NCBI GenBank assembly: GCA_017553505.1
Contig: JAFZLD010000018.1
Coordinates: 62,001-126,000, forward strand
Length of the DNA: 64,000 bases
DNA from: Lachnospiraceae bacterium
Lineage (GTDB): Bacteria; Bacillota; Clostridia; Lachnospirales; Lachnospiraceae
Reading direction: 5' to 3'
Position numbers and translations under genes: made by a program. Below the pieces are notes generated by a model. That model was not told the origin of the DNA. It was given only the letters and a program-made list of their open reading frames with translations, and did not search any database. The stretch's first letter is position 1, and the number at the start of each line of letters is the position of its first letter. Shown here one piece after another: positions 1-64,000 of the stretch.

Positions 1-1024
1 GCGGCCCGAACACATACGCAAGGGAGCCCGCTATGAAGCCTACCGCCGCCACACTGCCTAGGCAGATAAGAATTATCTTCTTAATACGGTCGAAGTAATG
101 CCTTCCGTAGTTCTGGCTGACAAAAGAAAGACACGTCACATGGAAAGTATTCATGGCCACATACACGAAGCCTTCTATATTGCAGGCGGCACTGTTGCCG
201 GCCATGGCGTCGGGACCGAAGGAATTGATGGAGGACTGAATCAAAACGTTTGAAATAGAGAAGATGGAGCCCTGAAATCCTGCGGGAAGACCGAGGCGTA
301 ACAACTGTCCGAGCTTGTCGCGATATATGCGAAGCTTCTTAAACTCGAAGCGATAAGACTCGTCGGATACCATAAGACATCGCATGGTAAGAATTGCGGA
401 AATAGCCTGCGATAGGATAGTGGCGTAAGCCACACCGTCTACGCCCATGCCGAAGACTACGATAAATATAACGTTACATATCGCATTAATGGCACCTGAT
501 ATGGTAAGATAATATAAAGGACGCTTGGTATCGCCGATGGCGCGTAAGATAGCGGCGCTGAAATTATAAATCATCAGTACCGGCATACCGAGGAAATATA
601 TACGCGTATAAAGGGTAGCCATGGGAAGCACGGATTCGTGAGTGCCCATAAGAACCAAAAGCTTAGGCGCTACGATTATTCCGAGAGCAGACATAATGAC
701 ACCGCAGATAAAAGAAAGCGCGATGGAAGTATGAACCGTCTCATGCACATCCTTGTCCTGTCCCGAACCGAAGAATCTGGCCACCAGGACATTGGCCGCG
801 GTGGAAAGACCGATGAATACGTTTGTGAGCAGGTTAATAAGAGACGAAGTGGAGCCTATCGCCGCAAGGGCTTCTTTGCCCACATATCGTCCCGCCACAA
901 TCATATCCACAGCATTGAATAAAAGCTGCAACAGTCCCGACAGAATCAGAGGAATGGTGAATATCCAGATCTTTGAGAAAAGCGGACCTTCACACATGTT
1001 CATACTATATTTTTTGTTTTTCAT
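1..1024 (-). CDS. MATE family efflux transporter (5' part, cut by window edge)
   Basis: Reading the minus strand from ATG at 1024-1022 gives an open frame of 341 codons that runs off the left edge, about three quarters of a normal MATE protein. The N-terminus contains a PLFSKIW segment followed by hydrophobic helices with the MATE-typical stretch FNAVDMIVAGRYVGKEALAA and later STAANVLVARFFGSGQ. These are features of Na+- or H+-coupled multidrug/toxin exporters in the cytoplasmic membrane. The gene is divergent from the glycosyltransferase at 1104 and shares an 80-nt intergenic region with it. The substrate cannot be told from sequence. The family call is firm; the C-terminus lies outside the window. 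Confidence 0.88.
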   Translation of the reverse strand, partial: MKNKKYSMNMCEGPLFSKIWIFTIPLILSGLLQLLFNAVDMIVAGRYVGKEALAAIGSTSSLINLLTNVFIGLSTAANVLVARFFGSGQDKDVHETVHTSIALSFICGVIMSALGIIVAPKLLVLMGTHESVLPMATLYTRIYFLGMPVLMIYNFSAAILRAIGDTKRPLYYLTISGAINAICNVIFIVVFGMGVDGVAYATILSQAISAILTMRCLMVSDESYRFEFKKLRIYRDKLGQLLRLGLPAGFQGSIFSISNVLIQSSINSFGPDAMAGNSAACNIEGFVYVAMNTFHVTCLSFVSQNYGRHYFDRIKKIILICLGSVAAVGFIAGSLAYVFGP

Positions 1025-1103
1025 ATATACACCATACGCAAAATGAGTTATAGCATCATTATCAATTTGCGTCAGTCAAAAAACAAGGGGGAAAACTGCT
1101 GAT

Positions 1104-2126
1104 ATGATTACAATTTCTGCTTGCATGATTGTCAAAAACGAAGAAAAAGTGCTCGCAAGATGCCTCGATTCTCTTAAGGGCATCTGGGATGAGCTTATTA
1201 TCGTGGACACGGGTTCCACCGACAAGACCAAAGAAATCGTCGCGCGTTACACCGACAAGATTTATGACTTTGAGTGGATAGACGATTTCAGCGCCGCAAG
1301 AAACTTTGCCATGGAGAAGGCAACCTGCGACTATATCTACACGCCCGATGCCGACGAGATTCTGGACGAGGATAACCGCGAGAAGTTTATTAAGTTAAAA
1401 GAACTTCTTTTGCCGGAAATAGAGATTGTGGAGATGCGCTACGTCAATCAGCTTGAGAACGGCACCGTTTACAACTTTGACAAAGAATACAGACCGAAGC
1501 TTTACAAGCGCCTTCGCAAGTTTACTTTCATCGAGCCCGTTCACGAGATAGTGCGCTTAGACCCCGTGGTGTTTGAAAGCGATATTGATATTATTCACAA
1601 GCCCGAGGCCGTTCATTCGGGACGCGATATCAAGATATTCGAAAAGATAATAAATGAAGGCGGCTCATTGAGCATCCGCCTCGCCAAGATGTATGCCAAG
1701 GAACTGATGATTTCGGGACAGGAAGCGGACTTCCAGAACGCGGCGCCATACTTCAAAGCCGTTGCGGACAGCACCGCCAATGAAGAGCTTTTGAAGCTTG
1801 CCTGCATCGTGGTATCCGAAGCCGCAGCCATCAGAAACGACCCCGAAGAACTGCTTAAATACGCCCTGAAGGACGTTGCCAGCGACGGCAGTAGTGAAAC
1901 TTGCACAATACTCGGGGCCTACTATGAGTCAAAAGGCGACCTGTTCGAAGCTGCCGTATGGTATTACAACGGTCGATACGAGACCGAACCCCAGGCCAAC
2001 ATCAAGTACAAGACGATACTTCCGCTCAAGGGTCTTGTCAGAGTTTACAAGGCTTTGGGCGACGAAGGGACCGCCGCAAGTTATGAGAAAGAACTCGAGG
2101 AACTTCTCGCTTCCGACACCGAATAA
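1104..2126 (+). CDS. Family 2 glycosyltransferase with TPR-like C-terminal tail
   Basis: A 340-aa protein. Residues 1-100 carry the GT-A fold signature of family 2 glycosyltransferases: ACMIVKNEE, then ELIIVDTGSTDKTKEI, then TPDADEILDE with the DxD-type acidic motif that binds the metal-nucleotide-sugar. The SunS-like layout (GT2 followed by a helical, TPR-like tail from about residue 180) is common in Firmicutes enzymes that modify surface peptides or polysaccharides. The start ATG follows AAGGGGGAAA at a usual distance. It stands alone, ended by a strong terminator at 2154-2184. Acceptor and sugar donor are unknown. It appears complete, with no membrane segment, so it probably acts at the cytoplasmic face. 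Confidence 0.82.
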   Translation: MITISACMIVKNEEKVLARCLDSLKGIWDELIIVDTGSTDKTKEIVARYTDKIYDFEWIDDFSAARNFAMEKATCDYIYTPDADEILDEDNREKFIKLKELLLPEIEIVEMRYVNQLENGTVYNFDKEYRPKLYKRLRKFTFIEPVHEIVRLDPVVFESDIDIIHKPEAVHSGRDIKIFEKIINEGGSLSIRLAKMYAKELMISGQEADFQNAAPYFKAVADSTANEELLKLACIVVSEAAAIRNDPEELLKYALKDVASDGSSETCTILGAYYESKGDLFEAAVWYYNGRYETEPQANIKYKTILPLKGLVRVYKALGDEGTAASYEKELEELLASDTE

Positions 2127-2153
2127 ATGTTTTATAACAGATTGACAATTGTT

Positions 2154-2184
2154 AAAGGGATTGTAGGATGATACAATCCCTTTT
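2154..2184 (+). terminator. Rho-independent terminator after the glycosyltransferase
   Basis: A perfect 12-bp stem (AAAGGGATTGTA pairing with TACAATCCCTTT), a 6-nt loop GGATGA and a short T run lie 28 nt after the stop codon. Confidence 0.85.
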
Positions 2185-2241
2185 GCTGTCTGCATGGAAA
2201 TTGGCTTCCGTACATCGGAAGAGATTTTCATGGAGGAATAA

Positions 2242-3903
2242 ATGATTAAAAATAAAATATCGGGTCGCTTACTCAAAGTATTCGCGGCCGCGGCTATAAT
2301 AATTCTTTTTGTGATATTTGCCAAAGAAAATGCCTACGCGGCATCCTTTAGCCATGTCCACACCGATTCCTGTTATTCAAGCGTTACACAGACATGTTCT
2401 CATCGCGTTGAAGGTGAAATAAAGTATCCTACTTTTCACTGCAACAGTTGCGGAAAAATGCAGATGTTTGTAGAAATTATACATTGGGAAGTATGCCCCG
2501 GTGCGGGGCGCATCAGAGCAGCTTACACGGAGTACTGCACCGTATGCAATTCTTACAGAAAGAGCGAGGACATCAGCCCCGGAAGTCATTCATATACCGC
2601 GACAAGTCTTACATGCGGAATGGACGAAAGCACACCCGTTGCCGAGGTAAGCATTGGCGCTGTAAGTACAGCACCTACCAACGGAAGCGTAACGCTCAGT
2701 ATTAATGTAAGCGGTGGCGATTCGGGATTTGCACTCGCGGAGGCTCCCTATGATTTCGGTCAGGGCTATACTTCGAATCCTTCTTTTGACGTAACCGAAA
2801 ACGGAACTTATACCGCAACGGTTATGGATTCGCGTGGTCGTACCGCGTCGGTGACATTCACGGTTGATTGCATCGACAAGGATCTTCCGGTGATTGAAAG
2901 TGTCACCAAAAGCACCGAAGCGTGGACCGAAGACGGCGTAGTTCTCACGGTTACCGCTCACGACGACAAGTCCGGGCTTCCCGCTGAGGCATATTCTTTT
3001 AACGGAGGAGCCTTCACTTCTTCGAATTCAGCCAAGATTACTGCCAACGGCAACATAAGTGTTAAAGTCCGCGACACAGCCGGCAACATTACAGAGACTG
3101 TGGTTCATGTAGGCAACATCGGCAGAGATCCCGCAGTAGTGGAAGCCGAGCGCAGAGAAGCAGCACGCCTCGCTGCGGAAAAAGAAGCCGCCGAGAAGGC
3201 CGAAGCCGACAGAATCGCCGCCGAAAAAGCGGCCAAAGAAAAGTCATCCAAGAACTCCAAAAAGTCGGACAAGGCCGCGCTTGATAAGAATGCTAAGGCC
3301 GGCGACAAGAACTCAAAGACGGCGACCGACAAGAAGGTTAAGATTGACGAAAAGGCTGTTAAAACAGCAGTTAAAAAATCGGTGAAGGCAATTGCTGCCG
3401 CTTCACAGATGCAGGATGCCGAGGGCAAGCTTATTACAGTCAAGGACATCACCAAGGCTTCACTTAAGGAACTTGAAGCGGGAGAAGTGATTGAGTCCGT
3501 GAATGATTTGAAGGATACAGGCGATTCTCAGAGCGATGTCGATTGGCAGAAGGGCGGCGCAAGTGTCGGCGGATTTTCGATTCTGAAAGCTTCCGTCGGC
3601 GGAGTTGCAGTGACTGTCGGAGGAATCCTTCTTTTGCTCGGAGCGTTTGTAATATCACACTTTAACTACGTATACATCTTACAGGGCGGCAAGAAGCGCA
3701 TTATCTGCAGATGCCGCGTAATTACCGAAGGCGACAAGCTCACCGCAGTGGTTCCCAAGGCTAAGCTTAAGGGACACGGCAAGTACCTTCTTTTTATCTC
3801 TCCTTGGAAGAAGGGCTTCAAAAAGAAAGCGTCCGTAAGCGTTAAGCTTGAAGGCGAGGACCACTTGATTCATACGGATGAGGGTGTTGCATTTAAATAC
3901 TAG
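2242..3903 (+). CDS. Secreted or membrane-anchored surface protein, function unknown
   Basis: A 553-aa protein with a signal peptide (residues about 10-33, long hydrophobic stretch ending NAYAAS). It is followed by a Cys/His-rich region (HVHTDSCY, TCSH, CNSCGK) that is often seen at the start of secreted Lachnospiraceae proteins. Residues about 135-295 look like two Ig-like beta modules (VTENGTYTATVMDSRGRTASVTFTVDCIDKD is split between them). A highly charged Ala/Lys/Glu stretch at about 300-370 is probably helical. A transmembrane segment near residue 460 (VGGILLLLGAFVISHF) is followed by a basic cytoplasmic tail of about 70 residues. The start is supported by GGAGG 8 nt upstream. No enzymatic motif was recognised. 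The topology suggests a cell-surface protein with a long external stalk. Confidence 0.6.
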   Translation: MIKNKISGRLLKVFAAAAIIILFVIFAKENAYAASFSHVHTDSCYSSVTQTCSHRVEGEIKYPTFHCNSCGKMQMFVEIIHWEVCPGAGRIRAAYTEYCTVCNSYRKSEDISPGSHSYTATSLTCGMDESTPVAEVSIGAVSTAPTNGSVTLSINVSGGDSGFALAEAPYDFGQGYTSNPSFDVTENGTYTATVMDSRGRTASVTFTVDCIDKDLPVIESVTKSTEAWTEDGVVLTVTAHDDKSGLPAEAYSFNGGAFTSSNSAKITANGNISVKVRDTAGNITETVVHVGNIGRDPAVVEAERREAARLAAEKEAAEKAEADRIAAEKAAKEKSSKNSKKSDKAALDKNAKAGDKNSKTATDKKVKIDEKAVKTAVKKSVKAIAAASQMQDAEGKLITVKDITKASLKELEAGEVIESVNDLKDTGDSQSDVDWQKGGASVGGFSILKASVGGVAVTVGGILLLLGAFVISHFNYVYILQGGKKRIICRCRVITEGDKLTAVVPKAKLKGHGKYLLFISPWKKGFKKKASVSVKLEGEDHLIHTDEGVAFKY

Positions 3904-3921
3904 TACAGGCGTACCGTGACC

Positions 3922-3950
3922 GGTCGGCGGATTACATCCGCCGGCCTTTT
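3922..3950 (+). terminator. Rho-independent terminator
   Basis: GGTCGGCGGAT pairs with ATCCGCCGGCC (one G-T pair), with loop TAC and TTTT after it, 18 nt past the stop of the surface-protein gene. Confidence 0.85.
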
Positions 3951-4049
3951 GCGTGTTGAGAGACATTAACTATTGAAATAATATGAAAAACCCTTTAAAC
4001 TGAATGAGTATTTTCTTAAAGTAAATAATGATGAAAGGATGAGTACAAT

Positions 4050-5105
4050 ATGTGGGAAGATTATGTGAGAAAGGTTGAGCCTTACGTTCCCGGTGAACAG
4101 CCTAAGGTTTCCAATCTTATTAAGCTTAACACCAATGAGAATCCGTATCCGCCGGCTCCCGGTGTTTTCGAGGTTTTGAAGCATGCCGATGCCACGGAAC
4201 TTAAGAAGTATCCCGACCCAACTTGTTCGGTGCTTGTGGATGCGCTTGCGGATTTCTACCATGTGGACCGCGAGAAGATTTTTGTGGGTGTGGGTTCGGA
4301 TGATGTGTTAAGTATGGCTTTTCTCACGTTTTATAACAGTGATGTGCCCATTCTTTTTCCGAATATTACGTATTCTTTCTATGACGTGTGGGCCAATCTT
4401 TACAGGATTCCTTACAAGCAGATTCCGCTTATGGAGGACTTCTCGGTTCGCAAGGAAGATTACTTTGTGCCTAACGGCGGCGTTGTACTGGCCAATCCCA
4501 ATGCGCCTACGGGTGCCAATCTTCCGTTTAAGGACGTGGAGGATATCTTAGAGCACAACCGCGACGTTGTGGTAATTGTGGACGAAGCTTATGCGGATTT
4601 CGGCGGTGAGTCGATGCTTCCGCTTATCGATAAGTACGATAACCTTCTTGTAGTGCAGACATTCTCCAAGTCGCGCTCGCTCGCGGGACTTCGCATCGGT
4701 TATGCGTTTGGCTGCAAGAAGCTTATCAAATATATGCTTGATGTTAAGTTTTCTTTTAACTCATATACCATGAACCGCCCTGCACTTGAGATGGGTGCGG
4801 CTTCTCTTCGCGACAGAGCGTACTTCGAAGAAAAGGTGGCAGCAGTTATTAAGACCAGAGAGTGGGCCAAGGGAGAGCTTAAGAGACTGGGATTTTCTTT
4901 TGCCGATTCGAAGACCAACTTTATATTCGCGCGTCATGAGTCGGTGCCGCGTGATTATATCTTCACGCGCTTAAGAGAGGAGAATATTCTGGTGCGCGCT
5001 TTCAAGGGCGACATTGTTAAGGATTATTTACGAATTTCCATAGGTACAGATGAAGAAATGCGTGTTGTAATAGAGACGCTTGAAAAGATTTTGAAAGAGA
5101 AGTAG
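4050..5105 (+). CDS. hisC: Histidinol-phosphate aminotransferase
   Basis: A 351-aa fold-type I PLP aminotransferase that converts imidazole-acetol phosphate plus glutamate to histidinol phosphate. Seen in the sequence: LNTNENPYPPAP near the N-terminus, the substrate-binding motif ANPNAPTG, VDEAYADF, and the PLP lysine K207 in FSKSRSLAGLRIGYAFG. The C-terminal half keeps the YLRISIGTDEE arginine that binds the carboxylate. The start ATG follows AAAGGATG. It leads a run of four closely spaced plus-strand genes ending with hslO. No other his genes are in the window, so a role in another aromatic or histidinol transamination cannot be excluded, but length and motifs fit HisC well. Confidence 0.85.
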   Translation: MWEDYVRKVEPYVPGEQPKVSNLIKLNTNENPYPPAPGVFEVLKHADATELKKYPDPTCSVLVDALADFYHVDREKIFVGVGSDDVLSMAFLTFYNSDVPILFPNITYSFYDVWANLYRIPYKQIPLMEDFSVRKEDYFVPNGGVVLANPNAPTGANLPFKDVEDILEHNRDVVVIVDEAYADFGGESMLPLIDKYDNLLVVQTFSKSRSLAGLRIGYAFGCKKLIKYMLDVKFSFNSYTMNRPALEMGAASLRDRAYFEEKVAAVIKTREWAKGELKRLGFSFADSKTNFIFARHESVPRDYIFTRLREENILVRAFKGDIVKDYLRISIGTDEEMRVVIETLEKILKEK

Positions 5106-5118
5106 GAGATTTAAATTA

Positions 5119-5613
5119 ATGTTTAAGAAGTATTTGGTAGTATTTTTATGGTCTATGGTTCCGCTTGTGGAATTAAGAGGAGCGATTCCTTTTGCATATG
5201 GGTTTAAGGCTGCCGATCCTGAATTCAATTTGCTTTGGGCGTACATCATTATTGCGATAGGCAATATGCTTCCGGTTCCCTTCATTTTCTTCTTTGCACG
5301 TAAGGTGCTTGAGTGGGGAGCCGACAAGCCCGTAATCGGTAAGTTTTTCACCTTCTGCCTTGAGAAGGGCCATAAAGGCGGAGAAAAGTTAAAGGAAAAA
5401 GCAGGCAGAAGCCTTTTTGTGGCGCTCCTTCTTTTTGTAGGAATTCCGCTTCCCGGAACCGGTGCGTGGACGGGTACGCTTGCCGCATCCATCCTCGATA
5501 TGGATTTTAAGTCAAGTATTCTTGCTGTAATACTTGGTGTTGCTTTGGCAGCAGTTATTGTCAGCGTAGTATGTTTACTTGGATTCGGAGCGTGGCTCGG
5601 AATCGCGGGGTAA
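5119..5613 (+). CDS. Small multidrug export family membrane protein (COG2426/PF06695-like)
   Basis: A 164-aa integral membrane protein with about four hydrophobic segments. The conserved opening VPLVELRGAIPFAYG and the segment GIPLPGTGAWTGTLAA are the hallmarks of the small multidrug-export family as I know it. The actual transport activity of this family is poorly established. The gene starts 13 nt after hisC and ends 9 nt before the methyltransferase, so it is co-transcribed with both. Family identity is fairly sure; substrate and function are unknown. Confidence 0.75.
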   Translation: MFKKYLVVFLWSMVPLVELRGAIPFAYGFKAADPEFNLLWAYIIIAIGNMLPVPFIFFFARKVLEWGADKPVIGKFFTFCLEKGHKGGEKLKEKAGRSLFVALLLFVGIPLPGTGAWTGTLAASILDMDFKSSILAVILGVALAAVIVSVVCLLGFGAWLGIAG

Positions 5614-5622
5614 TGCATTTTT

Positions 5623-6369
5623 ATGGAAGCTTATACGGATTTTGCGAGCGTTTATGACGAGTTCATGGAGGATACGCCTTACGACGAGTGGTGCGCGGAT
5701 ATCGTGGATAAGTTGCGTGGTTTTGGCATCACCGGTGGATTAGTGTGCGAACTCGGCGCGGGAACCGGCGAGATGACGAGGCGACTGCGTGATAAGGGCT
5801 TTGACATGATAGGTATCGATTCTTCGGAAGAGATGCTTATGAAGGCTCGTGAGAAGGAAGGCGATTCTTCCGATATCCTGTATCTGTGTCAGGATATGCG
5901 CGAGTTTGAATTGTACGGTACGGTTGCGGCAGTTGTGAGCGTGTGTGACTGTATTAACTATATCCTTGAAGAGTCCGAGCTTGTTACGGTGTTTAAGCTT
6001 GTTAACAATTATCTCGATCCTTCGGGAATCTTTATTTTTGATTTTAATACCAAACATAAATATCGAGATGTTATCGGTGAGAGTACCATTGCCGAAAATC
6101 GTGAGGATGAGAGTTTCATCTGGGAGAACTTCTACGATGAGGAGAGCGATATCAATGAGTACGATATCACTTTCTTTGTCCGCGAGGGTGAACTGTTCAG
6201 ACGATTCACGGAGACGCATCTTCAGCGCGGGTATGAGCTTTCTGAGATGAAGGCGGCTGTTGAAGCGTCCGGGCTTGTGTTCGTGAAGGCTTACGATGCG
6301 GACACAAAGGGCGAGGTGACCGATGACAGCGAGCGAGTTGTAGTTATTGCAAGAGAGTGTGGAAAATGA
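5623..6369 (+). CDS. Class I SAM-dependent methyltransferase
   Basis: A 248-aa protein with the Rossmann-like SAM-binding motif I (VCELGAGTGEMTRRL, residues about 39-53), motif II GIDSSEEML and the post-motif region CQDMREFEL. The N-terminal segment YTDFASVYDEFMEDTPYDEW is typical of a group of small-molecule methyltransferases common in Clostridia. No substrate-specific motif was recognised. Its stop codon overlaps the hslO start in an ATGA, so translation of the two is probably coupled. It is part of the hisC-hslO unit; the substrate is unknown. Confidence 0.8.
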   Translation: MEAYTDFASVYDEFMEDTPYDEWCADIVDKLRGFGITGGLVCELGAGTGEMTRRLRDKGFDMIGIDSSEEMLMKAREKEGDSSDILYLCQDMREFELYGTVAAVVSVCDCINYILEESELVTVFKLVNNYLDPSGIFIFDFNTKHKYRDVIGESTIAENREDESFIWENFYDEESDINEYDITFFVREGELFRRFTETHLQRGYELSEMKAAVEASGLVFVKAYDADTKGEVTDDSERVVVIARECGK

Positions 6370-7244
6370 GTGATGTAATAGTACGAGCAACGGCGGCCAA
6401 CGCCAATATCAGAATATTTGCGGCAGATACGCACGAGATGGTCGAGTTCGCAAGACAGGCGCACAATACCAGCCCTGTCATGACTGCGGCACTCGGACGT
6501 TTACTTACTGCCGGCGCCATGATGGGTGTCATGCAGAAGGGCGATGCGGATTTGCTTACGCTCCAGATTAAGGGCGGCGGTCCTGCGAAGGGTCTTACCG
6601 TTACGGCGGACTCTCACGGACGCGTTAAAGGTTACGCTGTGGTGCCCGATGTTATGCTTCCTCCCAATGCGGTAGGCAAGCTTGATGTAGGTGGCGCGCT
6701 GGCTCCCGGATTTTTAACTGTTATCAAGGACTTGGGACTTAAAGAGCCATATATCGGCGAGACGATGCTTGTTACCGGCGAGATCGGTGACGATTTGACT
6801 GAGTACTTCATGTCCAGTGAGCAGGTGCCTTCTTCTGTAGGCCTCGGTGTTCTCATGAACAAGGACAATACCGTAAAGCGTGCCGGCGGCTTCATCGTAC
6901 AGCTGATGCCTTTCGCCGATGAAGAGGTTATCTCGCGCCTTGAGGAGAACCTTAAGAAGATTACATCCGTGACAGCACTTCTTGATGGCGGCGCAACTCC
7001 CGAGGATATCGTGAAGCTTATATGTGATGGGTTCGATATCGAATTCAACGATACTATTCCTACATCGTTCTATTGTAACTGCTCCAAGGAACGCTTCGCC
7101 AAAGGCCTCATCTCGCTTAACGACCGGGACATGCAGGAAATGATCGACTCCGGGGAGACAATCGAAGTCAACTGCCGATTCTGCGGCAAGCACTACTACT
7201 TCGATACGGAAGAATTGAAAGAGATTAATAACTTACGTAAATAA
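6366..7244 (+). CDS. hslO: Redox-regulated chaperone Hsp33
   Basis: A 292-aa Hsp33, a cytoplasmic holdase switched on by oxidation. The C-terminal zinc site has the two expected cysteine pairs, C237-x-C239 (FYCNCS) and C270-xx-C273 (CRFCGK); oxidation releases zinc and unfolds the linker. The body carries the family segments TAANANIRIFA, LTLQIKGGGPAKGL and TGEIGDDLTEYF. I chose ATG 6366, which overlaps the preceding stop as ATGA and gives the usual MSDVIVRA start; an in-frame GTG at 6357 is the alternative. Downstream there is no simple terminator but a 73-nt foldable element (see 7253-7391). Confidence 0.93.
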   Translation: MSDVIVRATAANANIRIFAADTHEMVEFARQAHNTSPVMTAALGRLLTAGAMMGVMQKGDADLLTLQIKGGGPAKGLTVTADSHGRVKGYAVVPDVMLPPNAVGKLDVGGALAPGFLTVIKDLGLKEPYIGETMLVTGEIGDDLTEYFMSSEQVPSSVGLGVLMNKDNTVKRAGGFIVQLMPFADEEVISRLEENLKKITSVTALLDGGATPEDIVKLICDGFDIEFNDTIPTSFYCNCSKERFAKGLISLNDRDMQEMIDSGETIEVNCRFCGKHYYFDTEELKEINNLRK

Positions 7245-7252
7245 CTTTTGAG

Positions 7253-7391
7253 GGTGAAATCGCTTCGCCGGCTCCATGCCGGCCGCTTGCCCGGTCGTAA
7301 TCGACTTTTTGCAGCTGATTTCACCGTAACTATACGCTTATCATACCGGCGGCGCCGTTCTCGGCGCCCCGCTTAAGCCGAATTTCGGCTT
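7253..7391 (+). other. Structured intergenic region after hslO (several strong hairpins)
   Basis: GGTGAAATC (7253-7261) pairs with GATTTCACC (7317-7325), enclosing GCCGGC-TCCAT-GCCGGC and GTCG-TAAT-CGAC-TTTTT. Next come GGCGCCG-TTCT-CGGCGCC (about 7350-7367) and AAGCCG-AATTT-CGGCTT (about 7375-7391). The TTTTT at 7306-7310 could end hslO transcription. The number of stable hairpins immediately before array A suggests either a complex terminator or a small structured RNA. A weak promoter (TTGCAG-N16-TATACG, 7309-7336) also lies here and points toward the array. Confidence 0.4.
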
Positions 7392-7428
7392 GAATTTCCA
7401 ACATTTTATTCAGGCAGTAACTGATTGT

Positions 7429-7695
7429 TGACCCATGCGGGTATATTAGCGCGTAAGGGTCATGTTTGCCTTGCGGTAACGACTCGTCATCGGTCGTTTC
7501 ATGCATTAAAAATAGGCGAATACAGGCCCCATGCGCACAAATTGCCACACAGGGTCATGGTAAATCAGGCGAGGAATGGTATTACGTTGACCCTAAGCAC
7601 CAAAAGCGTCTCGCGGGGTCATGCCATAGAAGAAAAAACACTAAAAATGAGAATAAATGCATGACCCTGTGGGACGGGAATTCTTTATAGGGTCA
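7429..7695. repeat. Array A, upstream half: four inverted-repeat units with 21-22 nt spacers
   Basis: Each unit reads TGACCC-N22-GGGTCA, 34 nt from end to end. Unit 1: arms 7429-7434 and 7457-7462. Unit 2: degenerate left arm GGCCCC 7525-7530 and right arm 7552-7557 (spacer 21). Unit 3: arms 7588-7593 and 7616-7621. Unit 4: arms 7662-7667 and 7690-7695. In units 1, 3 and 4 both arms are perfect and start exactly 28 nt apart. Most right arms extend to GGGTCATG. The spacers differ from each other. Linkers between units are 62, 30 and 40 nt. The last unit ends 43 nt before the start codon of the nuclease-like gene. No arm hexamer occurs inside that gene. Confidence 0.8.
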
Positions 7696-7738
7696 TACAA
7701 GCCAATTTTACACATAAAAACGATAAGGAGAAAAAGAA

Positions 7739-8533
7739 ATGACACAGCTTTTAAAACTATTAAACCAACGCGCTACGCTTTTAAAGCAAGCAATCCGCTA
7801 CGCGGAGAGTGAGACAACATTCCCACAAGGGCGCTTAAGAATTTCAAATGACAGGGGATGCCCAAGATACTACCATGTTACGGGAGATACAACTCATGAA
7901 GGTGATTATATATCAAAGGGCAATTTGGAGTTGGCGAAAGGATTAGCGCAGAAAGACTATAACAAAGCCTTTCTGGACAGCGCGCGTAAAGAACTGAAAA
8001 GAATCGAAAAGATGATTAAAGATTTCTCAAAGGAATCCGCCGACACCGCCTACACCAAATTGAATAAACACCGACGAAACCTCATAGAGCCATACATATA
8101 CACGGATGATAAATTTGCAGAGGAATGGCTCAAAAAGGATTACAAGACGAACCCATTCAAGCCGGAAGAAAAAACGCGTGACACAAATCGTGGCGACAAA
8201 GTCAGGTCTAAATCTGAGGGATTTATAGCGAATATCTTATTTGAATTGGGTATTCCATACCATTACGAGCAGTCATTGAAGCTTAGAAGCGGCAAGACAT
8301 ATTACCCTGACTTTACGCTACTTAAGAAAAGTACGAGAGAAGTATTCTACCTCGAACATCTGGGACTTTTGGATGATGAGACCTATAGAAAAAGCAATAT
8401 TGCCAAGATTGACGAATACCGCGCAAATGGTATTTATCTTGGGAAAAACTTGCTGATTACATACGAAACAGAAGACAGCCCTCTTGATATAAGAGGAATA
8501 AAGCGAATGCTAAAAGAGATCTTCGAAGTATAA
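7739..8533 (+). CDS. Solitary PD-(D/E)XK nuclease-like protein, locus A
   Basis: A 264-aa protein with no name that I recognise. The C-terminal half has the order expected of a PD-(D/E)XK nuclease fold: E160 in VRSKSEGFIANIL, then YEQSL, then P190-D191 in YYPDF, then E206 in FYLEHLG. The usual lysine after the second acid is replaced by His. The end, LLITYETEDSPLDIRGI, is shared with the locus B protein (58218). The N-terminal half is helical and charged with a shared motif (PQGRLRI...YYHV) and may bind nucleic acid. The start is fixed by AAGGAG 8 nt upstream. The gene looks AT-richer than its neighbours and stands alone, flanked on both sides by array A, which suggests horizontal acquisition. 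Nuclease activity is inferred from the motif only. Confidence 0.7.
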   Translation: MTQLLKLLNQRATLLKQAIRYAESETTFPQGRLRISNDRGCPRYYHVTGDTTHEGDYISKGNLELAKGLAQKDYNKAFLDSARKELKRIEKMIKDFSKESADTAYTKLNKHRRNLIEPYIYTDDKFAEEWLKKDYKTNPFKPEEKTRDTNRGDKVRSKSEGFIANILFELGIPYHYEQSLKLRSGKTYYPDFTLLKKSTREVFYLEHLGLLDDETYRKSNIAKIDEYRANGIYLGKNLLITYETEDSPLDIRGIKRMLKEIFEV

Positions 8534-8535
8534 TT

Positions 8536-8654
8536 AGCTGATTTGGAGTTCTTGCGTAGTTTTGTACGGCAGGTGCCATGGGAATGTCATGCAGTCTGCC
8601 AATAATTGTACGATACATGCTTCACAACACGAAATATGCCCCTGAAATCAGCTT
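8536..8654 (+). other. 3' flank of nuclease A with inverted repeat
   Basis: AGCTGATTT (8536-8544), directly after the stop codon, pairs with AAATCAGCT (8646-8654). Inside lies GGCAG...CTGCC around a near-palindrome (TGCCATG...CATGCA). It may fold as an RNA or act as a weak terminator, although no T run follows. AGCTGATTTCA also occurs at 7313-7323, so the 11-bp sequence flanks the gene and its upstream array in inverted orientation. Confidence 0.4.
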
Positions 8655-8892
8655 TTACTCCATGGGGTCATGCGTAGCAGAGATGTCCAATGACCCTGGA
8701 TATCAAAATGGTTTATAGGGTCAGGCATTTCCTTAAGAAGGATACTTCAAACGTATCAAAATGCTTCTTTTTGCTGCCCCCTATGATGCCAAAATCTTTA
8801 TGGGGTCAAGAAAGCGATATTTTTGAAGAATAATTGCGTTGAAAGTAACGGCAATATATGACCCTATAAGGAAGAAACTGTCTATGGGGCCA
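8637..8892. repeat. Array A, downstream half: four more units
   Basis: The same geometry continues after the gene. Unit 5: TGCCCC 8637-8642 and GGGTCA 8665-8670. Unit 6: TGACCC 8691-8696 and GGGTCA 8718-8723 (spacer 21). Unit 7: TGCCCC 8775-8780 and GGGTCA 8803-8808. Unit 8: TGACCC 8859-8864 and GGGCCA 8887-8892. Three of the four pairs start exactly 28 nt apart, including the pairs with one mismatched arm, so the degenerate arms are part of the pattern and not chance. Spacers of units 6 and 7 are related (both GAT..CAAAAT..TTTAT). A separate hairpin, AAGAAG-GATAC...GTATC...CTTCTT (8735-8769), lies between units 6 and 7. Confidence 0.75.
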
Positions 8893-8923
8893 ACTGTAGG
8901 CAAAAGAAGAACAGATTAAAACA

Positions 8924-8954
8924 CAAAAAAGCCCCCCGCATAAGCGGAGGGCCG
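8924..8954 (-). terminator. Rho-independent terminator for the minus-strand gene at 8972
   Basis: Read on the minus strand, GCCCTCCGC-TTAT-GCGGGGGGC is followed by TTTTTT. It marks the right boundary of locus A. Confidence 0.85.
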
Positions 8955-8971
8955 GAAGCACGGAACCAATA

Positions 8972-9670
8972 TCAGTACTTAGGCGTGTAAGTATATTCGC
9001 TCAAAAACTCCACAAACTTCTTTATCAGCTCCGGGTGGGGGGCGTTGGCGATGACGCCGAGGTAGATGTCGTCGCTAAAGAAGCAGGGAACAGAGGTGAT
9101 GCCGGAGTAGGAGCCGATGTTGATTGCGTAAGGCATATTCACGCCGAAGACCTCACCGGTTTCCGGGTCGGTGGGGGTGCCCCACAGGACGGCGTCGCCG
9201 AGAGCTTCAAGCTCGCTGTCGGAGAAAATTTCGCGAAGGTCGAGATAAATCTCTGCGTTAAGATATCCTTTGATCAAATCGCCTGTGCTGATTACAACAT
9301 CAATGTCCGCGCCGGCGATGGCGGCCATGAACTTCTGGGAAGAAGTGTAGGTAACATCGCTGTAGCTGGACGGGTCGAGATTGATAGAGTAGCTTGCGTC
9401 GAAGACTACGGGGCCGGCTGCGGGGTCGAGGCCGAGATATTCGGTGCAGGCGTCGGAATCGGGGATGGCCGAGGCGTTAATGAATGCCGCCTGGAACTGC
9501 GCGGGCTTGTTACGAATCATGGTAACGATTACAGACACAATAATTGCAAGCGCGCAACCTATAATCAGCGTCGGAATACGGTAGTATTCCCAAAAGTACA
9601 AGAATTTATATTTGAAGCCTTTGCCTTTAAGCATGTTACGGCTGTCACGAATGTCGTCTATAACGGGCAT
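8972..9670 (-). CDS. Membrane-anchored protein of unknown function
   Basis: A 232-aa protein. Residues 1-32 are a basic cytoplasmic N-terminus, followed by one transmembrane helix (about 33-51, IPTLIIGCALAIIVSVIVTMI) and an extracellular domain of about 180 residues. The domain resembles part of a periplasmic-binding-protein fold: DIDVVISTGDLIKGYLNA, a segment DLREIFSDSELEALGDAV, and a closing ELIKKFVEFLSEYTY as seen at the end of extracellular solute-binding proteins. It is much shorter than a full solute-binding protein and lacks a lipobox. It has a very strong ribosome site (AAGGAGGTG) and is divergent from the gene at 9882. Function not recognised. Confidence 0.55.
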   Translation of the reverse strand: MPVIDDIRDSRNMLKGKGFKYKFLYFWEYYRIPTLIIGCALAIIVSVIVTMIRNKPAQFQAAFINASAIPDSDACTEYLGLDPAAGPVVFDASYSINLDPSSYSDVTYTSSQKFMAAIAGADIDVVISTGDLIKGYLNAEIYLDLREIFSDSELEALGDAVLWGTPTDPETGEVFGVNMPYAINIGSYSGITSVPCFFSDDIYLGVIANAPHPELIKKFVEFLSEYTYTPKY

Positions 9671-9719
9671 AACGCACCTCCTTAAATAACAGAATCATTA
9701 TTACCCAAAGTTATTAACG

Positions 9720-9730
9720 GGTCAATGACC
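9720..9730. promoter_or_regulatory. 11-bp palindrome in a divergent intergenic region
   Basis: GGTCA-A-TGACC lies 50 nt upstream of the minus-strand start and 152 nt upstream of the plus-strand one. It could be an operator. Its half-site resembles the locus A arm, but the arms point the other way and the spacing is 1 nt, so it is not an array unit. Confidence 0.3.
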
Positions 9731-9777
9731 AAAAAATGAACTTTTTGTTAAATCTGCGAATCTGCCTTAAAATCCTT

Positions 9778-9805
9778 TTGATTTATTCTGAAATTCTGCT
9801 ATATT
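9778..9805 (+). promoter_or_regulatory. Putative sigma-A promoter for the gene at 9882
   Basis: TTGATT-N16-TATATT. The leader that follows can form CGC-A-GGGG...CCCC-GCG (about 9824-9850). Confidence 0.5.
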
Positions 9806-9881
9806 AGTGGTAAGCATTTTCGCAGGGGCCACGCAGGCATCACCCCGCGACAACATACAGAGAAGATTGGAAGGTAACACT

Positions 9882-10385
9882 ATGAGCGAATCATACATTG
9901 AGGTAATGGTACAGAGAAAGCCCTCAGGTGCCATGTTATTTCTTAAATACTTACTTATGGGCCTTGCGGTTGTCGTATTCTTCGGTTCATTCTTAACCGG
10001 AATCGGAACCCTCGGACTTATAGTTGCGATAGCCCTCGGCGTCGGCTCTTACTTCGTAGGCATGTATGCCAGCGTAGAGTACGAGTACTTATATCTTGAT
10101 AAGGAAATCACCATCGACAAGGTCCTCAATAAGGCCAAAAGAAAGCGCGTCGGCACCTACCAGGTAGACAAGATGGAGATACTTGCTCCCATTAACTCCT
10201 ACCACCTTGATTCCTACAGAAACAGACAGGTCAAGGAATTTGACTACTCAAGCGGAATCGCCGGTCAGCGCGAGACCCGTTACTGCTTCTACTACGAAGG
10301 CTCCCAGAAGATAATAATTGAGCCCAATGACGAATTCATAAAGCTTGTTAAAAATGTTGCTCCCAGAAAGGTATTTAGTGATTGA
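9882..10385 (+). CDS. Small membrane protein, DUF6106-like
   Basis: A 167-aa protein starting MSESYIEVMV, with the start chosen because GGAAGGT precedes ATG 9882; the frame is open further upstream without a ribosome site. Two close transmembrane helices (about 20-62: LKYLLMGLAVVVFFGSF and LGLIVAIALGVGSYFVGMY) are followed by a soluble C-terminal domain of about 100 residues that resembles a membrane-anchored PH-like domain (YEYLYLDKEITIDKVLNKAK). I associate this pattern with DUF6106 of Lachnospiraceae from memory; the function is unknown. It is a single-gene unit directly before guaB. Confidence 0.6.
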   Translation: MSESYIEVMVQRKPSGAMLFLKYLLMGLAVVVFFGSFLTGIGTLGLIVAIALGVGSYFVGMYASVEYEYLYLDKEITIDKVLNKAKRKRVGTYQVDKMEILAPINSYHLDSYRNRQVKEFDYSSGIAGQRETRYCFYYEGSQKIIIEPNDEFIKLVKNVAPRKVFSD

Positions 10386-10410
10386 CAATACCGGCGGGGT
10401 GTGTTACATT
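10382..10410 (+). promoter_or_regulatory. Putative sigma-A promoter for guaB
   Basis: TTGACA-N17-TACATT overlaps the stop codon region of the preceding gene. The predicted start near 10417 places the hairpin at 10425-10463 at the very 5' end of the guaB leader. Confidence 0.6.
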
Positions 10411-10424
10411 CATTAGCAAATTTA

Positions 10425-10463
10425 AAACTGCCGGTTAGATAGAACGCTATTCGGCAGTTTTCT
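10425..10463 (+). terminator. Hairpin with T run in the guaB leader
   Basis: AAACTGCCG (10425-10433) pairs with CGGCAGTTT (10452-10460). Inside is ATAG-AACG-CTAT, and TTTTCTT follows. It can terminate the upstream gene, but it also lies just downstream of the likely guaB promoter, so it may act as a leader element. Confidence 0.6.
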
Positions 10464-10468
10464 TATAA

Positions 10469-11947
<1,479 letters not shown>

Positions 11948-11968
11948 GAAGGAAACCAAAGCATTGGA

Positions 11969-12003
11969 AAGGCGCCTATCCGCACGGATAAGCGCCTTTT
12001 TTG
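11969..12003 (+). terminator. Terminator after guaB
   Basis: AAGGCGC..TATCCG pairs with CGGATA.GCGCCTT across a CAC loop, followed by TTTTTT. Confidence 0.9.
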
Positions 12004-12117
12004 TGTACCGGGAAAATAAAAATTATTATCTGCTATTTAATTAAATATGAATCGTTTTCTTGATAGAAATCAGATGTTATGTTAATATAAACAGGAGGGG
12101 AATAAGAGGTATTTTTT

Positions 12118-14787
12118 GTGGAGAACAATAATACATTCTATCAAAATCCCGGGATGCTTTCCGGGAATCTGACGGTTGATATCATGATCGTTAAGAGGAT
12201 GGCTATTCGCTTCAGCAAAGTAGCCAATCTTTACATGGTCGGATATAACTCGCGGGGAGAAACGCTATGCGAATTGACCGCTGAACCGCCGGAAGACAAA
12301 AAGCTTATCGATCTTATTGGACGGGAAGTAGTAAATAACCTCTACGAAAGGGTATCGGGAGACGACCTCGAAGTACAGGCACTTGAAGACACGTGCATAC
12401 CTAACATCAAGGCGGCAGGTGTTTCGCTTCATGTTAACCATGAGGCTATAGCGACCTGGGTTTTAATAGGCGTTATGGACGATACGGAGCTGGTTTCACA
12501 GCCCGGAAGCATTTCTCCCGGAACTTTCTCAAGGGTAACTTCTCAGGCCAAGTTCAATGATTCTATTGATATTTGCAGGGATGTAACCCAGCTTATATTG
12601 TGCTCTAAACTTTCTTTGGCCAGTGCCCAGGCAGAGAGCAGAAGATCCAAGTACTCCGAGGAGGAGGCACTTGCTTCGCTTAAGAGGGTGGAAGCCATTT
12701 CCGAGGTAGTACAGCTTCTTGATTCCAATGACGCAATAGAAGTCATAATGAATGAGATGCTAGGGATTGTGGGCGGATATTTGGATATATCCACTGCTTT
12801 TATTGCGCGCGTAAAGCGTGGGCAGGACAGTATGGATATTGCCGCCGAGTGGACGGGTACCGGAGCGGTGTCGTGCTTTGACCAGCATATGGGACAGCCT
12901 CGTTTCCATTTCCTGTACACGGACAAGCCTCTTGTTGTATCGGCGGATTCCGACGCGGATGCGCCCGACAGAGAGGTGCTTAACAAGCTTGGCATGACGG
13001 CTGTATGCGTGCTGCCTATTCAGATAGGCAACGGCGTTGCTATGTATTCATGCTTCTTAGACAACACTCCCGACAAGAAATGGAAGACCGAAGAAGTAAA
13101 GTTCTTATATGATGCCATGAAGGTTCTTCAGAGTATCCTTACAAAGCGTATTCAGAAGAATTCACTTGCAAGTTCTTTTGCTTCACTTGAGGCAATTTTA
13201 GATAACGTGGGAAGCGCAATTTATGTGCGCGACATTGAGACGGGCTCGCCTCTTTTTGCCAACAGGGTACTTAAGAGCGTGTTTGCGGAGGAGTTCGCAA
13301 GCGGAAGCCTCGACGAATTGTTCGACTCAGCCCTTCCCGAGTCCAAAGAAATCGGAACCTACGAAGTTAACCATGTTGCCAGAAACCGCTGGTACGACCT
13401 TCACTACACCTACATCAACTGGGTGGACGGAAGAAAGGTTTCTTTGTGCGCGGCTTACGACGTTACGGACAAGAAGAGCTATCAGCGTCGTATCGAGCAG
13501 CAGGCGTATACAGACTTCTTAACGGGTCTTTACAACCGTATGTGCTGCGAGCGTGACCTTGCGATGCACATCGATGCGGCTAAGACTTCGGGTACGAAGG
13601 GTGCGCTTTTGTACCTCGACCTTGATGACTTTAAGCATATTAACGATGGTCTGGGTCATCAGTACGGCGACGTGCTCCTTAAGGCAATTTCGCATTCACT
13701 GCAGCGTATCGAGGGTATTAAGAATACCTGCTATCGTATGGGCGGCGATGAATTCGTCATTATCGTGCCTCCCGAGTCGTATTCGTCATTTAAGCGTATT
13801 ATCGAACAGATTGAAGATATATTCAGTAAGCCCTGGTATCTTAAGGATGCGGACTACTACTGCACCATGAGTATGGGTGTCGTAGAGTTCCCCGAGAGCG
13901 GTGCAAGCGTGCTTGACCTTATCAAGAAAGCCGACATCGCCATGTACGATGCCAAGAAAAGCGGTAAGAACCGCGTGGCTCAGTACTCGGACAACATTGT
14001 TTCTTCCTCGAGCGAGAGACTCGGTATGGAGAAGAGCATGCGTGATGCCATGACTTCGGGCTACAGAGAATTTGAAGTATACTATCAGCCGATTGTGGAC
14101 GTTACCGAGAATAACCGCTGTGTAGGTGCCGAGGCGCTTATCAGATGGAACTCATCCGAGCTTGGCTTTATTGCACCGAGCGATTTCATACCGCTTGCAG
14201 AGTACCTGGGACTTATCAATCCTATCGGTAACCACGTACTGAGAAAGGCTTGCGAGACCTGTAAGTCCTGGAATGACAACGGTCATCCGGATTATAAGGT
14301 TAACGTTAATTTGTCTGTGGTACAGTTATTACAATCGGATATTGTGGATATCGTGGCACGCACCATTAAGGAGACGGGCATTACTCCCAAGAACCTTACT
14401 CTGGAAGTAACAGAGAGTCTTGCCATTAACGATATGGAGCGTATGAAGACCATTCTTAACGGTATCAAGGAGCTCGGCGTTAAGCTTGCGCTTGATGATT
14501 TCGGAACAGGTTATTCGTCACTCAGCCACATTAGGGAGATTCCTTTTGACGTAATCAAGGTGGATCAAAGCTTTGTTAAAGACCTTGCCGATTCCGCTTA
14601 CTCGCAGTCCTTTGTTAAGATGGTTGCGGAACTTGCGGAGACTATCGGCGTTAACGTTTGTGTCGAAGGTATCGAGACCGAGCAGCAATATAAAGTCCTC
14701 GAGGGCATGAAGATTAAGATGATTCAGGGATTCTACTTTGACAAGCCCATGCCTCAGGAAGACTTTGTGAATAAATATGTTAAGTAA
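12118..14787 (+). CDS. GAF-PAS-GGDEF-EAL cyclic-di-GMP signalling protein
   Basis: An 889-aa cytoplasmic protein. Order seen: an N-terminal sensory region (1-180), a GAF-like domain (about 190-340), a PAS-like domain (about 350-455), then GGDEF (about 460-620) with the intact motif at 542-546 (YRMGGDEFVI), then EAL (about 636-885) with E672-A-L and DDFGTGYSSL, KVDQSFV and CVEGIETEQQ. Both catalytic signatures look complete, so both synthesis and breakdown of cyclic di-GMP are possible. No RxxD inhibitory site precedes GGDEF (GIKN stands there). The start is GTG, with AAGAGGT 8 nt upstream; a stronger AGGAGGGG lies further up. No transmembrane helix is seen. The ligand is unknown. Confidence 0.9.
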   Translation: MENNNTFYQNPGMLSGNLTVDIMIVKRMAIRFSKVANLYMVGYNSRGETLCELTAEPPEDKKLIDLIGREVVNNLYERVSGDDLEVQALEDTCIPNIKAAGVSLHVNHEAIATWVLIGVMDDTELVSQPGSISPGTFSRVTSQAKFNDSIDICRDVTQLILCSKLSLASAQAESRRSKYSEEEALASLKRVEAISEVVQLLDSNDAIEVIMNEMLGIVGGYLDISTAFIARVKRGQDSMDIAAEWTGTGAVSCFDQHMGQPRFHFLYTDKPLVVSADSDADAPDREVLNKLGMTAVCVLPIQIGNGVAMYSCFLDNTPDKKWKTEEVKFLYDAMKVLQSILTKRIQKNSLASSFASLEAILDNVGSAIYVRDIETGSPLFANRVLKSVFAEEFASGSLDELFDSALPESKEIGTYEVNHVARNRWYDLHYTYINWVDGRKVSLCAAYDVTDKKSYQRRIEQQAYTDFLTGLYNRMCCERDLAMHIDAAKTSGTKGALLYLDLDDFKHINDGLGHQYGDVLLKAISHSLQRIEGIKNTCYRMGGDEFVIIVPPESYSSFKRIIEQIEDIFSKPWYLKDADYYCTMSMGVVEFPESGASVLDLIKKADIAMYDAKKSGKNRVAQYSDNIVSSSSERLGMEKSMRDAMTSGYREFEVYYQPIVDVTENNRCVGAEALIRWNSSELGFIAPSDFIPLAEYLGLINPIGNHVLRKACETCKSWNDNGHPDYKVNVNLSVVQLLQSDIVDIVARTIKETGITPKNLTLEVTESLAINDMERMKTILNGIKELGVKLALDDFGTGYSSLSHIREIPFDVIKVDQSFVKDLADSAYSQSFVKMVAELAETIGVNVCVEGIETEQQYKVLEGMKIKMIQGFYFDKPMPQEDFVNKYVK

Positions 14788-14799
14788 AGGAGTTTGAAC

Positions 14800-15621
14800 A
14801 TGGGAGACGGTATTTTATCCGGACTTGATTCTTTTGGTTTATCAGGCCTTGAAGGCATGAGCCTTTTTGAAGAAGAGAAAAAAGCAGAGGAGGCAAAAGC
14901 AGCTTACGTGCCCACAGAGAAGGACTTCATTCTCGAAAAGACCATGAAGTGTCCGCTTTGTGACAACGAATTTAAGACCAAAGCTGTAAAAGCAGGTAAG
15001 GCTAAGCTGGTGCGTTCCGACAAGGATTTGCGCCCGGTTTATCAGGATGTGGATATCGCCAAGTACGATGTTATCATGTGCCCCAAGTGTGGATACACGG
15101 CACTTTCAAGATATTTCCCCACACTTTTGAACGTTCAGGCTCAGCGTATAAAGGCCAAGATTTCACCCGCATTCAAGCCTAAGCCCGAAACCGGCGAGAT
15201 TTACTCATACGACGATGCTCTCGAAAGATACAAGATGGCGCTTGTCAACGCTATCGTTAAGGGCACCAAGGCCAGTGAGAAAGCATACATCTGCCTTAAG
15301 TCTTCATGGATTGCAAGAGGTAAGGCTGAGGAGCTCGGCGAGTCCAATCCCGAATATGCCAAGATTAAAGCAATGGAGCTTGAGTACTCCAAGAACGCAT
15401 TCGAAGGCTTCGTGGCTGCCATTCAGAACGAAAACTTCCCTATGTGCGGTATGGATGAGACCACCATTAACTACCTCATCGCAGTGCTTGGTCAGATGAC
15501 CGGTCACCTTGATGTATCTCAGAAGATGATTGCACTTATTCTTCAGTCACAGACTGCAAATAATCGTATTAAGGATCTTGCAAGAGACCTTAAGGACGAG
15601 ATTTTAAATAGCAAGAAATAA
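14800..15621 (+). CDS. DUF2225 family zinc-binding protein
   Basis: A 273-aa protein with two CxxC zinc knuckles (MKCPLCDNEF near residue 50, IMCPKCGYTAL near 98), the pattern of DUF2225 (COG1655). The C-terminal part is helical and TPR-like. The function of the family is unknown. ATG 14800 is preferred over TTG 14794 because AAAGGAG ends 7 nt before it. It follows the GGDEF-EAL gene by 12 nt and is probably co-transcribed with it. Confidence 0.8.
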   Translation: MGDGILSGLDSFGLSGLEGMSLFEEEKKAEEAKAAYVPTEKDFILEKTMKCPLCDNEFKTKAVKAGKAKLVRSDKDLRPVYQDVDIAKYDVIMCPKCGYTALSRYFPTLLNVQAQRIKAKISPAFKPKPETGEIYSYDDALERYKMALVNAIVKGTKASEKAYICLKSSWIARGKAEELGESNPEYAKIKAMELEYSKNAFEGFVAAIQNENFPMCGMDETTINYLIAVLGQMTGHLDVSQKMIALILQSQTANNRIKDLARDLKDEILNSKK

Positions 15622-15699
15622 TTTTATATTATGGATCATAGGGGGAGTATAATAAAACGCACAGTTTTATTAACTCGATTCTCCATGTGTGTTGTTGGG

Positions 15700-15735
15700 C
15701 GAAACGGACGATGCCGAAAGGCAACGTCCGTTTCG
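15700..15735 (+). terminator. Strong hairpin after the DUF2225 gene
   Basis: CGAAACGGACG pairs with CGTCCGTTTCG. An inner stem TGCC-GAAA-GGCA has a GAAA tetraloop. It is nearly perfect but has no T run directly after it, so it may be a terminator, an mRNA end or a protein site. The rest of the gap 15622-15759 shows nothing else clear. Confidence 0.55.
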
Positions 15736-15759
15736 TTGACTATTTGTGCAATTTTTGTG

Positions 15760-15788
15760 TTGACAGTACTAAGGTTTTTTATTAATCT
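15760..15788 (+). promoter_or_regulatory. Putative promoter of the ZTP-controlled purine operon
   Basis: TTGACA-N17-TAATCT, with predicted transcription start about 12 nt before the riboswitch. Confidence 0.65.
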
Positions 15789-15798
15789 AAATCCATAA

Positions 15799-15904
15799 GG
15801 TCTATATGACTGACGGAAGTGGAATTGACCACAGGGAGTATAGATGACTAATGCCGACCGTCTGGGCGAAGCTGCTCAGATTGTCGGCTTTTCTTATACA
15901 TTTT
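15799..15904 (+). promoter_or_regulatory. ZTP (pfl) riboswitch with intrinsic terminator
   Basis: The segment matches the ZTP/ZMP aptamer in order: TCTATAT pairing with GTATAGA (P1), GACTGACGGAA, the hairpin GTGG-AATTGA-CCAC, AGGGAG, and then the second conserved part GCCGACCGTCTGGGC. The last element lies inside a terminator (GCCGAC 15853-15858 pairing with GTCGGC 15893-15898, followed by TTTTC and a second T run). Binding of ZTP/ZMP, which accumulate when 10-formyl-tetrahydrofolate is short, should stabilise the aptamer and prevent termination. The genes it controls are exactly the AICAR-using steps. Confidence 0.88.
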
Positions 15905-15919
15905 TTTCAGGAGGTTCTT

Positions 15920-16636
15920 ATGAGAATTTTTGAGTTATCACAGTTACTTAAGACCAATGCCTATCCCGGAAGAGGCATCGTAATCGGCCGTTCCGAGGAC
16001 GGTAAGAAAGCGGTTATTGCTTACTTTATCATGGGCAGAAGCGTTAACTCCCGCAACCGCGTATTCGTGGAAGAAGGCGAGGGTATTCGTACCGAAGCTT
16101 TCGATCCTTCCAAGATGTCGGATCCGTCACTTATTATCTACGCTCCCGTAAGAGTATTCGGTTCACACACTATCGTTACCAACGGTGACCAGACCGATAC
16201 CGTATACGACGGCCTTCGCGCAGGCAAGAGCTTCGACGCCGCTCTTCGTACCCGCGAGTTTGAGCCCGACGAGCCTAACTTCACCCCCAGAATTTCAGGA
16301 ATCTTACACTTCGAAGGTGATTCTTTCTCTTACGAAATGAACATACTTAAGTCCAACAACGGCGACGGCAGCGCATGCAACCGCTACAATTTCTTTTACG
16401 ACAAGCCCCGTATCGGCGAGGGACGCTTCATTCACACTTACATGAAGGATGACACTCCCCTTCCGAGCTTCGAAGGCGAGCCTGAGGTAGTGCACATCAG
16501 AGGCGACATCGATTCTTTCACACACGATTTGTGGGAGAGCCTTAACTTCGATAACAAGGTATCTCTTTTCACCCGTTTCGTAGACTTAGAGACAGGCAAG
16601 TGGGAGACCAGAATCGTTAACAAAAACACGAAGTAG
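15920..16636 (+). CDS. IMP cyclohydrolase (PurO-type, stand-alone)
   Basis: A 238-aa enzyme for the last step of IMP synthesis, closure of FAICAR to IMP. The N-terminus LLKTNAYPGRGIVIGRSEDG and the segments AYFIMGRSVNSRNRVF and YAPVRVFGSHTIVTNGDQTDT fit the IMP_cyclohyd family (PF07826), related to archaeal PurO and unlike the N-terminal domain of bifunctional PurH. The start is ATG 15920 with AGGAGG 5 nt upstream; the longer open frame runs back into the riboswitch and is not real. It is first in the operon and 12 nt from the transformylase. Confidence 0.88.
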   Translation: MRIFELSQLLKTNAYPGRGIVIGRSEDGKKAVIAYFIMGRSVNSRNRVFVEEGEGIRTEAFDPSKMSDPSLIIYAPVRVFGSHTIVTNGDQTDTVYDGLRAGKSFDAALRTREFEPDEPNFTPRISGILHFEGDSFSYEMNILKSNNGDGSACNRYNFFYDKPRIGEGRFIHTYMKDDTPLPSFEGEPEVVHIRGDIDSFTHDLWESLNFDNKVSLFTRFVDLETGKWETRIVNKNTK

Positions 16637-16648
16637 GAGATTAAGAGA

Positions 16649-17827
16649 ATGAACGAGATTCAGTTAAAATACGGATGTAACCCCAATCAGAAGCCCTCAA
16701 GAATTTTCATGGAAGACGGAAGCGACCTTCCTGTTGAGGTATTAAACGGCCGCCCCGGCTACATCAACTTCCTTGATGCTTTCAACGGCTGGCAGCTTGT
16801 TAAAGAGTTAAAAGAAGCAACCGGACTTCCCGCAGCAACTTCTTTTAAGCACGTATCTCCCGCAGGTGCTGCGGTAGGTCTTCCTCTTACCGAGACACTT
16901 GCGAAGATTTACTGGGTAGACGACCTCGGCGAGTTAAGCCCTCTTGCTTGCGCATATGCGAGAGCCCGCGGAGCTGACAGAATGTCTTCTTTTGGCGACT
17001 TTATCGCGCTTTCCGATGTCTGTGACGTTGACACCGCCCGCCTCATCAAGAGAGAGGTTTCCGACGGCGTTATCGCTCCCGGCTATACTGAAGAGGCTTT
17101 GAACCTTCTTAAGCAAAAGAAAAACGGCAACTACAACGTAATCAAAATCGACCCCACCTACAAGCCCGCCGAGATCGAGCGCAAGCAGGTATACGGCATC
17201 ACCTTTGAGCAGGGTCGTAACGAGCTTGATATCAATAAAGATCTTTTTGCCAACATCGTTACCAAGAACAAGAACATCCCGGACGAGGCTCTTGTGGACA
17301 TGAAGATTGCGATGATTACCCTTAAGTATACTCAGTCCAACTCCGTATGCTACGTAAAGGGCGGTCAGGCAATCGGTATCGGCGCAGGCCAGCAGTCACG
17401 TATCCACTGCACACGTCTTGCAGGTCAGAAGGCTGATAACTGGTATCTCCGTCAGTGCCCGAAGGTATTGAACCTCGAGTTCCTTGACACCCTCGGCCGT
17501 GCTGATAGAGACAATACCATCGACGTTTATATCGGCGATGAGTACGAAGATGTATTACGCGAAGGCGAATGGCAGAAGCGCTTCAAGGTTAAGCCCGAAG
17601 TCTTCACCCGCGAAGAAAAGAAAGCTTGGCTTGCAGGCAACACCGACGTTACCGTAGGTTCCGACGCATTCTTCCCCTTCTCAGACAACATCGAGAGGGC
17701 ATACAAGAGCGGTGTTAAATACATTGCCGAGCCCGGCGGCTCCGTACGTGACGACCTCGTTATCGAGTGCTGCGACAAGTACGATATGGTGATGGCATTT
17801 ACGGGTATACGTCTGTTCCATCACTAA
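16649..17827 (+). CDS. purH: AICAR transformylase (stand-alone PurH C-terminal domain)
   Basis: A 392-aa protein equal to the transformylase half of PurH. It transfers a formyl group from 10-formyl-tetrahydrofolate to AICAR. Seen: LKYGCNPNQKPSRIF at the start, the catalytic Lys-His in SFKHVSPAGAAVG, TQSNSVCYVKGGQAIGIGAGQQSR, and the C-terminal SDAFFPFSDNIERAYKSGVKYIAEPGGS. The cyclohydrolase domain is absent and supplied by the gene just upstream, so the two activities usually fused in bacteria are split here. The operon is under the ZTP riboswitch and closed by a shared terminator at 17871-17907. Confidence 0.93.
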   Translation: MNEIQLKYGCNPNQKPSRIFMEDGSDLPVEVLNGRPGYINFLDAFNGWQLVKELKEATGLPAATSFKHVSPAGAAVGLPLTETLAKIYWVDDLGELSPLACAYARARGADRMSSFGDFIALSDVCDVDTARLIKREVSDGVIAPGYTEEALNLLKQKKNGNYNVIKIDPTYKPAEIERKQVYGITFEQGRNELDINKDLFANIVTKNKNIPDEALVDMKIAMITLKYTQSNSVCYVKGGQAIGIGAGQQSRIHCTRLAGQKADNWYLRQCPKVLNLEFLDTLGRADRDNTIDVYIGDEYEDVLREGEWQKRFKVKPEVFTREEKKAWLAGNTDVTVGSDAFFPFSDNIERAYKSGVKYIAEPGGSVRDDLVIECCDKYDMVMAFTGIRLFHH

Positions 17828-17870
17828 GGAATTGATTCCTTTAAAAAAGAACGTCTCACTAAAAGATAAA

Positions 17871-17907
17871 GAAAGGGCGCCTCGCTTCGTGCGGGACGCC
17901 CTTTCGC
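17871..17907. terminator. Bidirectional terminator
   Basis: AAAGGGCG..CTCGC pairs with GCGGGACGCCCTTT, with U-rich tails on both sides. It serves the purine operon and the convergent TetR gene. Confidence 0.8.
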
Positions 17908-17920
17908 TGTTTACGTTAGT

Positions 17921-18520
17921 TTACTTAATCATTTTTTCCGTAATGGAAATGTACTTAATATTATCGTTGTAATTCATCTCGGCATTGAAGGAGCCGTCTT
18001 TAAGGGCGGTTTCCATGCTGCCTTCGATGGTGTAGCTAAGCATTTTAAGAAGCTCGGCCGCGTTCTTTTTACTCTCTAAGAAAGAGCGGTCGGTGGCGGA
18101 GAGAATGGTGTTGATGTTCTCATCCAAAGTCTGCCTGCTGGACTCGGTGGCAAGAACCGCTTCGGTGATGCTTTCGTCCTTGCAGGAGTGCACGAACATG
18201 AGCATGAAGGGGTAGCTCTTAAGCACCTGCATCTTGGCAGCTTCCATCTGACGAAGAACGGTGAAAAAAGAAGTCTCTTCGGGATCGATGGCACTTGATA
18301 ATTCGAGGGAAATGTATCTTACGGCGTAATCGTAGACAAAAGAATACACGCCGAGTTTGGAATCGAAGTAATGAAAAAGAAGACCCTTGGAGATATGGGC
18401 TTCCTTGACAATATCGTCCGTGCTGGCGTGCTGATAGCCGTTCAACGCAAAAATTCTGAGTGCTGCATTAACCATTCTGTCTTGTTTTTCCTGCTTAAGA
18501 TCAAAGAATTTAGCGTTCAT
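17921..18520 (-). CDS. TetR family transcriptional regulator
   Basis: A 199-aa regulator. The N-terminal helix-turn-helix (about residues 10-55) reads AALRIFALNGYQHASTDDIV then KEAHISKGLLFHYFDSK, the canonical TetR DNA-binding motif. The C-terminal ligand domain is not diagnostic. It is divergent from the small protein at 18690 and has a partial inverted repeat (TTGACT-N5-AGTCGAA, 18542-18559) 22 nt before its start, probably its own operator. The target gene is likely itself or the divergent gene; the inducer is unknown. Confidence 0.88.
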   Translation of the reverse strand: MNAKFFDLKQEKQDRMVNAALRIFALNGYQHASTDDIVKEAHISKGLLFHYFDSKLGVYSFVYDYAVRYISLELSSAIDPEETSFFTVLRQMEAAKMQVLKSYPFMLMFVHSCKDESITEAVLATESSRQTLDENINTILSATDRSFLESKKNAAELLKMLSYTIEGSMETALKDGSFNAEMNYNDNIKYISITEKMIK

Positions 18521-18541
18521 CCAATCGCCCCTCGTACATTA

Positions 18542-18559
18542 TTGACTTGGTGAGTCGAA
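18542..18559. promoter_or_regulatory. Candidate TetR operator
   Basis: TTGACT-TGGTG-AGTCGAA is an imperfect inverted repeat close to the TetR start codon. Confidence 0.35.
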
Positions 18560-18644
18560 TTCAATGTTACCATAGTTTTATTTTCTCTTCAAGAACTCTT
18601 TAGAGAAAATTTACCGATTAATCTATTTAAAAATCTGAAAATAT

Positions 18645-18653
18645 TGGTATAAT
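18645..18653 (+). promoter_or_regulatory. Extended -10 promoter for the gene at 18690
   Basis: TG-G-TATAAT is present without a convincing -35; AAAGGAGAG follows as the ribosome site. Confidence 0.5.
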
Positions 18654-18689
18654 AAATGTAGTTGTAGTTCCAATGAAAGGAGAGTCCCA

Positions 18690-19106
18690 ATGGCTAAAAA
18701 AGGAAAAAAATTCTTATCACTCATGGCACTCGCTGCCGCAGCAGCAGGAACATACTGCTATCTTAAGAAGAAAAACTCGAATATTCCCGAAAATATGGAA
18801 GACGATGACGATTTTGACAACTTTGACGTAGATGTAGACGACGGCCCCACATCCAGAGGCACAAGCGGAAAGCGTTCTTATGTATCTCTTGACTTTAACT
18901 CAGCCAAGGAAAAAGTTATGGACGTAGCTTCCAAGGTTGCCGAGAAGGCTGAAGAATTAAGCGCTGCAGCAGGGGAGAAGTTCAACGCCGCAGCCGGCAA
19001 GGTTGAAGAGTTCTTCGACGACAGAAAGGCTTCCGATGAGGAATCCGCAGCTCCCACAGAGAGCGGTGAGCCTTCAGAGGACGATTACGAAGAGCCCAAG
19101 GAATGA
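18690..19106 (+). CDS. Small anchored acidic protein, function unknown
   Basis: A 138-aa protein: a lysine-rich start, one hydrophobic segment (about 9-26, FLSLMALAAAAAGTYCYL) and KKK as stop-transfer. Next come an acidic stretch (DDDDFDNFDVDVDD) and an amphipathic helix with KVMDVASKVAEKAEEL and AAAGEKFNAAAGKVEEF repeats, similar to apolipoprotein- or YtxH-like proteins. It ends with a Glu-rich tail. This looks like a YtxH/phasin-like membrane-associated protein; no enzymatic motif. It is monocistronic with its own terminator. Confidence 0.6.
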   Translation: MAKKGKKFLSLMALAAAAAGTYCYLKKKNSNIPENMEDDDDFDNFDVDVDDGPTSRGTSGKRSYVSLDFNSAKEKVMDVASKVAEKAEELSAAAGEKFNAAAGKVEEFFDDRKASDEESAAPTESGEPSEDDYEEPKE

Positions 19107-19124
19107 TTTGAATAAACAATAGGA

Positions 19125-19156
19125 AAGGTTCCGCGAGAAAGCGGAGCCTTTTTTTG
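19125..19156 (+). terminator. Terminator after the small anchored protein
   Basis: AAAGGTTCCGC-GAGAAA-GCGGAGCCTTTTTTT. Confidence 0.9.
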
Positions 19157-19194
19157 TGCCTTGAGAGAAACGATTTACTCAATTGTTACCATTT

Positions 19195-19210
19195 TGTAAA
19201 CGCTTTGGCA
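19195..19210. promoter_or_regulatory. cre-like (CcpA/LacI family) operator before the xylanase
   Basis: TGTAAACGCTTTGGCA fits the catabolite-response pattern TGTAARCGYTWNCW at 12 of 14 positions. It sits immediately upstream of a TTGACA (19215-19220), which suggests repression of the xylanase on preferred sugars. Confidence 0.5.
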
Positions 19211-19340
19211 AAATTTGACATATTTTTAGCATAAGATGATAAGTTAGGTGAACAAAAATACTTAATAATGATAATTACCAAGACTGACGATGGGCAATTT
19301 GCACATGTCAGCAAGAAAAACGAAAGGGAAGGGGCATAAT

Positions 19341-22300
19341 ATGCACAAAAGATTACACAAAGTAGTCTCACTGGCATTGGCAGGTTTGTTGTTTTTAACA
19401 AGCACCTTTACCAATGTGGGACAGTCATATGCGGCCGAGTCGGTACAAAACGGCGACGTATATGAGACAACTTATGCAATCGCTGAACTCGGAACACCCG
19501 GCGGATATCAGTATACGGCCGAGGAAACAGAGGAAGGTATCACCTTCAACTATTCCGCTCAGTATGCAGAAGTTAAATACGCAATCCCCGAAGACGTTGT
19601 TAAGGCAGGTCTTAAGGGTTATAGGGTAAGCGTATCATCAACAGAGAATCTGGGACTCAAGATTTACAGCGCCGCAGGTGAGGCGAAAGCAGATTATTGG
19701 GTAAGCAGCCTGGATTTTGACGGTTCTGTAGTTCCTACCCAAATCGGCTTTATGAACTGTGCCGAAGAGGAGAAATCATTTACTTTTTCAACGGTTACCT
19801 TCGTAACCGAGAGAGAACTCGGCGTGGAAGCTCCCGTAGTAGAGCCGGAAGATCCCGAGAACCCCGAGAAACCGGACACACCCGTAGTGGAGCCCGAGAC
19901 TCCCGGAGAAGCTACAGATCTTGTATTCGACAAGGATCTTAAGTTCAAAGGAAGATGGGACGGCGTTCCCACAGAGTCTAACGAGCTTACATTCGGCACT
20001 CAGTATACTGAGTACGTATTCGACCTTGGCACCACAATTTCGGCTGCTCAGGTAGAAAGCGTAATCGTTGCGGTGGACGCTCAGGGCGATGACTTCTCCA
20101 TTAAGCTTTATGATGATGGAATGAAGGAAAAGGCTGTTGAATATCACAACGTAAACAGCGAAGACAATACATACACAGTTGCTGCCAAATATGACGGTAA
20201 CTTAAGATATGTGGGCATTATGTCTATTCCCGAAGGCGAAGAGGGATATCCTTACAGCGTTACAATTAAGAGCATTACTCTTAAGGCTAACGGCACCATA
20301 ACTCCCGTAGAGCCCGAGAAGCCCGTGGGAGCAGGTTATGACGAGTTTGTTAAGCCTTCTTTTGCAGACAGATGGTCAGGTACACCTGCAGAGTCGAATG
20401 CGCTTACTTTCTCCGCAAGATATCAGGAGTACATATTCGATCTTGGTAAGGCTTATGACACCGCAGATGTTGAATATGTTCTTACAACGACATCCGAAGA
20501 GGGTAACGTATTCTGTATTAAGCTCTATGATTCAAGCATGAACGAGAAGCTGCCCGTTTATGACAATTTCGGCGATAACGAATATGTAGTAGAGCCTAAG
20601 TATGACGGAGACATCAGATACATCGGTATCATGTCCCTGCCTGCAGACGAGACAGCATATCCTTACACCGTTACCGTTGATAAGTTCGCTGTTAAGTACA
20701 CTCCCAAGGTATATGAGGAGACTCAGACTTATACCAAAGACAATCTTGTATTCACATTCAAAGGAAACGGTCAGGTTGTTGAAGGCAACGACCTTGAATT
20801 TACCAAAGAATGGGATGAGTACAGATTTGAACTTACAAAGCCCGTAAGAGGCGACAAGATTAAATCCATAAAGATTACGACAAAGGGCGAAAAGGGTCTT
20901 GATCTTTGCTTTAAGCTTTACTCCGGAGATACCGAAGTACTGCCTTTCTATCATTACCCTGACACCGCAGTTCATAGTCTTACATGCACGGTTGACGATG
21001 AGATTACCGGCATCGCAATCATGGCAATGAACAATCAGGACGACAAGTTCCCCGCTAACGTAGTATTCGAAAGCGCAGAACTCGTAGTAGATACCACACC
21101 CGATACGGAACCTCCCGTAGAAAAGGGTGTTGAATATGATATTGTTAACCTTTGCGACGAGATGACAGCAGTTCTCGGTGACGACTTCATTATCGGATGC
21201 GCTATCAGCTCCGCAGAATTTAACGATTCCATGGAAATGGAACTTGTTACCAAGCACTTTAACGGTGTTACCCTTGGTAACGAATTAAAGCCCGATTCAA
21301 TGCTCAGGGCTAACGCAGAGAAGGTAATGGTTACTGTTGGCGATCAGGAGATTTTATTCCCCGTTCTTAACTTCTCTACTCCCGACAGATATCTTGACTA
21401 TTTTGTAAATTGGAACAATGAACATCCCGACAAGAAGATCAGAATCCGTGGTCACGTGCTTGTATGGCACTCTCAGACACCCGATTTCTTCTTCCACGAG
21501 GATTATGATGAGTCCAAGCCTTTTGTAACACCTGACGTTATGAACTTACGTCTTGAGGCTTACATCAGAGCCGTATGTGAACATTTCACCTCTGAAGGCT
21601 CCAAGTACAAAGAATTATTCTACGGCTGGGACGTTGTTAACGAAGCAATCAGCGACGGCTCCGGCACATACAGAAATGCAAGTGAGAACTCAACATGGTG
21701 GAGAGTATATCAGAGCCCTGAGTTCATCAACAACGCATTCGTATACGCAAACAGATATATGCCTGCAGACATTGCTCTTTTCTACAATGACTACAACGCA
21801 TATCAGACCAATAAGGCTAAGGGCATCATCACCCTTATTAAGAACGTACAGGCAACACCCGGTTCCAGAATCGATGGTATGGGTATGCAGGCTCACTACT
21901 TCTGCGCAGACAACAATCCTACTATGGAATCTGTTAAGAAGGCAGCCAAGGCTTACGGCGAACTCGTAGATCAGGTACAGTTCACCGAAATCGACTTCAA
22001 GGGTAGCACAGGTCCCAAGGACGAGCAGCTTGCGAAGAGATATAAAGATTTATATGACACAGTAAGAAGACTTATCGAAGAAGGTACCAATGTTACCGGA
22101 TTCACCATCTGGGGCGTAGTCGACAAGCACTCATGGCTTCAGCAGCAGAACAGCGCAGGCGGCGGTTCCACCGGCAACAGCAAGCAGTATCCTCTGCTCT
22201 TCGACAACAACTACAAGGCTAAGAATGCATTCTACGCACTTTGCGGCGCAGGCGAGCTTGAGCCCGAAATCAGATACGTATCCATGGCACAGGATATTGA

Positions 22301-24110
22301 ACACTTCAATGCCGGTGAACGTTACTCCTTTAAGGAGGGCGTTGCTACCGTTTCACCTATGTGGAGCGAAGGCAGAGTAAGAGTATTGGTTGAGTTTAAT
22401 GAAGAATTGCTCAGTGATGAAGCATACTTTACGGTTTATGTATCTGACGGAACATCCATACAGAGCATGGACATTACCAGAGATATGATGGATCATATGA
22501 GCTTATGTTCCGCGATCCTTTTTGTACCTCAGGAAGCTATTCTGAATAATAAGATTAAGATTGATGTAGTAATAACAGACGGCGACAAGAAATATGCTTT
22601 CGGTGATACTACCTTCAGTCAGGAAACAACAGATAAGTACTATGCTGTATGTACCACAAAGCCTATGCTCGGAGTTAAGATGGGCACGATTAAAGTAGAT
22701 GGCGTGGCAGACGACTCTGCATGGACACAGGTTGAAAGCTTCCCGCTTACCATTAACCTTGGTGCAGATGTTACCGCAACAGCTAAGTTATTATGGGACA
22801 CAAAGTACTTATATGTACTTATGGACGTACAGGACGCAGTTCTCAATTCCGATGCCAAGGATGAATATCAGCAGGATTCCATCGAGGTATTCATCGACGA
22901 GAACAACGAAAAGTCCGGCGGCTATCAGGACGACGATAAGCAGTATCGTGTTAACTACAAGAACTTCCAGAGCTTCAACGGTACCAAGTGTAATGAGGAT
23001 AACATTATATCCGCGGCAGTTCTTACCGAGGAAGGCTACATGGTAGAAGCAGCATTTAAGTGGACCGATATTGAACCCGACTATGGCATGACGGTAGGTC
23101 TTGAACTTCAGGTTAACGATGCCAATGAAAAGGGAACCAGAAGCGGTACCTTAAGTTGGGCCGATAAGACCGGTAACGGCTGGTCCGCACCCGAAGTATT
23201 CGGTACAATCCTTCTTGTTGATAGCGTTGATCCTTTTGTTCTCGAACCCAAGAACGGTATCTACGAAGAAGACGGTGGTTTATACTACTACGAGAACGAT
23301 AAGCGTACATATGCAGGCCTTATCGAGATGTGCGACAACTCTTTCTGTTATGTAATCGGTAACGGTGTTGTATTCAGAGACGGACACTACTTTGTAAAGC
23401 TCACAAACGGTATCATGGACTCCTGCCATGCAGATTTCGATGAAAACGGCAGAATGCTTATAAATGGTATCAAGAAGACTTATGACGGCGATAGATTCTA
23501 TAAGGATGGCTATCTCCAGAAGAATGCCGGCGTAGTCAGAGTAGGTGCATACTTATATTACGTAGATGAAGAAGGCAAGATTGTTAAGACTCCCGAGGTT
23601 GAAGTAACCAATACCAACGGAATCCTTTCAGCAGGTACTTACAAGACCGGTAACAACGGTATTCTTATCCTCGACGGTGTTCTTACAGTTGACGGCAAGA
23701 CCGCATACTACAAGGACAACAAGATCGGCCACAGAGCAGGCCTCGTAGAGTATAACGGCGACTTCTACTATGCACTTGAGAACGGTGTGCTTGCAACAGG
23801 TTTCGTAACTGTAAGCAAGACCAACGGCCTTAAGGACTACGGCGTATACGAATTCGATGCAGACGGTAAGATGATTACCGACAAGAACGGATTCTATGAT
23901 GAGAAGGGCTCAACCTTCTACTATGAGAACGGCAAGCGTACATACGCAGGTCTCATCGAAGTCGACGGCGACCTCTACTACGTAGCAGGTGACTGCAAGG
24001 TAGTTAAGGGTAAGAGCTACTACATCACCCACACCAACGGACTTATCGCTAAGAGTACTCACGCAGTATTCGATGAGAACGGTAAGCTTGTAAGATTCGG
24101 CAAGAAATAA
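19341..24110 (+). CDS. Secreted multimodular GH10 endo-xylanase with CBM9 and cell-wall repeats
   Basis: A 1589-aa protein. Signal peptide about 1-32. Four N-terminal beta modules follow; the last three (about 193-325, 333-455, 464-584) are clearly alike (SNELTFGTQYTEYVFDLG, SNALTFSARYQEYIFDLG, GNDLEFTKEWDEYRFEL) and by position are probably xylan-binding, CBM22-like. A Pro/Glu linker separates the first. GH10 spans about 594-970, with acid/base E768 (WDVVNEAIS) and nucleophile E883 (VQFTEIDFKG). CBM9 spans about 1114-1294 (VDGVADDSAW, YLYVLMDVQD). Residues 1295-1589 are repeats (GLYYYENDKRTYAGLIE) resembling glucan/choline-binding repeats, probably holding the enzyme on the cell surface. No LPXTG motif. 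ATG 19341 follows GGGAAGGGG; upstream in-frame codons lack a site. Confidence 0.93.
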   Translation: MHKRLHKVVSLALAGLLFLTSTFTNVGQSYAAESVQNGDVYETTYAIAELGTPGGYQYTAEETEEGITFNYSAQYAEVKYAIPEDVVKAGLKGYRVSVSSTENLGLKIYSAAGEAKADYWVSSLDFDGSVVPTQIGFMNCAEEEKSFTFSTVTFVTERELGVEAPVVEPEDPENPEKPDTPVVEPETPGEATDLVFDKDLKFKGRWDGVPTESNELTFGTQYTEYVFDLGTTISAAQVESVIVAVDAQGDDFSIKLYDDGMKEKAVEYHNVNSEDNTYTVAAKYDGNLRYVGIMSIPEGEEGYPYSVTIKSITLKANGTITPVEPEKPVGAGYDEFVKPSFADRWSGTPAESNALTFSARYQEYIFDLGKAYDTADVEYVLTTTSEEGNVFCIKLYDSSMNEKLPVYDNFGDNEYVVEPKYDGDIRYIGIMSLPADETAYPYTVTVDKFAVKYTPKVYEETQTYTKDNLVFTFKGNGQVVEGNDLEFTKEWDEYRFELTKPVRGDKIKSIKITTKGEKGLDLCFKLYSGDTEVLPFYHYPDTAVHSLTCTVDDEITGIAIMAMNNQDDKFPANVVFESAELVVDTTPDTEPPVEKGVEYDIVNLCDEMTAVLGDDFIIGCAISSAEFNDSMEMELVTKHFNGVTLGNELKPDSMLRANAEKVMVTVGDQEILFPVLNFSTPDRYLDYFVNWNNEHPDKKIRIRGHVLVWHSQTPDFFFHEDYDESKPFVTPDVMNLRLEAYIRAVCEHFTSEGSKYKELFYGWDVVNEAISDGSGTYRNASENSTWWRVYQSPEFINNAFVYANRYMPADIALFYNDYNAYQTNKAKGIITLIKNVQATPGSRIDGMGMQAHYFCADNNPTMESVKKAAKAYGELVDQVQFTEIDFKGSTGPKDEQLAKRYKDLYDTVRRLIEEGTNVTGFTIWGVVDKHSWLQQQNSAGGGSTGNSKQYPLLFDNNYKAKNAFYALCGAGELEPEIRYVSMAQDIEHFNAGERYSFKEGVATVSPMWSEGRVRVLVEFNEELLSDEAYFTVYVSDGTSIQSMDITRDMMDHMSLCSAILFVPQEAILNNKIKIDVVITDGDKKYAFGDTTFSQETTDKYYAVCTTKPMLGVKMGTIKVDGVADDSAWTQVESFPLTINLGADVTATAKLLWDTKYLYVLMDVQDAVLNSDAKDEYQQDSIEVFIDENNEKSGGYQDDDKQYRVNYKNFQSFNGTKCNEDNIISAAVLTEEGYMVEAAFKWTDIEPDYGMTVGLELQVNDANEKGTRSGTLSWADKTGNGWSAPEVFGTILLVDSVDPFVLEPKNGIYEEDGGLYYYENDKRTYAGLIEMCDNSFCYVIGNGVVFRDGHYFVKLTNGIMDSCHADFDENGRMLINGIKKTYDGDRFYKDGYLQKNAGVVRVGAYLYYVDEEGKIVKTPEVEVTNTNGILSAGTYKTGNNGILILDGVLTVDGKTAYYKDNKIGHRAGLVEYNGDFYYALENGVLATGFVTVSKTNGLKDYGVYEFDADGKMITDKNGFYDEKGSTFYYENGKRTYAGLIEVDGDLYYVAGDCKVVKGKSYYITHTNGLIAKSTHAVFDENGKLVRFGKK

Positions 24111-24133
24111 TTACCGATAAAGCCAATAAAAAT

Positions 24134-24159
24134 CGGGGGCCCGGATAACCGGGTCCCCG
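24134..24159. terminator. Bidirectional terminator
   Basis: CGGGGGCCCGG-ATAA-CCGGGTCCCCG lies between the convergent xylanase and DUF6062 genes. Confidence 0.85.
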
Positions 24160-24179
24160 TTCTTTATTTGTGGTCTCTT

Positions 24180-24941
24180 TTATTTCTTCTGGGTATAAGG
24201 CGGGTCGGCGGGATAGCTTCCGCGAAGCTTCTGCATTCCGCGTCCCACAGCGTCTCTTGAATTCTTCCAGTCGGCGTCTTTGTTCTTGTAATCAAACTTT
24301 TCTATAAGCCAGCTGATGTCCTCGTACAAACGCTCCATATTGTCTTCCATGAGCATAAACATACGGGGAAAGAAATCCGCTTTTTCCTTGTCACTTAAGT
24401 GAAGCTCGGCGTATTCGCACAGGTCACCGAAATGGTGCAGGCAGAATCCCTTGCCGGAATCCACTTTATTCTTAAACTCACCATCCTCCTTATAGAGGTA
24501 AAAGAAAGTGTCGAGGTATCTTTCATACATCTTGTCAAACTCTGCACAGATGTAGCAGGACTTGTCCTTCTCCTCTACCCAGCGAGCTACGGAGTTCTTA
24601 AGAGAATCGGGCTTTGAGAATTTTTCTTTGAACGAAATCTTGGTAGGAGAGTAGCTTTTAAACTGAGCCGTCATCTCGCTTATAATCTTGCGATAGTGTG
24701 TCTTAAGAATCCATCCGTTTCCGAGGGTGTTGCCGTAATCGTACATCTTGCGGATGTGCTCGCGGCAGAACCCGTATTTGTCGGTAACTGCGCGGGTGTC
24801 GGCCTCCATATAGGAAGCGGCGGAGCCGAGACAGTAGTCGAGTAAATCCTGTTCAACGTTTCTCTCGATGTAGCAAAAGGGACATTCATCTGCCGCGTTT
24901 ACCGCATCGTTAAGGGGAATGGTATAAAGTTTTTCTTTCAT
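24180..24941 (-). CDS. DUF6062 family cysteine-rich protein
   Basis: A 253-aa cytoplasmic protein with repeated Cys/His motifs: ECPFCY (about 19-24), FCREH (about 58), CYIC (about 130) and GFCLHHF (about 165). The repeated CxxC plus C-x-x-H pattern suggests metal binding in two similar halves. I place it in DUF6062 from memory; function unknown. It lies 3 nt after the PfkB-like gene and is surely co-transcribed with it; the pairing suggests a shared function. Confidence 0.7.
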   Translation of the reverse strand: MKEKLYTIPLNDAVNAADECPFCYIERNVEQDLLDYCLGSAASYMEADTRAVTDKYGFCREHIRKMYDYGNTLGNGWILKTHYRKIISEMTAQFKSYSPTKISFKEKFSKPDSLKNSVARWVEEKDKSCYICAEFDKMYERYLDTFFYLYKEDGEFKNKVDSGKGFCLHHFGDLCEYAELHLSDKEKADFFPRMFMLMEDNMERLYEDISWLIEKFDYKNKDADWKNSRDAVGRGMQKLRGSYPADPPYTQKK

Positions 24942-24944
24942 TTA

Positions 24945-25856
24945 TCAAGTTTTCCAGATTAAGGAGCGCCAGTCCTCAATCTCCTTCTCGGTCATGAAGC
25001 CGTTCGACGTTCCCATGAATCCGATCTTGTAGGAAGCAAACAGCAATGCGTTCTTAATCGAGAAGTTGTGATCTCCTGTCTTGTTGTAGTAGTGGAGGAA
25101 GCACGAAAACAGCGCATTTCCGGCACCCACGGTGTTGACGATTTCATTGGTCTTAACAGGGTTAAAGTGTGCGTAGGTGCCTTCCCTCTCCGAATAGAGG
25201 ATAAGGCCGTCGGCGCCCTGACCAAGGATGATAATCTCGGGGTGGTATTTCTCCGCTATATATTTTACAAAATCATAGGGGTCTTCTTCAAGGTTATCAT
25301 CGCTTAAATATAAATAATCTGCGTTTTCCAGGAAAAATTTATTGTACTGCTCGGTCTCGTACTTAAACTTACGGATGTTGACGGCTATTTTTTTGCCATC
25401 CTCAAGGGCTGCCTGAAGTAAGGGTCTGCAGAAGTTTGCGTTAGCTGTAATGAGCATCTCGGAGCCCTTAAGCTGGGACTTAAAGAGGTCTAAGTCGTAC
25501 TCGATGCTTCGGGAATCCTTGATATCCTCGAAAATCTGCTGTTTTCTCGTCTGGTCGTAGAAGATAACGGCGGCGGGAGTTGCGTAGAGCTTGGGAAGTA
25601 TGAAACTTGTATCGAGTTCGATATCGTTATTGTTGGAGTTAAGAATCTCGGCGTTTTCACCGGTGCCTATCATGGCAAAAAAACTGACCTCGTCACCAAG
25701 CCACTTAAGCGCAATAGCCTCATTGTAAGAGTCTCCGCCCACGCCTGAGTGAATACTGCCGAAGGTATCGGTTACGGGCTGATACTTGATGGGAAGTTCG
25801 TCAATCTTAACGATGGTTTCTCTTTGCAAAATTCCTGATACTAAAAATTTGCTCAT
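24945..25856 (-). CDS. PfkB-family kinase-like protein with Asp-to-Asn change in the catalytic motif
   Basis: A 303-aa protein with the ribokinase/PfkB fold: GGDSYNEAIALKWLGDEV near the start (the GG-N-A pattern), a central PDQTRK-like lid region, and the C-terminal signature, here NTVGAGNALFSCF. In active PfkB kinases this reads DTxGAGD, where the final Asp is the catalytic base. Here the codon at 25118-25116 is AAT (N247) and the first Asp of DTxGAGD is also Asn. The protein may be a weak or inactive kinase, or a sugar/nucleoside-binding regulator. It has a strong ribosome site AAAGGAGAG and is divergent from addB. Confidence 0.8.
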   Translation of the reverse strand: MSKFLVSGILQRETIVKIDELPIKYQPVTDTFGSIHSGVGGDSYNEAIALKWLGDEVSFFAMIGTGENAEILNSNNNDIELDTSFILPKLYATPAAVIFYDQTRKQQIFEDIKDSRSIEYDLDLFKSQLKGSEMLITANANFCRPLLQAALEDGKKIAVNIRKFKYETEQYNKFFLENADYLYLSDDNLEEDPYDFVKYIAEKYHPEIIILGQGADGLILYSEREGTYAHFNPVKTNEIVNTVGAGNALFSCFLHYYNKTGDHNFSIKNALLFASYKIGFMGTSNGFMTEKEIEDWRSLIWKT

Positions 25857-25958
25857 GCTTTCTCTCCTTTTACCGACGGGGTCTTAATCGCAGTCAATGT
25901 ACTGTTTATAGGACACCCTATTGTGCTATACTAGAGTATATCAAAAGAGGATTAAAAA

Positions 25959-28900
25959 ATGAGCATATCGTTTATTTTCGGCCCCGCCGGAAGCGGCAAA
26001 AGCACATATGTGAGAGAAATGCTGATTAAGGAAGCTAAGGAGAACCCTAAAAAGGACTTTCTCCTCATAGTTCCGGATCAGTTTACGATGCAGACTCAGA
26101 TGGACATCGTAAAGGCTCATCCGGACGGGGGAATTCTTAATATAGACGTACTAAGCTTTGGAAGATTATCTTACAGAGTTTTTTCCGTTACGGGAAAGAG
26201 TGACAAGCCTATACTTGACGATACCGGCAAGAGCCTTGTTCTTAGGAAGGTGGCATCGCAGGTAGCGGGCAGGATGCCTTACATGGGCAGGAATCTTAAT
26301 AAGGTCGGCTTTATTCATGAGGTTAAATCCTCACTTTCGGAGTTCATGCAATACGGTCTTTCGGTTAAGGATGTGGAGAAAATCGCAGACACACTTCCCG
26401 ACGGAGTTTTAAAGGGCAAGCTTCGCGACCTTTCTGTAATCTATGAAGCATTTTCCGAATTTAACAAAGACAAGTATATAACCGGCGAAGAAACCATGGA
26501 CCTTTTATGCGAGAAGCTTCCTTCGGCAGACTTTATAAAAGGCTCTGTGATAGTATTCGACGGATTTACGGGATTCACGCCTATTCAGGAGCGAGTTATT
26601 CATAAGCTTATGACTCTTGCCGAGAAGGTTGTGATTACTTTTGATATATCTGCGCCCGAGGAGCCTTCGATAGTAGGCGGAGAGGAGAAGCTTTTCTACT
26701 TAAGCCGCAAGGGTGCCAAGAGACTTAAGACCGCGGCGGAAGACCTTGGTGTGGAAGTGCTTGATGACGTGGTATTGAGACCGTCTGAGAGCCCCAGATT
26801 CAAGGATGCACCGGAACTTTCACATATTGAGCGGAATATGTTCAGATACCCTGTAGTGAAGTTCACAGAGCCTGTTAAGAATCTATCCGTATTCTCCTGC
26901 AAGAACATAGAGAGCGAAGTGGCGGAAGTCTGCCTTCGCATTCACGAGCTGGTAAGGCAGGAAGGCTACGCGTACAGGGATATTGCGGTTGTTACCGGTA
27001 ACCTTGAAAGTTACGGCATGTACTTTGAAAATCAGATGCGCGAGCTCGAAATGCCCGTCTTTATCGACAAGACCAGGGGCATAGTGCTCAATCCTTTCAC
27101 AGAGTACCTTAAGAGCGCACTGCTTATTTTGATCAAGGACTACGCTTACGACGCGGTATTCCACTACCTGCGCTCAGGCTTCACGGACTTTACGGAAGAG
27201 GAGACAGACCGCTTCGACCGATATGTCACGAGCTTGAACATCCGCGGCAAGAGCACATACAACAAGGAATTTAAGAAAAAAGAAAAAGGCCTCCGCGACA
27301 AGACTCTCGCCGAGGATGAACTTAAACTTCACAACGATTTGAGAAAACGCCTTGTGGAAGAATTGTCGGTTCTTGATAAGGACGCCCACACTGCAGGCGA
27401 ATACGTTAAGAACCTGTATGCGCTTCTTAAGAACAATCATTCCTACGAGAAACTTGAAGCTTTCAAGGCTCGCTTTGAAGAAGAGAACGACCTTGCCAAG
27501 GCTACGGAATACGGGCAGATTTATAAATGCATTATGGAACTTCTCGACACCATAGATTCGCTTCTTGGCGATGAAGAGATGGACCTTGAGGAGTTCTACA
27601 AGATATTTGAAGCGGGCATCAGCGAGATTGAGGTCGGCACGATTCCCCGCAACGTAGACAGAATCGTGGTGGGCGATATAGAGAGAACCCGTATCAGCGA
27701 GGTAAAAGCGCTGTTTATTACGGGTGTCAATGATACGAACATCCCTAAGTCCGGCGACAAGGGAGGCATTCTTTCGGGAACAGAGAGAGAGGCGCTGCTG
27801 TCGGCAGGCTATGATCTTGCACCGTCTCCCCGCGAGGAGATGTACACGCAGAGACTGTATCTTTACATGAACATGTGCAAGCCCCGCAACAAGCTCTTCG
27901 TAAGCTATGCAGGCACCGATTCCGAAGGCAAAGGAATGCGCCCGTCATACCTGATAGACGTTCTCACATCCCTTTTCTCAGGACTGCAGGTTGAAAATAT
28001 CGAGACTACACCCGACATTTCGAGACTGGTTACGATTAAGGGAAGCTTCGGCCAGTATTCGGAACTGCTCCGCAAGTACGTGGCTAAGAGCCTTGATGAT
28101 GCGGGAGAGGCTTTACTTAAGGCTCTCATGCATGAGTACAGAGACGAGGGGCTCGCACTTACCGACGATATCAAGGATTCTGCTTTTGCCGAGTACGTAG
28201 CGACACCGCTGTCTCGCGAGATTGTAAGGCTCATATACGGAAACACCATCAATGCCAGCATCAGTCGCATGGAGCTCTACGCGGGCTGTGCGTATGCGCA
28301 TTTCCTTAAGTACGGCATGAAGCTTAAGCCCTCCGAAGAGTATGGATTCGAGGCAAGTGACCTCGGTACCATATACCACGGAGTTCTCGACTGCTTCTCG
28401 TCAGAGCTTGAGAGGAAGAACATGTCCTGGGCCGACTTCAGCCGTGAAGAGGGCGAGGAAATGGTGGAGCGCGCGGTTAAGACATATTGCGAAGATTACG
28501 AGCAGGGATTGCTATCAGATGATGAGCAGAGCGCCTACACGGTTCAGAAGATTATCAATATCATGAAGAGAACCGTCGACACGCTTCAGTTCCAGCTTAA
28601 GCGCGGCCGCTTCAGACCCGAGCATCACGAGTATTCTTTTGAGAGAGAAATGCCTCTTGATGACGGCGCGAAGCTTAACCTTAACGGTAAGATAGACAGA
28701 ATCGATTTGTACGAGGCGGACGGCAGAATTTACGTTAAGATTCTCGACTACAAATCGTCTCAGAAAGACATAGATGTAACAAATATATATCACGGAATAC
28801 AGCAGCAGCTTGCTTTTTACATGGCGGAAGCTGTTTACAGAGAGAGGAAGGTTAATCCCGGCAAGGAAGTGATTCCTTCCGCGCTGTTATACTATTCCAT

Positions 28901-29375
28901 CGACAATCCCATGCTTTCGGAGAGCAAGAAGATGAGCGACGAGGAAATCGAGGCATCGATTCGAAAGAAACTCGTGCTTAAGGGCGTGGTCGAGGGCAGC
29001 GAAGAGAACATAAGCGGCCTTGATGAGAACGCAATGGGTGGCGGCGTGCTTCCGGTTACCTTCAAGAAGGACGGAACACCCTACGCGGGCAGTGCGGCCA
29101 AGGTGTTGTCGCGGGACGAAATGGAAGGCATGCTTAATTACGTCGAAAGCATGGTTAAGAACATAGGCAAGCGCATACACGAAGGCGACAAGAAGATATC
29201 GCCCATGCGAAGCGCCGACTCGGATGCCTGCAAGTTCTGCGATTACAAGAGCGTGTGCAGATTTGATGAGAAGATACCGGGCTATAAATCAAGAGATGGT
29301 AAGGAAATAGACGAAGAAACCGCAAGAAACATTGTTTTCAAGGGAGAAGAAAGTGGCTTATACCTTTTCGATTGA
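25959..29375 (+). CDS. addB: ATP-dependent helicase/nuclease subunit B
   Basis: A 1138-aa AddB, partner of AddA in double-strand-break resection and Chi recognition. The N-terminus has Walker A GPAGSGKST (about 8-16) with otherwise degenerate helicase motifs. The C-terminal RecB-like nuclease has NGKIDRIDL...KILDYKSSQ. Four cysteines fit the 4Fe-4S staple: one in YAGCAYAHFL (about 770) and three in ACKFCDYKSVCRF near the end. Length is typical. The ATG follows AAAGAGG, with an extended -10 (TGC-TATACT) near 25924-25932. Its end overlaps addA by 23 nt. Confidence 0.95.
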   Translation: MSISFIFGPAGSGKSTYVREMLIKEAKENPKKDFLLIVPDQFTMQTQMDIVKAHPDGGILNIDVLSFGRLSYRVFSVTGKSDKPILDDTGKSLVLRKVASQVAGRMPYMGRNLNKVGFIHEVKSSLSEFMQYGLSVKDVEKIADTLPDGVLKGKLRDLSVIYEAFSEFNKDKYITGEETMDLLCEKLPSADFIKGSVIVFDGFTGFTPIQERVIHKLMTLAEKVVITFDISAPEEPSIVGGEEKLFYLSRKGAKRLKTAAEDLGVEVLDDVVLRPSESPRFKDAPELSHIERNMFRYPVVKFTEPVKNLSVFSCKNIESEVAEVCLRIHELVRQEGYAYRDIAVVTGNLESYGMYFENQMRELEMPVFIDKTRGIVLNPFTEYLKSALLILIKDYAYDAVFHYLRSGFTDFTEEETDRFDRYVTSLNIRGKSTYNKEFKKKEKGLRDKTLAEDELKLHNDLRKRLVEELSVLDKDAHTAGEYVKNLYALLKNNHSYEKLEAFKARFEEENDLAKATEYGQIYKCIMELLDTIDSLLGDEEMDLEEFYKIFEAGISEIEVGTIPRNVDRIVVGDIERTRISEVKALFITGVNDTNIPKSGDKGGILSGTEREALLSAGYDLAPSPREEMYTQRLYLYMNMCKPRNKLFVSYAGTDSEGKGMRPSYLIDVLTSLFSGLQVENIETTPDISRLVTIKGSFGQYSELLRKYVAKSLDDAGEALLKALMHEYRDEGLALTDDIKDSAFAEYVATPLSREIVRLIYGNTINASISRMELYAGCAYAHFLKYGMKLKPSEEYGFEASDLGTIYHGVLDCFSSELERKNMSWADFSREEGEEMVERAVKTYCEDYEQGLLSDDEQSAYTVQKIINIMKRTVDTLQFQLKRGRFRPEHHEYSFEREMPLDDGAKLNLNGKIDRIDLYEADGRIYVKILDYKSSQKDIDVTNIYHGIQQQLAFYMAEAVYRERKVNPGKEVIPSALLYYSIDNPMLSESKKMSDEEIEASIRKKLVLKGVVEGSEENISGLDENAMGGGVLPVTFKKDGTPYAGSAAKVLSRDEMEGMLNYVESMVKNIGKRIHEGDKKISPMRSADSDACKFCDYKSVCRFDEKIPGYKSRDGKEIDEETARNIVFKGEESGLYLFD

Positions 29376-32300
29376 CCAGCAAAAGATAATAGATTCAAGG
29401 AATCAAAACATACTTGTATCCGCAGCTGCGGGTTCGGGTAAGACGAGCGTGCTTACGGAGCGAATTGTAGGCCTTGTAAGCGACCATGCTAACCCCGTAG
29501 ACATCGACAGAGTTTTGGTAGTGACCTTCACCAACGCGGCGGCCAAGGAGATGAAGGAGCGTATCGGCAAGCGCCTTAACGAGAAGCTTGCGGAGCACCC
29601 CGAGAGCGAGCACCTTCAGAAGCAGGCGACGCTTATTCACAGCGCCCAGATTACCACAATCGACAGCTTCTGCCTCTACCTTCTTAAGAACCATTTCACC
29701 AAGGTGGATGCGGACCCTTCTTTCAGGGTGGCCGGCGAAGGCGAGATAGAACTGCTCAAAGAAGACGTGTTGAAGGATGTCATCAAGCGTGCTTACGCAT
29801 CCAAGGACGAAGACTTCTACCACACAGTAGACTGCTATGCCAAGAAAGACAAGGACAATTCGCTCGAGGACAGCATCATGAAGCTTTATAACTATGCCAT
29901 GAGCTATCCCTATCCCGAGCAGTGGCTTGAGAAGAGGCGCGGGGACTATGCCTTTGAGTCGTTCGAAGAATTCAAGAGAAGCGACCTTGTTAGGGATATT
30001 ATGAAGGCCGTGGATGAAGCGTTTGAGGAGATTCTTGAGGCTATAGAGGCGACACGAAAGTCTTGCCTTGTGCCGGGCGGCGCGGATGCATATGAGCCCA
30101 CGATGGAGAGAGATTACGAAGATGTTAAGACGCTTAGGGAAGCCGTCAAGGGTAAGGACTACGACGAGATAGGTGCCATGATTTCGGCATTTTCTTTTGC
30201 GAAGCTCTCGGGTAAGCCTGACTGCGAAGAAAGCGAGAAGAAATATATTAAAGACCTCAGAGACGGCTATAAGAAGGCACTTGCGAAGATTAAAGATTCT
30301 TTCTTTTACCAAAGCCTTGAAGAGTTCTGCAATGATATGCTGGCGACGGCGCCGGTGGTGAATAAGGTTATCGACCTTGTGGAGGACTTCTTAAGGAGTT
30401 TTGACAAGGCGAAGCGCGACCGCTCGATAATCGATTTCTCGGATATGGAGCATTTCGCGGTGAAGCTTCTGGTGGACGAGTACAGGGACGACGGAACTTA
30501 CGATATCAGCGATGTGGCTATGGATTACCGCAACTATTACAAGGAAGTCATGGTGGATGAGTACCAGGATTCGAACCTTGTGCAGGAACTCATCGTGCAG
30601 AGTGTGTCCGGCGAGAATACGGAGGGCATTCATAATCGATTCATGGTAGGCGACGTTAAGCAGAGTATCTACCGATTCAGACTTGCGCGTCCCGAAATTT
30701 TTATGGGCAAGACCGAGGTTTATAAGAAGGACGGGGATGCGTCCCACAGGCTCATCACGCTCAAAGAAAACTACCGAAGCCGCCAATGTGTAATCGACAG
30801 CGTCAATGCGGTGTTTGAGAACGTTATGACGGCGGAGCGCGGCGGTGTGGAGTATGATGACGATGCGCGCCTTTACAAGGGTGGAGACTACCCTGATGAC
30901 GTGCCGGAGAATACAACTGAACTGATACTGGTGCAGAGCGATGAGAAGGCGGACAAGGCTCGCGAGGCCGAGGCGTTTAAAATTGCTCTGACGATTAAAG
31001 ATACAGTTAAGAATTTCAAAGTTAAAGACAAAAAGTCGGGCGAGATGCGTGCCGCTTCCTACAAGGACATAGCGGTTCTCTTCAGGTCGCCTACAAAGTG
31101 GCGTAACATCATAAGGGACGCATGCGAGAACGCAGGTATTCCGTATCACATCGAGGGAACCGGGGATTTCTACGATACGACGGAAATCAGGCAGGTAATA
31201 AGCTTTCTTAAGATAGTCAACAATCCGCTGGATGATGTGTCGATGTATAGTGCCATGACTTCTTTCTTTGGCGGAATGAGCGATGAAGAATGCGCGAGGG
31301 TTACGGAGGCTGCAACTCCCGGTATGAGATTCTACTACGAGAAGGTTAAGGCATACGGCGAGGCGCATCCCGAGAATGAGAAGCTTGCGCGGTTTTTAAC
31401 GTTGCTTCGCAGGTACAGAGACCTGTCTAAGATTCTGCCGATTAATGAGCTGATTTCGAAGCTCTTTGACGAGACGGGCTACAAGCATGTTGTGTCTGCG
31501 ATGCCTGACGGCGAGAAGCGCCTTGCGAACGTTAATATGCTGGTGCTTAAGGCTTCCGAGTACGCCAAGACCAGTTTCTACGGCCTGTTCCACTTCTTAA
31601 GGTACGTGGAGCTTATTAAGAAACTCGACAGAGACGAAGGCGAGGCCAATACCTTCGATGAGAACGCCGATGTTGTGAAGATTATGAGTATTCACAAGAG
31701 TAAAGGTCTTGAGTTCCCTGTCTGCATCGTGGCCGGAGTGGATGAAGAGTTTAACAGAATGGATTTAAGCGCCGAGTTCGTGACCGATATCGATGCGGGA
31801 ATAGGTGCGTCTTATGTGGATCCCGTGCACAGACTCAAGCGTCCTACGCTTAAGAAGAAGGCCATTATCGCCAAGTGCACCGACGAGCTTGTAGGCGAGG
31901 AAATCCGTATACTCTACGTAGGCATGACCCGTGCCAAAGAAAAACTTATTATGGTGGGCCTCTGTGAAGACGCAGAAGAGTGGCAGAGCCACCCGGGAAC
32001 AGGCAAGTACAAATCTTACCTTGACCTTATCAAACCCGCCGTAACGGGCACTGCTAAGGGCTTATTTAAGGTGTGTTCATGGGACGACGCAGATGCTGTG
32101 ACGGAGAGCACGGCAGCAGTGCTTGAAAACGCGGCGTTACGCGAGAAGCTTGAGAGCGCGCAGGGCGAGGACGGCGATTTATACGAGAAGATCAAAGAAC
32201 GGTTTTCTTTTACATATCCCTACAAGAATCTTGAAAAGCTTTATACCAAGACCACCGTTTCGAACCTTAAGATGGCGGCGATTGAGCGCGAGGACGATGG

Positions 32301-32901
32301 TTCGTTTAAGCCTTTCGAGGAGAACGAGCCTTCAGAGTACATTCCGTTATTTGCGGGCGGCGAGCAGGAGGTTAAGGGTACCGACAGAGGTACGGCTTAC
32401 CACGAGGTAATGCAGCTTACCGACTTTGTGAAAGTTGCAGGCAGCACCGACAGGGCGAAGGCCATTGCCGAGGAGCTTGCGCGTATCGTGGCTTCGGGCA
32501 GAATGAGCGAGGAAGATGTGGCTAAGGTGCGAAGGGACCGTATCAAGACTTTCTTTGACTCCGATGTTGCGCGTGAGATGGCTGAGGCAGACTGCGAAGA
32601 TATGCTGTACAAAGAACAGCCCTTCGTAATGGGAGTACCGGCTTCGGAAGTTGAAGACGGATTTTCGGCAGACGAGACCATTCTGGTGCAAGGTGTTATC
32701 GACGCGTATTATATTCATGACGGCAAGGTATGCGTTCTGGATTACAAGACCGACAGGGTAGACAGCGCCGATGAACTTGTAAAGCGATACAAAAAGCAAC
32801 TCGATTATTACGGTGAGGCGGTTAAGAAACTTACAGGACTTGAGATAGACAGATTACTGATATATTCTTTTGCATTGGGTACCACTGTTGTGGTAAGATG
32901 A
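29353..32901 (+). CDS. addA: ATP-dependent helicase/nuclease subunit A
   Basis: An 1182-aa UvrD-like helicase and nuclease of the AddAB complex. Seen: the Q-motif FSIDQQKIIDS, Walker A AAAGSGKT (about 19-27), the DEYQDSN motif II, VGDVKQSIYRFR, MSIHKSKGLEFPVC, RILYVGMTRAKEKL, and a C-terminal nuclease domain with QGVIDAYYI and LDYKTDRV. I chose GTG 29353 (AGGGAG 7 nt upstream) over an in-frame TTG at 29332 because it gives the conserved short N-terminus. Overlap with addB implies translational coupling. Confidence 0.95.
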   Translation: MAYTFSIDQQKIIDSRNQNILVSAAAGSGKTSVLTERIVGLVSDHANPVDIDRVLVVTFTNAAAKEMKERIGKRLNEKLAEHPESEHLQKQATLIHSAQITTIDSFCLYLLKNHFTKVDADPSFRVAGEGEIELLKEDVLKDVIKRAYASKDEDFYHTVDCYAKKDKDNSLEDSIMKLYNYAMSYPYPEQWLEKRRGDYAFESFEEFKRSDLVRDIMKAVDEAFEEILEAIEATRKSCLVPGGADAYEPTMERDYEDVKTLREAVKGKDYDEIGAMISAFSFAKLSGKPDCEESEKKYIKDLRDGYKKALAKIKDSFFYQSLEEFCNDMLATAPVVNKVIDLVEDFLRSFDKAKRDRSIIDFSDMEHFAVKLLVDEYRDDGTYDISDVAMDYRNYYKEVMVDEYQDSNLVQELIVQSVSGENTEGIHNRFMVGDVKQSIYRFRLARPEIFMGKTEVYKKDGDASHRLITLKENYRSRQCVIDSVNAVFENVMTAERGGVEYDDDARLYKGGDYPDDVPENTTELILVQSDEKADKAREAEAFKIALTIKDTVKNFKVKDKKSGEMRAASYKDIAVLFRSPTKWRNIIRDACENAGIPYHIEGTGDFYDTTEIRQVISFLKIVNNPLDDVSMYSAMTSFFGGMSDEECARVTEAATPGMRFYYEKVKAYGEAHPENEKLARFLTLLRRYRDLSKILPINELISKLFDETGYKHVVSAMPDGEKRLANVNMLVLKASEYAKTSFYGLFHFLRYVELIKKLDRDEGEANTFDENADVVKIMSIHKSKGLEFPVCIVAGVDEEFNRMDLSAEFVTDIDAGIGASYVDPVHRLKRPTLKKKAIIAKCTDELVGEEIRILYVGMTRAKEKLIMVGLCEDAEEWQSHPGTGKYKSYLDLIKPAVTGTAKGLFKVCSWDDADAVTESTAAVLENAALREKLESAQGEDGDLYEKIKERFSFTYPYKNLEKLYTKTTVSNLKMAAIEREDDGSFKPFEENEPSEYIPLFAGGEQEVKGTDRGTAYHEVMQLTDFVKVAGSTDRAKAIAEELARIVASGRMSEEDVAKVRRDRIKTFFDSDVAREMAEADCEDMLYKEQPFVMGVPASEVEDGFSADETILVQGVIDAYYIHDGKVCVLDYKTDRVDSADELVKRYKKQLDYYGEAVKKLTGLEIDRLLIYSFALGTTVVVR

Positions 32902-32945
32902 GTAGGGTGCAATTTGTGCTCTAGAGAATCTCAAAAGGGGACCTT

Positions 32946-33806
32946 ATGGATAAAGATACAGGCATTATCCTTGAAGGCGGCGCTATGCGCAGTATCTTCA
33001 CTGCAGGGGTAATGGACTTTTTCCTTGATAAGAATATCGATATACCCAATGTTCTCGCGGTTTCTGCGGGTGCGTATGCCGGCATGAATTACGCGTCGGG
33101 ACAGAAGGGGCGCATTATAGACTCTGTTGTGGAGCCGATGGCTCATCAGAAGATGCTCGGCCCCGGTGTATTTATGAAGACCGGCGAGTTCTTCAACATG
33201 GACGCGCTTTTTGACCGTATCCCCAGGGTGGATTGCCCTTTTGACTTTGAGGCTTTTAAGGCTTCCGGCAAGCGCTTTATCACAAGCGCCATCAACTGCA
33301 TGACCGGAGACCTTTGCTACTTCGAGAAGTTTGATAATCTTGACGATTTTCTTCACATCATAAGAGTGGCCAATTCCCTGCCGCTTCTTGCCAATATGGG
33401 CTACATCGACGGCGTACCCATGATGGATGGCGGAATGGCCGATGCGATACCTATAAGACGCGCCATCGAGGAAGGCTGGAAGAAGATTATCGTAGTATTC
33501 ACCCGCGAAGCTTCCTACCGTAAGAGCGAGCACGGCGACATCTACAATTCCCGCATGGTGAAGTGGATGTATCGCAAGTTCCCGGGACTTTTAAAAGCCA
33601 TCGACAAGCGCCCTGCCACTTACAATTCCTCCATCGAGCTTCTTAATGACATGGAGAAGCGAGGCGAAGCCTTCGTAATTCGCCCCACAAAGGTTAAGCT
33701 TACCAACAACGAATCGAACTCCGAGACTCTCAAGGAATACTACAAAGCGGGCTACGAGGACGCGGCGACCAGATATGATGAGCTGATGGAATATTTAAAC
33801 AAATAA
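32946..33806 (+). CDS. Patatin-like phospholipase family protein
   Basis: A 286-aa serine hydrolase of the patatin/YjjU group. The oxyanion glycine motif is LEGGAMR (about 9-15), the nucleophile S40 lies in AVSAGAYAG, and the catalytic Asp D161 lies in MMDGGMADAIP, so the Ser-Asp dyad is complete. No signal peptide is present, so it likely acts on membrane lipids from the cytoplasm. AAAAGGGG precedes the start. It stands between addA and the YbjN-like gene, and a weak terminator (33821-33848) follows. Confidence 0.88.
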   Translation: MDKDTGIILEGGAMRSIFTAGVMDFFLDKNIDIPNVLAVSAGAYAGMNYASGQKGRIIDSVVEPMAHQKMLGPGVFMKTGEFFNMDALFDRIPRVDCPFDFEAFKASGKRFITSAINCMTGDLCYFEKFDNLDDFLHIIRVANSLPLLANMGYIDGVPMMDGGMADAIPIRRAIEEGWKKIIVVFTREASYRKSEHGDIYNSRMVKWMYRKFPGLLKAIDKRPATYNSSIELLNDMEKRGEAFVIRPTKVKLTNNESNSETLKEYYKAGYEDAATRYDELMEYLNK

Positions 33807-33820
33807 TATGACTTTATGAC

Positions 33821-33848
33821 AGGCTTCGGAGGTTTCCGGGGCCTTTTC
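33821..33848 (+). terminator. Terminator after the patatin-like gene
   Basis: AGGC..CGG pairs with CCG.GGCCT, followed by TTTTCTTTT. Confidence 0.6.
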
Positions 33849-33920
33849 TTTTGCCTGCATAAATTCTCCGATAATGCCCTTGTGCTATCATTTTCGTATG
33901 ACTTTTAAGGAGGCTTACGA

Positions 33921-34358
33921 ATGGAGAGTAAAGCGCTTAAACTTGTATCGGAAGTACTTACGGACAAAGAAATCAGAGCAGACTGGGTTACAGATAACGT
34001 ACTTAGAACCGACTGGGAATTTGCTTACGGAAGAATGATAATCTTTTTGCAGATAGATGATGAGGATACGCACGTGCATCTTGAGGGAATTAATTTTATA
34101 AAGATTCCCGAGGATTGGTACGGTACAATATATGAGACGATTAATGAGTGTAACGACGCTTACAACCATGTGAAATTCGTTCTTAACACAAGCGGGCCCG
34201 ACGTAGGCCAGATAAGTGCCAGAGAAGACGACATTATCCAGATTGAGTCTTGCGGACCGGAGTGTTTTGAACTGATGCTTAGGATGGTAAGAATCGTGGA
34301 AGACGCTTACCCGAAGTTTATGAAAGTGCTGTGGGGACAGGACAACATTACGCTCTGA
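33921..34358 (+). CDS. Small cytoplasmic protein, YbjN-like fold likely
   Basis: A 145-aa protein without signal or membrane segments. The pattern of alternating strands with two long helices (ESKALKLVSEVLTDKEI; TIYETINECNDAYNHVKF; CFELMLRMVRIVEDAYPKF) resembles YbjN/type III chaperone-like proteins. The role is unknown. AAGGAGG precedes the start. It is monocistronic. Confidence 0.5.
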   Translation: MESKALKLVSEVLTDKEIRADWVTDNVLRTDWEFAYGRMIIFLQIDDEDTHVHLEGINFIKIPEDWYGTIYETINECNDAYNHVKFVLNTSGPDVGQISAREDDIIQIESCGPECFELMLRMVRIVEDAYPKFMKVLWGQDNITL

Positions 34359-34390
34359 CCGGGCAGAAAACAGACACAGATTATAAGGCG

Positions 34391-34422
34391 GGCCTCTTGC
34401 AATTTTGCAAGGAGCCTTTTTT
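34391..34422 (+). terminator. Terminator after the YbjN-like gene
   Basis: GGCCTCTTGCAA-TT-TTGCAAGGAGCC is followed by TTTTTT. Confidence 0.85.
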
Positions 34423-34538
34423 ATGTGCTTTTTCTTTTTCCGTGTAAATAATGTCTGAATCCGTGCAATTACCGCAGGTTTTCGGTGACCGTGATAAAGT
34501 TCAAATCGTAAAAGAAAGGAATTTACGGGAGGGAAAAC

Positions 34539-35246
34539 ATGCTTAAGATTGAACACTTAACCAAGACATATGGAGACAAGAAAGCAGTTGACGATTTGTC
34601 TCTGCACATTCACAAAGGTGAGATATACGGATTTATCGGCCACAACGGTGCCGGTAAGACCACCACAATAAAGAGCGTTATCGGAATTCAGCAGTTCGAT
34701 TCAGGCACTGTTACCATCGACGGAATTTCTATAAGGCGCGACCCTATGAAGTGTAAGAAAGAGATTGCTTATATTCCGGACAATCCGGACTTATACGATT
34801 TTATGAGCGGTATCAAGTATTTAAACTTCGTTGCCGATGTATACAGGATTCCCGCGGATGTGAGAAAAGAAAGAATTCACAGATATGCGGAGGCTTTTGA
34901 ACTGACAAACGATCTTGGTCAGCCGATTTCAGCATATTCACACGGTATGAAGCAGAAGCTGGCAATCATTGCCGCTTGGATTCATGAGCCCAAGCTTGTC
35001 ATCATGGACGAGCCTTTTGTGGGATTAGACCCAAAGGCCGCTCACATCTTAAAAGAAATGATGAGAGAGCTATGCGACAACGGTGGAGCAATTTTCTTTT
35101 CCACCCACGTACTTGAAGTGGCTGAGAAACTCTGCGATAAGGTTGCCATTATCAATCACGGTAAGCTCGTTAAAGCCGGAACCATGGACGAAGTAAAGGG
35201 AGACGACAGCCTCGAAGAGGTATTCCTTGAATTGGAGGCCGTATAA
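34539..35246 (+). CDS. ABC transporter ATP-binding protein
   Basis: A 235-aa ATPase subunit with Walker A GHNGAGKTTT (about 36-45), signature YSHGMKQKLAI, Walker B LVIMDEPFVGLD and the switch His in FFSTHVLEVAEKL. The sequence is of the single-domain exporter type (ABC-2 related). GGAGGG precedes the start. Its stop overlaps the permease start (TAATG), so the two form one transporter. The substrate is unknown. Confidence 0.92.
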   Translation: MLKIEHLTKTYGDKKAVDDLSLHIHKGEIYGFIGHNGAGKTTTIKSVIGIQQFDSGTVTIDGISIRRDPMKCKKEIAYIPDNPDLYDFMSGIKYLNFVADVYRIPADVRKERIHRYAEAFELTNDLGQPISAYSHGMKQKLAIIAAWIHEPKLVIMDEPFVGLDPKAAHILKEMMRELCDNGGAIFFSTHVLEVAEKLCDKVAIINHGKLVKAGTMDEVKGDDSLEEVFLELEAV

Positions 35247-36841
35247 TGTTTGGTACACTTTTAAAGAAGGAATTTTTCGAGATATTCAGAGTTTACTTTT
35301 ATAACGAGAAAAAGAACAAGATGCGCTCAAAGGCAGCAGTTGCGGCGTGGTTTATATTCTACGCAGCCATAATGCTTCTTTTTGCAGGAATATTCGCCGG
35401 CGTAGCGTTTTCGATGTGTAAAGGCCTTTTAGATGCGAGACTGGGCTGGATGTATTACACGGTTATGGGCGGAATTGCCGTAGTTCTTGGAGTGTTCGCA
35501 AGCGTTTTTAATACTTATCCGAGGCTCTATCTTGCCAAAGACAACAACTTACTATTGTCCATGCCAATCTCAGTGAAGGATATTGTGTTTTCAAGACTGG
35601 CAGACGCGTATCTTTTAGGCGCGCTGTATTCAGGAACGGTATTTATTCCTTCCATACTTATATATCTATACTATGCGGGTGTAAGCGCAAAGGCGGTAAT
35701 AGGCGGCATAGTAATGTTTCTTATCATATCAGCCATAGCTTTCGTGCTTTCGTGCCTGCTTGGGTACGCAGTAGCCAAGATCAGCGTGAAGATTAAGAAA
35801 AAGAGTTTTGTTACCGTATTAGCGTCGCTGCTGTTCTTCGGACTTTATTATTTCTGCTACTTTAAAGCAAGTGATGTGCTTCAGGATGTTGTGTTAAACG
35901 CGGTACTCTACGGCGAGAAGATTAAAGGCGGAGCCTATCTGCTATATATGTTCGGAACCATTGGCGAGGGTCACATTGCTAACTCACTTATCTACGCAGG
36001 AGCGATGGCTACTATCTGCTATATCGTGGCTAAGGTGATGCTTAACTCCTTCCTTGGTATCGTTACTTCCACGGGCAAGGCTGATAGGGTTAAGTATGTG
36101 GAGAAGACGGCCAAAGAAAGAACTGTCTTCGCAGCTGTATTATCCAAAGAATTCGGCAGATTCACATCAAGCCCCAACTACATGTTAAGCTGCGGATTGG
36201 GAACATTACTGATTCCGATAGTAGGAGTATTGGCCCTTGTTAAGGGCAGCTCTTTTCTGCCGGTGTTCAAAGAAATGCTTTCGGACCGACAGGGAGTATT
36301 CGTAGTATTGATTGTCGGAGCCTTGTGCTTGCTTGCCACCATGAATGATATAGCGACTCCTTCGGTATCGCTTGAAGGTAAGAGCATATGGATAATGCAG
36401 TCTATGCCTATTGACCCTGCTATTATTTTAAGGGCCAAGGGCATGATGCAGTTTATATTTACTGCGGTACCGATTCTTTTTACAACAATCTGTGTATCGA
36501 TTGTGATTGATGCAACAATTGCAGATAAGATACTGATTGTTATTGTTCCTTTGATTTTTACTGCTTTTTCCGCAGTTTTCAATACATTTATTGCTGTTAA
36601 GATGCCGGTGCTTTCATGGACCAACGAGATAGCACCCATGAAGCAAAGCGGCGGCGTGGCTGTATCGCTTTTCGGACCCGACGCAATCCTTATCGCACTC
36701 GGAGTCTTGTATTACCTTTTGGGATACCGCATCGGTTCGGCACCTTGTCTTATGTTTTTCGGATGCTTATGCAGTCTGGTTACTGTTATGATTGCAGGCT
36801 GGCTTAGGAATAAAGGTGCTAAGGCATACTCGAATTTATAA
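35246..36841 (+). CDS. ABC transporter permease subunit
   Basis: A 531-aa membrane protein with about 12 hydrophobic segments. An N-terminal cytoplasmic stretch (LLKKEFFEIFRVYF) and the conserved loop LYLAKDNNLLLSMPISVKDIVFSRL fit large exporter permeases of the ABC-2 superfamily. A second such element occurs at TPSVSLEGKSIWIMQSMPID, consistent with an internally duplicated protein. It is encoded 1 nt overlapping the ATPase. Function unknown; export of a peptide or lipid is plausible. Confidence 0.8.
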   Translation: MFGTLLKKEFFEIFRVYFYNEKKNKMRSKAAVAAWFIFYAAIMLLFAGIFAGVAFSMCKGLLDARLGWMYYTVMGGIAVVLGVFASVFNTYPRLYLAKDNNLLLSMPISVKDIVFSRLADAYLLGALYSGTVFIPSILIYLYYAGVSAKAVIGGIVMFLIISAIAFVLSCLLGYAVAKISVKIKKKSFVTVLASLLFFGLYYFCYFKASDVLQDVVLNAVLYGEKIKGGAYLLYMFGTIGEGHIANSLIYAGAMATICYIVAKVMLNSFLGIVTSTGKADRVKYVEKTAKERTVFAAVLSKEFGRFTSSPNYMLSCGLGTLLIPIVGVLALVKGSSFLPVFKEMLSDRQGVFVVLIVGALCLLATMNDIATPSVSLEGKSIWIMQSMPIDPAIILRAKGMMQFIFTAVPILFTTICVSIVIDATIADKILIVIVPLIFTAFSAVFNTFIAVKMPVLSWTNEIAPMKQSGGVAVSLFGPDAILIALGVLYYLLGYRIGSAPCLMFFGCLCSLVTVMIAGWLRNKGAKAYSNL

Positions 36842-36870
36842 CGCATTCCTCCTCATTTTTGAATAAATAT

Positions 36871-36948
36871 GCTTTGGGCCTCTCGATTAGGTATTCCCCC
36901 CATCGTCGAGAGGCTTCTCCCTGCCCAAAAGCAGGCGGCGTGATTTTT
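36871..36948 (+). other. Foldable segment before asnA
   Basis: GCTTTGGGC (about 36871-36879) can pair with GCCCAAAAGC (about 36923-36932), enclosing GCCTCTCGA...TCGAGAGGC. An alternative CTGC-CCAAAA-GCAG competes with the outer stem, and TTTTTTT follows at about 36944. It most simply ends the ABC exporter operon, but the two exclusive pairings are attenuator-like. I found no T-box signature. Confidence 0.4.
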
Positions 36949-36951
36949 TTC

Positions 36952-36980
36952 TTGCAATCCGCTCAATTTTGTATTTTAAT
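36952..36980 (+). promoter_or_regulatory. Putative promoter of asnA
   Basis: TTGCAA-N17-TTTAAT. Confidence 0.45.
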
Positions 36981-37013
36981 TAATTTGGTTAAAAATTTTT
37001 GAGAGGTAATGCT

Positions 37014-38024
37014 ATGCAGAAAACATTGATTCCCGCCGACTATACACCGGCGCTTAACCTCCACGATACGCAGATAGCGATTAAGACCGTGAAGGACGCT
37101 TTTCAGTCACTTCTTGCCGAGAGACTGAATCTACTCAGAGTTTCGGCTCCGCTTTTTGTGGACCCCAAGGAGGGACTCAATGATAATTTAAATGGTGTTG
37201 AGCGTCCCGTAACCTTCGGCATTAAAGAGCAGAAAGAATACGAGGCTGAAATCGTTCATTCCCTTGCCAAGTGGAAGAGATACGCACTCAAGAAATACGG
37301 CTTCAAATTCGGTGAAGGCTTATACACCGACATGAACGCCATCAGACGTGACGAAGATACAGACAATACTCATTCAATCTTCGTAGACCAGTGGGACTGG
37401 GAGAAGATTATATACAAAGAGCAGAGGAATCTCGATACTCTTAAGGAAGTTGTAAGAGACGTTTACGCAGTTCTTCGTAAGACCGAGAAGTACCTTGCTA
37501 TCCAGTACGACTACATTGAGGAAATCCTTCCTCATGACATTTTCTTTATCACCTCGCAGGAGCTTTTGGACATGTTCCCCGAATACACGGCCAAGGAACG
37601 CGAGTACTACATTACCAAGGCCAAAGGCGCCGTATGTATCATGCAGATAGGCGATAAGCTTGAAAACGGCGAGCCCCACGACGGACGTGCTCCCGACTAC
37701 GATGACTGGGCACTTAACGCAGATATCCTTGTGTACTATCCTGTACTTGATATCGCACTTGAGCTTTCATCAATGGGTATCAGAGTTGATGCGAAGTCCT
37801 TAAAGAGCCAGCTTGAGAAAGCAGGCTGCCCCGAGCGCGCTAAGCTCCCTTTCCAGAAAGCAATTCTTAAGAATGAGCTTCCTTACACCATCGGTGGTGG
37901 TATCGGACAGTCACGTATATGTATGTTTTTCTTGCGTAAGGCACACATCGGCGAGGTTCAGTGTTCACTCTGGCCCAAGGAAACTGTTAAGGCACTTGAA
38001 GAGCGTAACATTCCGTTACTGTAA
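37014..38024 (+). CDS. asnA: Aspartate-ammonia ligase (asparagine synthetase A)
   Basis: A 336-aa ammonia-dependent asparagine synthetase of the class II tRNA-synthetase fold. It makes asparagine from aspartate, ATP and NH3. Seen: TQIAIKTVKDAFQ, LLRVSAPLFVDPKEGLNDNLNG, KEYEAEIVHSLAKWKR, GLYTDMNAIRRDED, HSIFVDQWDWEK, and the C-terminal GGGIGQSRICMFFL. The start is ATG 37014 (GAGAGGT 6 nt upstream). Length is right for AsnA. Single-gene unit. Confidence 0.95.
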   Translation: MQKTLIPADYTPALNLHDTQIAIKTVKDAFQSLLAERLNLLRVSAPLFVDPKEGLNDNLNGVERPVTFGIKEQKEYEAEIVHSLAKWKRYALKKYGFKFGEGLYTDMNAIRRDEDTDNTHSIFVDQWDWEKIIYKEQRNLDTLKEVVRDVYAVLRKTEKYLAIQYDYIEEILPHDIFFITSQELLDMFPEYTAKEREYYITKAKGAVCIMQIGDKLENGEPHDGRAPDYDDWALNADILVYYPVLDIALELSSMGIRVDAKSLKSQLEKAGCPERAKLPFQKAILKNELPYTIGGGIGQSRICMFFLRKAHIGEVQCSLWPKETVKALEERNIPLL

Positions 38025-38050
38025 TCATTTAATATTTCTAAGCAATTTAA

Positions 38051-38090
38051 AAGGCTTCGGCACTTTGAAAGTGTCGAAGCCTTATTTTAT
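38051..38090. terminator. Bidirectional terminator
   Basis: AAGGCTTCGGCACTTT pairs with AAAGTGTCGAAGCCTT, with A/T tails both sides, between the convergent asnA and zinc-ribbon genes. Confidence 0.88.
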
Positions 38091-38112
38091 GGCCTAAGTA
38101 TGTATCAAAGAA

Positions 38113-39855
38113 TTATTCGCCGAATGCCTTCAATTCCTCGGTCATATCGTAGGTGTAATTGTCTCTGTTGGAGGTTACGATAGCGTTGTACATTTCTGCG
38201 CCGTCGGTGTAACCGATGGTGGAGTACCAGCTGTCGGGGATAGATGAGTATCCTACGGTTCCCTTGTGAGTAGAAACGATGTACTCGCCGGTAGGAAGCT
38301 TGGTAACGCCGTCGAATTCAACAGGGAAGTAAACCGTAACTGCTTTGAATCTGTTCTTGGAATTGGAAAGGGTTCCCTTGTATACGATGAAGTACTTGTT
38401 GTTCTTGGCAAAGTCGGTACCGATTGACTTGGCTACAAGTAAGTATTCGCCGAATCCGCCGAACTCGGTAAGGGTGGTGCCTTCGGTGTAGTTCTTGGCG
38501 ATGTAGCTTTCGATGGTATCCTTGGCTTCAACATAAAGAGCATTTCTGAAGTCTACGGAGATGTCATCAATCTTGGTGATGTCTTCGTGAGTGGAGTATA
38601 CTTCAATGCCGTCGCCTGCTTCGTTGTTGTAATTGTCCTTGTAAGACTCGGTAAGCTCTGCGTAACAGGTTAAAGGATTGGTGTATCCGATGGTGCTTCC
38701 CCAGCCGTCGAGGCTTGAGTAACCTTCAATGTCGTGATTGTCATTGGCGGTGATTTCAGAGCCGTTGATAAGGATGTGGTAGAATCTTACAGGGAAGTAA
38801 ACCGTTGTCTCATGGAAGTTTCCGTCGGAGTTCGATACGGTACCTGTAAAGATTACATGAAGGTAGTTGGCAGGGTTAGCGTAGCTTCCGTCCTTAACTG
38901 AGTTAAATACATAACCTGCATAGGTTAAATTGGTAAGGGAAGAAGACTTGCTGTAATTCTTGGCAACGTATGAGGAGATTGCGTCCTCGGCTTCTTTTTG
39001 CACGTATTTCTTGAAATCGTCGGAAAGGCTTGAGTATGAAAGCGCATACTCGGGAAGACCGGAAACGGTGTATTCCATGGATGTAGATGCGGGAATCTTG
39101 CCGTTGCGCTCTGCATAGTAAGAAAGGTCGGACACACTTACGTTAAGGGTAACCTTGTCGCCGTTCTTTAAGTTGCCGTTATTGTCAAAATAAAAATCAT
39201 AGGGGCTGAAGTCGGAGCCTGAGTATTCGCACTTAGCGTTACCGTTGGGTGATACGCCGTCGAAAGTAACGGTTACTTCGGCAAAAGGATCGAACTTAAC
39301 TACTTCGGTAAGACCTTCAACTTTGTGCTCGCCATCCTTAAACTTAAGGGTGCAGTTAAGGTAATCGCTGTAATTTTCGTTAATCTTCCAGGTGTACTTG
39401 ACTACGTCGCCGTTTGAAAGCTGATTTCTCTTATCGAGAGAAACGTTAACTACGTCTTCAAGAGCGTCCATGGGGGTAACGAGACTTGAGAAGATACCGA
39501 GTTCGTCGGTGGCTTTCTTGTTAAGGGAAAGCTTCTCGCCGTACTTCTCTTCGATAGCGTCCCAGTCTACGGTGACTACTGCGGTGCCGTATCCGTCATA
39601 ACCGGATGCGTCAACGGTTATGTACTTGTTCAGATCGATGGTGCGACCCATCTTCTGAATAAAAATAAAGCCGACAACAAGAACTGCAACTACAGCGATT
39701 GCCGCTACGATACCCTTGATGGGTAAAGGCTTTGAAGCCTTGGGAGCACCGGCGGGCTGACTTGAAGCAGCGGGTGCGTTGTTAAGGGGCGCGCCGCATT
39801 TCTCGCAGAACTTAGCGTCGTCCGGGTTCTTGGTTCCACACTTTTCACAAAACAT
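38113..39855 (-). CDS. Zinc-ribbon membrane protein with duplicated extracellular modules
   Basis: A 580-aa protein. Residues 1-24 are a zinc ribbon (FCEKCGTKNPDDAKFCEKCG). A Pro/Ala linker and one transmembrane helix (about 49-67, IVAAIAVVAVLVVGFIFI) put the remaining 510 residues outside. The exterior has an N-terminal bacterial Ig-like part (VTFDGVSPNGNAKCEYSG) and two copies of a module of about 130 residues (EAEDAISSYVAKNYSKSSSL / EAKDTIESYIAKNYTEGTTL; both with VYFPVRF or VYFPVEF). Similar zinc-ribbon anchored proteins are common in Firmicutes and uncharacterised. It is last in the three-gene operon, 18 nt after the HD protein. Confidence 0.65.
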   Translation of the reverse strand: MFCEKCGTKNPDDAKFCEKCGAPLNNAPAASSQPAGAPKASKPLPIKGIVAAIAVVAVLVVGFIFIQKMGRTIDLNKYITVDASGYDGYGTAVVTVDWDAIEEKYGEKLSLNKKATDELGIFSSLVTPMDALEDVVNVSLDKRNQLSNGDVVKYTWKINENYSDYLNCTLKFKDGEHKVEGLTEVVKFDPFAEVTVTFDGVSPNGNAKCEYSGSDFSPYDFYFDNNGNLKNGDKVTLNVSVSDLSYYAERNGKIPASTSMEYTVSGLPEYALSYSSLSDDFKKYVQKEAEDAISSYVAKNYSKSSSLTNLTYAGYVFNSVKDGSYANPANYLHVIFTGTVSNSDGNFHETTVYFPVRFYHILINGSEITANDNHDIEGYSSLDGWGSTIGYTNPLTCYAELTESYKDNYNNEAGDGIEVYSTHEDITKIDDISVDFRNALYVEAKDTIESYIAKNYTEGTTLTEFGGFGEYLLVAKSIGTDFAKNNKYFIVYKGTLSNSKNRFKAVTVYFPVEFDGVTKLPTGEYIVSTHKGTVGYSSIPDSWYSTIGYTDGAEMYNAIVTSNRDNYTYDMTEELKAFGE

Positions 39856-39873
39856 GTTTCTAAACTCCTCCGT

Positions 39874-41754
39874 TTAAAGGTTTTCTTTTATAAGCTTATA
39901 ATAAGCTTCCTCACGCCCATGTGTGAGAAGGGCGTCTATGGCATTATACAACTTTTTGTCTCTATATAAAAGAGAAACGATTTGCGGATTATAATGGTCC
40001 ACGTTATCGTTGTGCATTTCCTCTAAAACCTCGGGGAAAGACTTCTTGATGGCGTAGTTACGGCCGTAATAATCCGTTGCGGCATCGAGTGTGTCGCAGA
40101 TGGTGATTAAGTCTATTACGAACTTGACGCGAAGCCCCTTGGTGGAAAAACGGGGCGGATAGCCCGTATCGCCGTCGTGGAATTTATGATGGCCGAGTAT
40201 GATTGCGTGGTAATCGTCAAAGTCCTCGTCAACCGCATCGGCACCCATTCCGGGATGCTGTCTGATGATTTCAAGTTCCTCTGCGGTAAGCCTTCTGTAC
40301 TGCATGTTGATGATATTGGGCATTCTGGTCTTGCCGATATCGTGGTACAAAGCGGCACGCTTAATAAACAGGCGAAGGTCATCGGCTTTCTTGTAGAGTT
40401 CGTCGGTCGACTTAAGATTATATATAGGGAGCAAAAGCTCCGGCATGTTTTCAAGCACCGAATCCGTAATCATGCGCGCAAGATAAGCCACCATGTGAGA
40501 GTGGAAGAAAGTCTGAATCTGGCGATGCAGGATAACGTTGAAGATGGTGCTTTCCTTTTCCTCGAAGGAATCAAGAAGGCTTAAATGCCTGAAGCACCAG
40601 TCGGTAAGCGAGCGGTTCATAAAGGGCGTGTAGTTCTTACGGGAAACGCCCGCGTAGTATTTATTGACGCAGTCAATTAGGTTGCGGGTCTCGCGCTTGC
40701 GAAGCTCGTCGTCCACGCGACGGTCTTTGAGCCAGCCGAATATCAGGGCCTTGGGAAATTGAGTGTTAAAATTGAACTCTTCATCAGCCGCAAAAAGAAC
40801 CTTGGGCTTGCGCGATATCTTGTCCTTGCTTCTGATCTTGTAATATGCAAGAAGGTATTCCACCGCATCGGTATAACCGCAGCGCCCCTCGATATAAAGG
40901 GCTCTGTAATTGGCAAGAAGCGGAACTACGTTTATTTTGTATTCGCTTCCGGTTTTCTCGCATTGTTCTTTGTAAATCTCGCGGGCGAGGGTGCAGAAGC
41001 GTTTCTTGGTCTCTTCGGAAGCATTCGGGATGAGGCTTTCGTTATCAAGAATGTTCTCGCGGATGTACTCCATGATTTCCTTGATTTCGTGAGCGTCGCC
41101 GTCTAAGCGGGTGACTTCGTCGGATTTGTAGAGTGCCTGAACCTTTTCATAGTAATCGAAGGCATCGTCGATGTTTACAAGGTCGTAGGAAGGAAGCGCG
41201 GTGATAAGGTTCGAGTATGCCACGAAAATCGCGCGACGTACGTAGAAATCGGTAAAAGAAGCATATTCGCGGGCATAAGAAATAACCTTAATGTAGGAGT
41301 CGTAAGCGAGCTTACCGTGCTGCTTACAACCCATACGAAAGGTCATGAATGCTTCGTAGCCGAGCCTGTTGTATAGAAGTATCAGGCGGCTTAAATTATT
41401 CTTTTGCCTGTAGTAGGTGATTAAAAGATTGATGACTTTGACGGCGATAAAGGCGTCGTCGTAGGGACCGGGGCCGAGATCGATGAGCTCGGCATAGAGC
41501 GCATCCGCCACATCATCCGTAAGCGTCGAAGGGTCTGCAAAAAAAGGCGCAAGAAGAACCGATACGCGGGTGTTGTCTGCGTAGGCTTTTCTTGTGGCTT
41601 CGGAGCGCTTTTTGTAGTTGTCAATCCACTTTTCCTCGTCTTTGTCGGCGTAGAGGAGCTCTTCATACATGTTGATGATGTCCATGTTTTTCTTGAAAAG
41701 CTCGAATACCTCGTGGATTTCCTGTGCTGTAGCGGTTTTAGGTTGTGTATTCAT
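39874..41754 (-). CDS. HD-GYP-like phosphohydrolase with helical N-terminal domain
   Basis: A 626-aa protein. Residues 1-400 are helical and TPR-like with no recognised domain. The C-terminal domain carries AALYHDIGKTRMPN, then EIIRQHPGMGADAV, then ILGHHKFHDGDTGYPPRF. This is the HD...H...HH...GYP order of HD-GYP cyclic-di-GMP phosphodiesterases, with some changes around GYP. Cyclic-di-GMP hydrolysis is therefore plausible but not certain. No membrane segment. It sits 11 nt after the HAD phosphatase gene in a minus-strand operon. Confidence 0.75.
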   Translation of the reverse strand: MNTQPKTATAQEIHEVFELFKKNMDIINMYEELLYADKDEEKWIDNYKKRSEATRKAYADNTRVSVLLAPFFADPSTLTDDVADALYAELIDLGPGPYDDAFIAVKVINLLITYYRQKNNLSRLILLYNRLGYEAFMTFRMGCKQHGKLAYDSYIKVISYAREYASFTDFYVRRAIFVAYSNLITALPSYDLVNIDDAFDYYEKVQALYKSDEVTRLDGDAHEIKEIMEYIRENILDNESLIPNASEETKKRFCTLAREIYKEQCEKTGSEYKINVVPLLANYRALYIEGRCGYTDAVEYLLAYYKIRSKDKISRKPKVLFAADEEFNFNTQFPKALIFGWLKDRRVDDELRKRETRNLIDCVNKYYAGVSRKNYTPFMNRSLTDWCFRHLSLLDSFEEKESTIFNVILHRQIQTFFHSHMVAYLARMITDSVLENMPELLLPIYNLKSTDELYKKADDLRLFIKRAALYHDIGKTRMPNIINMQYRRLTAEELEIIRQHPGMGADAVDEDFDDYHAIILGHHKFHDGDTGYPPRFSTKGLRVKFVIDLITICDTLDAATDYYGRNYAIKKSFPEVLEEMHNDNVDHYNPQIVSLLYRDKKLYNAIDALLTHGREEAYYKLIKENL

Positions 41755-41765
41755 TCACTCTCTCT

Positions 41766-42422
41766 TTAGTTCAAAAGAATGTTTTCTAACTCCTTAACTG
41801 TACCCGCAATAACCTTGGCGCCCGCCTTGCTAAGTTCTTCCTCGGAACCGTATCCGTAAGATACGGCGATGTTGGGAAGGCCTGCGGCGTTGGCAGCTTC
41901 TATATCATATTTTCTGTCCCCGACCATAACGGTTTCCGAAAGGTCGCCGGAAGGATCGAGTTCAAACAGTCTTAAACATTCGGCAATGATTTCGGACTTG
42001 TTCTCTCTCGTGCCGTCAAGTTCCGAGCCCATGATTACGTCAAAGTACTGAGAGATTCCGAAGTGGTCGAGAATCTTTTCCACGAAAACTCTGGGCTTGC
42101 TGGATGCAAGGGCGAGCTTGCGACCGTTTTCTTTGAGCGATTGAAGAAGCTCGGGGATGCCGTCGTATAAGTCATTCTCAAAAAGGCCCACGGTGGAGAA
42201 ACGTGCACGGTATGCGGCGATTACATCCTCCATGTCTTCAGGCTTAATGTGGTAGAAATCCCTGAAAGAATCCCTTAAAGGGGGGCCTATAAAAGGTGTC
42301 AAAGTGTTGATGTCCGGAACGTCGATTCCGAACTTTTTAAGGGCCTGCTGCACGCTTGTGCAGATGCCTACCTTGGGGTCCGAAATGGTTCCGTCAAGGT
42401 CAAATAAAACATATTTGTACAT
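41766..42422 (-). CDS. HAD-family phosphatase (phosphoglycolate phosphatase-like)
   Basis: A 218-aa HAD hydrolase: motif I FDLDGTISD (about 6-14, nucleophile Asp), motif II ALASSKP, motif III/IV MVGDRKYDIEAA. The helical cap follows the phosphoglycolate phosphatase / PpaX pattern (GPPLRDSF). The substrate could be phosphoglycolate, pyrophosphate or a sugar phosphate; sequence alone does not decide. It is the first gene of the minus-strand operon leading to the HD and zinc-ribbon genes. Confidence 0.87.
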   Translation of the reverse strand: MYKYVLFDLDGTISDPKVGICTSVQQALKKFGIDVPDINTLTPFIGPPLRDSFRDFYHIKPEDMEDVIAAYRARFSTVGLFENDLYDGIPELLQSLKENGRKLALASSKPRVFVEKILDHFGISQYFDVIMGSELDGTRENKSEIIAECLRLFELDPSGDLSETVMVGDRKYDIEAANAAGLPNIAVSYGYGSEEELSKAGAKVIAGTVKELENILLN

Positions 42423-42615
42423 ATTTACTCCATTACCTCCAACGATTTTAAAGCATTATAGCACATGTCAATTAATAAATTCGAAATACGTAAAAATTTT
42501 GTTCAATTTAAACATTTACCCGGAAACTGAATTCTGTATAATAGTACTCACTGAGGGAAGCGGAATAGTAAACAGTTACCGATAGGGGTATCGGTTTGTG
42601 GTAAGGAGGCTGTTT

Positions 42616-42843
42616 ATGCAGGCTAAGATTTATTTAACACCCTCGATGGTACGGGATTTTGTGAGTGTGGCATCCAAGTGTGATTTCGATATTGATATTG
42701 CAAGTTACAATCGTTATTGTGTGGATGCGAAGTCTATTATAGGTGTTATGGGACTTGATATGAACGTTCCTCTCACCGTTACTTACAATGGTTATAACAC
42801 TGATTTCGAAGGGTATCTTAAGCAGCATGCTGTAGCTTGTTAG
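42616..42843 (+). CDS. HPr-like protein lacking the active-site histidine
   Basis: A 75-aa protein that aligns with HPr along its length: FVSVASKCDFDIDI matches the helix-A/strand region, and AKSIIGVMGLDM matches the regulatory Ser-46 segment (here S40). Where HPr has IHARPA with His15 and Arg17, this protein has LTPSMV, so Thr8 stands at the His15 position and Ser10 at Arg17. It should not accept phosphate from Enzyme I, but might be phosphorylated on S40 by HPr kinase, as Crh is in Bacillus. The start is ATG 42616, with AAGGAGG 6 nt upstream. Confidence 0.78.
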   Translation: MQAKIYLTPSMVRDFVSVASKCDFDIDIASYNRYCVDAKSIIGVMGLDMNVPLTVTYNGYNTDFEGYLKQHAVAC

Positions 42844-42861
42844 CATGCGAACATATGGTTG

Positions 42862-42914
42862 ACTCCCGACCCGGGCTTTTGTACAATAAGCTTGACGGTT
42901 ACGGGAGTTTTTTT
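42862..42914 (+). terminator. Terminator-like hairpin abutting the helicase start
   Basis: ACTCCCG (42862-42868) pairs with CGGGAGT (42902-42908), and TTTTTTT ends directly at the ATG of the next gene. The 3' arm contains the only good ribosome site (GGGAG), so folding would hide it. Confidence 0.65.
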
Positions 42915-45359
42915 ATGGTTAAAACACGCATAAGTGTCCGCAATCTCGTGGAATTTATTCTGCGATGCGGTGATATAGACAACAGAACGGGTGCCGATTC
43001 CGCCGAGGCCATGCAGGAAGGTGCGAGGCTTCATCGCCAGATACAGAGGCGGGCGGGAGCGGATTATAAGCCCGAGGTGTCGCTTTCTTTTGACTATGTG
43101 GAAGATGATGTGGAGATTAGCGTGGAAGGTCGCGCCGACGGCGTGATTGAGAATGACACGGGCGTCACGGTGGACGAGATTAAGACCACCTACGGCGATG
43201 TCATGAAGTACACGGAGGCTAAGCCGCTGCATCTGGCCCAGGCCAAGTTCTATGCGCATATTCTGGCGCAGAGTGGAGATTTGCCGTCGGTTAAGGTTCG
43301 TCTTACCTACGTCAACATCGACACTGAGGAAATCCGTTATTTTAACTACACATTTTTGCAGGAAGAGCTCGCGGAGTTCGTGACGTCAGTGTGCCACGAG
43401 TATGTGAAGTGGGCCCGCTTCAGCAATGACTGGGTGCAGGCGCGCAACGCGTCCATTCAGGGGCTGCCCTTTCCTTTTCCGTATCGAGAGGGGCAGGAGG
43501 AGCTCGTTAAGCAGGTTTACTATACGATTTATCGTAAAAAGAAGCTGTTTCTCGAGGCGCCTACCGGTGTCGGCAAGACCATCGCGACTTTGTATCCTTC
43601 GGTTCAGGCCATGGGACAGGGGCTGTTTGAGAAGCTCTTTTATCTGACGGCCAAGACCATCACGCGTACCGTTGCTGAGGACACCGTAAGCATCATGCGT
43701 AAGGACGGCCTTAGATTCAAGAATATTACCCTTACGGCCAAGGAAAAAATCTGCTTCACGACCGAGCACGAGTGCAACCCGGAAGCGTGTCCGTATGCGA
43801 AGGGGCACTTTGACAGGGTTAACGATTGTATCTTCGACCTGATATCTTCCGAGGATGCGATAACGGCTGACAAGATATGTGAATATGCAAGGCGCTACGA
43901 GGTGTGTCCTTTTGAGATGAGCCTCGATGTGAGCCTTTTTACCGATGTTATTATATGTGACTACAATTATGCTTTTGACCCGAGGGCGAGGTTGCAGAGG
44001 TACTTCGCGGATGAGACCAATGCCGGCAAGTACCAGTTCCTGGTGGACGAGGCCCATAACCTTGTGGACAGAGCGCGAGAAATGTACTCTGCTATGATGG
44101 TCAAGGAAGCCATTATGGCACTGAAGCGCGCGACGGAAGAAGAGCTGCCGCTTATTTCCAAGAAGCTTGAAAAGTGTAATAAGGAATTGCTGGCGCTTAA
44201 GAGGGAGTGCGACAATTATCTTATCAATCCGCCGATTGACGGATTCGTGCAGGCTTTGATGCGGGCGTATTCGGAGATAGAAAAGTTTTTAAAGGACGAT
44301 CGCCGTCCCAAGGACAAGCCGAAGGTCAGCAAGGAAGTGAAGGATGAGGTGCTGCTGTTTTATTTTGAGGCATCGCACTTTCTTAAGATGTATGAGCTGG
44401 TGGATGAGAATTACAGCGTTTACTGCACTTACACCGAGGATGACTACTTCTATCTGAAGCTCTTCTGCGTTAATCCTCGGAGAAACCTGTCGGAGTGCAT
44501 GGCAATGGCGAGGTCGTCGGTGCTGTTCTCGGCGACGTTACTGCCGGTACAGTATTATAAGAATCTGCTGGCAGGCGAGGCTGACGACTACGAAGTGTAT
44601 GCGAAGTCGGTATTCGATCCGTCGCGTCGGGGGCTGTTTATAGCGAGAGACGTTACCAGCAAGTACACCCGTCGCAATGACGATGAATATACGAAGATAG
44701 CTTATTATATACGTAATACGGTGGCGGCAAGGCGAGGCAATTATCTTGTATTCTTCCCGTCTTACCAGTTCCTTGAGAAGGTGGCTGACGCATATGATTA
44801 TGAGTTCTGTGACGAAACGGATACGGAGCTTATCATTCAGCGCGGTTCCATGAAGGAAGAAGAGAAGAGCGCTTTCTTGCGCCGCTTTGAGGGCGTTAAG
44901 GAAGAGGATGATGTCTTCGAAGGTATCGATGCGGAGATAGATTTTGATATAGAAGACAGCGCCTGCGAGGAGCGTTCTTTGATTGGCTTTTGCGTTATGG
45001 GAGGTATCTTCTCGGAAGGTATAGATTTAACGCACGAGAGTCTGATAGGCGCCATTATAGTGGGCACGGGACTTCCGCAGGTGTGCCTCGAGCGCGACAT
45101 CATGAAACAGACCTTTGATGCCGAGGGCGAAGACGGTTTCGATTACGCGTATCGCTATCCCGGCATGAATAAAGTGTTGCAGGCCGCGGGGCGAGTAATT
45201 CGTACCGAGGAGGACCTCGGAGTGGTGGTGCTTCTCGATGAGCGATTCCTGCAACGTAGCTATACGAGGCTCTTCCCTACCGAGTGGCGGGATTACAGGG
45301 TTGTCAATATAGACAGTCTGTATGAAGGCGTGGAGGAATTCTGGGACGAACATTTGTAA
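42915..45359 (+). CDS. DinG/XPD-type Fe-S helicase with N-terminal RecB-like nuclease domain
   Basis: An 814-aa protein. Residues 1-165 look like a PD-(D/E)XK RecB/Cas4-like domain: GARLHRQIQ, EGRADGVIEND, VDEIKTTYGDV and LAQAKFYAHI. The helicase core has Walker A EAPTGVGKT (about 214-222), a cysteine cluster fitting the XPD-type 4Fe-4S domain (KICFTTEHECNPEACPYAKG and later VCPF), LVDEAHNL as motif II, SATLLP, GGIFSEGIDL and the QAAGRVIRTEED motif VI. This is a superfamily 2 DNA helicase for repair or recombination. The start is ATG 42915; longer frames lack ribosome sites. Confidence 0.85.
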   Translation: MVKTRISVRNLVEFILRCGDIDNRTGADSAEAMQEGARLHRQIQRRAGADYKPEVSLSFDYVEDDVEISVEGRADGVIENDTGVTVDEIKTTYGDVMKYTEAKPLHLAQAKFYAHILAQSGDLPSVKVRLTYVNIDTEEIRYFNYTFLQEELAEFVTSVCHEYVKWARFSNDWVQARNASIQGLPFPFPYREGQEELVKQVYYTIYRKKKLFLEAPTGVGKTIATLYPSVQAMGQGLFEKLFYLTAKTITRTVAEDTVSIMRKDGLRFKNITLTAKEKICFTTEHECNPEACPYAKGHFDRVNDCIFDLISSEDAITADKICEYARRYEVCPFEMSLDVSLFTDVIICDYNYAFDPRARLQRYFADETNAGKYQFLVDEAHNLVDRAREMYSAMMVKEAIMALKRATEEELPLISKKLEKCNKELLALKRECDNYLINPPIDGFVQALMRAYSEIEKFLKDDRRPKDKPKVSKEVKDEVLLFYFEASHFLKMYELVDENYSVYCTYTEDDYFYLKLFCVNPRRNLSECMAMARSSVLFSATLLPVQYYKNLLAGEADDYEVYAKSVFDPSRRGLFIARDVTSKYTRRNDDEYTKIAYYIRNTVAARRGNYLVFFPSYQFLEKVADAYDYEFCDETDTELIIQRGSMKEEEKSAFLRRFEGVKEEDDVFEGIDAEIDFDIEDSACEERSLIGFCVMGGIFSEGIDLTHESLIGAIIVGTGLPQVCLERDIMKQTFDAEGEDGFDYAYRYPGMNKVLQAAGRVIRTEEDLGVVVLLDERFLQRSYTRLFPTEWRDYRVVNIDSLYEGVEEFWDEHL

Positions 45360-45374
45360 GTCGGAGGATGAGTT

Positions 45375-45887
45375 ATGCAGATACAGGATTTAATGAAATT
45401 AATTGATAAATATTATGCGGGCGCGGATTGCAGGATGACGGTGTGCGACCACAGCCCGGACCCTGACGGAGAGGGGCTGAGAATCGGTCTTTATCAGACT
45501 GATTGCACGTTCACGGTGGAAGAATATCCGGCTTCCAAGGATTGTTGGTATACGCATCATTTTTCCGCTTATGGCAGAGAGGGTGGCGCGGTTTATTATT
45601 TTTTGAACCATCCTGTGTATGCGGAGGAACTAAAGGTGCATTCCTTTCCCGAATACCGACTGCTTATTCATGTGAACAATAAGGGGCTCGAGATTCCGTA
45701 CGGAGTGATAATGAAGCTAGACGGAGTCTGGAATGCATATCTGGCGGATAAGGGCCATTACTATATTAAGAATTGGACATTTAAATCGATAGATGAAGCG
45801 GTTGATTATTTCGAAGGGTATGTAAAGAGCAATGAGCAATTAAACGATATGGCTCAAAGGTTCATTAACAGAAACGGGCAGATATAA
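45375..45887 (+). CDS. Unknown cytoplasmic protein (tandem paralogue 1)
   Basis: A 170-aa protein without signal or membrane segment. It shares its plan with the next gene: MQIQDLMKLIDKYY at the start, GLYQT, GGAVYYFLNHP, YGVIMKLDGVWNAYLAD, and AVDYFEGYVKS near the end. The family is not recognised. It begins 15 nt after the helicase stop and is likely co-transcribed with it. Confidence 0.6.
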   Translation: MQIQDLMKLIDKYYAGADCRMTVCDHSPDPDGEGLRIGLYQTDCTFTVEEYPASKDCWYTHHFSAYGREGGAVYYFLNHPVYAEELKVHSFPEYRLLIHVNNKGLEIPYGVIMKLDGVWNAYLADKGHYYIKNWTFKSIDEAVDYFEGYVKSNEQLNDMAQRFINRNGQI

Positions 45888-45900
45888 GGGGTGCAATTCT

Positions 45901-46410
45901 ATGTTGATACAGGAAATGATGGATATTGTAAAGAAATATTTCAAAAGTGGCTCAGCAGGTATTTATAATTCTGAGCCGTCCGATACCCCTATGGGTGAGG
46001 AAATAGGACTGTACGAATACTCAGGGGACGATCGAAGCTTTAAGTATTGTGTGTGTTCGAGTCTAAATATGGATCGTGGCTCATACTGTAAATCTACAGA
46101 CCACTTTAAGCATGAAGGCGATGCCGTTTACAGTCTCTTTATGCACCTAACGCATTCAAAAGACTTTCATGCCGATTTTGAGCTTATGTACTACGATAAA
46201 TGGGGAAGCTATGAGGATATGTATGGTGTAACCATTAAGGTGGATGATGAGTGGCGCGTGTACCTGGCGGACAGTCATATGTTTGTGCTTGCAAGGCAGG
46301 ACTTTACATCGGCGCGGGAAGCCATGGAGTATTTCAAAGAAACGGTCAAGGACGACCCATACATACAAAAGCTTATAAAAGATTACGTTTCCGACTATGA
46401 AGCGGTATAA
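45901..46410 (+). CDS. Unknown cytoplasmic protein (tandem paralogue 2)
   Basis: A 169-aa paralogue of the preceding gene: MLIQEMMDIVKKYF, GLYEYSGDD, GDAVYSLFMHLTH, YGVTIKVDDEWRVYLAD, AMEYFKETVKD. It is 13 nt downstream, so the pair arose by tandem duplication and then diverged strongly. GGGGTGC precedes the start. Function unknown. Confidence 0.6.
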   Translation: MLIQEMMDIVKKYFKSGSAGIYNSEPSDTPMGEEIGLYEYSGDDRSFKYCVCSSLNMDRGSYCKSTDHFKHEGDAVYSLFMHLTHSKDFHADFELMYYDKWGSYEDMYGVTIKVDDEWRVYLADSHMFVLARQDFTSAREAMEYFKETVKDDPYIQKLIKDYVSDYEAV

Positions 46411-46414
46411 AAAC

Positions 46415-46443
46415 AACCCCGACAAGCATTGCCTGCCGGGGTT
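46415..46443. terminator. Bidirectional terminator
   Basis: AACCCCG(AC)... pairs with ...CGGGGTT between convergent genes at 46410 and 46448, with A/T tails. Confidence 0.8.
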
Positions 46444-46447
46444 TATA

Positions 46448-48379
46448 TTATCTTACTGTCTTATTCTTCATAGCTTTCTTAACGTATTTCTTCTTGTACA
46501 TCTCGTGGTCGGCGTCCTCGATGAGGGCATTGAGCGCATCGGGAGTCTCAAGAGTGGTGATGCAGTAGCCGATGGAAGCTTCGATAGCATATTTCTTGGT
46601 ACCGGATTCATTGAAGCGGTGCATAGCCGCCTCGATTCTGTCGATGCAGGCTGAGGCTTCCTCGTCATTGTAGCCGGCAGCAAGAAGCACGAACTCGTCA
46701 CCGCCGTAACGCATTACTATCTCGCCATGGCGCTTGTTCTCTTTTAATATAGTAGCGACTTCCTTGATGAGGGCGTCACCTTCGTCGTGGCCGTATACGT
46801 CGTTAACTTCCTTAAGACCGTCTACGTCCATGAATACGACACAGACGGGAGTCTTTTCTTTAACAGCCTCGATGATGATGGGCTCGGACATCTTAAAGAA
46901 GCCGGCGCGGTTGTAGATACCGGTGAGGGTATCGTATATCCACATGCGGTCGAGGGCTGCAATCATCTGCTCCATAACGTTACGCTTGCGGGCGTTCTCG
47001 AGAGCGTTGCTTGCGAGGGTACACCAGTTGGGGAAGAAATCGTTACGGATTAACTCACCCGAGGTACCGAGCACGGCATAACCGAAGTTACGGTTCATAT
47101 AGTGGATGGGGAAGAAATAATATGTGCCTCCGGGCTTACCACCCTTGGCAATAGGCGGAAGCAGATCTTTCTTCTCGAAGTATTCTCTGTCGTCTGCGCC
47201 TTCGGGAACCTTACCGTTAACGACGGAAACAACGGAGATAAGCTCATCGGAGTAATCTTCCTGATTGTCACGGTCTATCATGGTAAGAGCCTTGGCGTAA
47301 TCGGAATAGTCTATAAGGTAATCGGGACGCACGTTCATGCAGAGGTATAATTCGTCGGCATGAAGCTTGCAGCCGTATTCTTTGAGCGAGTCGAGCAAAG
47401 CGTAGTACTCGCGCTTGCCGATAAGGTCGGCGGTCATACGCTTAACGGTCTGTGTAAGCTCGGACTGCGCATAGCGGTCGATGGCAAGGATATTGGTGGT
47501 GTTGGCATCAATCTTGCTGTCGTCGTCGGGCTTACAGCCGCAGGACTCACCGCGGAAAAGAACGATGGGAAGAGTGATGGACTCGCCCTTCGTGTGGTCG
47601 CTGTACTCGTGGAGTACGTTAATGGCGCTGACTGCTTTCTGGTATTGCTGACGCTTACAGGTAGTAAGCCTGGGTGAATATATTCTGGATACGGAGTCAA
47701 AGTCCACACCGGTGACACGAATGTCCTTGGGGACCTTGATGCCGCGTCTCTTAAGCTCTGTGATAAGACCGATGGCCATCTCGTCGTTACTGCATACAAC
47801 AGCATCGGGAAGACCGTCGCCGAGATTTAGGAAATACTGAGCCGCATCGACACCCGACGCGTACTCGTAGTTACCGTTGTATCTCCAAGTATCGCTGAAG
47901 AACAAACCGTTCTCGTCAATAACCTTCTTAAATCCCTTGAAACGCTCCTGGGTATCACGGCTCTCGAGCATACCGCCGAGGAAAAAGAACTTCTTGCAAC
48001 CGTGTACCGTCATAAGGTGTCTCGTAACTTCCTCGACTATGCCGGATTCGTTACTTAAGATATTAACAAACTCGGGCGAATAGCTGTCCACGCAAACACA
48101 AGGCACACCGGAATCAGCGATGCGCTTAACCATTGTCTCATTGAAACTGGGATCCTGGAATGTATTTCGAACGAAGACGATTCCGTCAAAAGAAGATAGA
48201 TCGGGGAGCTCAAACACCGAGTACTCACCGCGCACATAACTGTCGTTACCGCTTACATTGACATGACAACAAAAGACTGAGCACACATCGCCCCAGTCAC
48301 GTACGCGTCTCTCTATACCTTTCATGAATGCTTTCTGACTGTCAAAAACAAGACTGCATATAAGAACGGCAATTTTCAT
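46448..48379 (-). CDS. LacI-type ligand-binding domain fused to GGDEF (diguanylate cyclase)
   Basis: A 643-aa protein. Residues 1-285 resemble the periplasmic-binding-protein domain of LacI/GalR regulators (FDGIVFVRNTF, FFLGGMLESRDTQERFKGF, AVVCSNDEMAIGLITEL, VTGVDFDSVSRIYSPRLTTC), but there is no helix-turn-helix and no signal peptide, so it senses a cytoplasmic ligand. The middle (about 300-470) looks GAF-like. The C-terminal GGDEF domain has an intact motif at 559-563 (RYGGDEFVLL); the position of the RxxD inhibitory site reads RHGE. It likely makes cyclic di-GMP in response to a sugar-like ligand. It is divergent from the ABC exporter at 48660. Confidence 0.87.
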   Translation of the reverse strand: MKIAVLICSLVFDSQKAFMKGIERRVRDWGDVCSVFCCHVNVSGNDSYVRGEYSVFELPDLSSFDGIVFVRNTFQDPSFNETMVKRIADSGVPCVCVDSYSPEFVNILSNESGIVEEVTRHLMTVHGCKKFFFLGGMLESRDTQERFKGFKKVIDENGLFFSDTWRYNGNYEYASGVDAAQYFLNLGDGLPDAVVCSNDEMAIGLITELKRRGIKVPKDIRVTGVDFDSVSRIYSPRLTTCKRQQYQKAVSAINVLHEYSDHTKGESITLPIVLFRGESCGCKPDDDSKIDANTTNILAIDRYAQSELTQTVKRMTADLIGKREYYALLDSLKEYGCKLHADELYLCMNVRPDYLIDYSDYAKALTMIDRDNQEDYSDELISVVSVVNGKVPEGADDREYFEKKDLLPPIAKGGKPGGTYYFFPIHYMNRNFGYAVLGTSGELIRNDFFPNWCTLASNALENARKRNVMEQMIAALDRMWIYDTLTGIYNRAGFFKMSEPIIIEAVKEKTPVCVVFMDVDGLKEVNDVYGHDEGDALIKEVATILKENKRHGEIVMRYGGDEFVLLAAGYNDEEASACIDRIEAAMHRFNESGTKKYAIEASIGYCITTLETPDALNALIEDADHEMYKKKYVKKAMKNKTVR

Positions 48380-48434
48380 AGGTAGTAACCACCTTCACAA
48401 AAACTCCCAAATCAGATACGTACACTCCCCAAAG

Positions 48435-48449
48435 TGTAACCGTTTAACA
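48435..48449. promoter_or_regulatory. LacI/CcpA-type operator-like palindrome 1
   Basis: TGTAACCGTTTAACA is an imperfect palindrome around CG, about 56 nt upstream of the sensor-GGDEF start. Confidence 0.4.
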
Positions 48450-48585
48450 TTTTATCATTAATTTGCGAAGAATAAAACTATTTTTTCAACATTTTTCGTA
48501 AAAATGTATTAGGAAATTTTTGCCCCAAGAAAGTGATGCGTGTGTCAAAAGAAAAATATGCCCATTTATTAAAGTTTTGAAAACT

Positions 48586-48601
48586 GTAAAACGTTTTATT
48601 G
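48586..48601. promoter_or_regulatory. LacI-type operator-like palindrome 2
   Basis: TGTAAAACGTTTTATT differs at two positions from the 16-bp palindrome TGTAAAACGTTTTACA. It touches the -35 of the exporter promoter, a good position for repression. Confidence 0.5.
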
Positions 48602-48627
48602 ACTTTAAATTTCAAAAAACCTAAACT
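48599..48627 (+). promoter_or_regulatory. Putative promoter of the ABC exporter operon
   Basis: TTGACT-N17-TAAACT, followed by AGGAAGGAAAG before the ATG at 48660. Confidence 0.6.
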
Positions 48628-48659
48628 ATTAACTGTATTGTTAGGAAGGAAAGAAAGCT

Positions 48660-50393
48660 ATGAAAAGATATTTAAAGTATATCAAACCATACAAGACGGC
48701 TTTCATCTTATGCCCGATTCTTATGATGGTCGAAGTACTTGGTGAGATAGTGCTTCCGTCCCTTATGGCACGCATCATTAATGACGGTGTTGTGCCGGGC
48801 GACGTATCCATGATTTTTAAAATCGGCGCAATGATGATTGTGTTCATTCTTTTTATGGCCGCAGGCGGTGTGGGCGGCGCATATTTCGGTGCCAAGGCCT
48901 CCATCAATTTCGCGGCGGATTTGTGAAAAGATGCTTTTGACAATGTTCAGAAGTTTTCTTTTGCCGATATCGATAAGTTCAGCACGGGTTCACTCGTTAC
49001 AAGACTTACCAACGACGTAACGCAGGTTCAGAACCTTGTAAACATGATGTTAAGAATGCTCTTAAGAGCGCCGGGTATGTTAATCGGCGCGGTTATCATG
49101 GCATTTGTGAAGAATGCGCAGCTTGCCATGGTCATTCTTTTTATCATTCCGTTCCTTATTGTTATTATCGTAATCGTTATCAAGATTGCGTTCCCGAGAT
49201 TCCAGATTTTGCAGGAGAAGATCGATAAGCTTAACGCGACGGTCAGAGAAGCGGTTACCAACATTCGTGTCATTAAATCATTCGTGCGCGGCGACCATGA
49301 GCAGGAGAAGTTTGAGAACGCCAACAGCGATTTGAAGGAATCTTCGCTTCGCGCTTTCCGCGTCATGATTACCACGATGCCCCTTATGGGACTGGCAATG
49401 AACGTAACGACTCTTGCGGTTGTGTGGTTCGGCGGTAAGCAGATTCTTGTGGGCGATATGCCTATCGGAGATTTGACTGCGTTCACCACATACGTTGTGC
49501 AGATTCTTATTGCGCTTATGATGTCTTCGTTCATCGTACTTCAGAGCTCTCGTGCGATTGCTTCCGCAAGACGTATCAACGAGATTATCGACTGCAAGCC
49601 CGACATTACCGATGACGATGCCAAGTGTCCCGAGGCTACCGTTGAGCGCGGCGAGATTGAGTTTAAGGACGTTACTTTCAGATATTACAAGAACTCGGAG
49701 GACCCTGTTCTTGACAAGATAAGCTTTAAGATTAATGCGGGCGAGACCGTCGGCATTATCGGTTCCACGGGTTCCGGTAAGACGACACTTGTGTCGATGA
49801 TTCCGAGACTTTACGACCCCGATGAGGGCTCCGTTTATGTGGACGGCATTGATGTTAAGGATTACTCGCTTTACAATCTCCGCGAGTCCGTATCCATGGT
49901 ACTGCAAAAGAACGTGCTGTTCTCAGGCTCCATCATGGAGAACTTAAAGTGGGGTGACGAAGAAGCTACCGAAGAAGAAATCAGAAAAGTGGCCGGCATG
50001 GCTCAGGCGGACGGCTTCGTATCAAGCTTCCCCGAGGGCTATGAGATGGACCTCGGCCAGGGCGGTGTTAACGTATCCGGCGGTCAGAAGCAGAGACTTT
50101 GTATCGCAAGAGCGCTTCTTAAGAAGCCTAAGATTCTTATTCTGGATGACTCTACCAGCGCGGTTGATACTGCGACAGAGGCTTTAATCAGGAAGAACTT
50201 TAAGGAGTTCTGTCCCGAGACCACCAAGATTATTATTGCTCAGCGTATTACTTCCGTAATTGAAGCGGACAAGATTATAGTCATAGACGATGGTAAGATT
50301 GTGGGCATAGGCAATCATGCAGAGCTTATGAAGAACTGCGAGGCTTATGAAGAAATCTACTTATCGCAGATGGATAAGGAGGTGGTTTCATAA
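48660..50393 (+). pseudogene. ABC exporter half-transporter with in-frame UGA at codon 89
   Basis: One reading frame runs from ATG 48660 to TAA 50393 (577 codons) except for a single TGA at 48924-48926. Before it stand two transmembrane helices (FILCPILMMVEVLGEIVLPS; GAMMIVFILFMAAGG) and NFAADL. After it the frame resumes with KDAFDNVQKFSFADIDKF, so the stop replaces a residue that is usually Arg in this family (FAADLR). One base change from CGA or AGA would create it. The remainder is intact: further helices, Walker A GSTGSGKTT, signature VSGGQKQRL, Walker B ILILDDSTSAVD. It may be a true nonsense mutation, a sequencing error, or read-through. An internal restart at 49044 would lack the first two helices. 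Confidence 0.8.
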
Positions 50394-52267
50394 TGGACGC
50401 TAAGACATTTGAACGCCTCGACCTTAAGTATAAGAAGAAAAACGAAGAATACATGAAGGCTCATGCCAATGACATGATGCGTCACGGACCCGGCGGCGGA
50501 CGAGGCCCCGCGGGTAAGGTAGGCAAGCCTAAGAATACCAAGGAGAGCATCGGAAGGTTATTCTCCTACATTAAGAAAGATACGTGGAAGATTGTAATCG
50601 TTCTTTTGCTGGTAGTAGTAAGTTCACTTACTAACCTTGCGGGAACTTACGTGTTGAGACCGGTCATGAACTCTCTTACCGACGGTACGGGAACCGTGGC
50701 GATTCTTGCGAAGGGTCTCGGCGTGATGGCGCTTTTGTATGCGACGGGTATTATTGCCCAGTACGCTTATCAGAGAATTATGATAGGTGTGTCGCAGGGT
50801 GCGCTTGAGAGAATCAGAAACGATTTATTCAAGAAGGTCGGAAGACTTCCTCTTAAGTATTACGATACCAATGACACCGGCGATATCATGAGCCGTTTTA
50901 CCAACGACGTCGATACTGTCGGCAACATGCTCAACAACACCGTGGTATCCATCATTTCCGGTGTGATATCACTTGTGGGAACATTGTTCTTAATGTTCTA
51001 TACCAACTGGATTCTTGCACTTGTAACGATTGTAATGGCTCCCGTTATGGTTAAGGCTGCGGGCGCCGTTGCCAAGAAATCGCGTAAGTACTACAAACAG
51101 CAGCAGGCGGCACTCGGTTCACTTAACGGTTATGTCGAGGAGACCATTTCCGGCCAGAAGGTTGTTAAGGTATTTAACCACGAGAGAGCTGCAGGCGATG
51201 AGTTTGATTATCTTAACGCAGACCTTCGTAACAAGCAGTTGAAGGCTCAGTTCTTCGGCGGAATCATGGGACCTGTAATGGGTAACCTCGGACAGATGTC
51301 TTACACTATCGTATCTGTTGTGGGCGGTTTGCTCTGCGTACTGAGAGGCTTTGATATCGGCGGACTTACCATCTTCGCAGGATATTCAAGACAGTTCTCT
51401 CGCCCCATCAATGAGCTTTCCATGCAGGTAACCGAAATCTTCTCGGCCCTTGCAGGTGCGGAGCGTGTATTCGATGCTATGGATACTCCTCCCGAGCTTC
51501 CCGACAGTGACGAGGCACTTGCTCCCGAGAATCTTCGCGGTGAGATTATTCTTGACAACGTAACCTTCGGCTATGTGCCCGAGAAGACGATTCTTAAGAA
51601 TGTTTCTTTCTACGCTAAGCCGGGTCAGAAGATTGCGCTTGTGGGTTCCACCGGTGCGGGTAAGACGACTATTACGAACCTTATTACAAGATTCTATGAT
51701 ATCGATGAGGGTTCCATCAGCATCGATGGTATCGATATCCGTCACCTTAAGCGTGATTACTTAAGACAGAACATCGCAATGGTGCTTCAGGATACTCATT
51801 TATTCAGCGGCACCGTGCGTGAGAATATCCGTTACGGCAGACTCGATGCCACGGACGAAGAAGTGGTAGAGGCAGCCAAGCTCGCCAGCGCACATTCTTT
51901 TATCATGCGTCTTGAGAACGGATATGATACAATGCTTGAAGGAGACGGTGCTAACTTAAGTCAGGGTCAGAGACAGCTTCTTAACATTGCAAGAGCGGCT
52001 ATCTCCAAGGCTCCCATCCTTATCCTCGACGAAGCGACTTCCTCGGTTGATACCCGTACGGAACGCCACATCGAACACGGCATGGACAGACTTATGAAGA
52101 CCCGTACCACAATCGTAATTGCGCACAGACTTTCTACCGTCCGCAATGCCAACGCTATCATAGTGCTTGAGAACGGTGAGATTATCGAGCGAGGCGACCA
52201 CGACGATCTGCTTCAGCAGAAGGGCCGCTATTACGAACTCTATACAGGTAAGAAAGAACTGGATTAG
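50393..52267 (+). CDS. ABC exporter, second half-transporter (ATP-binding/permease)
   Basis: A 624-aa type IV ABC exporter half. The N-terminal cytoplasmic tail is Gly/Pro-rich, followed by six transmembrane helices (about 60-320) and the nucleotide-binding domain with Walker A GSTGAGKTT, Q-loop VLQDTHLF, signature LSQGQRQLL, Walker B ILILDEATSSVD and H-loop IVIAHRLSTV. It overlaps the preceding gene by 1 nt (TAATG) and should pair with it as a heterodimer, in the manner of BmrC/BmrD-type exporters. All motifs are complete. If the partner is truly broken this protein could work only as a homodimer. Confidence 0.92.
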   Translation: MDAKTFERLDLKYKKKNEEYMKAHANDMMRHGPGGGRGPAGKVGKPKNTKESIGRLFSYIKKDTWKIVIVLLLVVVSSLTNLAGTYVLRPVMNSLTDGTGTVAILAKGLGVMALLYATGIIAQYAYQRIMIGVSQGALERIRNDLFKKVGRLPLKYYDTNDTGDIMSRFTNDVDTVGNMLNNTVVSIISGVISLVGTLFLMFYTNWILALVTIVMAPVMVKAAGAVAKKSRKYYKQQQAALGSLNGYVEETISGQKVVKVFNHERAAGDEFDYLNADLRNKQLKAQFFGGIMGPVMGNLGQMSYTIVSVVGGLLCVLRGFDIGGLTIFAGYSRQFSRPINELSMQVTEIFSALAGAERVFDAMDTPPELPDSDEALAPENLRGEIILDNVTFGYVPEKTILKNVSFYAKPGQKIALVGSTGAGKTTITNLITRFYDIDEGSISIDGIDIRHLKRDYLRQNIAMVLQDTHLFSGTVRENIRYGRLDATDEEVVEAAKLASAHSFIMRLENGYDTMLEGDGANLSQGQRQLLNIARAAISKAPILILDEATSSVDTRTERHIEHGMDRLMKTRTTIVIAHRLSTVRNANAIIVLENGEIIERGDHDDLLQQKGRYYELYTGKKELD

Positions 52268-52286
52268 TCCTACGGGGGGTGAGGTT

Positions 52287-52853
52287 ATGGCCAAATCCAA
52301 GAATTTATTAAAAGGCGACAAGATTTTTATCGTTCCGTCCAATGATGACAATCTCTGGGAAGAGCCCTGGATTATTCATATCAAAGACGGAGAGAAGGAA
52401 GTTATCGGATGGGTTTCTTTTGCAGGTGAGAAGGCTGCGGGAACCGTGCCGATTTCCATAGAGATTCCGAACATCCACTACCGCAATCAGGGCTACGGCA
52501 CTCAGGCGTTAAGGCTTATGACGGAGTGGGCGTTCTACCATAGGAATGTGTTCGAGATTCAGACGACGGCCGAGCACGAGAACAGCGCTTATATTATGGC
52601 GCTTCAGAAGGCAGGCTTCGTGTTCAGAGACGGAACGCGTTTTATCGAGAATTACTCGATTGTGAAGCAGAAGACCGCGTGGACCGGCGTTTACCTTATA
52701 ATCGGTATTGTTGCCGGACTGGTGCTGGGATTTGTGTTCAACAACGGTTGGGCGGGCCTCGGAGTAGGTGTGTTCGTGGCGATTATCCTTGGCGGGTCTA
52801 TGGACTTTAAGGAGAGAAAATACCGCGAGTCCGTTACGGGCAAGAAGAAATGA
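52287..52853 (+). CDS. GNAT acetyltransferase with two C-terminal membrane helices
   Basis: A 188-aa protein. Residues about 30-130 form a GNAT domain with the acetyl-CoA loop IHYRNQGYGTQALRLMTEWAF and the closing ENSAYIMALQKAGFVFRDG. Residues about 137-175 hold two hydrophobic helices (TGVYLIIGIVAGLVLGFVF; GLGVGVFVAIILGGS). Membrane-tethered GNATs of this kind are unusual, and the substrate is unknown. The start is ATG 52287 (GGGGGTGAGG upstream), 19 nt after the exporter, so it likely belongs to that operon. Confidence 0.8.
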   Translation: MAKSKNLLKGDKIFIVPSNDDNLWEEPWIIHIKDGEKEVIGWVSFAGEKAAGTVPISIEIPNIHYRNQGYGTQALRLMTEWAFYHRNVFEIQTTAEHENSAYIMALQKAGFVFRDGTRFIENYSIVKQKTAWTGVYLIIGIVAGLVLGFVFNNGWAGLGVGVFVAIILGGSMDFKERKYRESVTGKKK

Positions 52854-52857
52854 TGTG

Positions 52858-52887
52858 TTGACAACCGCTGCCCCGCGGTGTTATTAT
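52858..52887 (+). promoter_or_regulatory. Promoter of the T-box operon
   Basis: TTGACA-N18-TATTAT lies immediately after the GNAT stop codon. Confidence 0.7.
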
Positions 52888-52899
52888 CTACGCAATAAA

Positions 52900-53153
52900 G
52901 GTGATGAGAAAGAGGAGTACGTATCCTAAGTTCCCAGAGAGAGCGCGGTCGGTGAAAGCGCTTGAACGGATGATGCGGAAGGTAGCTTTTGAACCGATTC
53001 GGCGAAATTTCAGTAACCGTTTCCGTGAGCTCACGTTACAGAGCAGGCTCTGTTAGGAGTTGAAGAGGTGTATGTCGCGAGGCATGCATGAACAAAGGTG
53101 GTACCGCGTATTATACGCCCTTTGTCGATTAACAGTCGACAGAGGGCTTTTTT
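52900..53153 (+). promoter_or_regulatory. T-box leader (probably valine-specific)
   Basis: Stem I features: AGTA (about 52915), the AGAGAG loop (about 52937), GCGGTCGGTGAAAGC, and a probable specifier loop GAAGGTAGCTTTTGAACC, with GTA (Val) at 52982-52984. The antiterminator region has the diagnostic AACAAAGGTGGTACCGCG (53091-53108). The terminator is GCCCTTTGTCGATT-AAC-AGTCGACAGAGGGC with TTTTTT (53117-53153). Uncharged tRNA should favour antitermination and expression of pepF-valS. The T-box is certain; the Val specificity rests on the specifier reading and on valS downstream. Confidence 0.93.
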
Positions 53154-53197
53154 GATACAAAAGAGAAGATTAGAGAAGCAGATTAAGGAGGATTAAG

Positions 53198-54994
53198 ATG
53201 GCAGAAGAACTTAAGTCAAGAAGCGAAGTCGAGAAGAAATATACATGGAACGTTAAAGACATGTATAAGACTGAAGCCGATTGGAAGAAAGATGTTGAAA
53301 AGATTAATGAGCTGACCGAGAAAGTGGCTCAGTACGAAGGAAAGTGTTGCGCTAGCGCCAAGAACCTTCTTACGGTGCTTGATACAGGCGCAGAGCTTAT
53401 GGAGACGGTTGAAAAGGCATATCGCTACACCGCAAGATTATTTGATGAGGATCAGGGTAACTCGAAGCACCTGTCCATGAATCAGAAGATGATGTCGCTT
53501 TGGGTGGAAGTGTCCGGTAAGACTGCTTTTATCGATCCCGAGATACTTGCCTGCGATGATGCCAAGATTGAGAAATTTGTTAAAGAAGAAAAGAAGCTTG
53601 CTTTTTACGACAAATACATTAAAGAAGTGAGACGACTCAAGGACCACACATTAAGCGCCGAGCTTGAGAAAGTGGTGGCAATGACCGGCGAGATGGCTGC
53701 AACACCCGGTGAAATCTACGAAGCATTCACCAACGTTGACATTGAGTTCCCTTACATCAAGGACGCAAACGGCGAGAAGGTGCGCATTACCGACGGTCGT
53801 TTCGTGCATCTCCTTGAATCCGCAGACAGAAGAGTAAGAAGAGATACATTCAAGAACTATTACAAGACATATAAGCAGTATTTGAACACTCTTGCCGCTA
53901 CTTATTCCGCTGAGGTTAAGACCAGAATGTTTAAGTCCAAGCTCAGAAATTACCCTTCGAACCTTGTCGCAGCGGTAGACGAGAACAACGTATCTCCCGA
54001 AGTATACAAGAACCTTGTGGACAGCGTTAACAAAAACCTCTCCAAGCTTCACAGATACGTGGCACTTCGTAAGAAATGCCTCAAGGTCAAAGACCTTCAC
54101 ATGTACGACATTTACACACCCATGATTCCCGATGCGGCAGTGGAAGTTCCTTATGAGGAAGCTCAGAAGACCGTCCTTAAGGCGCTTAAGGTTCTCGGCA
54201 CCGACTACACCGACGTGGTCAAAGAAGCCTTCAAGAACCGCTGGTGTGACGTGTATGAGAACAAGGGCAAGAGAGGCGGCGCATATTCCGACTGCGCATA
54301 CGGCACACACCCGTACATGCTTCTTAACTACAACAACTCTCTCGATGCAATGTTTACATTGATTCACGAGATGGGCCACTCAATGCATTCATGGTACTCC
54401 AACAATGCACAGCCCTTTATTTACAGCGAATACAAGATTTTCGTGGCAGAGGTTGCATCTACTTGTAACGAAATTCTTCTTTTGGAGTATCTCCTTAAGA
54501 ACACGACCGATAAGAAGCGCAGAGCATACCTTCTTAACCACTACCTCGATTCCTTTAAGGGTACGGTGTTCCGCCAGACTCAGTTTGCGGAGTTTGAAAT
54601 GATTACCAACGAAATGCAGGAGAAGGGTGAGAGTCTTAACGCCGAGAATCTTTGCAAATTGTACAAAGAAATCAACGAGAAGTACTACGGCAAAGACATG
54701 ATTTCCGACGAGGAAATTTCATGGGAGTGGGCAAGAATCCCGCACTTCTATTACAACTTTTATGTATATCAGTACGCAACAAGCTTCTGTGCTGCAGTGG
54801 CAATTGCCAAGCGCATCCTCAAAGAAGGCGAGCCCGCAGTCAAGGCTTACAAGGAGTTCTTATCAAGCGGATGTACCGACGCGCCTGTTGAACTTTTAAA
54901 GATTGCCGGCGTAGACCTTACCACGGCAGCTCCCATCGATGCGGCACTTGAGACCTTCGGTGAGATTATTGACGAACTTGAAGCACTTATTTAG
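53198..54994 (+). CDS. pepF: Oligoendopeptidase F (M3 family zinc peptidase)
   Basis: A 598-aa M3B metallopeptidase that cuts oligopeptides in the cytoplasm. The zinc motif is [10 protein letters not shown] with H390-E391-x-x-H394, and the third ligand is in [18 protein letters not shown]. Also typical are [18 protein letters not shown] and the C-terminal [20 protein letters not shown] precedes the start. It lies directly between a T-box leader and valS, so peptide breakdown is induced together with valyl-tRNA synthetase on amino acid shortage. Confidence 0.93.
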
Positions 54995-55002
54995 GAGGAT
55001 AT

Positions 55003-57666
55003 ATGAAAAAAGAACTTGAAAAGAATTACAACCCCAAGGAGATGGAAGACAGAATTTATCAGAACTGGCTTGATAAAAAGTACTTCCATGCAGAAGTAGA
55101 CAGAACCAAGAAACCTTTCACTATCGTGATTCCCCCTCCGAACATCACCGGACAGCTCCACATGGGTCATGCACTTGACAACACCATGCAGGACATCCTT
55201 ATCAGATTCAAGAGAATGCAGGGCTACAACGCATTATGGCAGCCCGGCACCGACCACGCTTCAATCGCTACTGAGGTCAAGATCATCGAGACCCTCAAGA
55301 AGCAGGGCATTTCCAAAGAAGATCTCGGACGCGAAGGCTTCTTAGAGCGCGCCTGGGAGTGGAAGAAAGAATACGGTGGAAGAATCATCTCCCAGCTTAA
55401 GAAGATGGGTTCATCCTGTGACTGGGACAGAGAACGTTTCACCATGGATGAAGGCTGTAACAAGGCCGTTACCGAAGTATTCTGCAAGATGCACGAGAAA
55501 GGCTGGATTTACAAGGGTTCACGTATCATCAACTGGTGTCCCGTATGTAACACATCCATTTCCGATGCGGAAGTTGAATACGAGGAGCAGGCAGGCCACT
55601 TCTGGCACATTAAGTACCCTCTTGTAGATGAGAACGGTAAGCCTTCCACCACAGAATTCTTAGAGTTCGCAACCACACGTCCCGAGACCATGCTCGGTGA
55701 TACCGCTGTAGCTATCAATCCCGAGGACGAGAGATATACATACTTAAAGGGCCGTCAGGTATGGCTTCCCATCGTTAACAAGCCTATCCCTGTAGTAGAA
55801 GATTCCTACGTAGACATGGAATTCGGTACCGGTGTTGTTAAGATTACACCCGCTCACGACCCTAACGACTTCGAAGTAGGTAAGCGTCACAACCTTCCCG
55901 AAATCAACATCCTTAACGACGACGCCACCATCAACAAGAACGGCGGCAAGTACGAAGGCATGGACAGATACGAAGCAAGAAAAGCTATCGTTAAGGAACT
56001 TGACGATTTGGGTCTTCTTGTACGCATCGAAGATTACACCCACAACGTAGGTACTCACGACCGTTGCGGTACCACAATCGAGCCCATGATTAAGCAGCAG
56101 TGGTTCGTTAAGATGGACGAGCTTATCAAGCCCGCAGTTGAAGCTGTTAAGACCGGCGACATCAAGCTTGTTCCCGAAAGAATGGACAAGACATACTTTA
56201 ACTGGACCGACAACATCCGCGACTGGTGTATCTCCAGACAGCTTTGGTGGGGACACAGAATTCCCGCTTACTACTGCCCCGAGTGCGGCGAAGTTACCGT
56301 AGCAAGAACCGCTCCCGACAAGTGTCCCAAGTGCGGATGCACTCATCTTGAGCAGGATCCGGATACACTTGATACATGGTTCTCTTCAGCTTTGTGGCCT
56401 TTCTCAACCTTAGGCTGGCCCGAGCACACCGAAGACCTTGATTACTTCTATCCCACAGACGTTTTGGTAACCGGTTACGACATCATCTTCTTCTGGGTTA
56501 TCAGAATGATTTTCTCCGGATACGAGAACATGGGCAAGAAGCCCTTCAGTACCGTTTTGTTCCACGGTCTTGTAAGAGACTCCCAGGGACGTAAGATGAG
56601 TAAGTCTCTCGGCAATGGTATCGATCCTTTGGAGATTATCGATAATTACGGCGCAGACGCACTTCGCCTTACCCTCATCACCGGTAACGCACCCGGTAAC
56701 GACATGCGTTTCTACAACGAGCGTGTTGAAGCAAGCCGTAACTTTGCCAATAAGATTTGGAACGCTTCACGTTTCATCATGATGAACATGGGCGACGAGA
56801 ATCCCACAAAGCCCGCGGTAGCAGAGCTCGAGCCTGTAGACAAGTGGATTCTTTCCCGTTGCAACACCCTCATCAAGGATGTTACCGACAACATGGAGAA
56901 GTTCGACCTTGGCGTAGCAGTTCAGAAGGTTTACGACTTCATCTGGGATGAGTTCTGTGACTGGTACATCGAAATGGTTAAGCCCCGCCTCTACTCAGAC
57001 ACCGACAAGGCTTCCAAGAACGCAGCACTTTGGACCCTCAAGCATGTATGTATCGATGCTCTTAAACTCTTACATCCTTACATGCCCTTCGTAACAGAAG
57101 AAATCTTCACCACTATTCAGGACGAAGAAGAATCCATCATGATTTCTTCATGGCCTGTATACAGCGATGAGTTTTCTTTTGCTAAAGAGGAAAAAGAAAT
57201 CGAGACCATCAAGGAAGCAGTTCGCTCCATCAGAAACGTACGTACCGGCATGAACGTTGCGCCTTCACGTAAGGCCAAGGTCTTCGTAGTAAGTGCAGAT
57301 GCAGCTATCCGCGACATCTTCAAGGACGGCGAGATTTACTTTAAGCCCCTTGCATACGCTTCAGAAGTAGAGATTCAGGCCGACAAGGCAGGCATCCCCG
57401 AGGACGCAGTATCCGCAGTGATTGCAGGCGCTACCCTCTACATGCCTTTCGCCGAGCTCGTAGACATCTCCGCCGAGATCGAGCGTCTTACCAAAGAAGA
57501 GGCAAGACTTCAGGGCGAGATTAAACGTTCAAATGGCATGCTTAACAACGAGAAGTTCATCTCCAAGGCTCCCGCAGCCAAGGTTCAGGAAGAAAAGGAC
57601 AAGCTCGTTAAGTATGAGCAGATGCTTAAGGAAGTAACAGAGAGACTGGCTTCACTTAAGAAGTAA
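55003..57666 (+). CDS. valS: Valyl-tRNA synthetase
   Basis: An 887-aa class I synthetase. Seen: [19 protein letters not shown] (HIGH-type motif at 53-56), the CP1 editing domain with [11 protein letters not shown], zinc-type cysteines in the [10 protein letters not shown] and [10 protein letters not shown] pairs, KMSKS at 531-535, the anticodon-binding domain, and the C-terminal coiled coil ([15 protein letters not shown]...[11 protein letters not shown]) typical of ValRS. It starts 9 nt after pepF with AGGAGG. It is closed by a strong terminator. Confidence 0.97.
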
Positions 57667-57683
57667 ATAATGATTCAATATGC

Positions 57684-57712
57684 GCCGCCCCGAAGTTTCG
57701 GGGCGGCTTTTT
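57684..57712 (+). terminator. Terminator after valS
   Basis: GCCGCCCCGAA-GT-TTCGGGGCGGC is followed by TTTTT. It separates valS from locus B. Confidence 0.9.
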
Positions 57713-57775
57713 ATGTTACGGCAACGCGAAAAATGACTTTTCGTGCTTGCGGGCGCCGGCTTGCTTTGACTGTGT

Positions 57776-57804
57776 TTGCAAATATCTTTTTTATGCTGTA
57801 TAAT
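57776..57804 (+). promoter_or_regulatory. Strong promoter upstream of array B
   Basis: TTGCAA-N17-TATAAT, with TG just before the -10. The predicted start near 57811 is before every array unit and about 400 nt before the nuclease start codon. A near-palindrome, GGGC-CTTATAAG-TGCCC (57835-57851), lies about 25 nt after the start and could be an operator. Confidence 0.65.
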
Positions 57805-57836
57805 CCAATACAGTTTCCGTGGCGGAGACTAATCGG

Positions 57837-58143
57837 GCCTTATAAGTGCCCGTATTCAGAGAAATTAGATGCTTTGGCCGACTTGTTTTTGCGCGTGGCA
57901 ACTAATTCTTTCAATATCAAATCGATTAGATGCTTATTTTTCGTCCTTATCGAAGAAAACGGCATCTAAAAAATCCATTAGAGACAAATTTGAAGGCTTT
58001 TTTTGTGGTATGAAGCTATATTGACATCGTTTTGCCCGGTGAAAAGCATCTATATGTGTTTGCGCAGAATAATTAGATGCCGGAGAAAGCAATCTGACTT
58101 ACTTTCAGGCATCTAAATATGCACACAAGCACTTTTAGTATGC
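57837..58143. repeat. Array B: five inverted-repeat units with 20-23 nt spacers
   Basis: Arms are GCATCTA (left) and TAGATGC (right, often ATTAGATGC). Unit 1: weak left arm near 57837 and right arm 57866-57872. Unit 2: GCAACTA 57898-57904 and TAGATGC 57927-57933. Unit 3: GCATCTA 57962-57968 and weak TGAAGGC about 57991-57997. Unit 4: GCATCTA 58046-58052 and TAGATGC 58074-58080, arms starting exactly 28 nt apart. Unit 5: GCATCTA 58109-58115 and TAG-T-ATGC 58136-58143. Linkers are about 25, 28, 48 and 28 nt. All units lie before the gene; none was found after it. Units 1 and 3 each have one poor arm, so three units are strong and two are inferred from spacing. Confidence 0.72.
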
Positions 58144-58217
58144 TCAAGGGCAATATTGAAGCAATATATACCCCTTCTCTGCAGAATTGCCGGAAGAAAA
58201 ACGCAGAAAGGAGCATT

Positions 58218-59048
58218 ATGAGCAAAATTAAAGGCATTGGAGGGGACGAAGACTGGGCTAAGGATGTGCGGCCGGCGCTTGAGGAGCGATTTCAATTGCT
58301 GGAATCTGAGGTAAGAAAAAGAAACGGCGCCTTAAAAAGCGCTCCCGAAGGAACATTAAGAGTTATAAAACATGGAAATAGCTATCAATTTTATCACAGG
58401 ACCGAACCGGGCGATACATCGGGTAAATATATTAAGAAACAGAATATCAAACTTGCACAGGAGCTTGCGCAGAAGGCGTACGATAAAAAGTTTGTTGAAC
58501 TTGCGTCAAAAGAAATGCTGTTAATAGGCAAATATTTGAAGGAAACTGCGCCGGAAGATATCAAACACATTTATAACAATATGCATGAGCATAAGAAATT
58601 GCTGGTTCATCCGGTAATGCAGGATGACGATACATTTTTAATTCAGTGGAAAAGCGTCACCTACGAGCCGGGCTTTTTCAAAGAAGGAATTCCCACATAT
58701 ATTACAGCCAACGGCGAAAGGGTACGCTCAAAGATAGAAGTAAACATAGCAAATATGCTTGAATTCTACGGGGTTCCATACCGATACGAATACCCGCTGA
58801 TGCTTGGAAATAAGGAAAAAAGACCGGACTTTGTCTGCCTAAACGTAAGCAAAAGAAAAGAGATAATATGGGAGCATTTCGGAATGATGGATTATGCAGA
58901 ATATGCAATTTCCAATGTGGCCAAGATAAACGCATACATGGAGAACGGGTATATACCGGGCGATAATCTTATAATGACTTTTGAAACTGCTGAAAATCCT
59001 CTCAGTACCATCCTGATAAGAGAGCTGATTGAATCATATCTTGTCTAG
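58218..59048 (+). CDS. Solitary PD-(D/E)XK nuclease-like protein, locus B
   Basis: A 276-aa homologue of the locus A protein. Putative active site: E174 in VRSKIEVNIANML, P203-D204 in KRPDF, E219 in IIWEHFGMMD. The D-to-E distance is 15 in both proteins. The N-terminal half shares PEGTLRV and the YIKKQNIKLAQELAQKAYDKKF helix with locus A (YISKGNLELAKGLAQKDYNKAF). The end, LIMTFETAENPLSTILI, is also shared. ATG 58218 is preferred over ATG 58119 because AAAGGAG lies 6 nt upstream and because the earlier codon falls inside array unit 5. It is a single gene with no helicase, methylase or transposase beside it. Catalysis is inferred from the motif; targets are unknown. Confidence 0.72.
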   Translation: MSKIKGIGGDEDWAKDVRPALEERFQLLESEVRKRNGALKSAPEGTLRVIKHGNSYQFYHRTEPGDTSGKYIKKQNIKLAQELAQKAYDKKFVELASKEMLLIGKYLKETAPEDIKHIYNNMHEHKKLLVHPVMQDDDTFLIQWKSVTYEPGFFKEGIPTYITANGERVRSKIEVNIANMLEFYGVPYRYEYPLMLGNKEKRPDFVCLNVSKRKEIIWEHFGMMDYAEYAISNVAKINAYMENGYIPGDNLIMTFETAENPLSTILIRELIESYLV

Positions 59049-59049
59049 C

Positions 59050-59093
59050 CTTAAGGAAAAAATGAATTATCTTTGGCTTTTCTTAAGAAAGCC
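59050..59093 (+). terminator. Weak terminator after nuclease B
   Basis: CTTAAGGAAAA can pair with TTTTCTTAAG (one bulge); the tail is mixed. Nothing resembling an array unit is found from here to the GntR gene. Confidence 0.45.
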
Positions 59094-59097
59094 TTTA

Positions 59098-59126
59098 TTG
59101 ACTCTCATAAAGCGCTGCAATATTAT
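59098..59126 (+). promoter_or_regulatory. Promoter of the GntR-ABC operon
   Basis: TTGACT-N17-TATTAT. Confidence 0.7.
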
Positions 59127-59141
59127 AAGTGTATCAGAACC

Positions 59142-59160
59142 GTACTAGGTGTATTAGTAC
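59142..59160. promoter_or_regulatory. Candidate GntR (YtrA-type) operator
   Basis: GTACTA-N7-TAGTAC is a perfect inverted repeat just after the likely transcription start and before the regulator's own gene, implying autorepression. Confidence 0.65.
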
Positions 59161-59193
59161 AGTTAAGAGGGTAGGTCCCGGAAAGGAGTAAAG

Positions 59194-59556
59194 TTGATTG
59201 AATTAAAATTCAGGGATTCCCGTCCGATTTACGAGCAGATCAAGGACAGCATCAGACGGCTTGTGATAAGCGGTGCGATGGAAGAAAATGAAAAGCTTCC
59301 TTCCGTGAGAAATCTTGCGGTGACGCTTTCCATCAATCCAAACACTATTCAGAGAGCCTACAATGAGCTGGAGAATGAAGGATACATTTATTCGATACCG
59401 GGCAAAGGAAATTTTGTCAGCCCGAGCGTAAGTCGTGATGAGGGTAGAGTTATGGAACTTAAAAAGAAACTTGTTGAGATATTGGCGGAGCTTAAGTATC
59501 TTGGTATTACATACGAAGAGCTTGAAGAGATTTTGAGGGAGACGATGACGGCATGA
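59194..59556 (+). CDS. GntR family regulator, YtrA subfamily
   Basis: A 120-aa regulator with an N-terminal winged helix: PIYEQIKDSIRRLVISGAM, LPSVRNLAVTLSINPNTIQRAYNELENEGYIYSIPGKGNFV. The short C-terminal helix (about 85-120) is the YtrA-type dimer tail without a ligand domain. The start is TTG 59194, with GAAAGGAG 5 nt upstream. It overlaps the ABC ATPase by ATGA and likely represses its own operon through 59142-59160. In Bacillus such operons respond to cell-wall antibiotics; the inducer here is unknown. Confidence 0.92.
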   Translation: MIELKFRDSRPIYEQIKDSIRRLVISGAMEENEKLPSVRNLAVTLSINPNTIQRAYNELENEGYIYSIPGKGNFVSPSVSRDEGRVMELKKKLVEILAELKYLGITYEELEEILRETMTA

Positions 59557-60449
59557 TAGAGATTAAAGATTTGGTGAAAACCTTCGATGGCTTTAAAGCG
59601 TTAGACGGCACCAATATAGTAGTTCCGAAGGGTTCGGTATACGGCCTTGTGGGACCCAACGGCGCGGGCAAGTCTACGGTTATAAGACACATCTTAGGCA
59701 TATACAAAGAAGACAGCGGATCTGTCACAATCGACGGCACTCCCGTATGGGACAATCAGTCGGTCAAAGAACGATGCGCATCCATCCCCGATGACTGGTA
59801 TTATTTCCCCAATGCCACCATCAAAGAGATGATGCATTACTACAAGGGAATCTACAAGAACTTCTCCGTAGAGCGTTACGAGAAGCTCAAGGAAGCATTC
59901 CCGATAGATGAAAAGAAAATGATAAGACACTTATCCAAAGGTATGCAAAAGCAGGTGGCCTTCTGGCTTGCACTTTCCACAATGCCCGAGTGCCTCATCC
60001 TCGACGAGCCTGTAGACGGTCTCGACCCGGTTATGAGACGACAGGTGTGGAGCCTTATGATGAGCGATGTTTCCGAGCGCGGCACCACAGTACTTGTATC
60101 GAGCCACAACTTAAGAGAGCTCGAAGACGTCTGCGACCACGTAGGTATCATGGACAAGGGTAAAGTGCTTATCGAGCGTGACTTAACCGAACTTCAGGAT
60201 AACATGGTTAAGCTTCAGGTGGTATTCGGAGCGGACGTTACGGAAGTTCCCAAGGACATTCCCGTGCTTCATGTATCCAAGCTCGGCAGAGTGTTCACAC
60301 TCATCATGCGTATGAACGCAGAGCGCGCAATGGAGGTATTAAAGCCTTATTCTCCGATGCTTGTGGACGCTATACCGCTTACTCTTGAAGAGATATTTAT
60401 TTACGAATTGGGAGGTGAGAACTATGAAGTCAAAGACATCGTTATTTAA
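59553..60449 (+). CDS. ABC transporter ATP-binding protein (YtrB-like)
   Basis: A 298-aa ATPase with Walker A GPNGAGKST (about 36-44), signature HLSKGMQKQVAFW, Walker B CLILDEPVDGLDP and SSHNLREL. A C-terminal extension of about 80 residues is present. It overlaps both neighbours (4 nt and 26 nt), so the three proteins are translated together. It belongs with the permease that follows. Confidence 0.92.
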   Translation: MIEIKDLVKTFDGFKALDGTNIVVPKGSVYGLVGPNGAGKSTVIRHILGIYKEDSGSVTIDGTPVWDNQSVKERCASIPDDWYYFPNATIKEMMHYYKGIYKNFSVERYEKLKEAFPIDEKKMIRHLSKGMQKQVAFWLALSTMPECLILDEPVDGLDPVMRRQVWSLMMSDVSERGTTVLVSSHNLRELEDVCDHVGIMDKGKVLIERDLTELQDNMVKLQVVFGADVTEVPKDIPVLHVSKLGRVFTLIMRMNAERAMEVLKPYSPMLVDAIPLTLEEIFIYELGGENYEVKDIVI

Positions 60450-62364
60450 TAAGACTATCTTTGTAAGCAACATTAAGCGTGTCTGGCCCTTCTGGGGATT
60501 GCTTTCTTTTGCGGCAATTATACCTTCTGTTTTCATCGCGATGGAGAAGATAAGAGGATATGGAATATTCTCAATCGACCCGATGGATATTAAGCATATG
60601 TATTACATGTTCGCTACTTACGGTGCTCCGTTTATAGCTTTCGGAAGCGCTATGATAGCGGCCATGATTGTGTGGAACTACCTCTATTTTCCTAAGAGTG
60701 TAGGATTCTTCCATTCGATACCTATCAGCAAGACGGGACTGTTTGTAACGCAGTTTGCATCGGGTCTTGCCATTATGCTTATACCTTATTTAATAGGCGG
60801 CGCAATATTTATCCTTACCCTTTTATTGATAGGCGGCGGGTTCAGTATGGCGACCTTTGTGTGCATAGGAGCGGTGCTTGCAGATTCGTTTTTCTTCTTT
60901 TCTTTTGCAACTCTTATAGCACACCTTACCGGCCATATATTGGCGCTTCCCGCGTTGTATCTGGCGTTTAACTTTATATGCATTGCGCTTGAGAACATTA
61001 TAAGCTTCGTGGTAAGCAATTTCGTGTACGGTTTAGTGTATGACATGAGCGCCAAGACGGGCTTCTTAACACCTGTTTATAAGCTCCTTTCCGAAGTTGA
61101 CGTATATACCAGATACACGGAATGGAACCCGAATTCATATGGCGGTATCGAACTTGTTGAAGTTAGGTTAGATCACTATGAGTGGATACTCATTTATGCA
61201 GCAGTCGGCGTAGTGTTTGCGATAGGCTCGCTTATGCTTTACAACAAAAGAAAGAGCGAGGCTGCAGGCGACGTTATCAGCACCAAATGCTTAAAGCCTG
61301 TAATCCTTACGGTATATGTAATCAGCGTTACCTGTCTTCTCGGAATGCTTCTTTACTATATCTTTGCGGAGGGCGTTACATACAGCAAAATCAATGTATG
61401 CATGGCAATATTGTGCTTCGGTGTGGCATTGACCATCGGATACTACACGGGAATTATGCTTCTTGAAAAGACTGTCAAGGTATTCAAAAAGAAATATTTA
61501 ACCGGCCTTGCCGTCGGAGCAGTCCTGACTGTGGCAATGATACTTTGTGTCAAATTCGATGCATTCAGGGTGGAAAGAAGAGTCCCCAAGTTAGAGCAAG
61601 TCAAGTCGGTGGACGTACTCAGCATAAATGACGTAACGCTTGTCGCAGGCAGGGATGATGACCTCATTCGCAAGACCATCGACATGCATAAGTACATATT
61701 TGAAAATAAGGATGTAGTCATCAGCAGACAGAAGAATTATATGGACGACAACGTGTACTATGGATCCCTGAATCTCATATATGAGCTTAAAGACGGCTCA
61801 AAATTATCACGCTACTATCCGATTGTTCTTAATAAGAATATGGATAAGGAGTTTCTTGATAAGTACAGGGATTTTGCCTGTGACCAAGACCTTATCGAAC
61901 TCATTCTTCACGGAAATGACGGATATGAAATCAGTGACTTGAATTATGATATATATTGGCTGCATGAAGATGCCCACAGTTACAGCGATCGATTCACTCC
62001 GGAAGAGTCACCCGATAAGATTAAGAAGATGTGTGATGCAATCAGAGCGGATCTCAGAGCCGGATTGTGGACTCCGGGATTTTCCGAAGAAGAATCCGTT
62101 GCACATATAAACATTGAGTACAAGAAGCTTGACCAAAAAACATCGGAGCGAGCTTATTACTCTTACGATTATGTATACGTGGAAGTTAAGCCCTCCATGG
62201 TTAATACCCTAAAGGCAATCTCTGAGCTCAGGGGAGTTCCCTACGAGCAGACGGAAAAAGAAATCAAGGAATACCTTGACAGCCTTAATGAGGGTAATTT
62301 TATAAGCAGGGGTTATGATGAAGACTCCGGATTCATGGTTGAAGTGTATGATATAACGGAATAA
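60424..62364 (+). CDS. ABC permease with extracytoplasmic C-terminal domain
   Basis: A 646-aa membrane protein starting MKSKTSLFNKTIFVSN (ATG 60424, GGGAGGTGAG upstream). About eight to nine hydrophobic helices occupy residues 20-390 (WGLLSFAAIIPSVFIAM, MIAAMIVWNYLYF, GLFVTQFASGLAIMLIPYLI and others). From about residue 395 a soluble domain of about 250 residues follows that recognises nothing I know (DVLSINDVTLVAGRDDD...). GntR-YtrA, ATPase and this permease form a small exporter or sensing system. Confidence 0.8.
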   Translation: MKSKTSLFNKTIFVSNIKRVWPFWGLLSFAAIIPSVFIAMEKIRGYGIFSIDPMDIKHMYYMFATYGAPFIAFGSAMIAAMIVWNYLYFPKSVGFFHSIPISKTGLFVTQFASGLAIMLIPYLIGGAIFILTLLLIGGGFSMATFVCIGAVLADSFFFFSFATLIAHLTGHILALPALYLAFNFICIALENIISFVVSNFVYGLVYDMSAKTGFLTPVYKLLSEVDVYTRYTEWNPNSYGGIELVEVRLDHYEWILIYAAVGVVFAIGSLMLYNKRKSEAAGDVISTKCLKPVILTVYVISVTCLLGMLLYYIFAEGVTYSKINVCMAILCFGVALTIGYYTGIMLLEKTVKVFKKKYLTGLAVGAVLTVAMILCVKFDAFRVERRVPKLEQVKSVDVLSINDVTLVAGRDDDLIRKTIDMHKYIFENKDVVISRQKNYMDDNVYYGSLNLIYELKDGSKLSRYYPIVLNKNMDKEFLDKYRDFACDQDLIELILHGNDGYEISDLNYDIYWLHEDAHSYSDRFTPEESPDKIKKMCDAIRADLRAGLWTPGFSEEESVAHINIEYKKLDQKTSERAYYSYDYVYVEVKPSMVNTLKAISELRGVPYEQTEKEIKEYLDSLNEGNFISRGYDEDSGFMVEVYDITE

Positions 62365-62386
62365 TATTATGTAAAACAGAGTTTAA

Positions 62387-62425
62387 AGAGAAAATGTGTG
62401 AAAAATGCGCATTTTCTCTTTATTC
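62387..62425 (+). terminator. Terminator after the GntR-ABC operon
   Basis: AGAGAAAATG pairs with CATTTTCTCT, followed by TTATTCTTG. Confidence 0.75.
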
Positions 62426-62490
62426 TTGTTTACATAATTTGAATAGTGTGATAGAGTAAAATTGTAGTTATGTAAATTTATGAGGACAAA

Positions 62491-63393
62491 GTGAAAGATA
62501 AGAATCGGGTAATAATTTACATACTGGTTGTTTTGTTTGCGGTATGCCTTATTGTGGGCTGCGTGTTCCTGTTCTGGGACCATCCCGATATACTTCCGCC
62601 GGAGACGGAATCTGTGTCGGAAACGCTTTTTGAGGAGCGTGAGCTGGTGGTGCAGGAGCCGGTTAAGGCAGTTGAGGATGACGCATCGGTTTCTTTGTCA
62701 GGCAGCGATGCGCCGGAGCTTAATCTTCCTGATTTTGACCCTTCGAAGGTGGTTGAGGAGAAGGCACCGGTTGAGAATCCTTACAAGGACTGGTTTCTTA
62801 AGAACGACGATATGGTGGCGTGGATTAAGATTCCTGATACCTGCGTAGACTATCCGGTAATGTGGACACCTGAGGACGAGGAGTACTATCTTAGGAAAGA
62901 CTTCAATAAGAAGTACGACAAGGCCGGGGTTCCGTTCTTGGATACGGAAAGCTCCATGTATCCGATGACCACTAACCTCATAATCTACGGACACAACTTT
63001 GAAGGCATAATGTTCTACGATGTCCTTAAGTACGAGAATGAGTCGTACTTCAAGGATCACCCGTACCTCTACCTTTACGGTAAGGATTGCGAACACAAAT
63101 ATGCGGTTATGGCAGCGTTTCGCTCGAGAGTGTATTATACGACTGACACCTGCTTTAAGTATTACAAGTTCTTTCAGGCTGAGACCGAGGAAGAATTCAA
63201 GGATTTCTATGATAACGTCAAGGAGCTTTCGTACTACGATACAGGCGTTACGGCTTCTTTTGGCGACAGATTCGTGACATTGTCCACGTGCTCGGACCAC
63301 CTCCCCGGAGGAGTGGGAAGATTCGTGTTAGTGGCAGTGGAGATTGAAAGCGGAGATAAGTATTTATCGATTGACGAAGGTACTTCAGAATAA
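62491..63393 (+). CDS. Class B sortase
   Basis: A 300-aa membrane-anchored transpeptidase. One N-terminal helix (about 8-28, IIYILVVLFAVCLIVGCVFLF) is followed by an acidic Pro/Glu spacer to about residue 95 and the sortase domain (DDMVAWIKIPDTCVDYPVMW). The catalytic triad is H168 (IIYGHN), C267 (LSTCSD) and R277 (GVGRFVLVA). The domain order and the extra N-terminal helices fit class B, which attaches specific proteins to peptidoglycan or pilus-like structures. The start is GTG 62491 after GAGGAC. The secreted protein 28 nt downstream is the obvious candidate substrate, but its C-terminus is beyond the window. Confidence 0.9.
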   Translation: MKDKNRVIIYILVVLFAVCLIVGCVFLFWDHPDILPPETESVSETLFEERELVVQEPVKAVEDDASVSLSGSDAPELNLPDFDPSKVVEEKAPVENPYKDWFLKNDDMVAWIKIPDTCVDYPVMWTPEDEEYYLRKDFNKKYDKAGVPFLDTESSMYPMTTNLIIYGHNFEGIMFYDVLKYENESYFKDHPYLYLYGKDCEHKYAVMAAFRSRVYYTTDTCFKYYKFFQAETEEEFKDFYDNVKELSYYDTGVTASFGDRFVTLSTCSDHLPGGVGRFVLVAVEIESGDKYLSIDEGTSE

Positions 63394-63421
63394 ACAAGAT
63401 GCAACCTATAGGAGGAGAACT

Positions 63422-64000
63422 ATGAAACTGTTAAAGAAATTAACGACCATGATGCTCGGTGCCGCTCTTCTTTGCACATTGGTATTGGTACCGAATATCA
63501 AATCTCATGCAGACGGACCCGTTACATGGTATGTTACTTACAACGCCGGCGACTGGTATTGCTCCAACAACACTGTAGATTACTGGACCGGAGCAAGCTG
63601 GGCGGCAGAAGCCATGAAGGACGGCGATCACCTCGTATTCAACGGCAACAACCAGACAGGCGGCCAGTGGCTTGAGTATAAGGTTAATAAGAAAGTAGGC
63701 GATTTGGTAGCCACCAACGGTGCGTACGTTAACTGTACCGCCAATGGTGCCAATAAAGTATATGTTGCAGGACAGGGAAGCATTCTCGTTGCTAACGTAG
63801 GTCACGCAGAGAACGTTGAAGTTTGGCCCAATCAGACAATTCAGATTCTCGGTAACGTTACCAACTTCCTTGCGCATTACGCATATGACGGAACTTATCC
63901 TCACTATGCAGTATCGGGATGGGTTAAGGCAGCCAATGTTAACTACACAGGCGCAGTTGACAGTTCATACTATACAATTTACGGAATCGCAGCAGGCCTC
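63422..64000 (+). CDS. Secreted protein, 5' part (probable sortase substrate)
   Basis: From ATG 63422 (AGGAGG upstream) 193 codons run to the window edge without a stop. A signal peptide is clear (LLKKLTTMMLGAALLCTLVLV, cleavage near SHADG). The mature part starts DGPVTWYVTYNAGDWYCSNN and looks like beta-rich surface domains (NCTANGANKVYVAGQGSILV; VEVWPNQTIQILGNV). No catalytic motif. Its position right after the class B sortase gene suggests that it is anchored by that enzyme. The sorting signal cannot be checked here. Confidence 0.75.
   Translation, partial: MKLLKKLTTMMLGAALLCTLVLVPNIKSHADGPVTWYVTYNAGDWYCSNNTVDYWTGASWAAEAMKDGDHLVFNGNNQTGGQWLEYKVNKKVGDLVATNGAYVNCTANGANKVYVAGQGSILVANVGHAENVEVWPNQTIQILGNVTNFLAHYAYDGTYPHYAVSGWVKAANVNYTGAVDSSYYTIYGIAAGL

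Follow-up and report, generated by a model that had tools for sequence, protein, structure and literature searches.

The question raised by locus B is what a crowd of short inverted arms does in front of a small nuclease-like gene. The reading that we prefer, at a probability of roughly 0.55, is a selfish or mobile single-gene module, whose nuclease-like protein would bind its own phased dyad array through its N-terminal domain. The window, i.e. the whole stretch of 64,000 nucleotides of Lachnospiraceae DNA that was analysed, holds two such loci, A and B.

The left edge of locus B is marked by a terminator-like hairpin (57684–57707, plus strand) after the upstream gene, which ends at 57666 and by our own reading probably encodes valyl-tRNA synthetase; the gene on the 3' side (from 59194) would similarly encode a GntR-like regulator. 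A promoter-like site (TTTGCA or TTGCAA, 17–18 nt, TATAAT; 57775–57804, plus strand), a match to the consensus only, precedes the array, and the region holds six such consensus matches versus 3.8 ± 2.0 in shuffled sequence. Within 250 bp the arms GCATCTA and TAGATGC occur six times exactly (57866, 57927, 57962, 58046, 58074 and 58109), and GCAACTA at 57898 is a seventh arm with one mismatch. Across the whole window the exact copies number 10 versus 8.3 expected, a count reached by 30 of 100 shuffles, so the signal of locus B is the clustering of its arms and not their number; none of 60 Markov-simulated windows had more than two arms per 260-bp stretch. The arm pair at 58046 and 58074 forms the perfect dyad unit GCATCTA-N21-TAGATGC (58046–58080), the single exact copy in the genome (3.13 Mb, spacers of 16–26 allowed). 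The sequence-only reading had the arms starting about 28 nt apart, and this holds for that pair, the sole exact one at this distance. Elsewhere the distances differ: the imperfect unit GCAACTA-N22-TAGATGC (57898–57933) measures 29 nt start to start with one mismatch, and the remaining adjacent arms are spaced 32, 35, 84 and 35 nt. The other half-sites are TAGATGC at 57866–57872 (plus strand), GCATCTA at 57962–57968 (minus strand), which has no clear partner and lies 64 bp past 57898 and 84 bp ahead of 58046, and GCATCTA at 58109–58115 (minus strand), 63 bp past 58046. Measured between arms of one kind, the steps are 64, 84 and 63 bp for GCA(T/A)CTA (6.1, 8.0 and 6.0 helical turns) and 61 and 147 bp for TAGATGC (5.8 and 14.0 turns). 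Avoidance of the arm TTAGATGC by the host was rejected, as it occurs 39 times in the home genome (G000) and a similar 34 times in the relative G015, which is without locus B, and the reversed pattern 86 and 81 times.

The gene itself (58218–59048, plus strand) encodes 276 amino acids, with an N-terminal reader region at residues ~18–95 (58269–58502, plus strand), which the arm sequence tracks, and a C-terminal nuclease-like domain (RSK.E174, PD204F, E219H220FG; 58695–59045, plus strand) in common with the PADLOC candidate PDC-S68. The length and the gap of 15 residues from D204 to E219, identical in the locus A protein, are as they had been read from the sequence. Locus A encodes a paralogue of 264 amino acids (7739–8533, plus strand; 35% identity to the locus B protein), and TGACCC/GGGTCA arrays flank this gene on either side: upstream at 7429–7695, with steps of 95, 64 and 74 bp between right arms, and downstream at 8637–8892, with four units at steps of 54, 84 and 84 bp, three of the four having one mismatch.

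A genome-wide search yielded nine paralogues in the home genome, bearing out the multi-copy, diversifying family that two genes with two motifs had implied. Their flanks give eight arm types, since L008 and L009 have one in common; the type of L006, being degenerate, was assigned by eye. The nine-paralogue profile has matches in 11 of 18 genomes within the genus, in 93 of 250 within the family and in 21 of 398 within the phylum; in the 16 matching genomes outside the family it matched only from position 100 onward, and the reader region alone matched 74 of 250 family genomes (E 1e-5). A scan of named genomes gave 411 stretches encoding relatives, and hosts among the best 80 of these 411, which were kept, include Lachnospiraceae, rumen Treponema, Fibrobacter and others. 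No fitting family was found in Pfam for the window protein, whose one weak match is FAINT (E 0.21); the 89 members scanned matched 42 families, all weakly and each in at most three members, with no transposase among the 25 listed, and NCBIfam gave a convincing match for none of four proteins. In collections of mobile elements, relatives were found on viral contigs (three, partial), plasmids (five, C-terminal) and phages (three, one of them full-length). The full-length relative, L272 (MT839528.1; 29% identity), comes from faeces, on a 4.2-kb record that was deposited as phage. Among the neighbours of 219 loci, named by our own reading, guaA recurs at 12 loci (upstream at 10), a comEC-like gene at 12 (upstream at all) and lysS at 7 (upstream at 6), and differing nuclease types occupy one and the same neighbour site, a check that covered ten of twelve loci at two of three sites. 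At L273, L274, L275, L276, L277 and L281 the family gene is broken, gapped or left as a remnant.

These 219 loci, from which sequence-identical genes had been removed, were tested for arrays up to 1.2 kb from the gene, a score of at least 20 counting as an array. Arrays were detected in 165 of them (upstream alone in 131, downstream alone in 21, on both sides in 13); among the controls, 2 of 57 distal windows reached this score and none of the 1744 shuffles did. Truncated contigs and degenerate arrays, that of L006 for example, are among the 54 loci without an array by this detector. As the 165 loci have many different arms, the proposal that the layout is kept by function and not by descent of the repeat gains support. 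A stricter scan of 1275 overlapping windows covered the window in full, a further 40 kb of the home genome and, in other loci, DNA more than ~1.3 kb from family genes, and besides locus A it found arrays only at L101, L139 and L141; the locus B array scores below its threshold. The extra arrays (L101:1771-2100, L139:940-1130 and L141:427-760) lie at least 1.7 kb from the nuclease gene, and those of L101 and L139 have arms unlike those of the neighbouring nuclease locus.

The strongest regularity, which the earlier reading missed, is a near-whole-turn spacing between units. In 178 arrays the 658 unit-to-unit distances of up to 230 bp peak near 53, 63–64, 74, 85, 95 and 106 bp, with a best period of 10.55 bp and a vector length of 0.83, which is 0.79 with each distance class taken once per array (265 values) and 0.82 for 205 unit pairs with unrelated spacers. 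As many as 611 of the 658 steps lie no more than 1.5 bp off whole multiples of 10.5 bp, versus 28.6% expected. Thus the units seem to face one side of double-stranded DNA, and the whole-turn spacing is a clear trace, at the level of sequence, of a protein-DNA assembly. The distance within a unit is far less phased (vector length 0.34) and mostly 27–32 nt; a consistent spacing in further loci had been predicted and was found, while 28 nt as the general layout is not universal. Arrays most often have 3–5 units and up to 16. In the subfamily with scattered arrays described below, the steps of 51–52, 61 and 70–72 bp fall up to 2.5–3.5 bp short of whole 10.5-bp turns.

To relate arms to proteins, we compared arm similarity with identity at residues 20–95 (N), 96–160 (middle) and 161–276 (C) in the 165 loci with arm matrices, the locus pairs being non-independent. 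Arm similarity exceeds 0.6 in every one of the 22 pairs whose N identity is 0.8 or more, and in none of the 117 pairs that combine a C identity of 0.6 or more with an N identity below 0.3. Where C is 0.72 or higher (90 pairs), N has a rank weight of 0.76 on arm similarity, the middle 0.17 and C -0.08; where N is 0.4 or higher (744 pairs), all three parts weigh equally (0.18, 0.20 and 0.18). Taken across all pairs, arm similarity correlates weakly with protein similarity (0.13 and 0.14, the first reached by 0 of 200 permutations), because arms are mostly unrelated below ~40% identity, and a sliding-window mapping of specificity gave 0.13–0.38 throughout, with its maximum at residues 35–54. The idea that each protein is matched to its own arms through its N-terminal half is thus supported, the arm following the ~95 N-terminal residues where the nuclease halves are similar. 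Natural chimeras point the same way. At one syntenic locus in three genomes (L002, L014 and L015), L002 and L014 share 0.98 identity over the C-terminal part and 0.66 over the reader and have the arms AATGCATAA and AATGGATAA, respectively, six of the nine half-sites read in L014 having the new core and three fitting neither, whereas L015 keeps the arm of L002 at 0.86 in the C-terminal part and 0.91 in the reader. Furthermore, L089 is 0.73–0.81 identical to L097, L098, L100–L104 and L110 in the C-terminal part and 0.20–0.24 in the reader, and its arm is unrelated to theirs; with L172 (C 0.75) it has the arm in common at a reader identity of 0.49. A candidate specificity position in the reader is R-F in L008 and L009, K-W in L311 and L312 and K-Y in L029 (arm TATCCCA). 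Taken as a claim by itself, recognition of the DNA by the N-terminal domain is very likely. The profile of this domain has no credible match in the PDB (best E 0.025), and N-terminal Pfam matches are confined to at most 3 of 42 members; by residue pattern, and in our own reading, it may resemble the arm-binding (AP2-like) domain of tyrosine integrases, a three-stranded sheet plus helix. A reader joined to another effector was seen at none of nine places picked among the matches listed, which hold three full-length family genes, four readers with a C-terminal piece in another frame and two remnants.

In the C-terminal half, S171, K172, E174, D204, E219 and H220 are invariant in 89 proteins, and F or L mostly stands in place of the usual ExK lysine, so that catalysis would need another residue; the domain is probably an active PD-(D/E)XK-like nuclease. 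All four proteins compared match the C-terminus of PDC-S68 (E 2.5e-30 to 1.9e-23), the window protein at profile positions 1099–1218 of 1221, and of the five plasmid hits to this half four are annotated as AAA family ATPase, the fifth record being unannotated. With the full profile, T7 endonuclease I (PDB 1fzr, 1m0d, 2pfj) shows weak similarity at residues 163–204 (E 0.35–0.57), a lead only; the C-terminal profile gave no credible PDB match, T7 endonuclease I included. Relatives of this domain also occur inside long open frames of up to 1269 amino acids (L073–L088, L037).

Exact units of locus B and of L003 are not found in the home genome away from their own arrays. The arm of L008 and L009 forms 32 exact units in the same genome, in two gene-linked and seven gene-free arrays, the latter sitting between other open frames and mostly having four to six units with imperfect ones included. 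That arms would be confined to their own gene hence held only in part: one subfamily has them in arrays without a nuclease gene, and there they mostly match the nuclease of their own genome. The gene-free arrays of G000 were found by exact TTATCGCA, so TTATCCCA arrays could be missed there, and this search biases its count of 70 TTATCGCA and 0 TTATCCCA half-sites in nine arrays. In the relatives G015 and G007, a BLAST search that started from two G000 arrays and does not favour TTATCCCA found similar arrays; the 15 retrieved besides L297 and L298 have the arm TTATCCCA, and the arm adjoining the corresponding nucleases, L312 and L311 (one per relative), is also TTATCCCA. Totals over the entire fetched stretches are 71 TTATCCCA and 5 other half-sites in ten arrays of G015, and 45 and 5 in seven arrays of G007. 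Each relative retains one TTATCGCA array, L298 (8 half-sites) in G015 and L297 (7) in G007, and no nuclease with a TTATCGCA arm was detected in these two genomes. L298, L297 and L296 are TTATCGCA arrays where the detected nuclease of the type bears the other arm, and they are possibly relics.

Three G000 arrays align with arrays of a relative that have the other arm, the DNA between units included. L293 aligns with L315 along both flanks and with L325 along one, the L008 array with L318 along both, and L291 with L320 along one. These three thus appear to have switched arm in place. L318 is the array of L008 minus the gene, and L008 and L009 are homologous over a stretch that starts in the promoter region and continues to the array's end. 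The stretch 57667–59083, which includes locus B, is missing from the matching intergenic site of G015 and G007, which are of the same genus; these and G006, where the gene is missing at that site, are the 3 of 16 fetched sites at which both flanks could be aligned, and locus B is missing in all three. The gene-free array L294 is missing in G015 and G007 as well. Neither a target-site duplication nor defined ends were found at the present/absent sites of locus B or L294.

We infer cutting, dimers and mobility of the module from these patterns. The reader of ~95 residues would read one half-site of 7–11 bp, as covariation and natural chimeras suggest, and a dimer probably binds each dyad unit, since two half-sites face each other ~28 bp apart. 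Because the units lie near whole turns, bound dimers would be on one face of the DNA, where they probably touch and loop out the intervening DNA. The nuclease would then act at its own arrays, and repair or recombination would spread and homogenise the arrays and sometimes carry the gene along; binding to the upstream array would presumably also repress the gene. A selfish module would explain the gene-free scatter, the switch of arms together with the nuclease, the present/absent sites and the occurrence of gene plus array versus array only at one site. The further claim that the nuclease propagates and rewrites its own address sites, with repair copying arrays, arm variants and at times the gene from site to site so that protein specificity and dozens of scattered half-sites switch together, we put forward tentatively and at less than even odds. 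That many half-sites were switched in place is more easily reached by recombination between arrays than by independent selection at each site. The unchanged unit number in five orthologous array pairs, at 9–18% gene divergence, argues against frequent cutting. Further points against the mobile reading are that two other arm types of the home genome are undispersed, that a target-site duplication is missing and that TTATCGCA arrays persist in G015 and G007.

The main rival, which may coexist with a selfish module, is autoregulation or sequestration only, where the array would be a high-copy operator and store, and the nuclease would repress itself and be held inactive, with no mobility; the scattered arrays would then serve as additional sites of regulation or storage. 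The array stands upstream in 144 of the 165 array-bearing loci, and in 42 of these 144 its last unit is less than 60 nt from the aligned gene start, which leaves little room for a promoter behind the array. The best promoter-like site (consensus only) lies before the array in 67, inside it in 37 and after it in 28 of 132 upstream arrays with at least three units, and its position was non-decisive. Looping repressors typically have whole-turn spacing, those of the autoregulated LacI and AraC type having their operators so placed; unlike these, the family has an attached nuclease-like domain, up to 16 units and arms that differ among paralogues. We consider autoregulation alone a possible but rather unlikely account, however, as the array is downstream in 34 of the 165 loci and exclusively there in 21, gene-free arrays lie far from the gene, and selection per site would hardly reach an in-place switch of many half-sites at several sites.

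Less likely still is an anti-phage or addiction system in which the nuclease, harmless on its array, is freed by infection or loss of the locus, the DNA array being the antidote. It would fit the C-terminal match of all four proteins to PDC-S68, the many paralogues of different specificity and the joint change of reader and array, since toxin-immunity and restriction-specificity modules likewise show joint change; yet three long-arm units had 0 exact matches each in the viral collection, and those recurrent neighbours that can be named look, in our own reading, like housekeeping genes.

The composition of the arrays bears on the last alternative. In 16 comparisons from 15 pairs, of which L008/L009 are paralogues of one genome, and apart from an additional pair, L131/L146, that yielded no aligned positions, divergence amounts to 18 of 868 positions in arms, a value lowered by the requirement that arms be detected in both members, and to 197 of 971 in inner spacers and 501 of 2913 in the DNA between units. 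Over 4355 arm positions, 547 mutations are one-sided and 43 two-sided, 28 of the 43 matching; the excess over the 23 two-sided changes expected if sides were independent may stem from shared descent of units or from uneven positional conservation. An RNA mechanism, with hairpins or guides made for the protein from a transcribed array in the manner of CRISPR, TIGR or type III antitoxins, is very improbable and disfavoured: the arms can pair, two-sided changes exceed expectation, and the promoter-like site ahead of the locus B array means that it may be transcribed, but 547 of 590 changed arm positions are one-sided, spacers evolve ~10 times faster than arms, unit distances track the helical repeat of double-stranded DNA, and nine loci were without a match in Rfam up to E 1. 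Stems would give more compensation and guides would preserve spacers, so both the hairpin and the guide reading were rejected; phasing, conserved arms, free spacers and mostly one-sided mutations mark the arms as probable double-stranded DNA sites. As specific candidates, a CRISPR- or TIGR-like guide array fails because spacers are not kept between orthologous arrays, and a type III toxin-antitoxin RNA repeat because conservation is limited to the arms and Rfam is empty.

The closest functional analogue known to us of the selfish module would be the RAYT/REP/REPIN system, in which, according to PMC3116915, palindromic repeats are related to a nearby enzyme gene, also stand solitary between genes and fall into groups tied to particular proteins. 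Likewise, the present repeats are tied to an enzyme gene and also occur gene-free, REPIN-like extragenic dispersal being present for the TTATCGCA/TTATCCCA subfamily only. Unlike in RAYT/REPIN, a Y1 (HUH) transposase match is absent from the Pfam families listed, a PD-(D/E)XK-like domain taking its place, and the repeats are helix-phased dyads of probable double-stranded sites and not hairpin doublets; the module thus probably works like RAYT/REPIN without being one. The C-terminal domain is shared with PDC-S68 and AAA family ATPases, whereas the protein, at 276 amino acids, lacks the long N-terminal part of PDC-S68 (~1200 positions) and has a reader of ~95 residues and an array. In HsdS of type I restriction-modification the specificity part is swapped between alleles while the catalytic part stays constant; the family is alike in this, but its recognised sites adjoin the gene. 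Searches of the open-access literature gave no precedent for a nuclease with a matching phased array.

The family is widespread, with many versions in gut and rumen bacteria, and without a Pfam match in the proteins scanned. Its presumed DNA target adjoins the gene and is legible in the genome sequence, so the recognition code of the reader becomes approachable from sequence. The resource for this consists of 165 protein-site pairs, among at least 411 relatives, together with natural chimeras and one-base switches. Moreover, through the joint arm switch, concerted evolution can be tested on scattered bacterial repeats. If the nuclease does rewrite its addresses, it would represent a counterpart of REPIN/RAYT outside the HUH enzymes, and a naturally occurring dimeric reader-nuclease whose DNA specificity can be read and switched.

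A fourth site, with the arrays L316 and L326 in G015 and G007, has a solo TTATCCCA unit in G000 (L330:19145-19180), which emerged from 40 kb of G000 examined at this one site; the relatives have a four-unit array there, and the solo unit looks as if units 1 and 4 had collapsed into it. The gene-free arrays L293, L294, L315 and L325 look mirror-symmetric, and some gene-free arrays have GTTATGT motifs between units 1 and 2 and TTTACATAAC between units 3 and 4.
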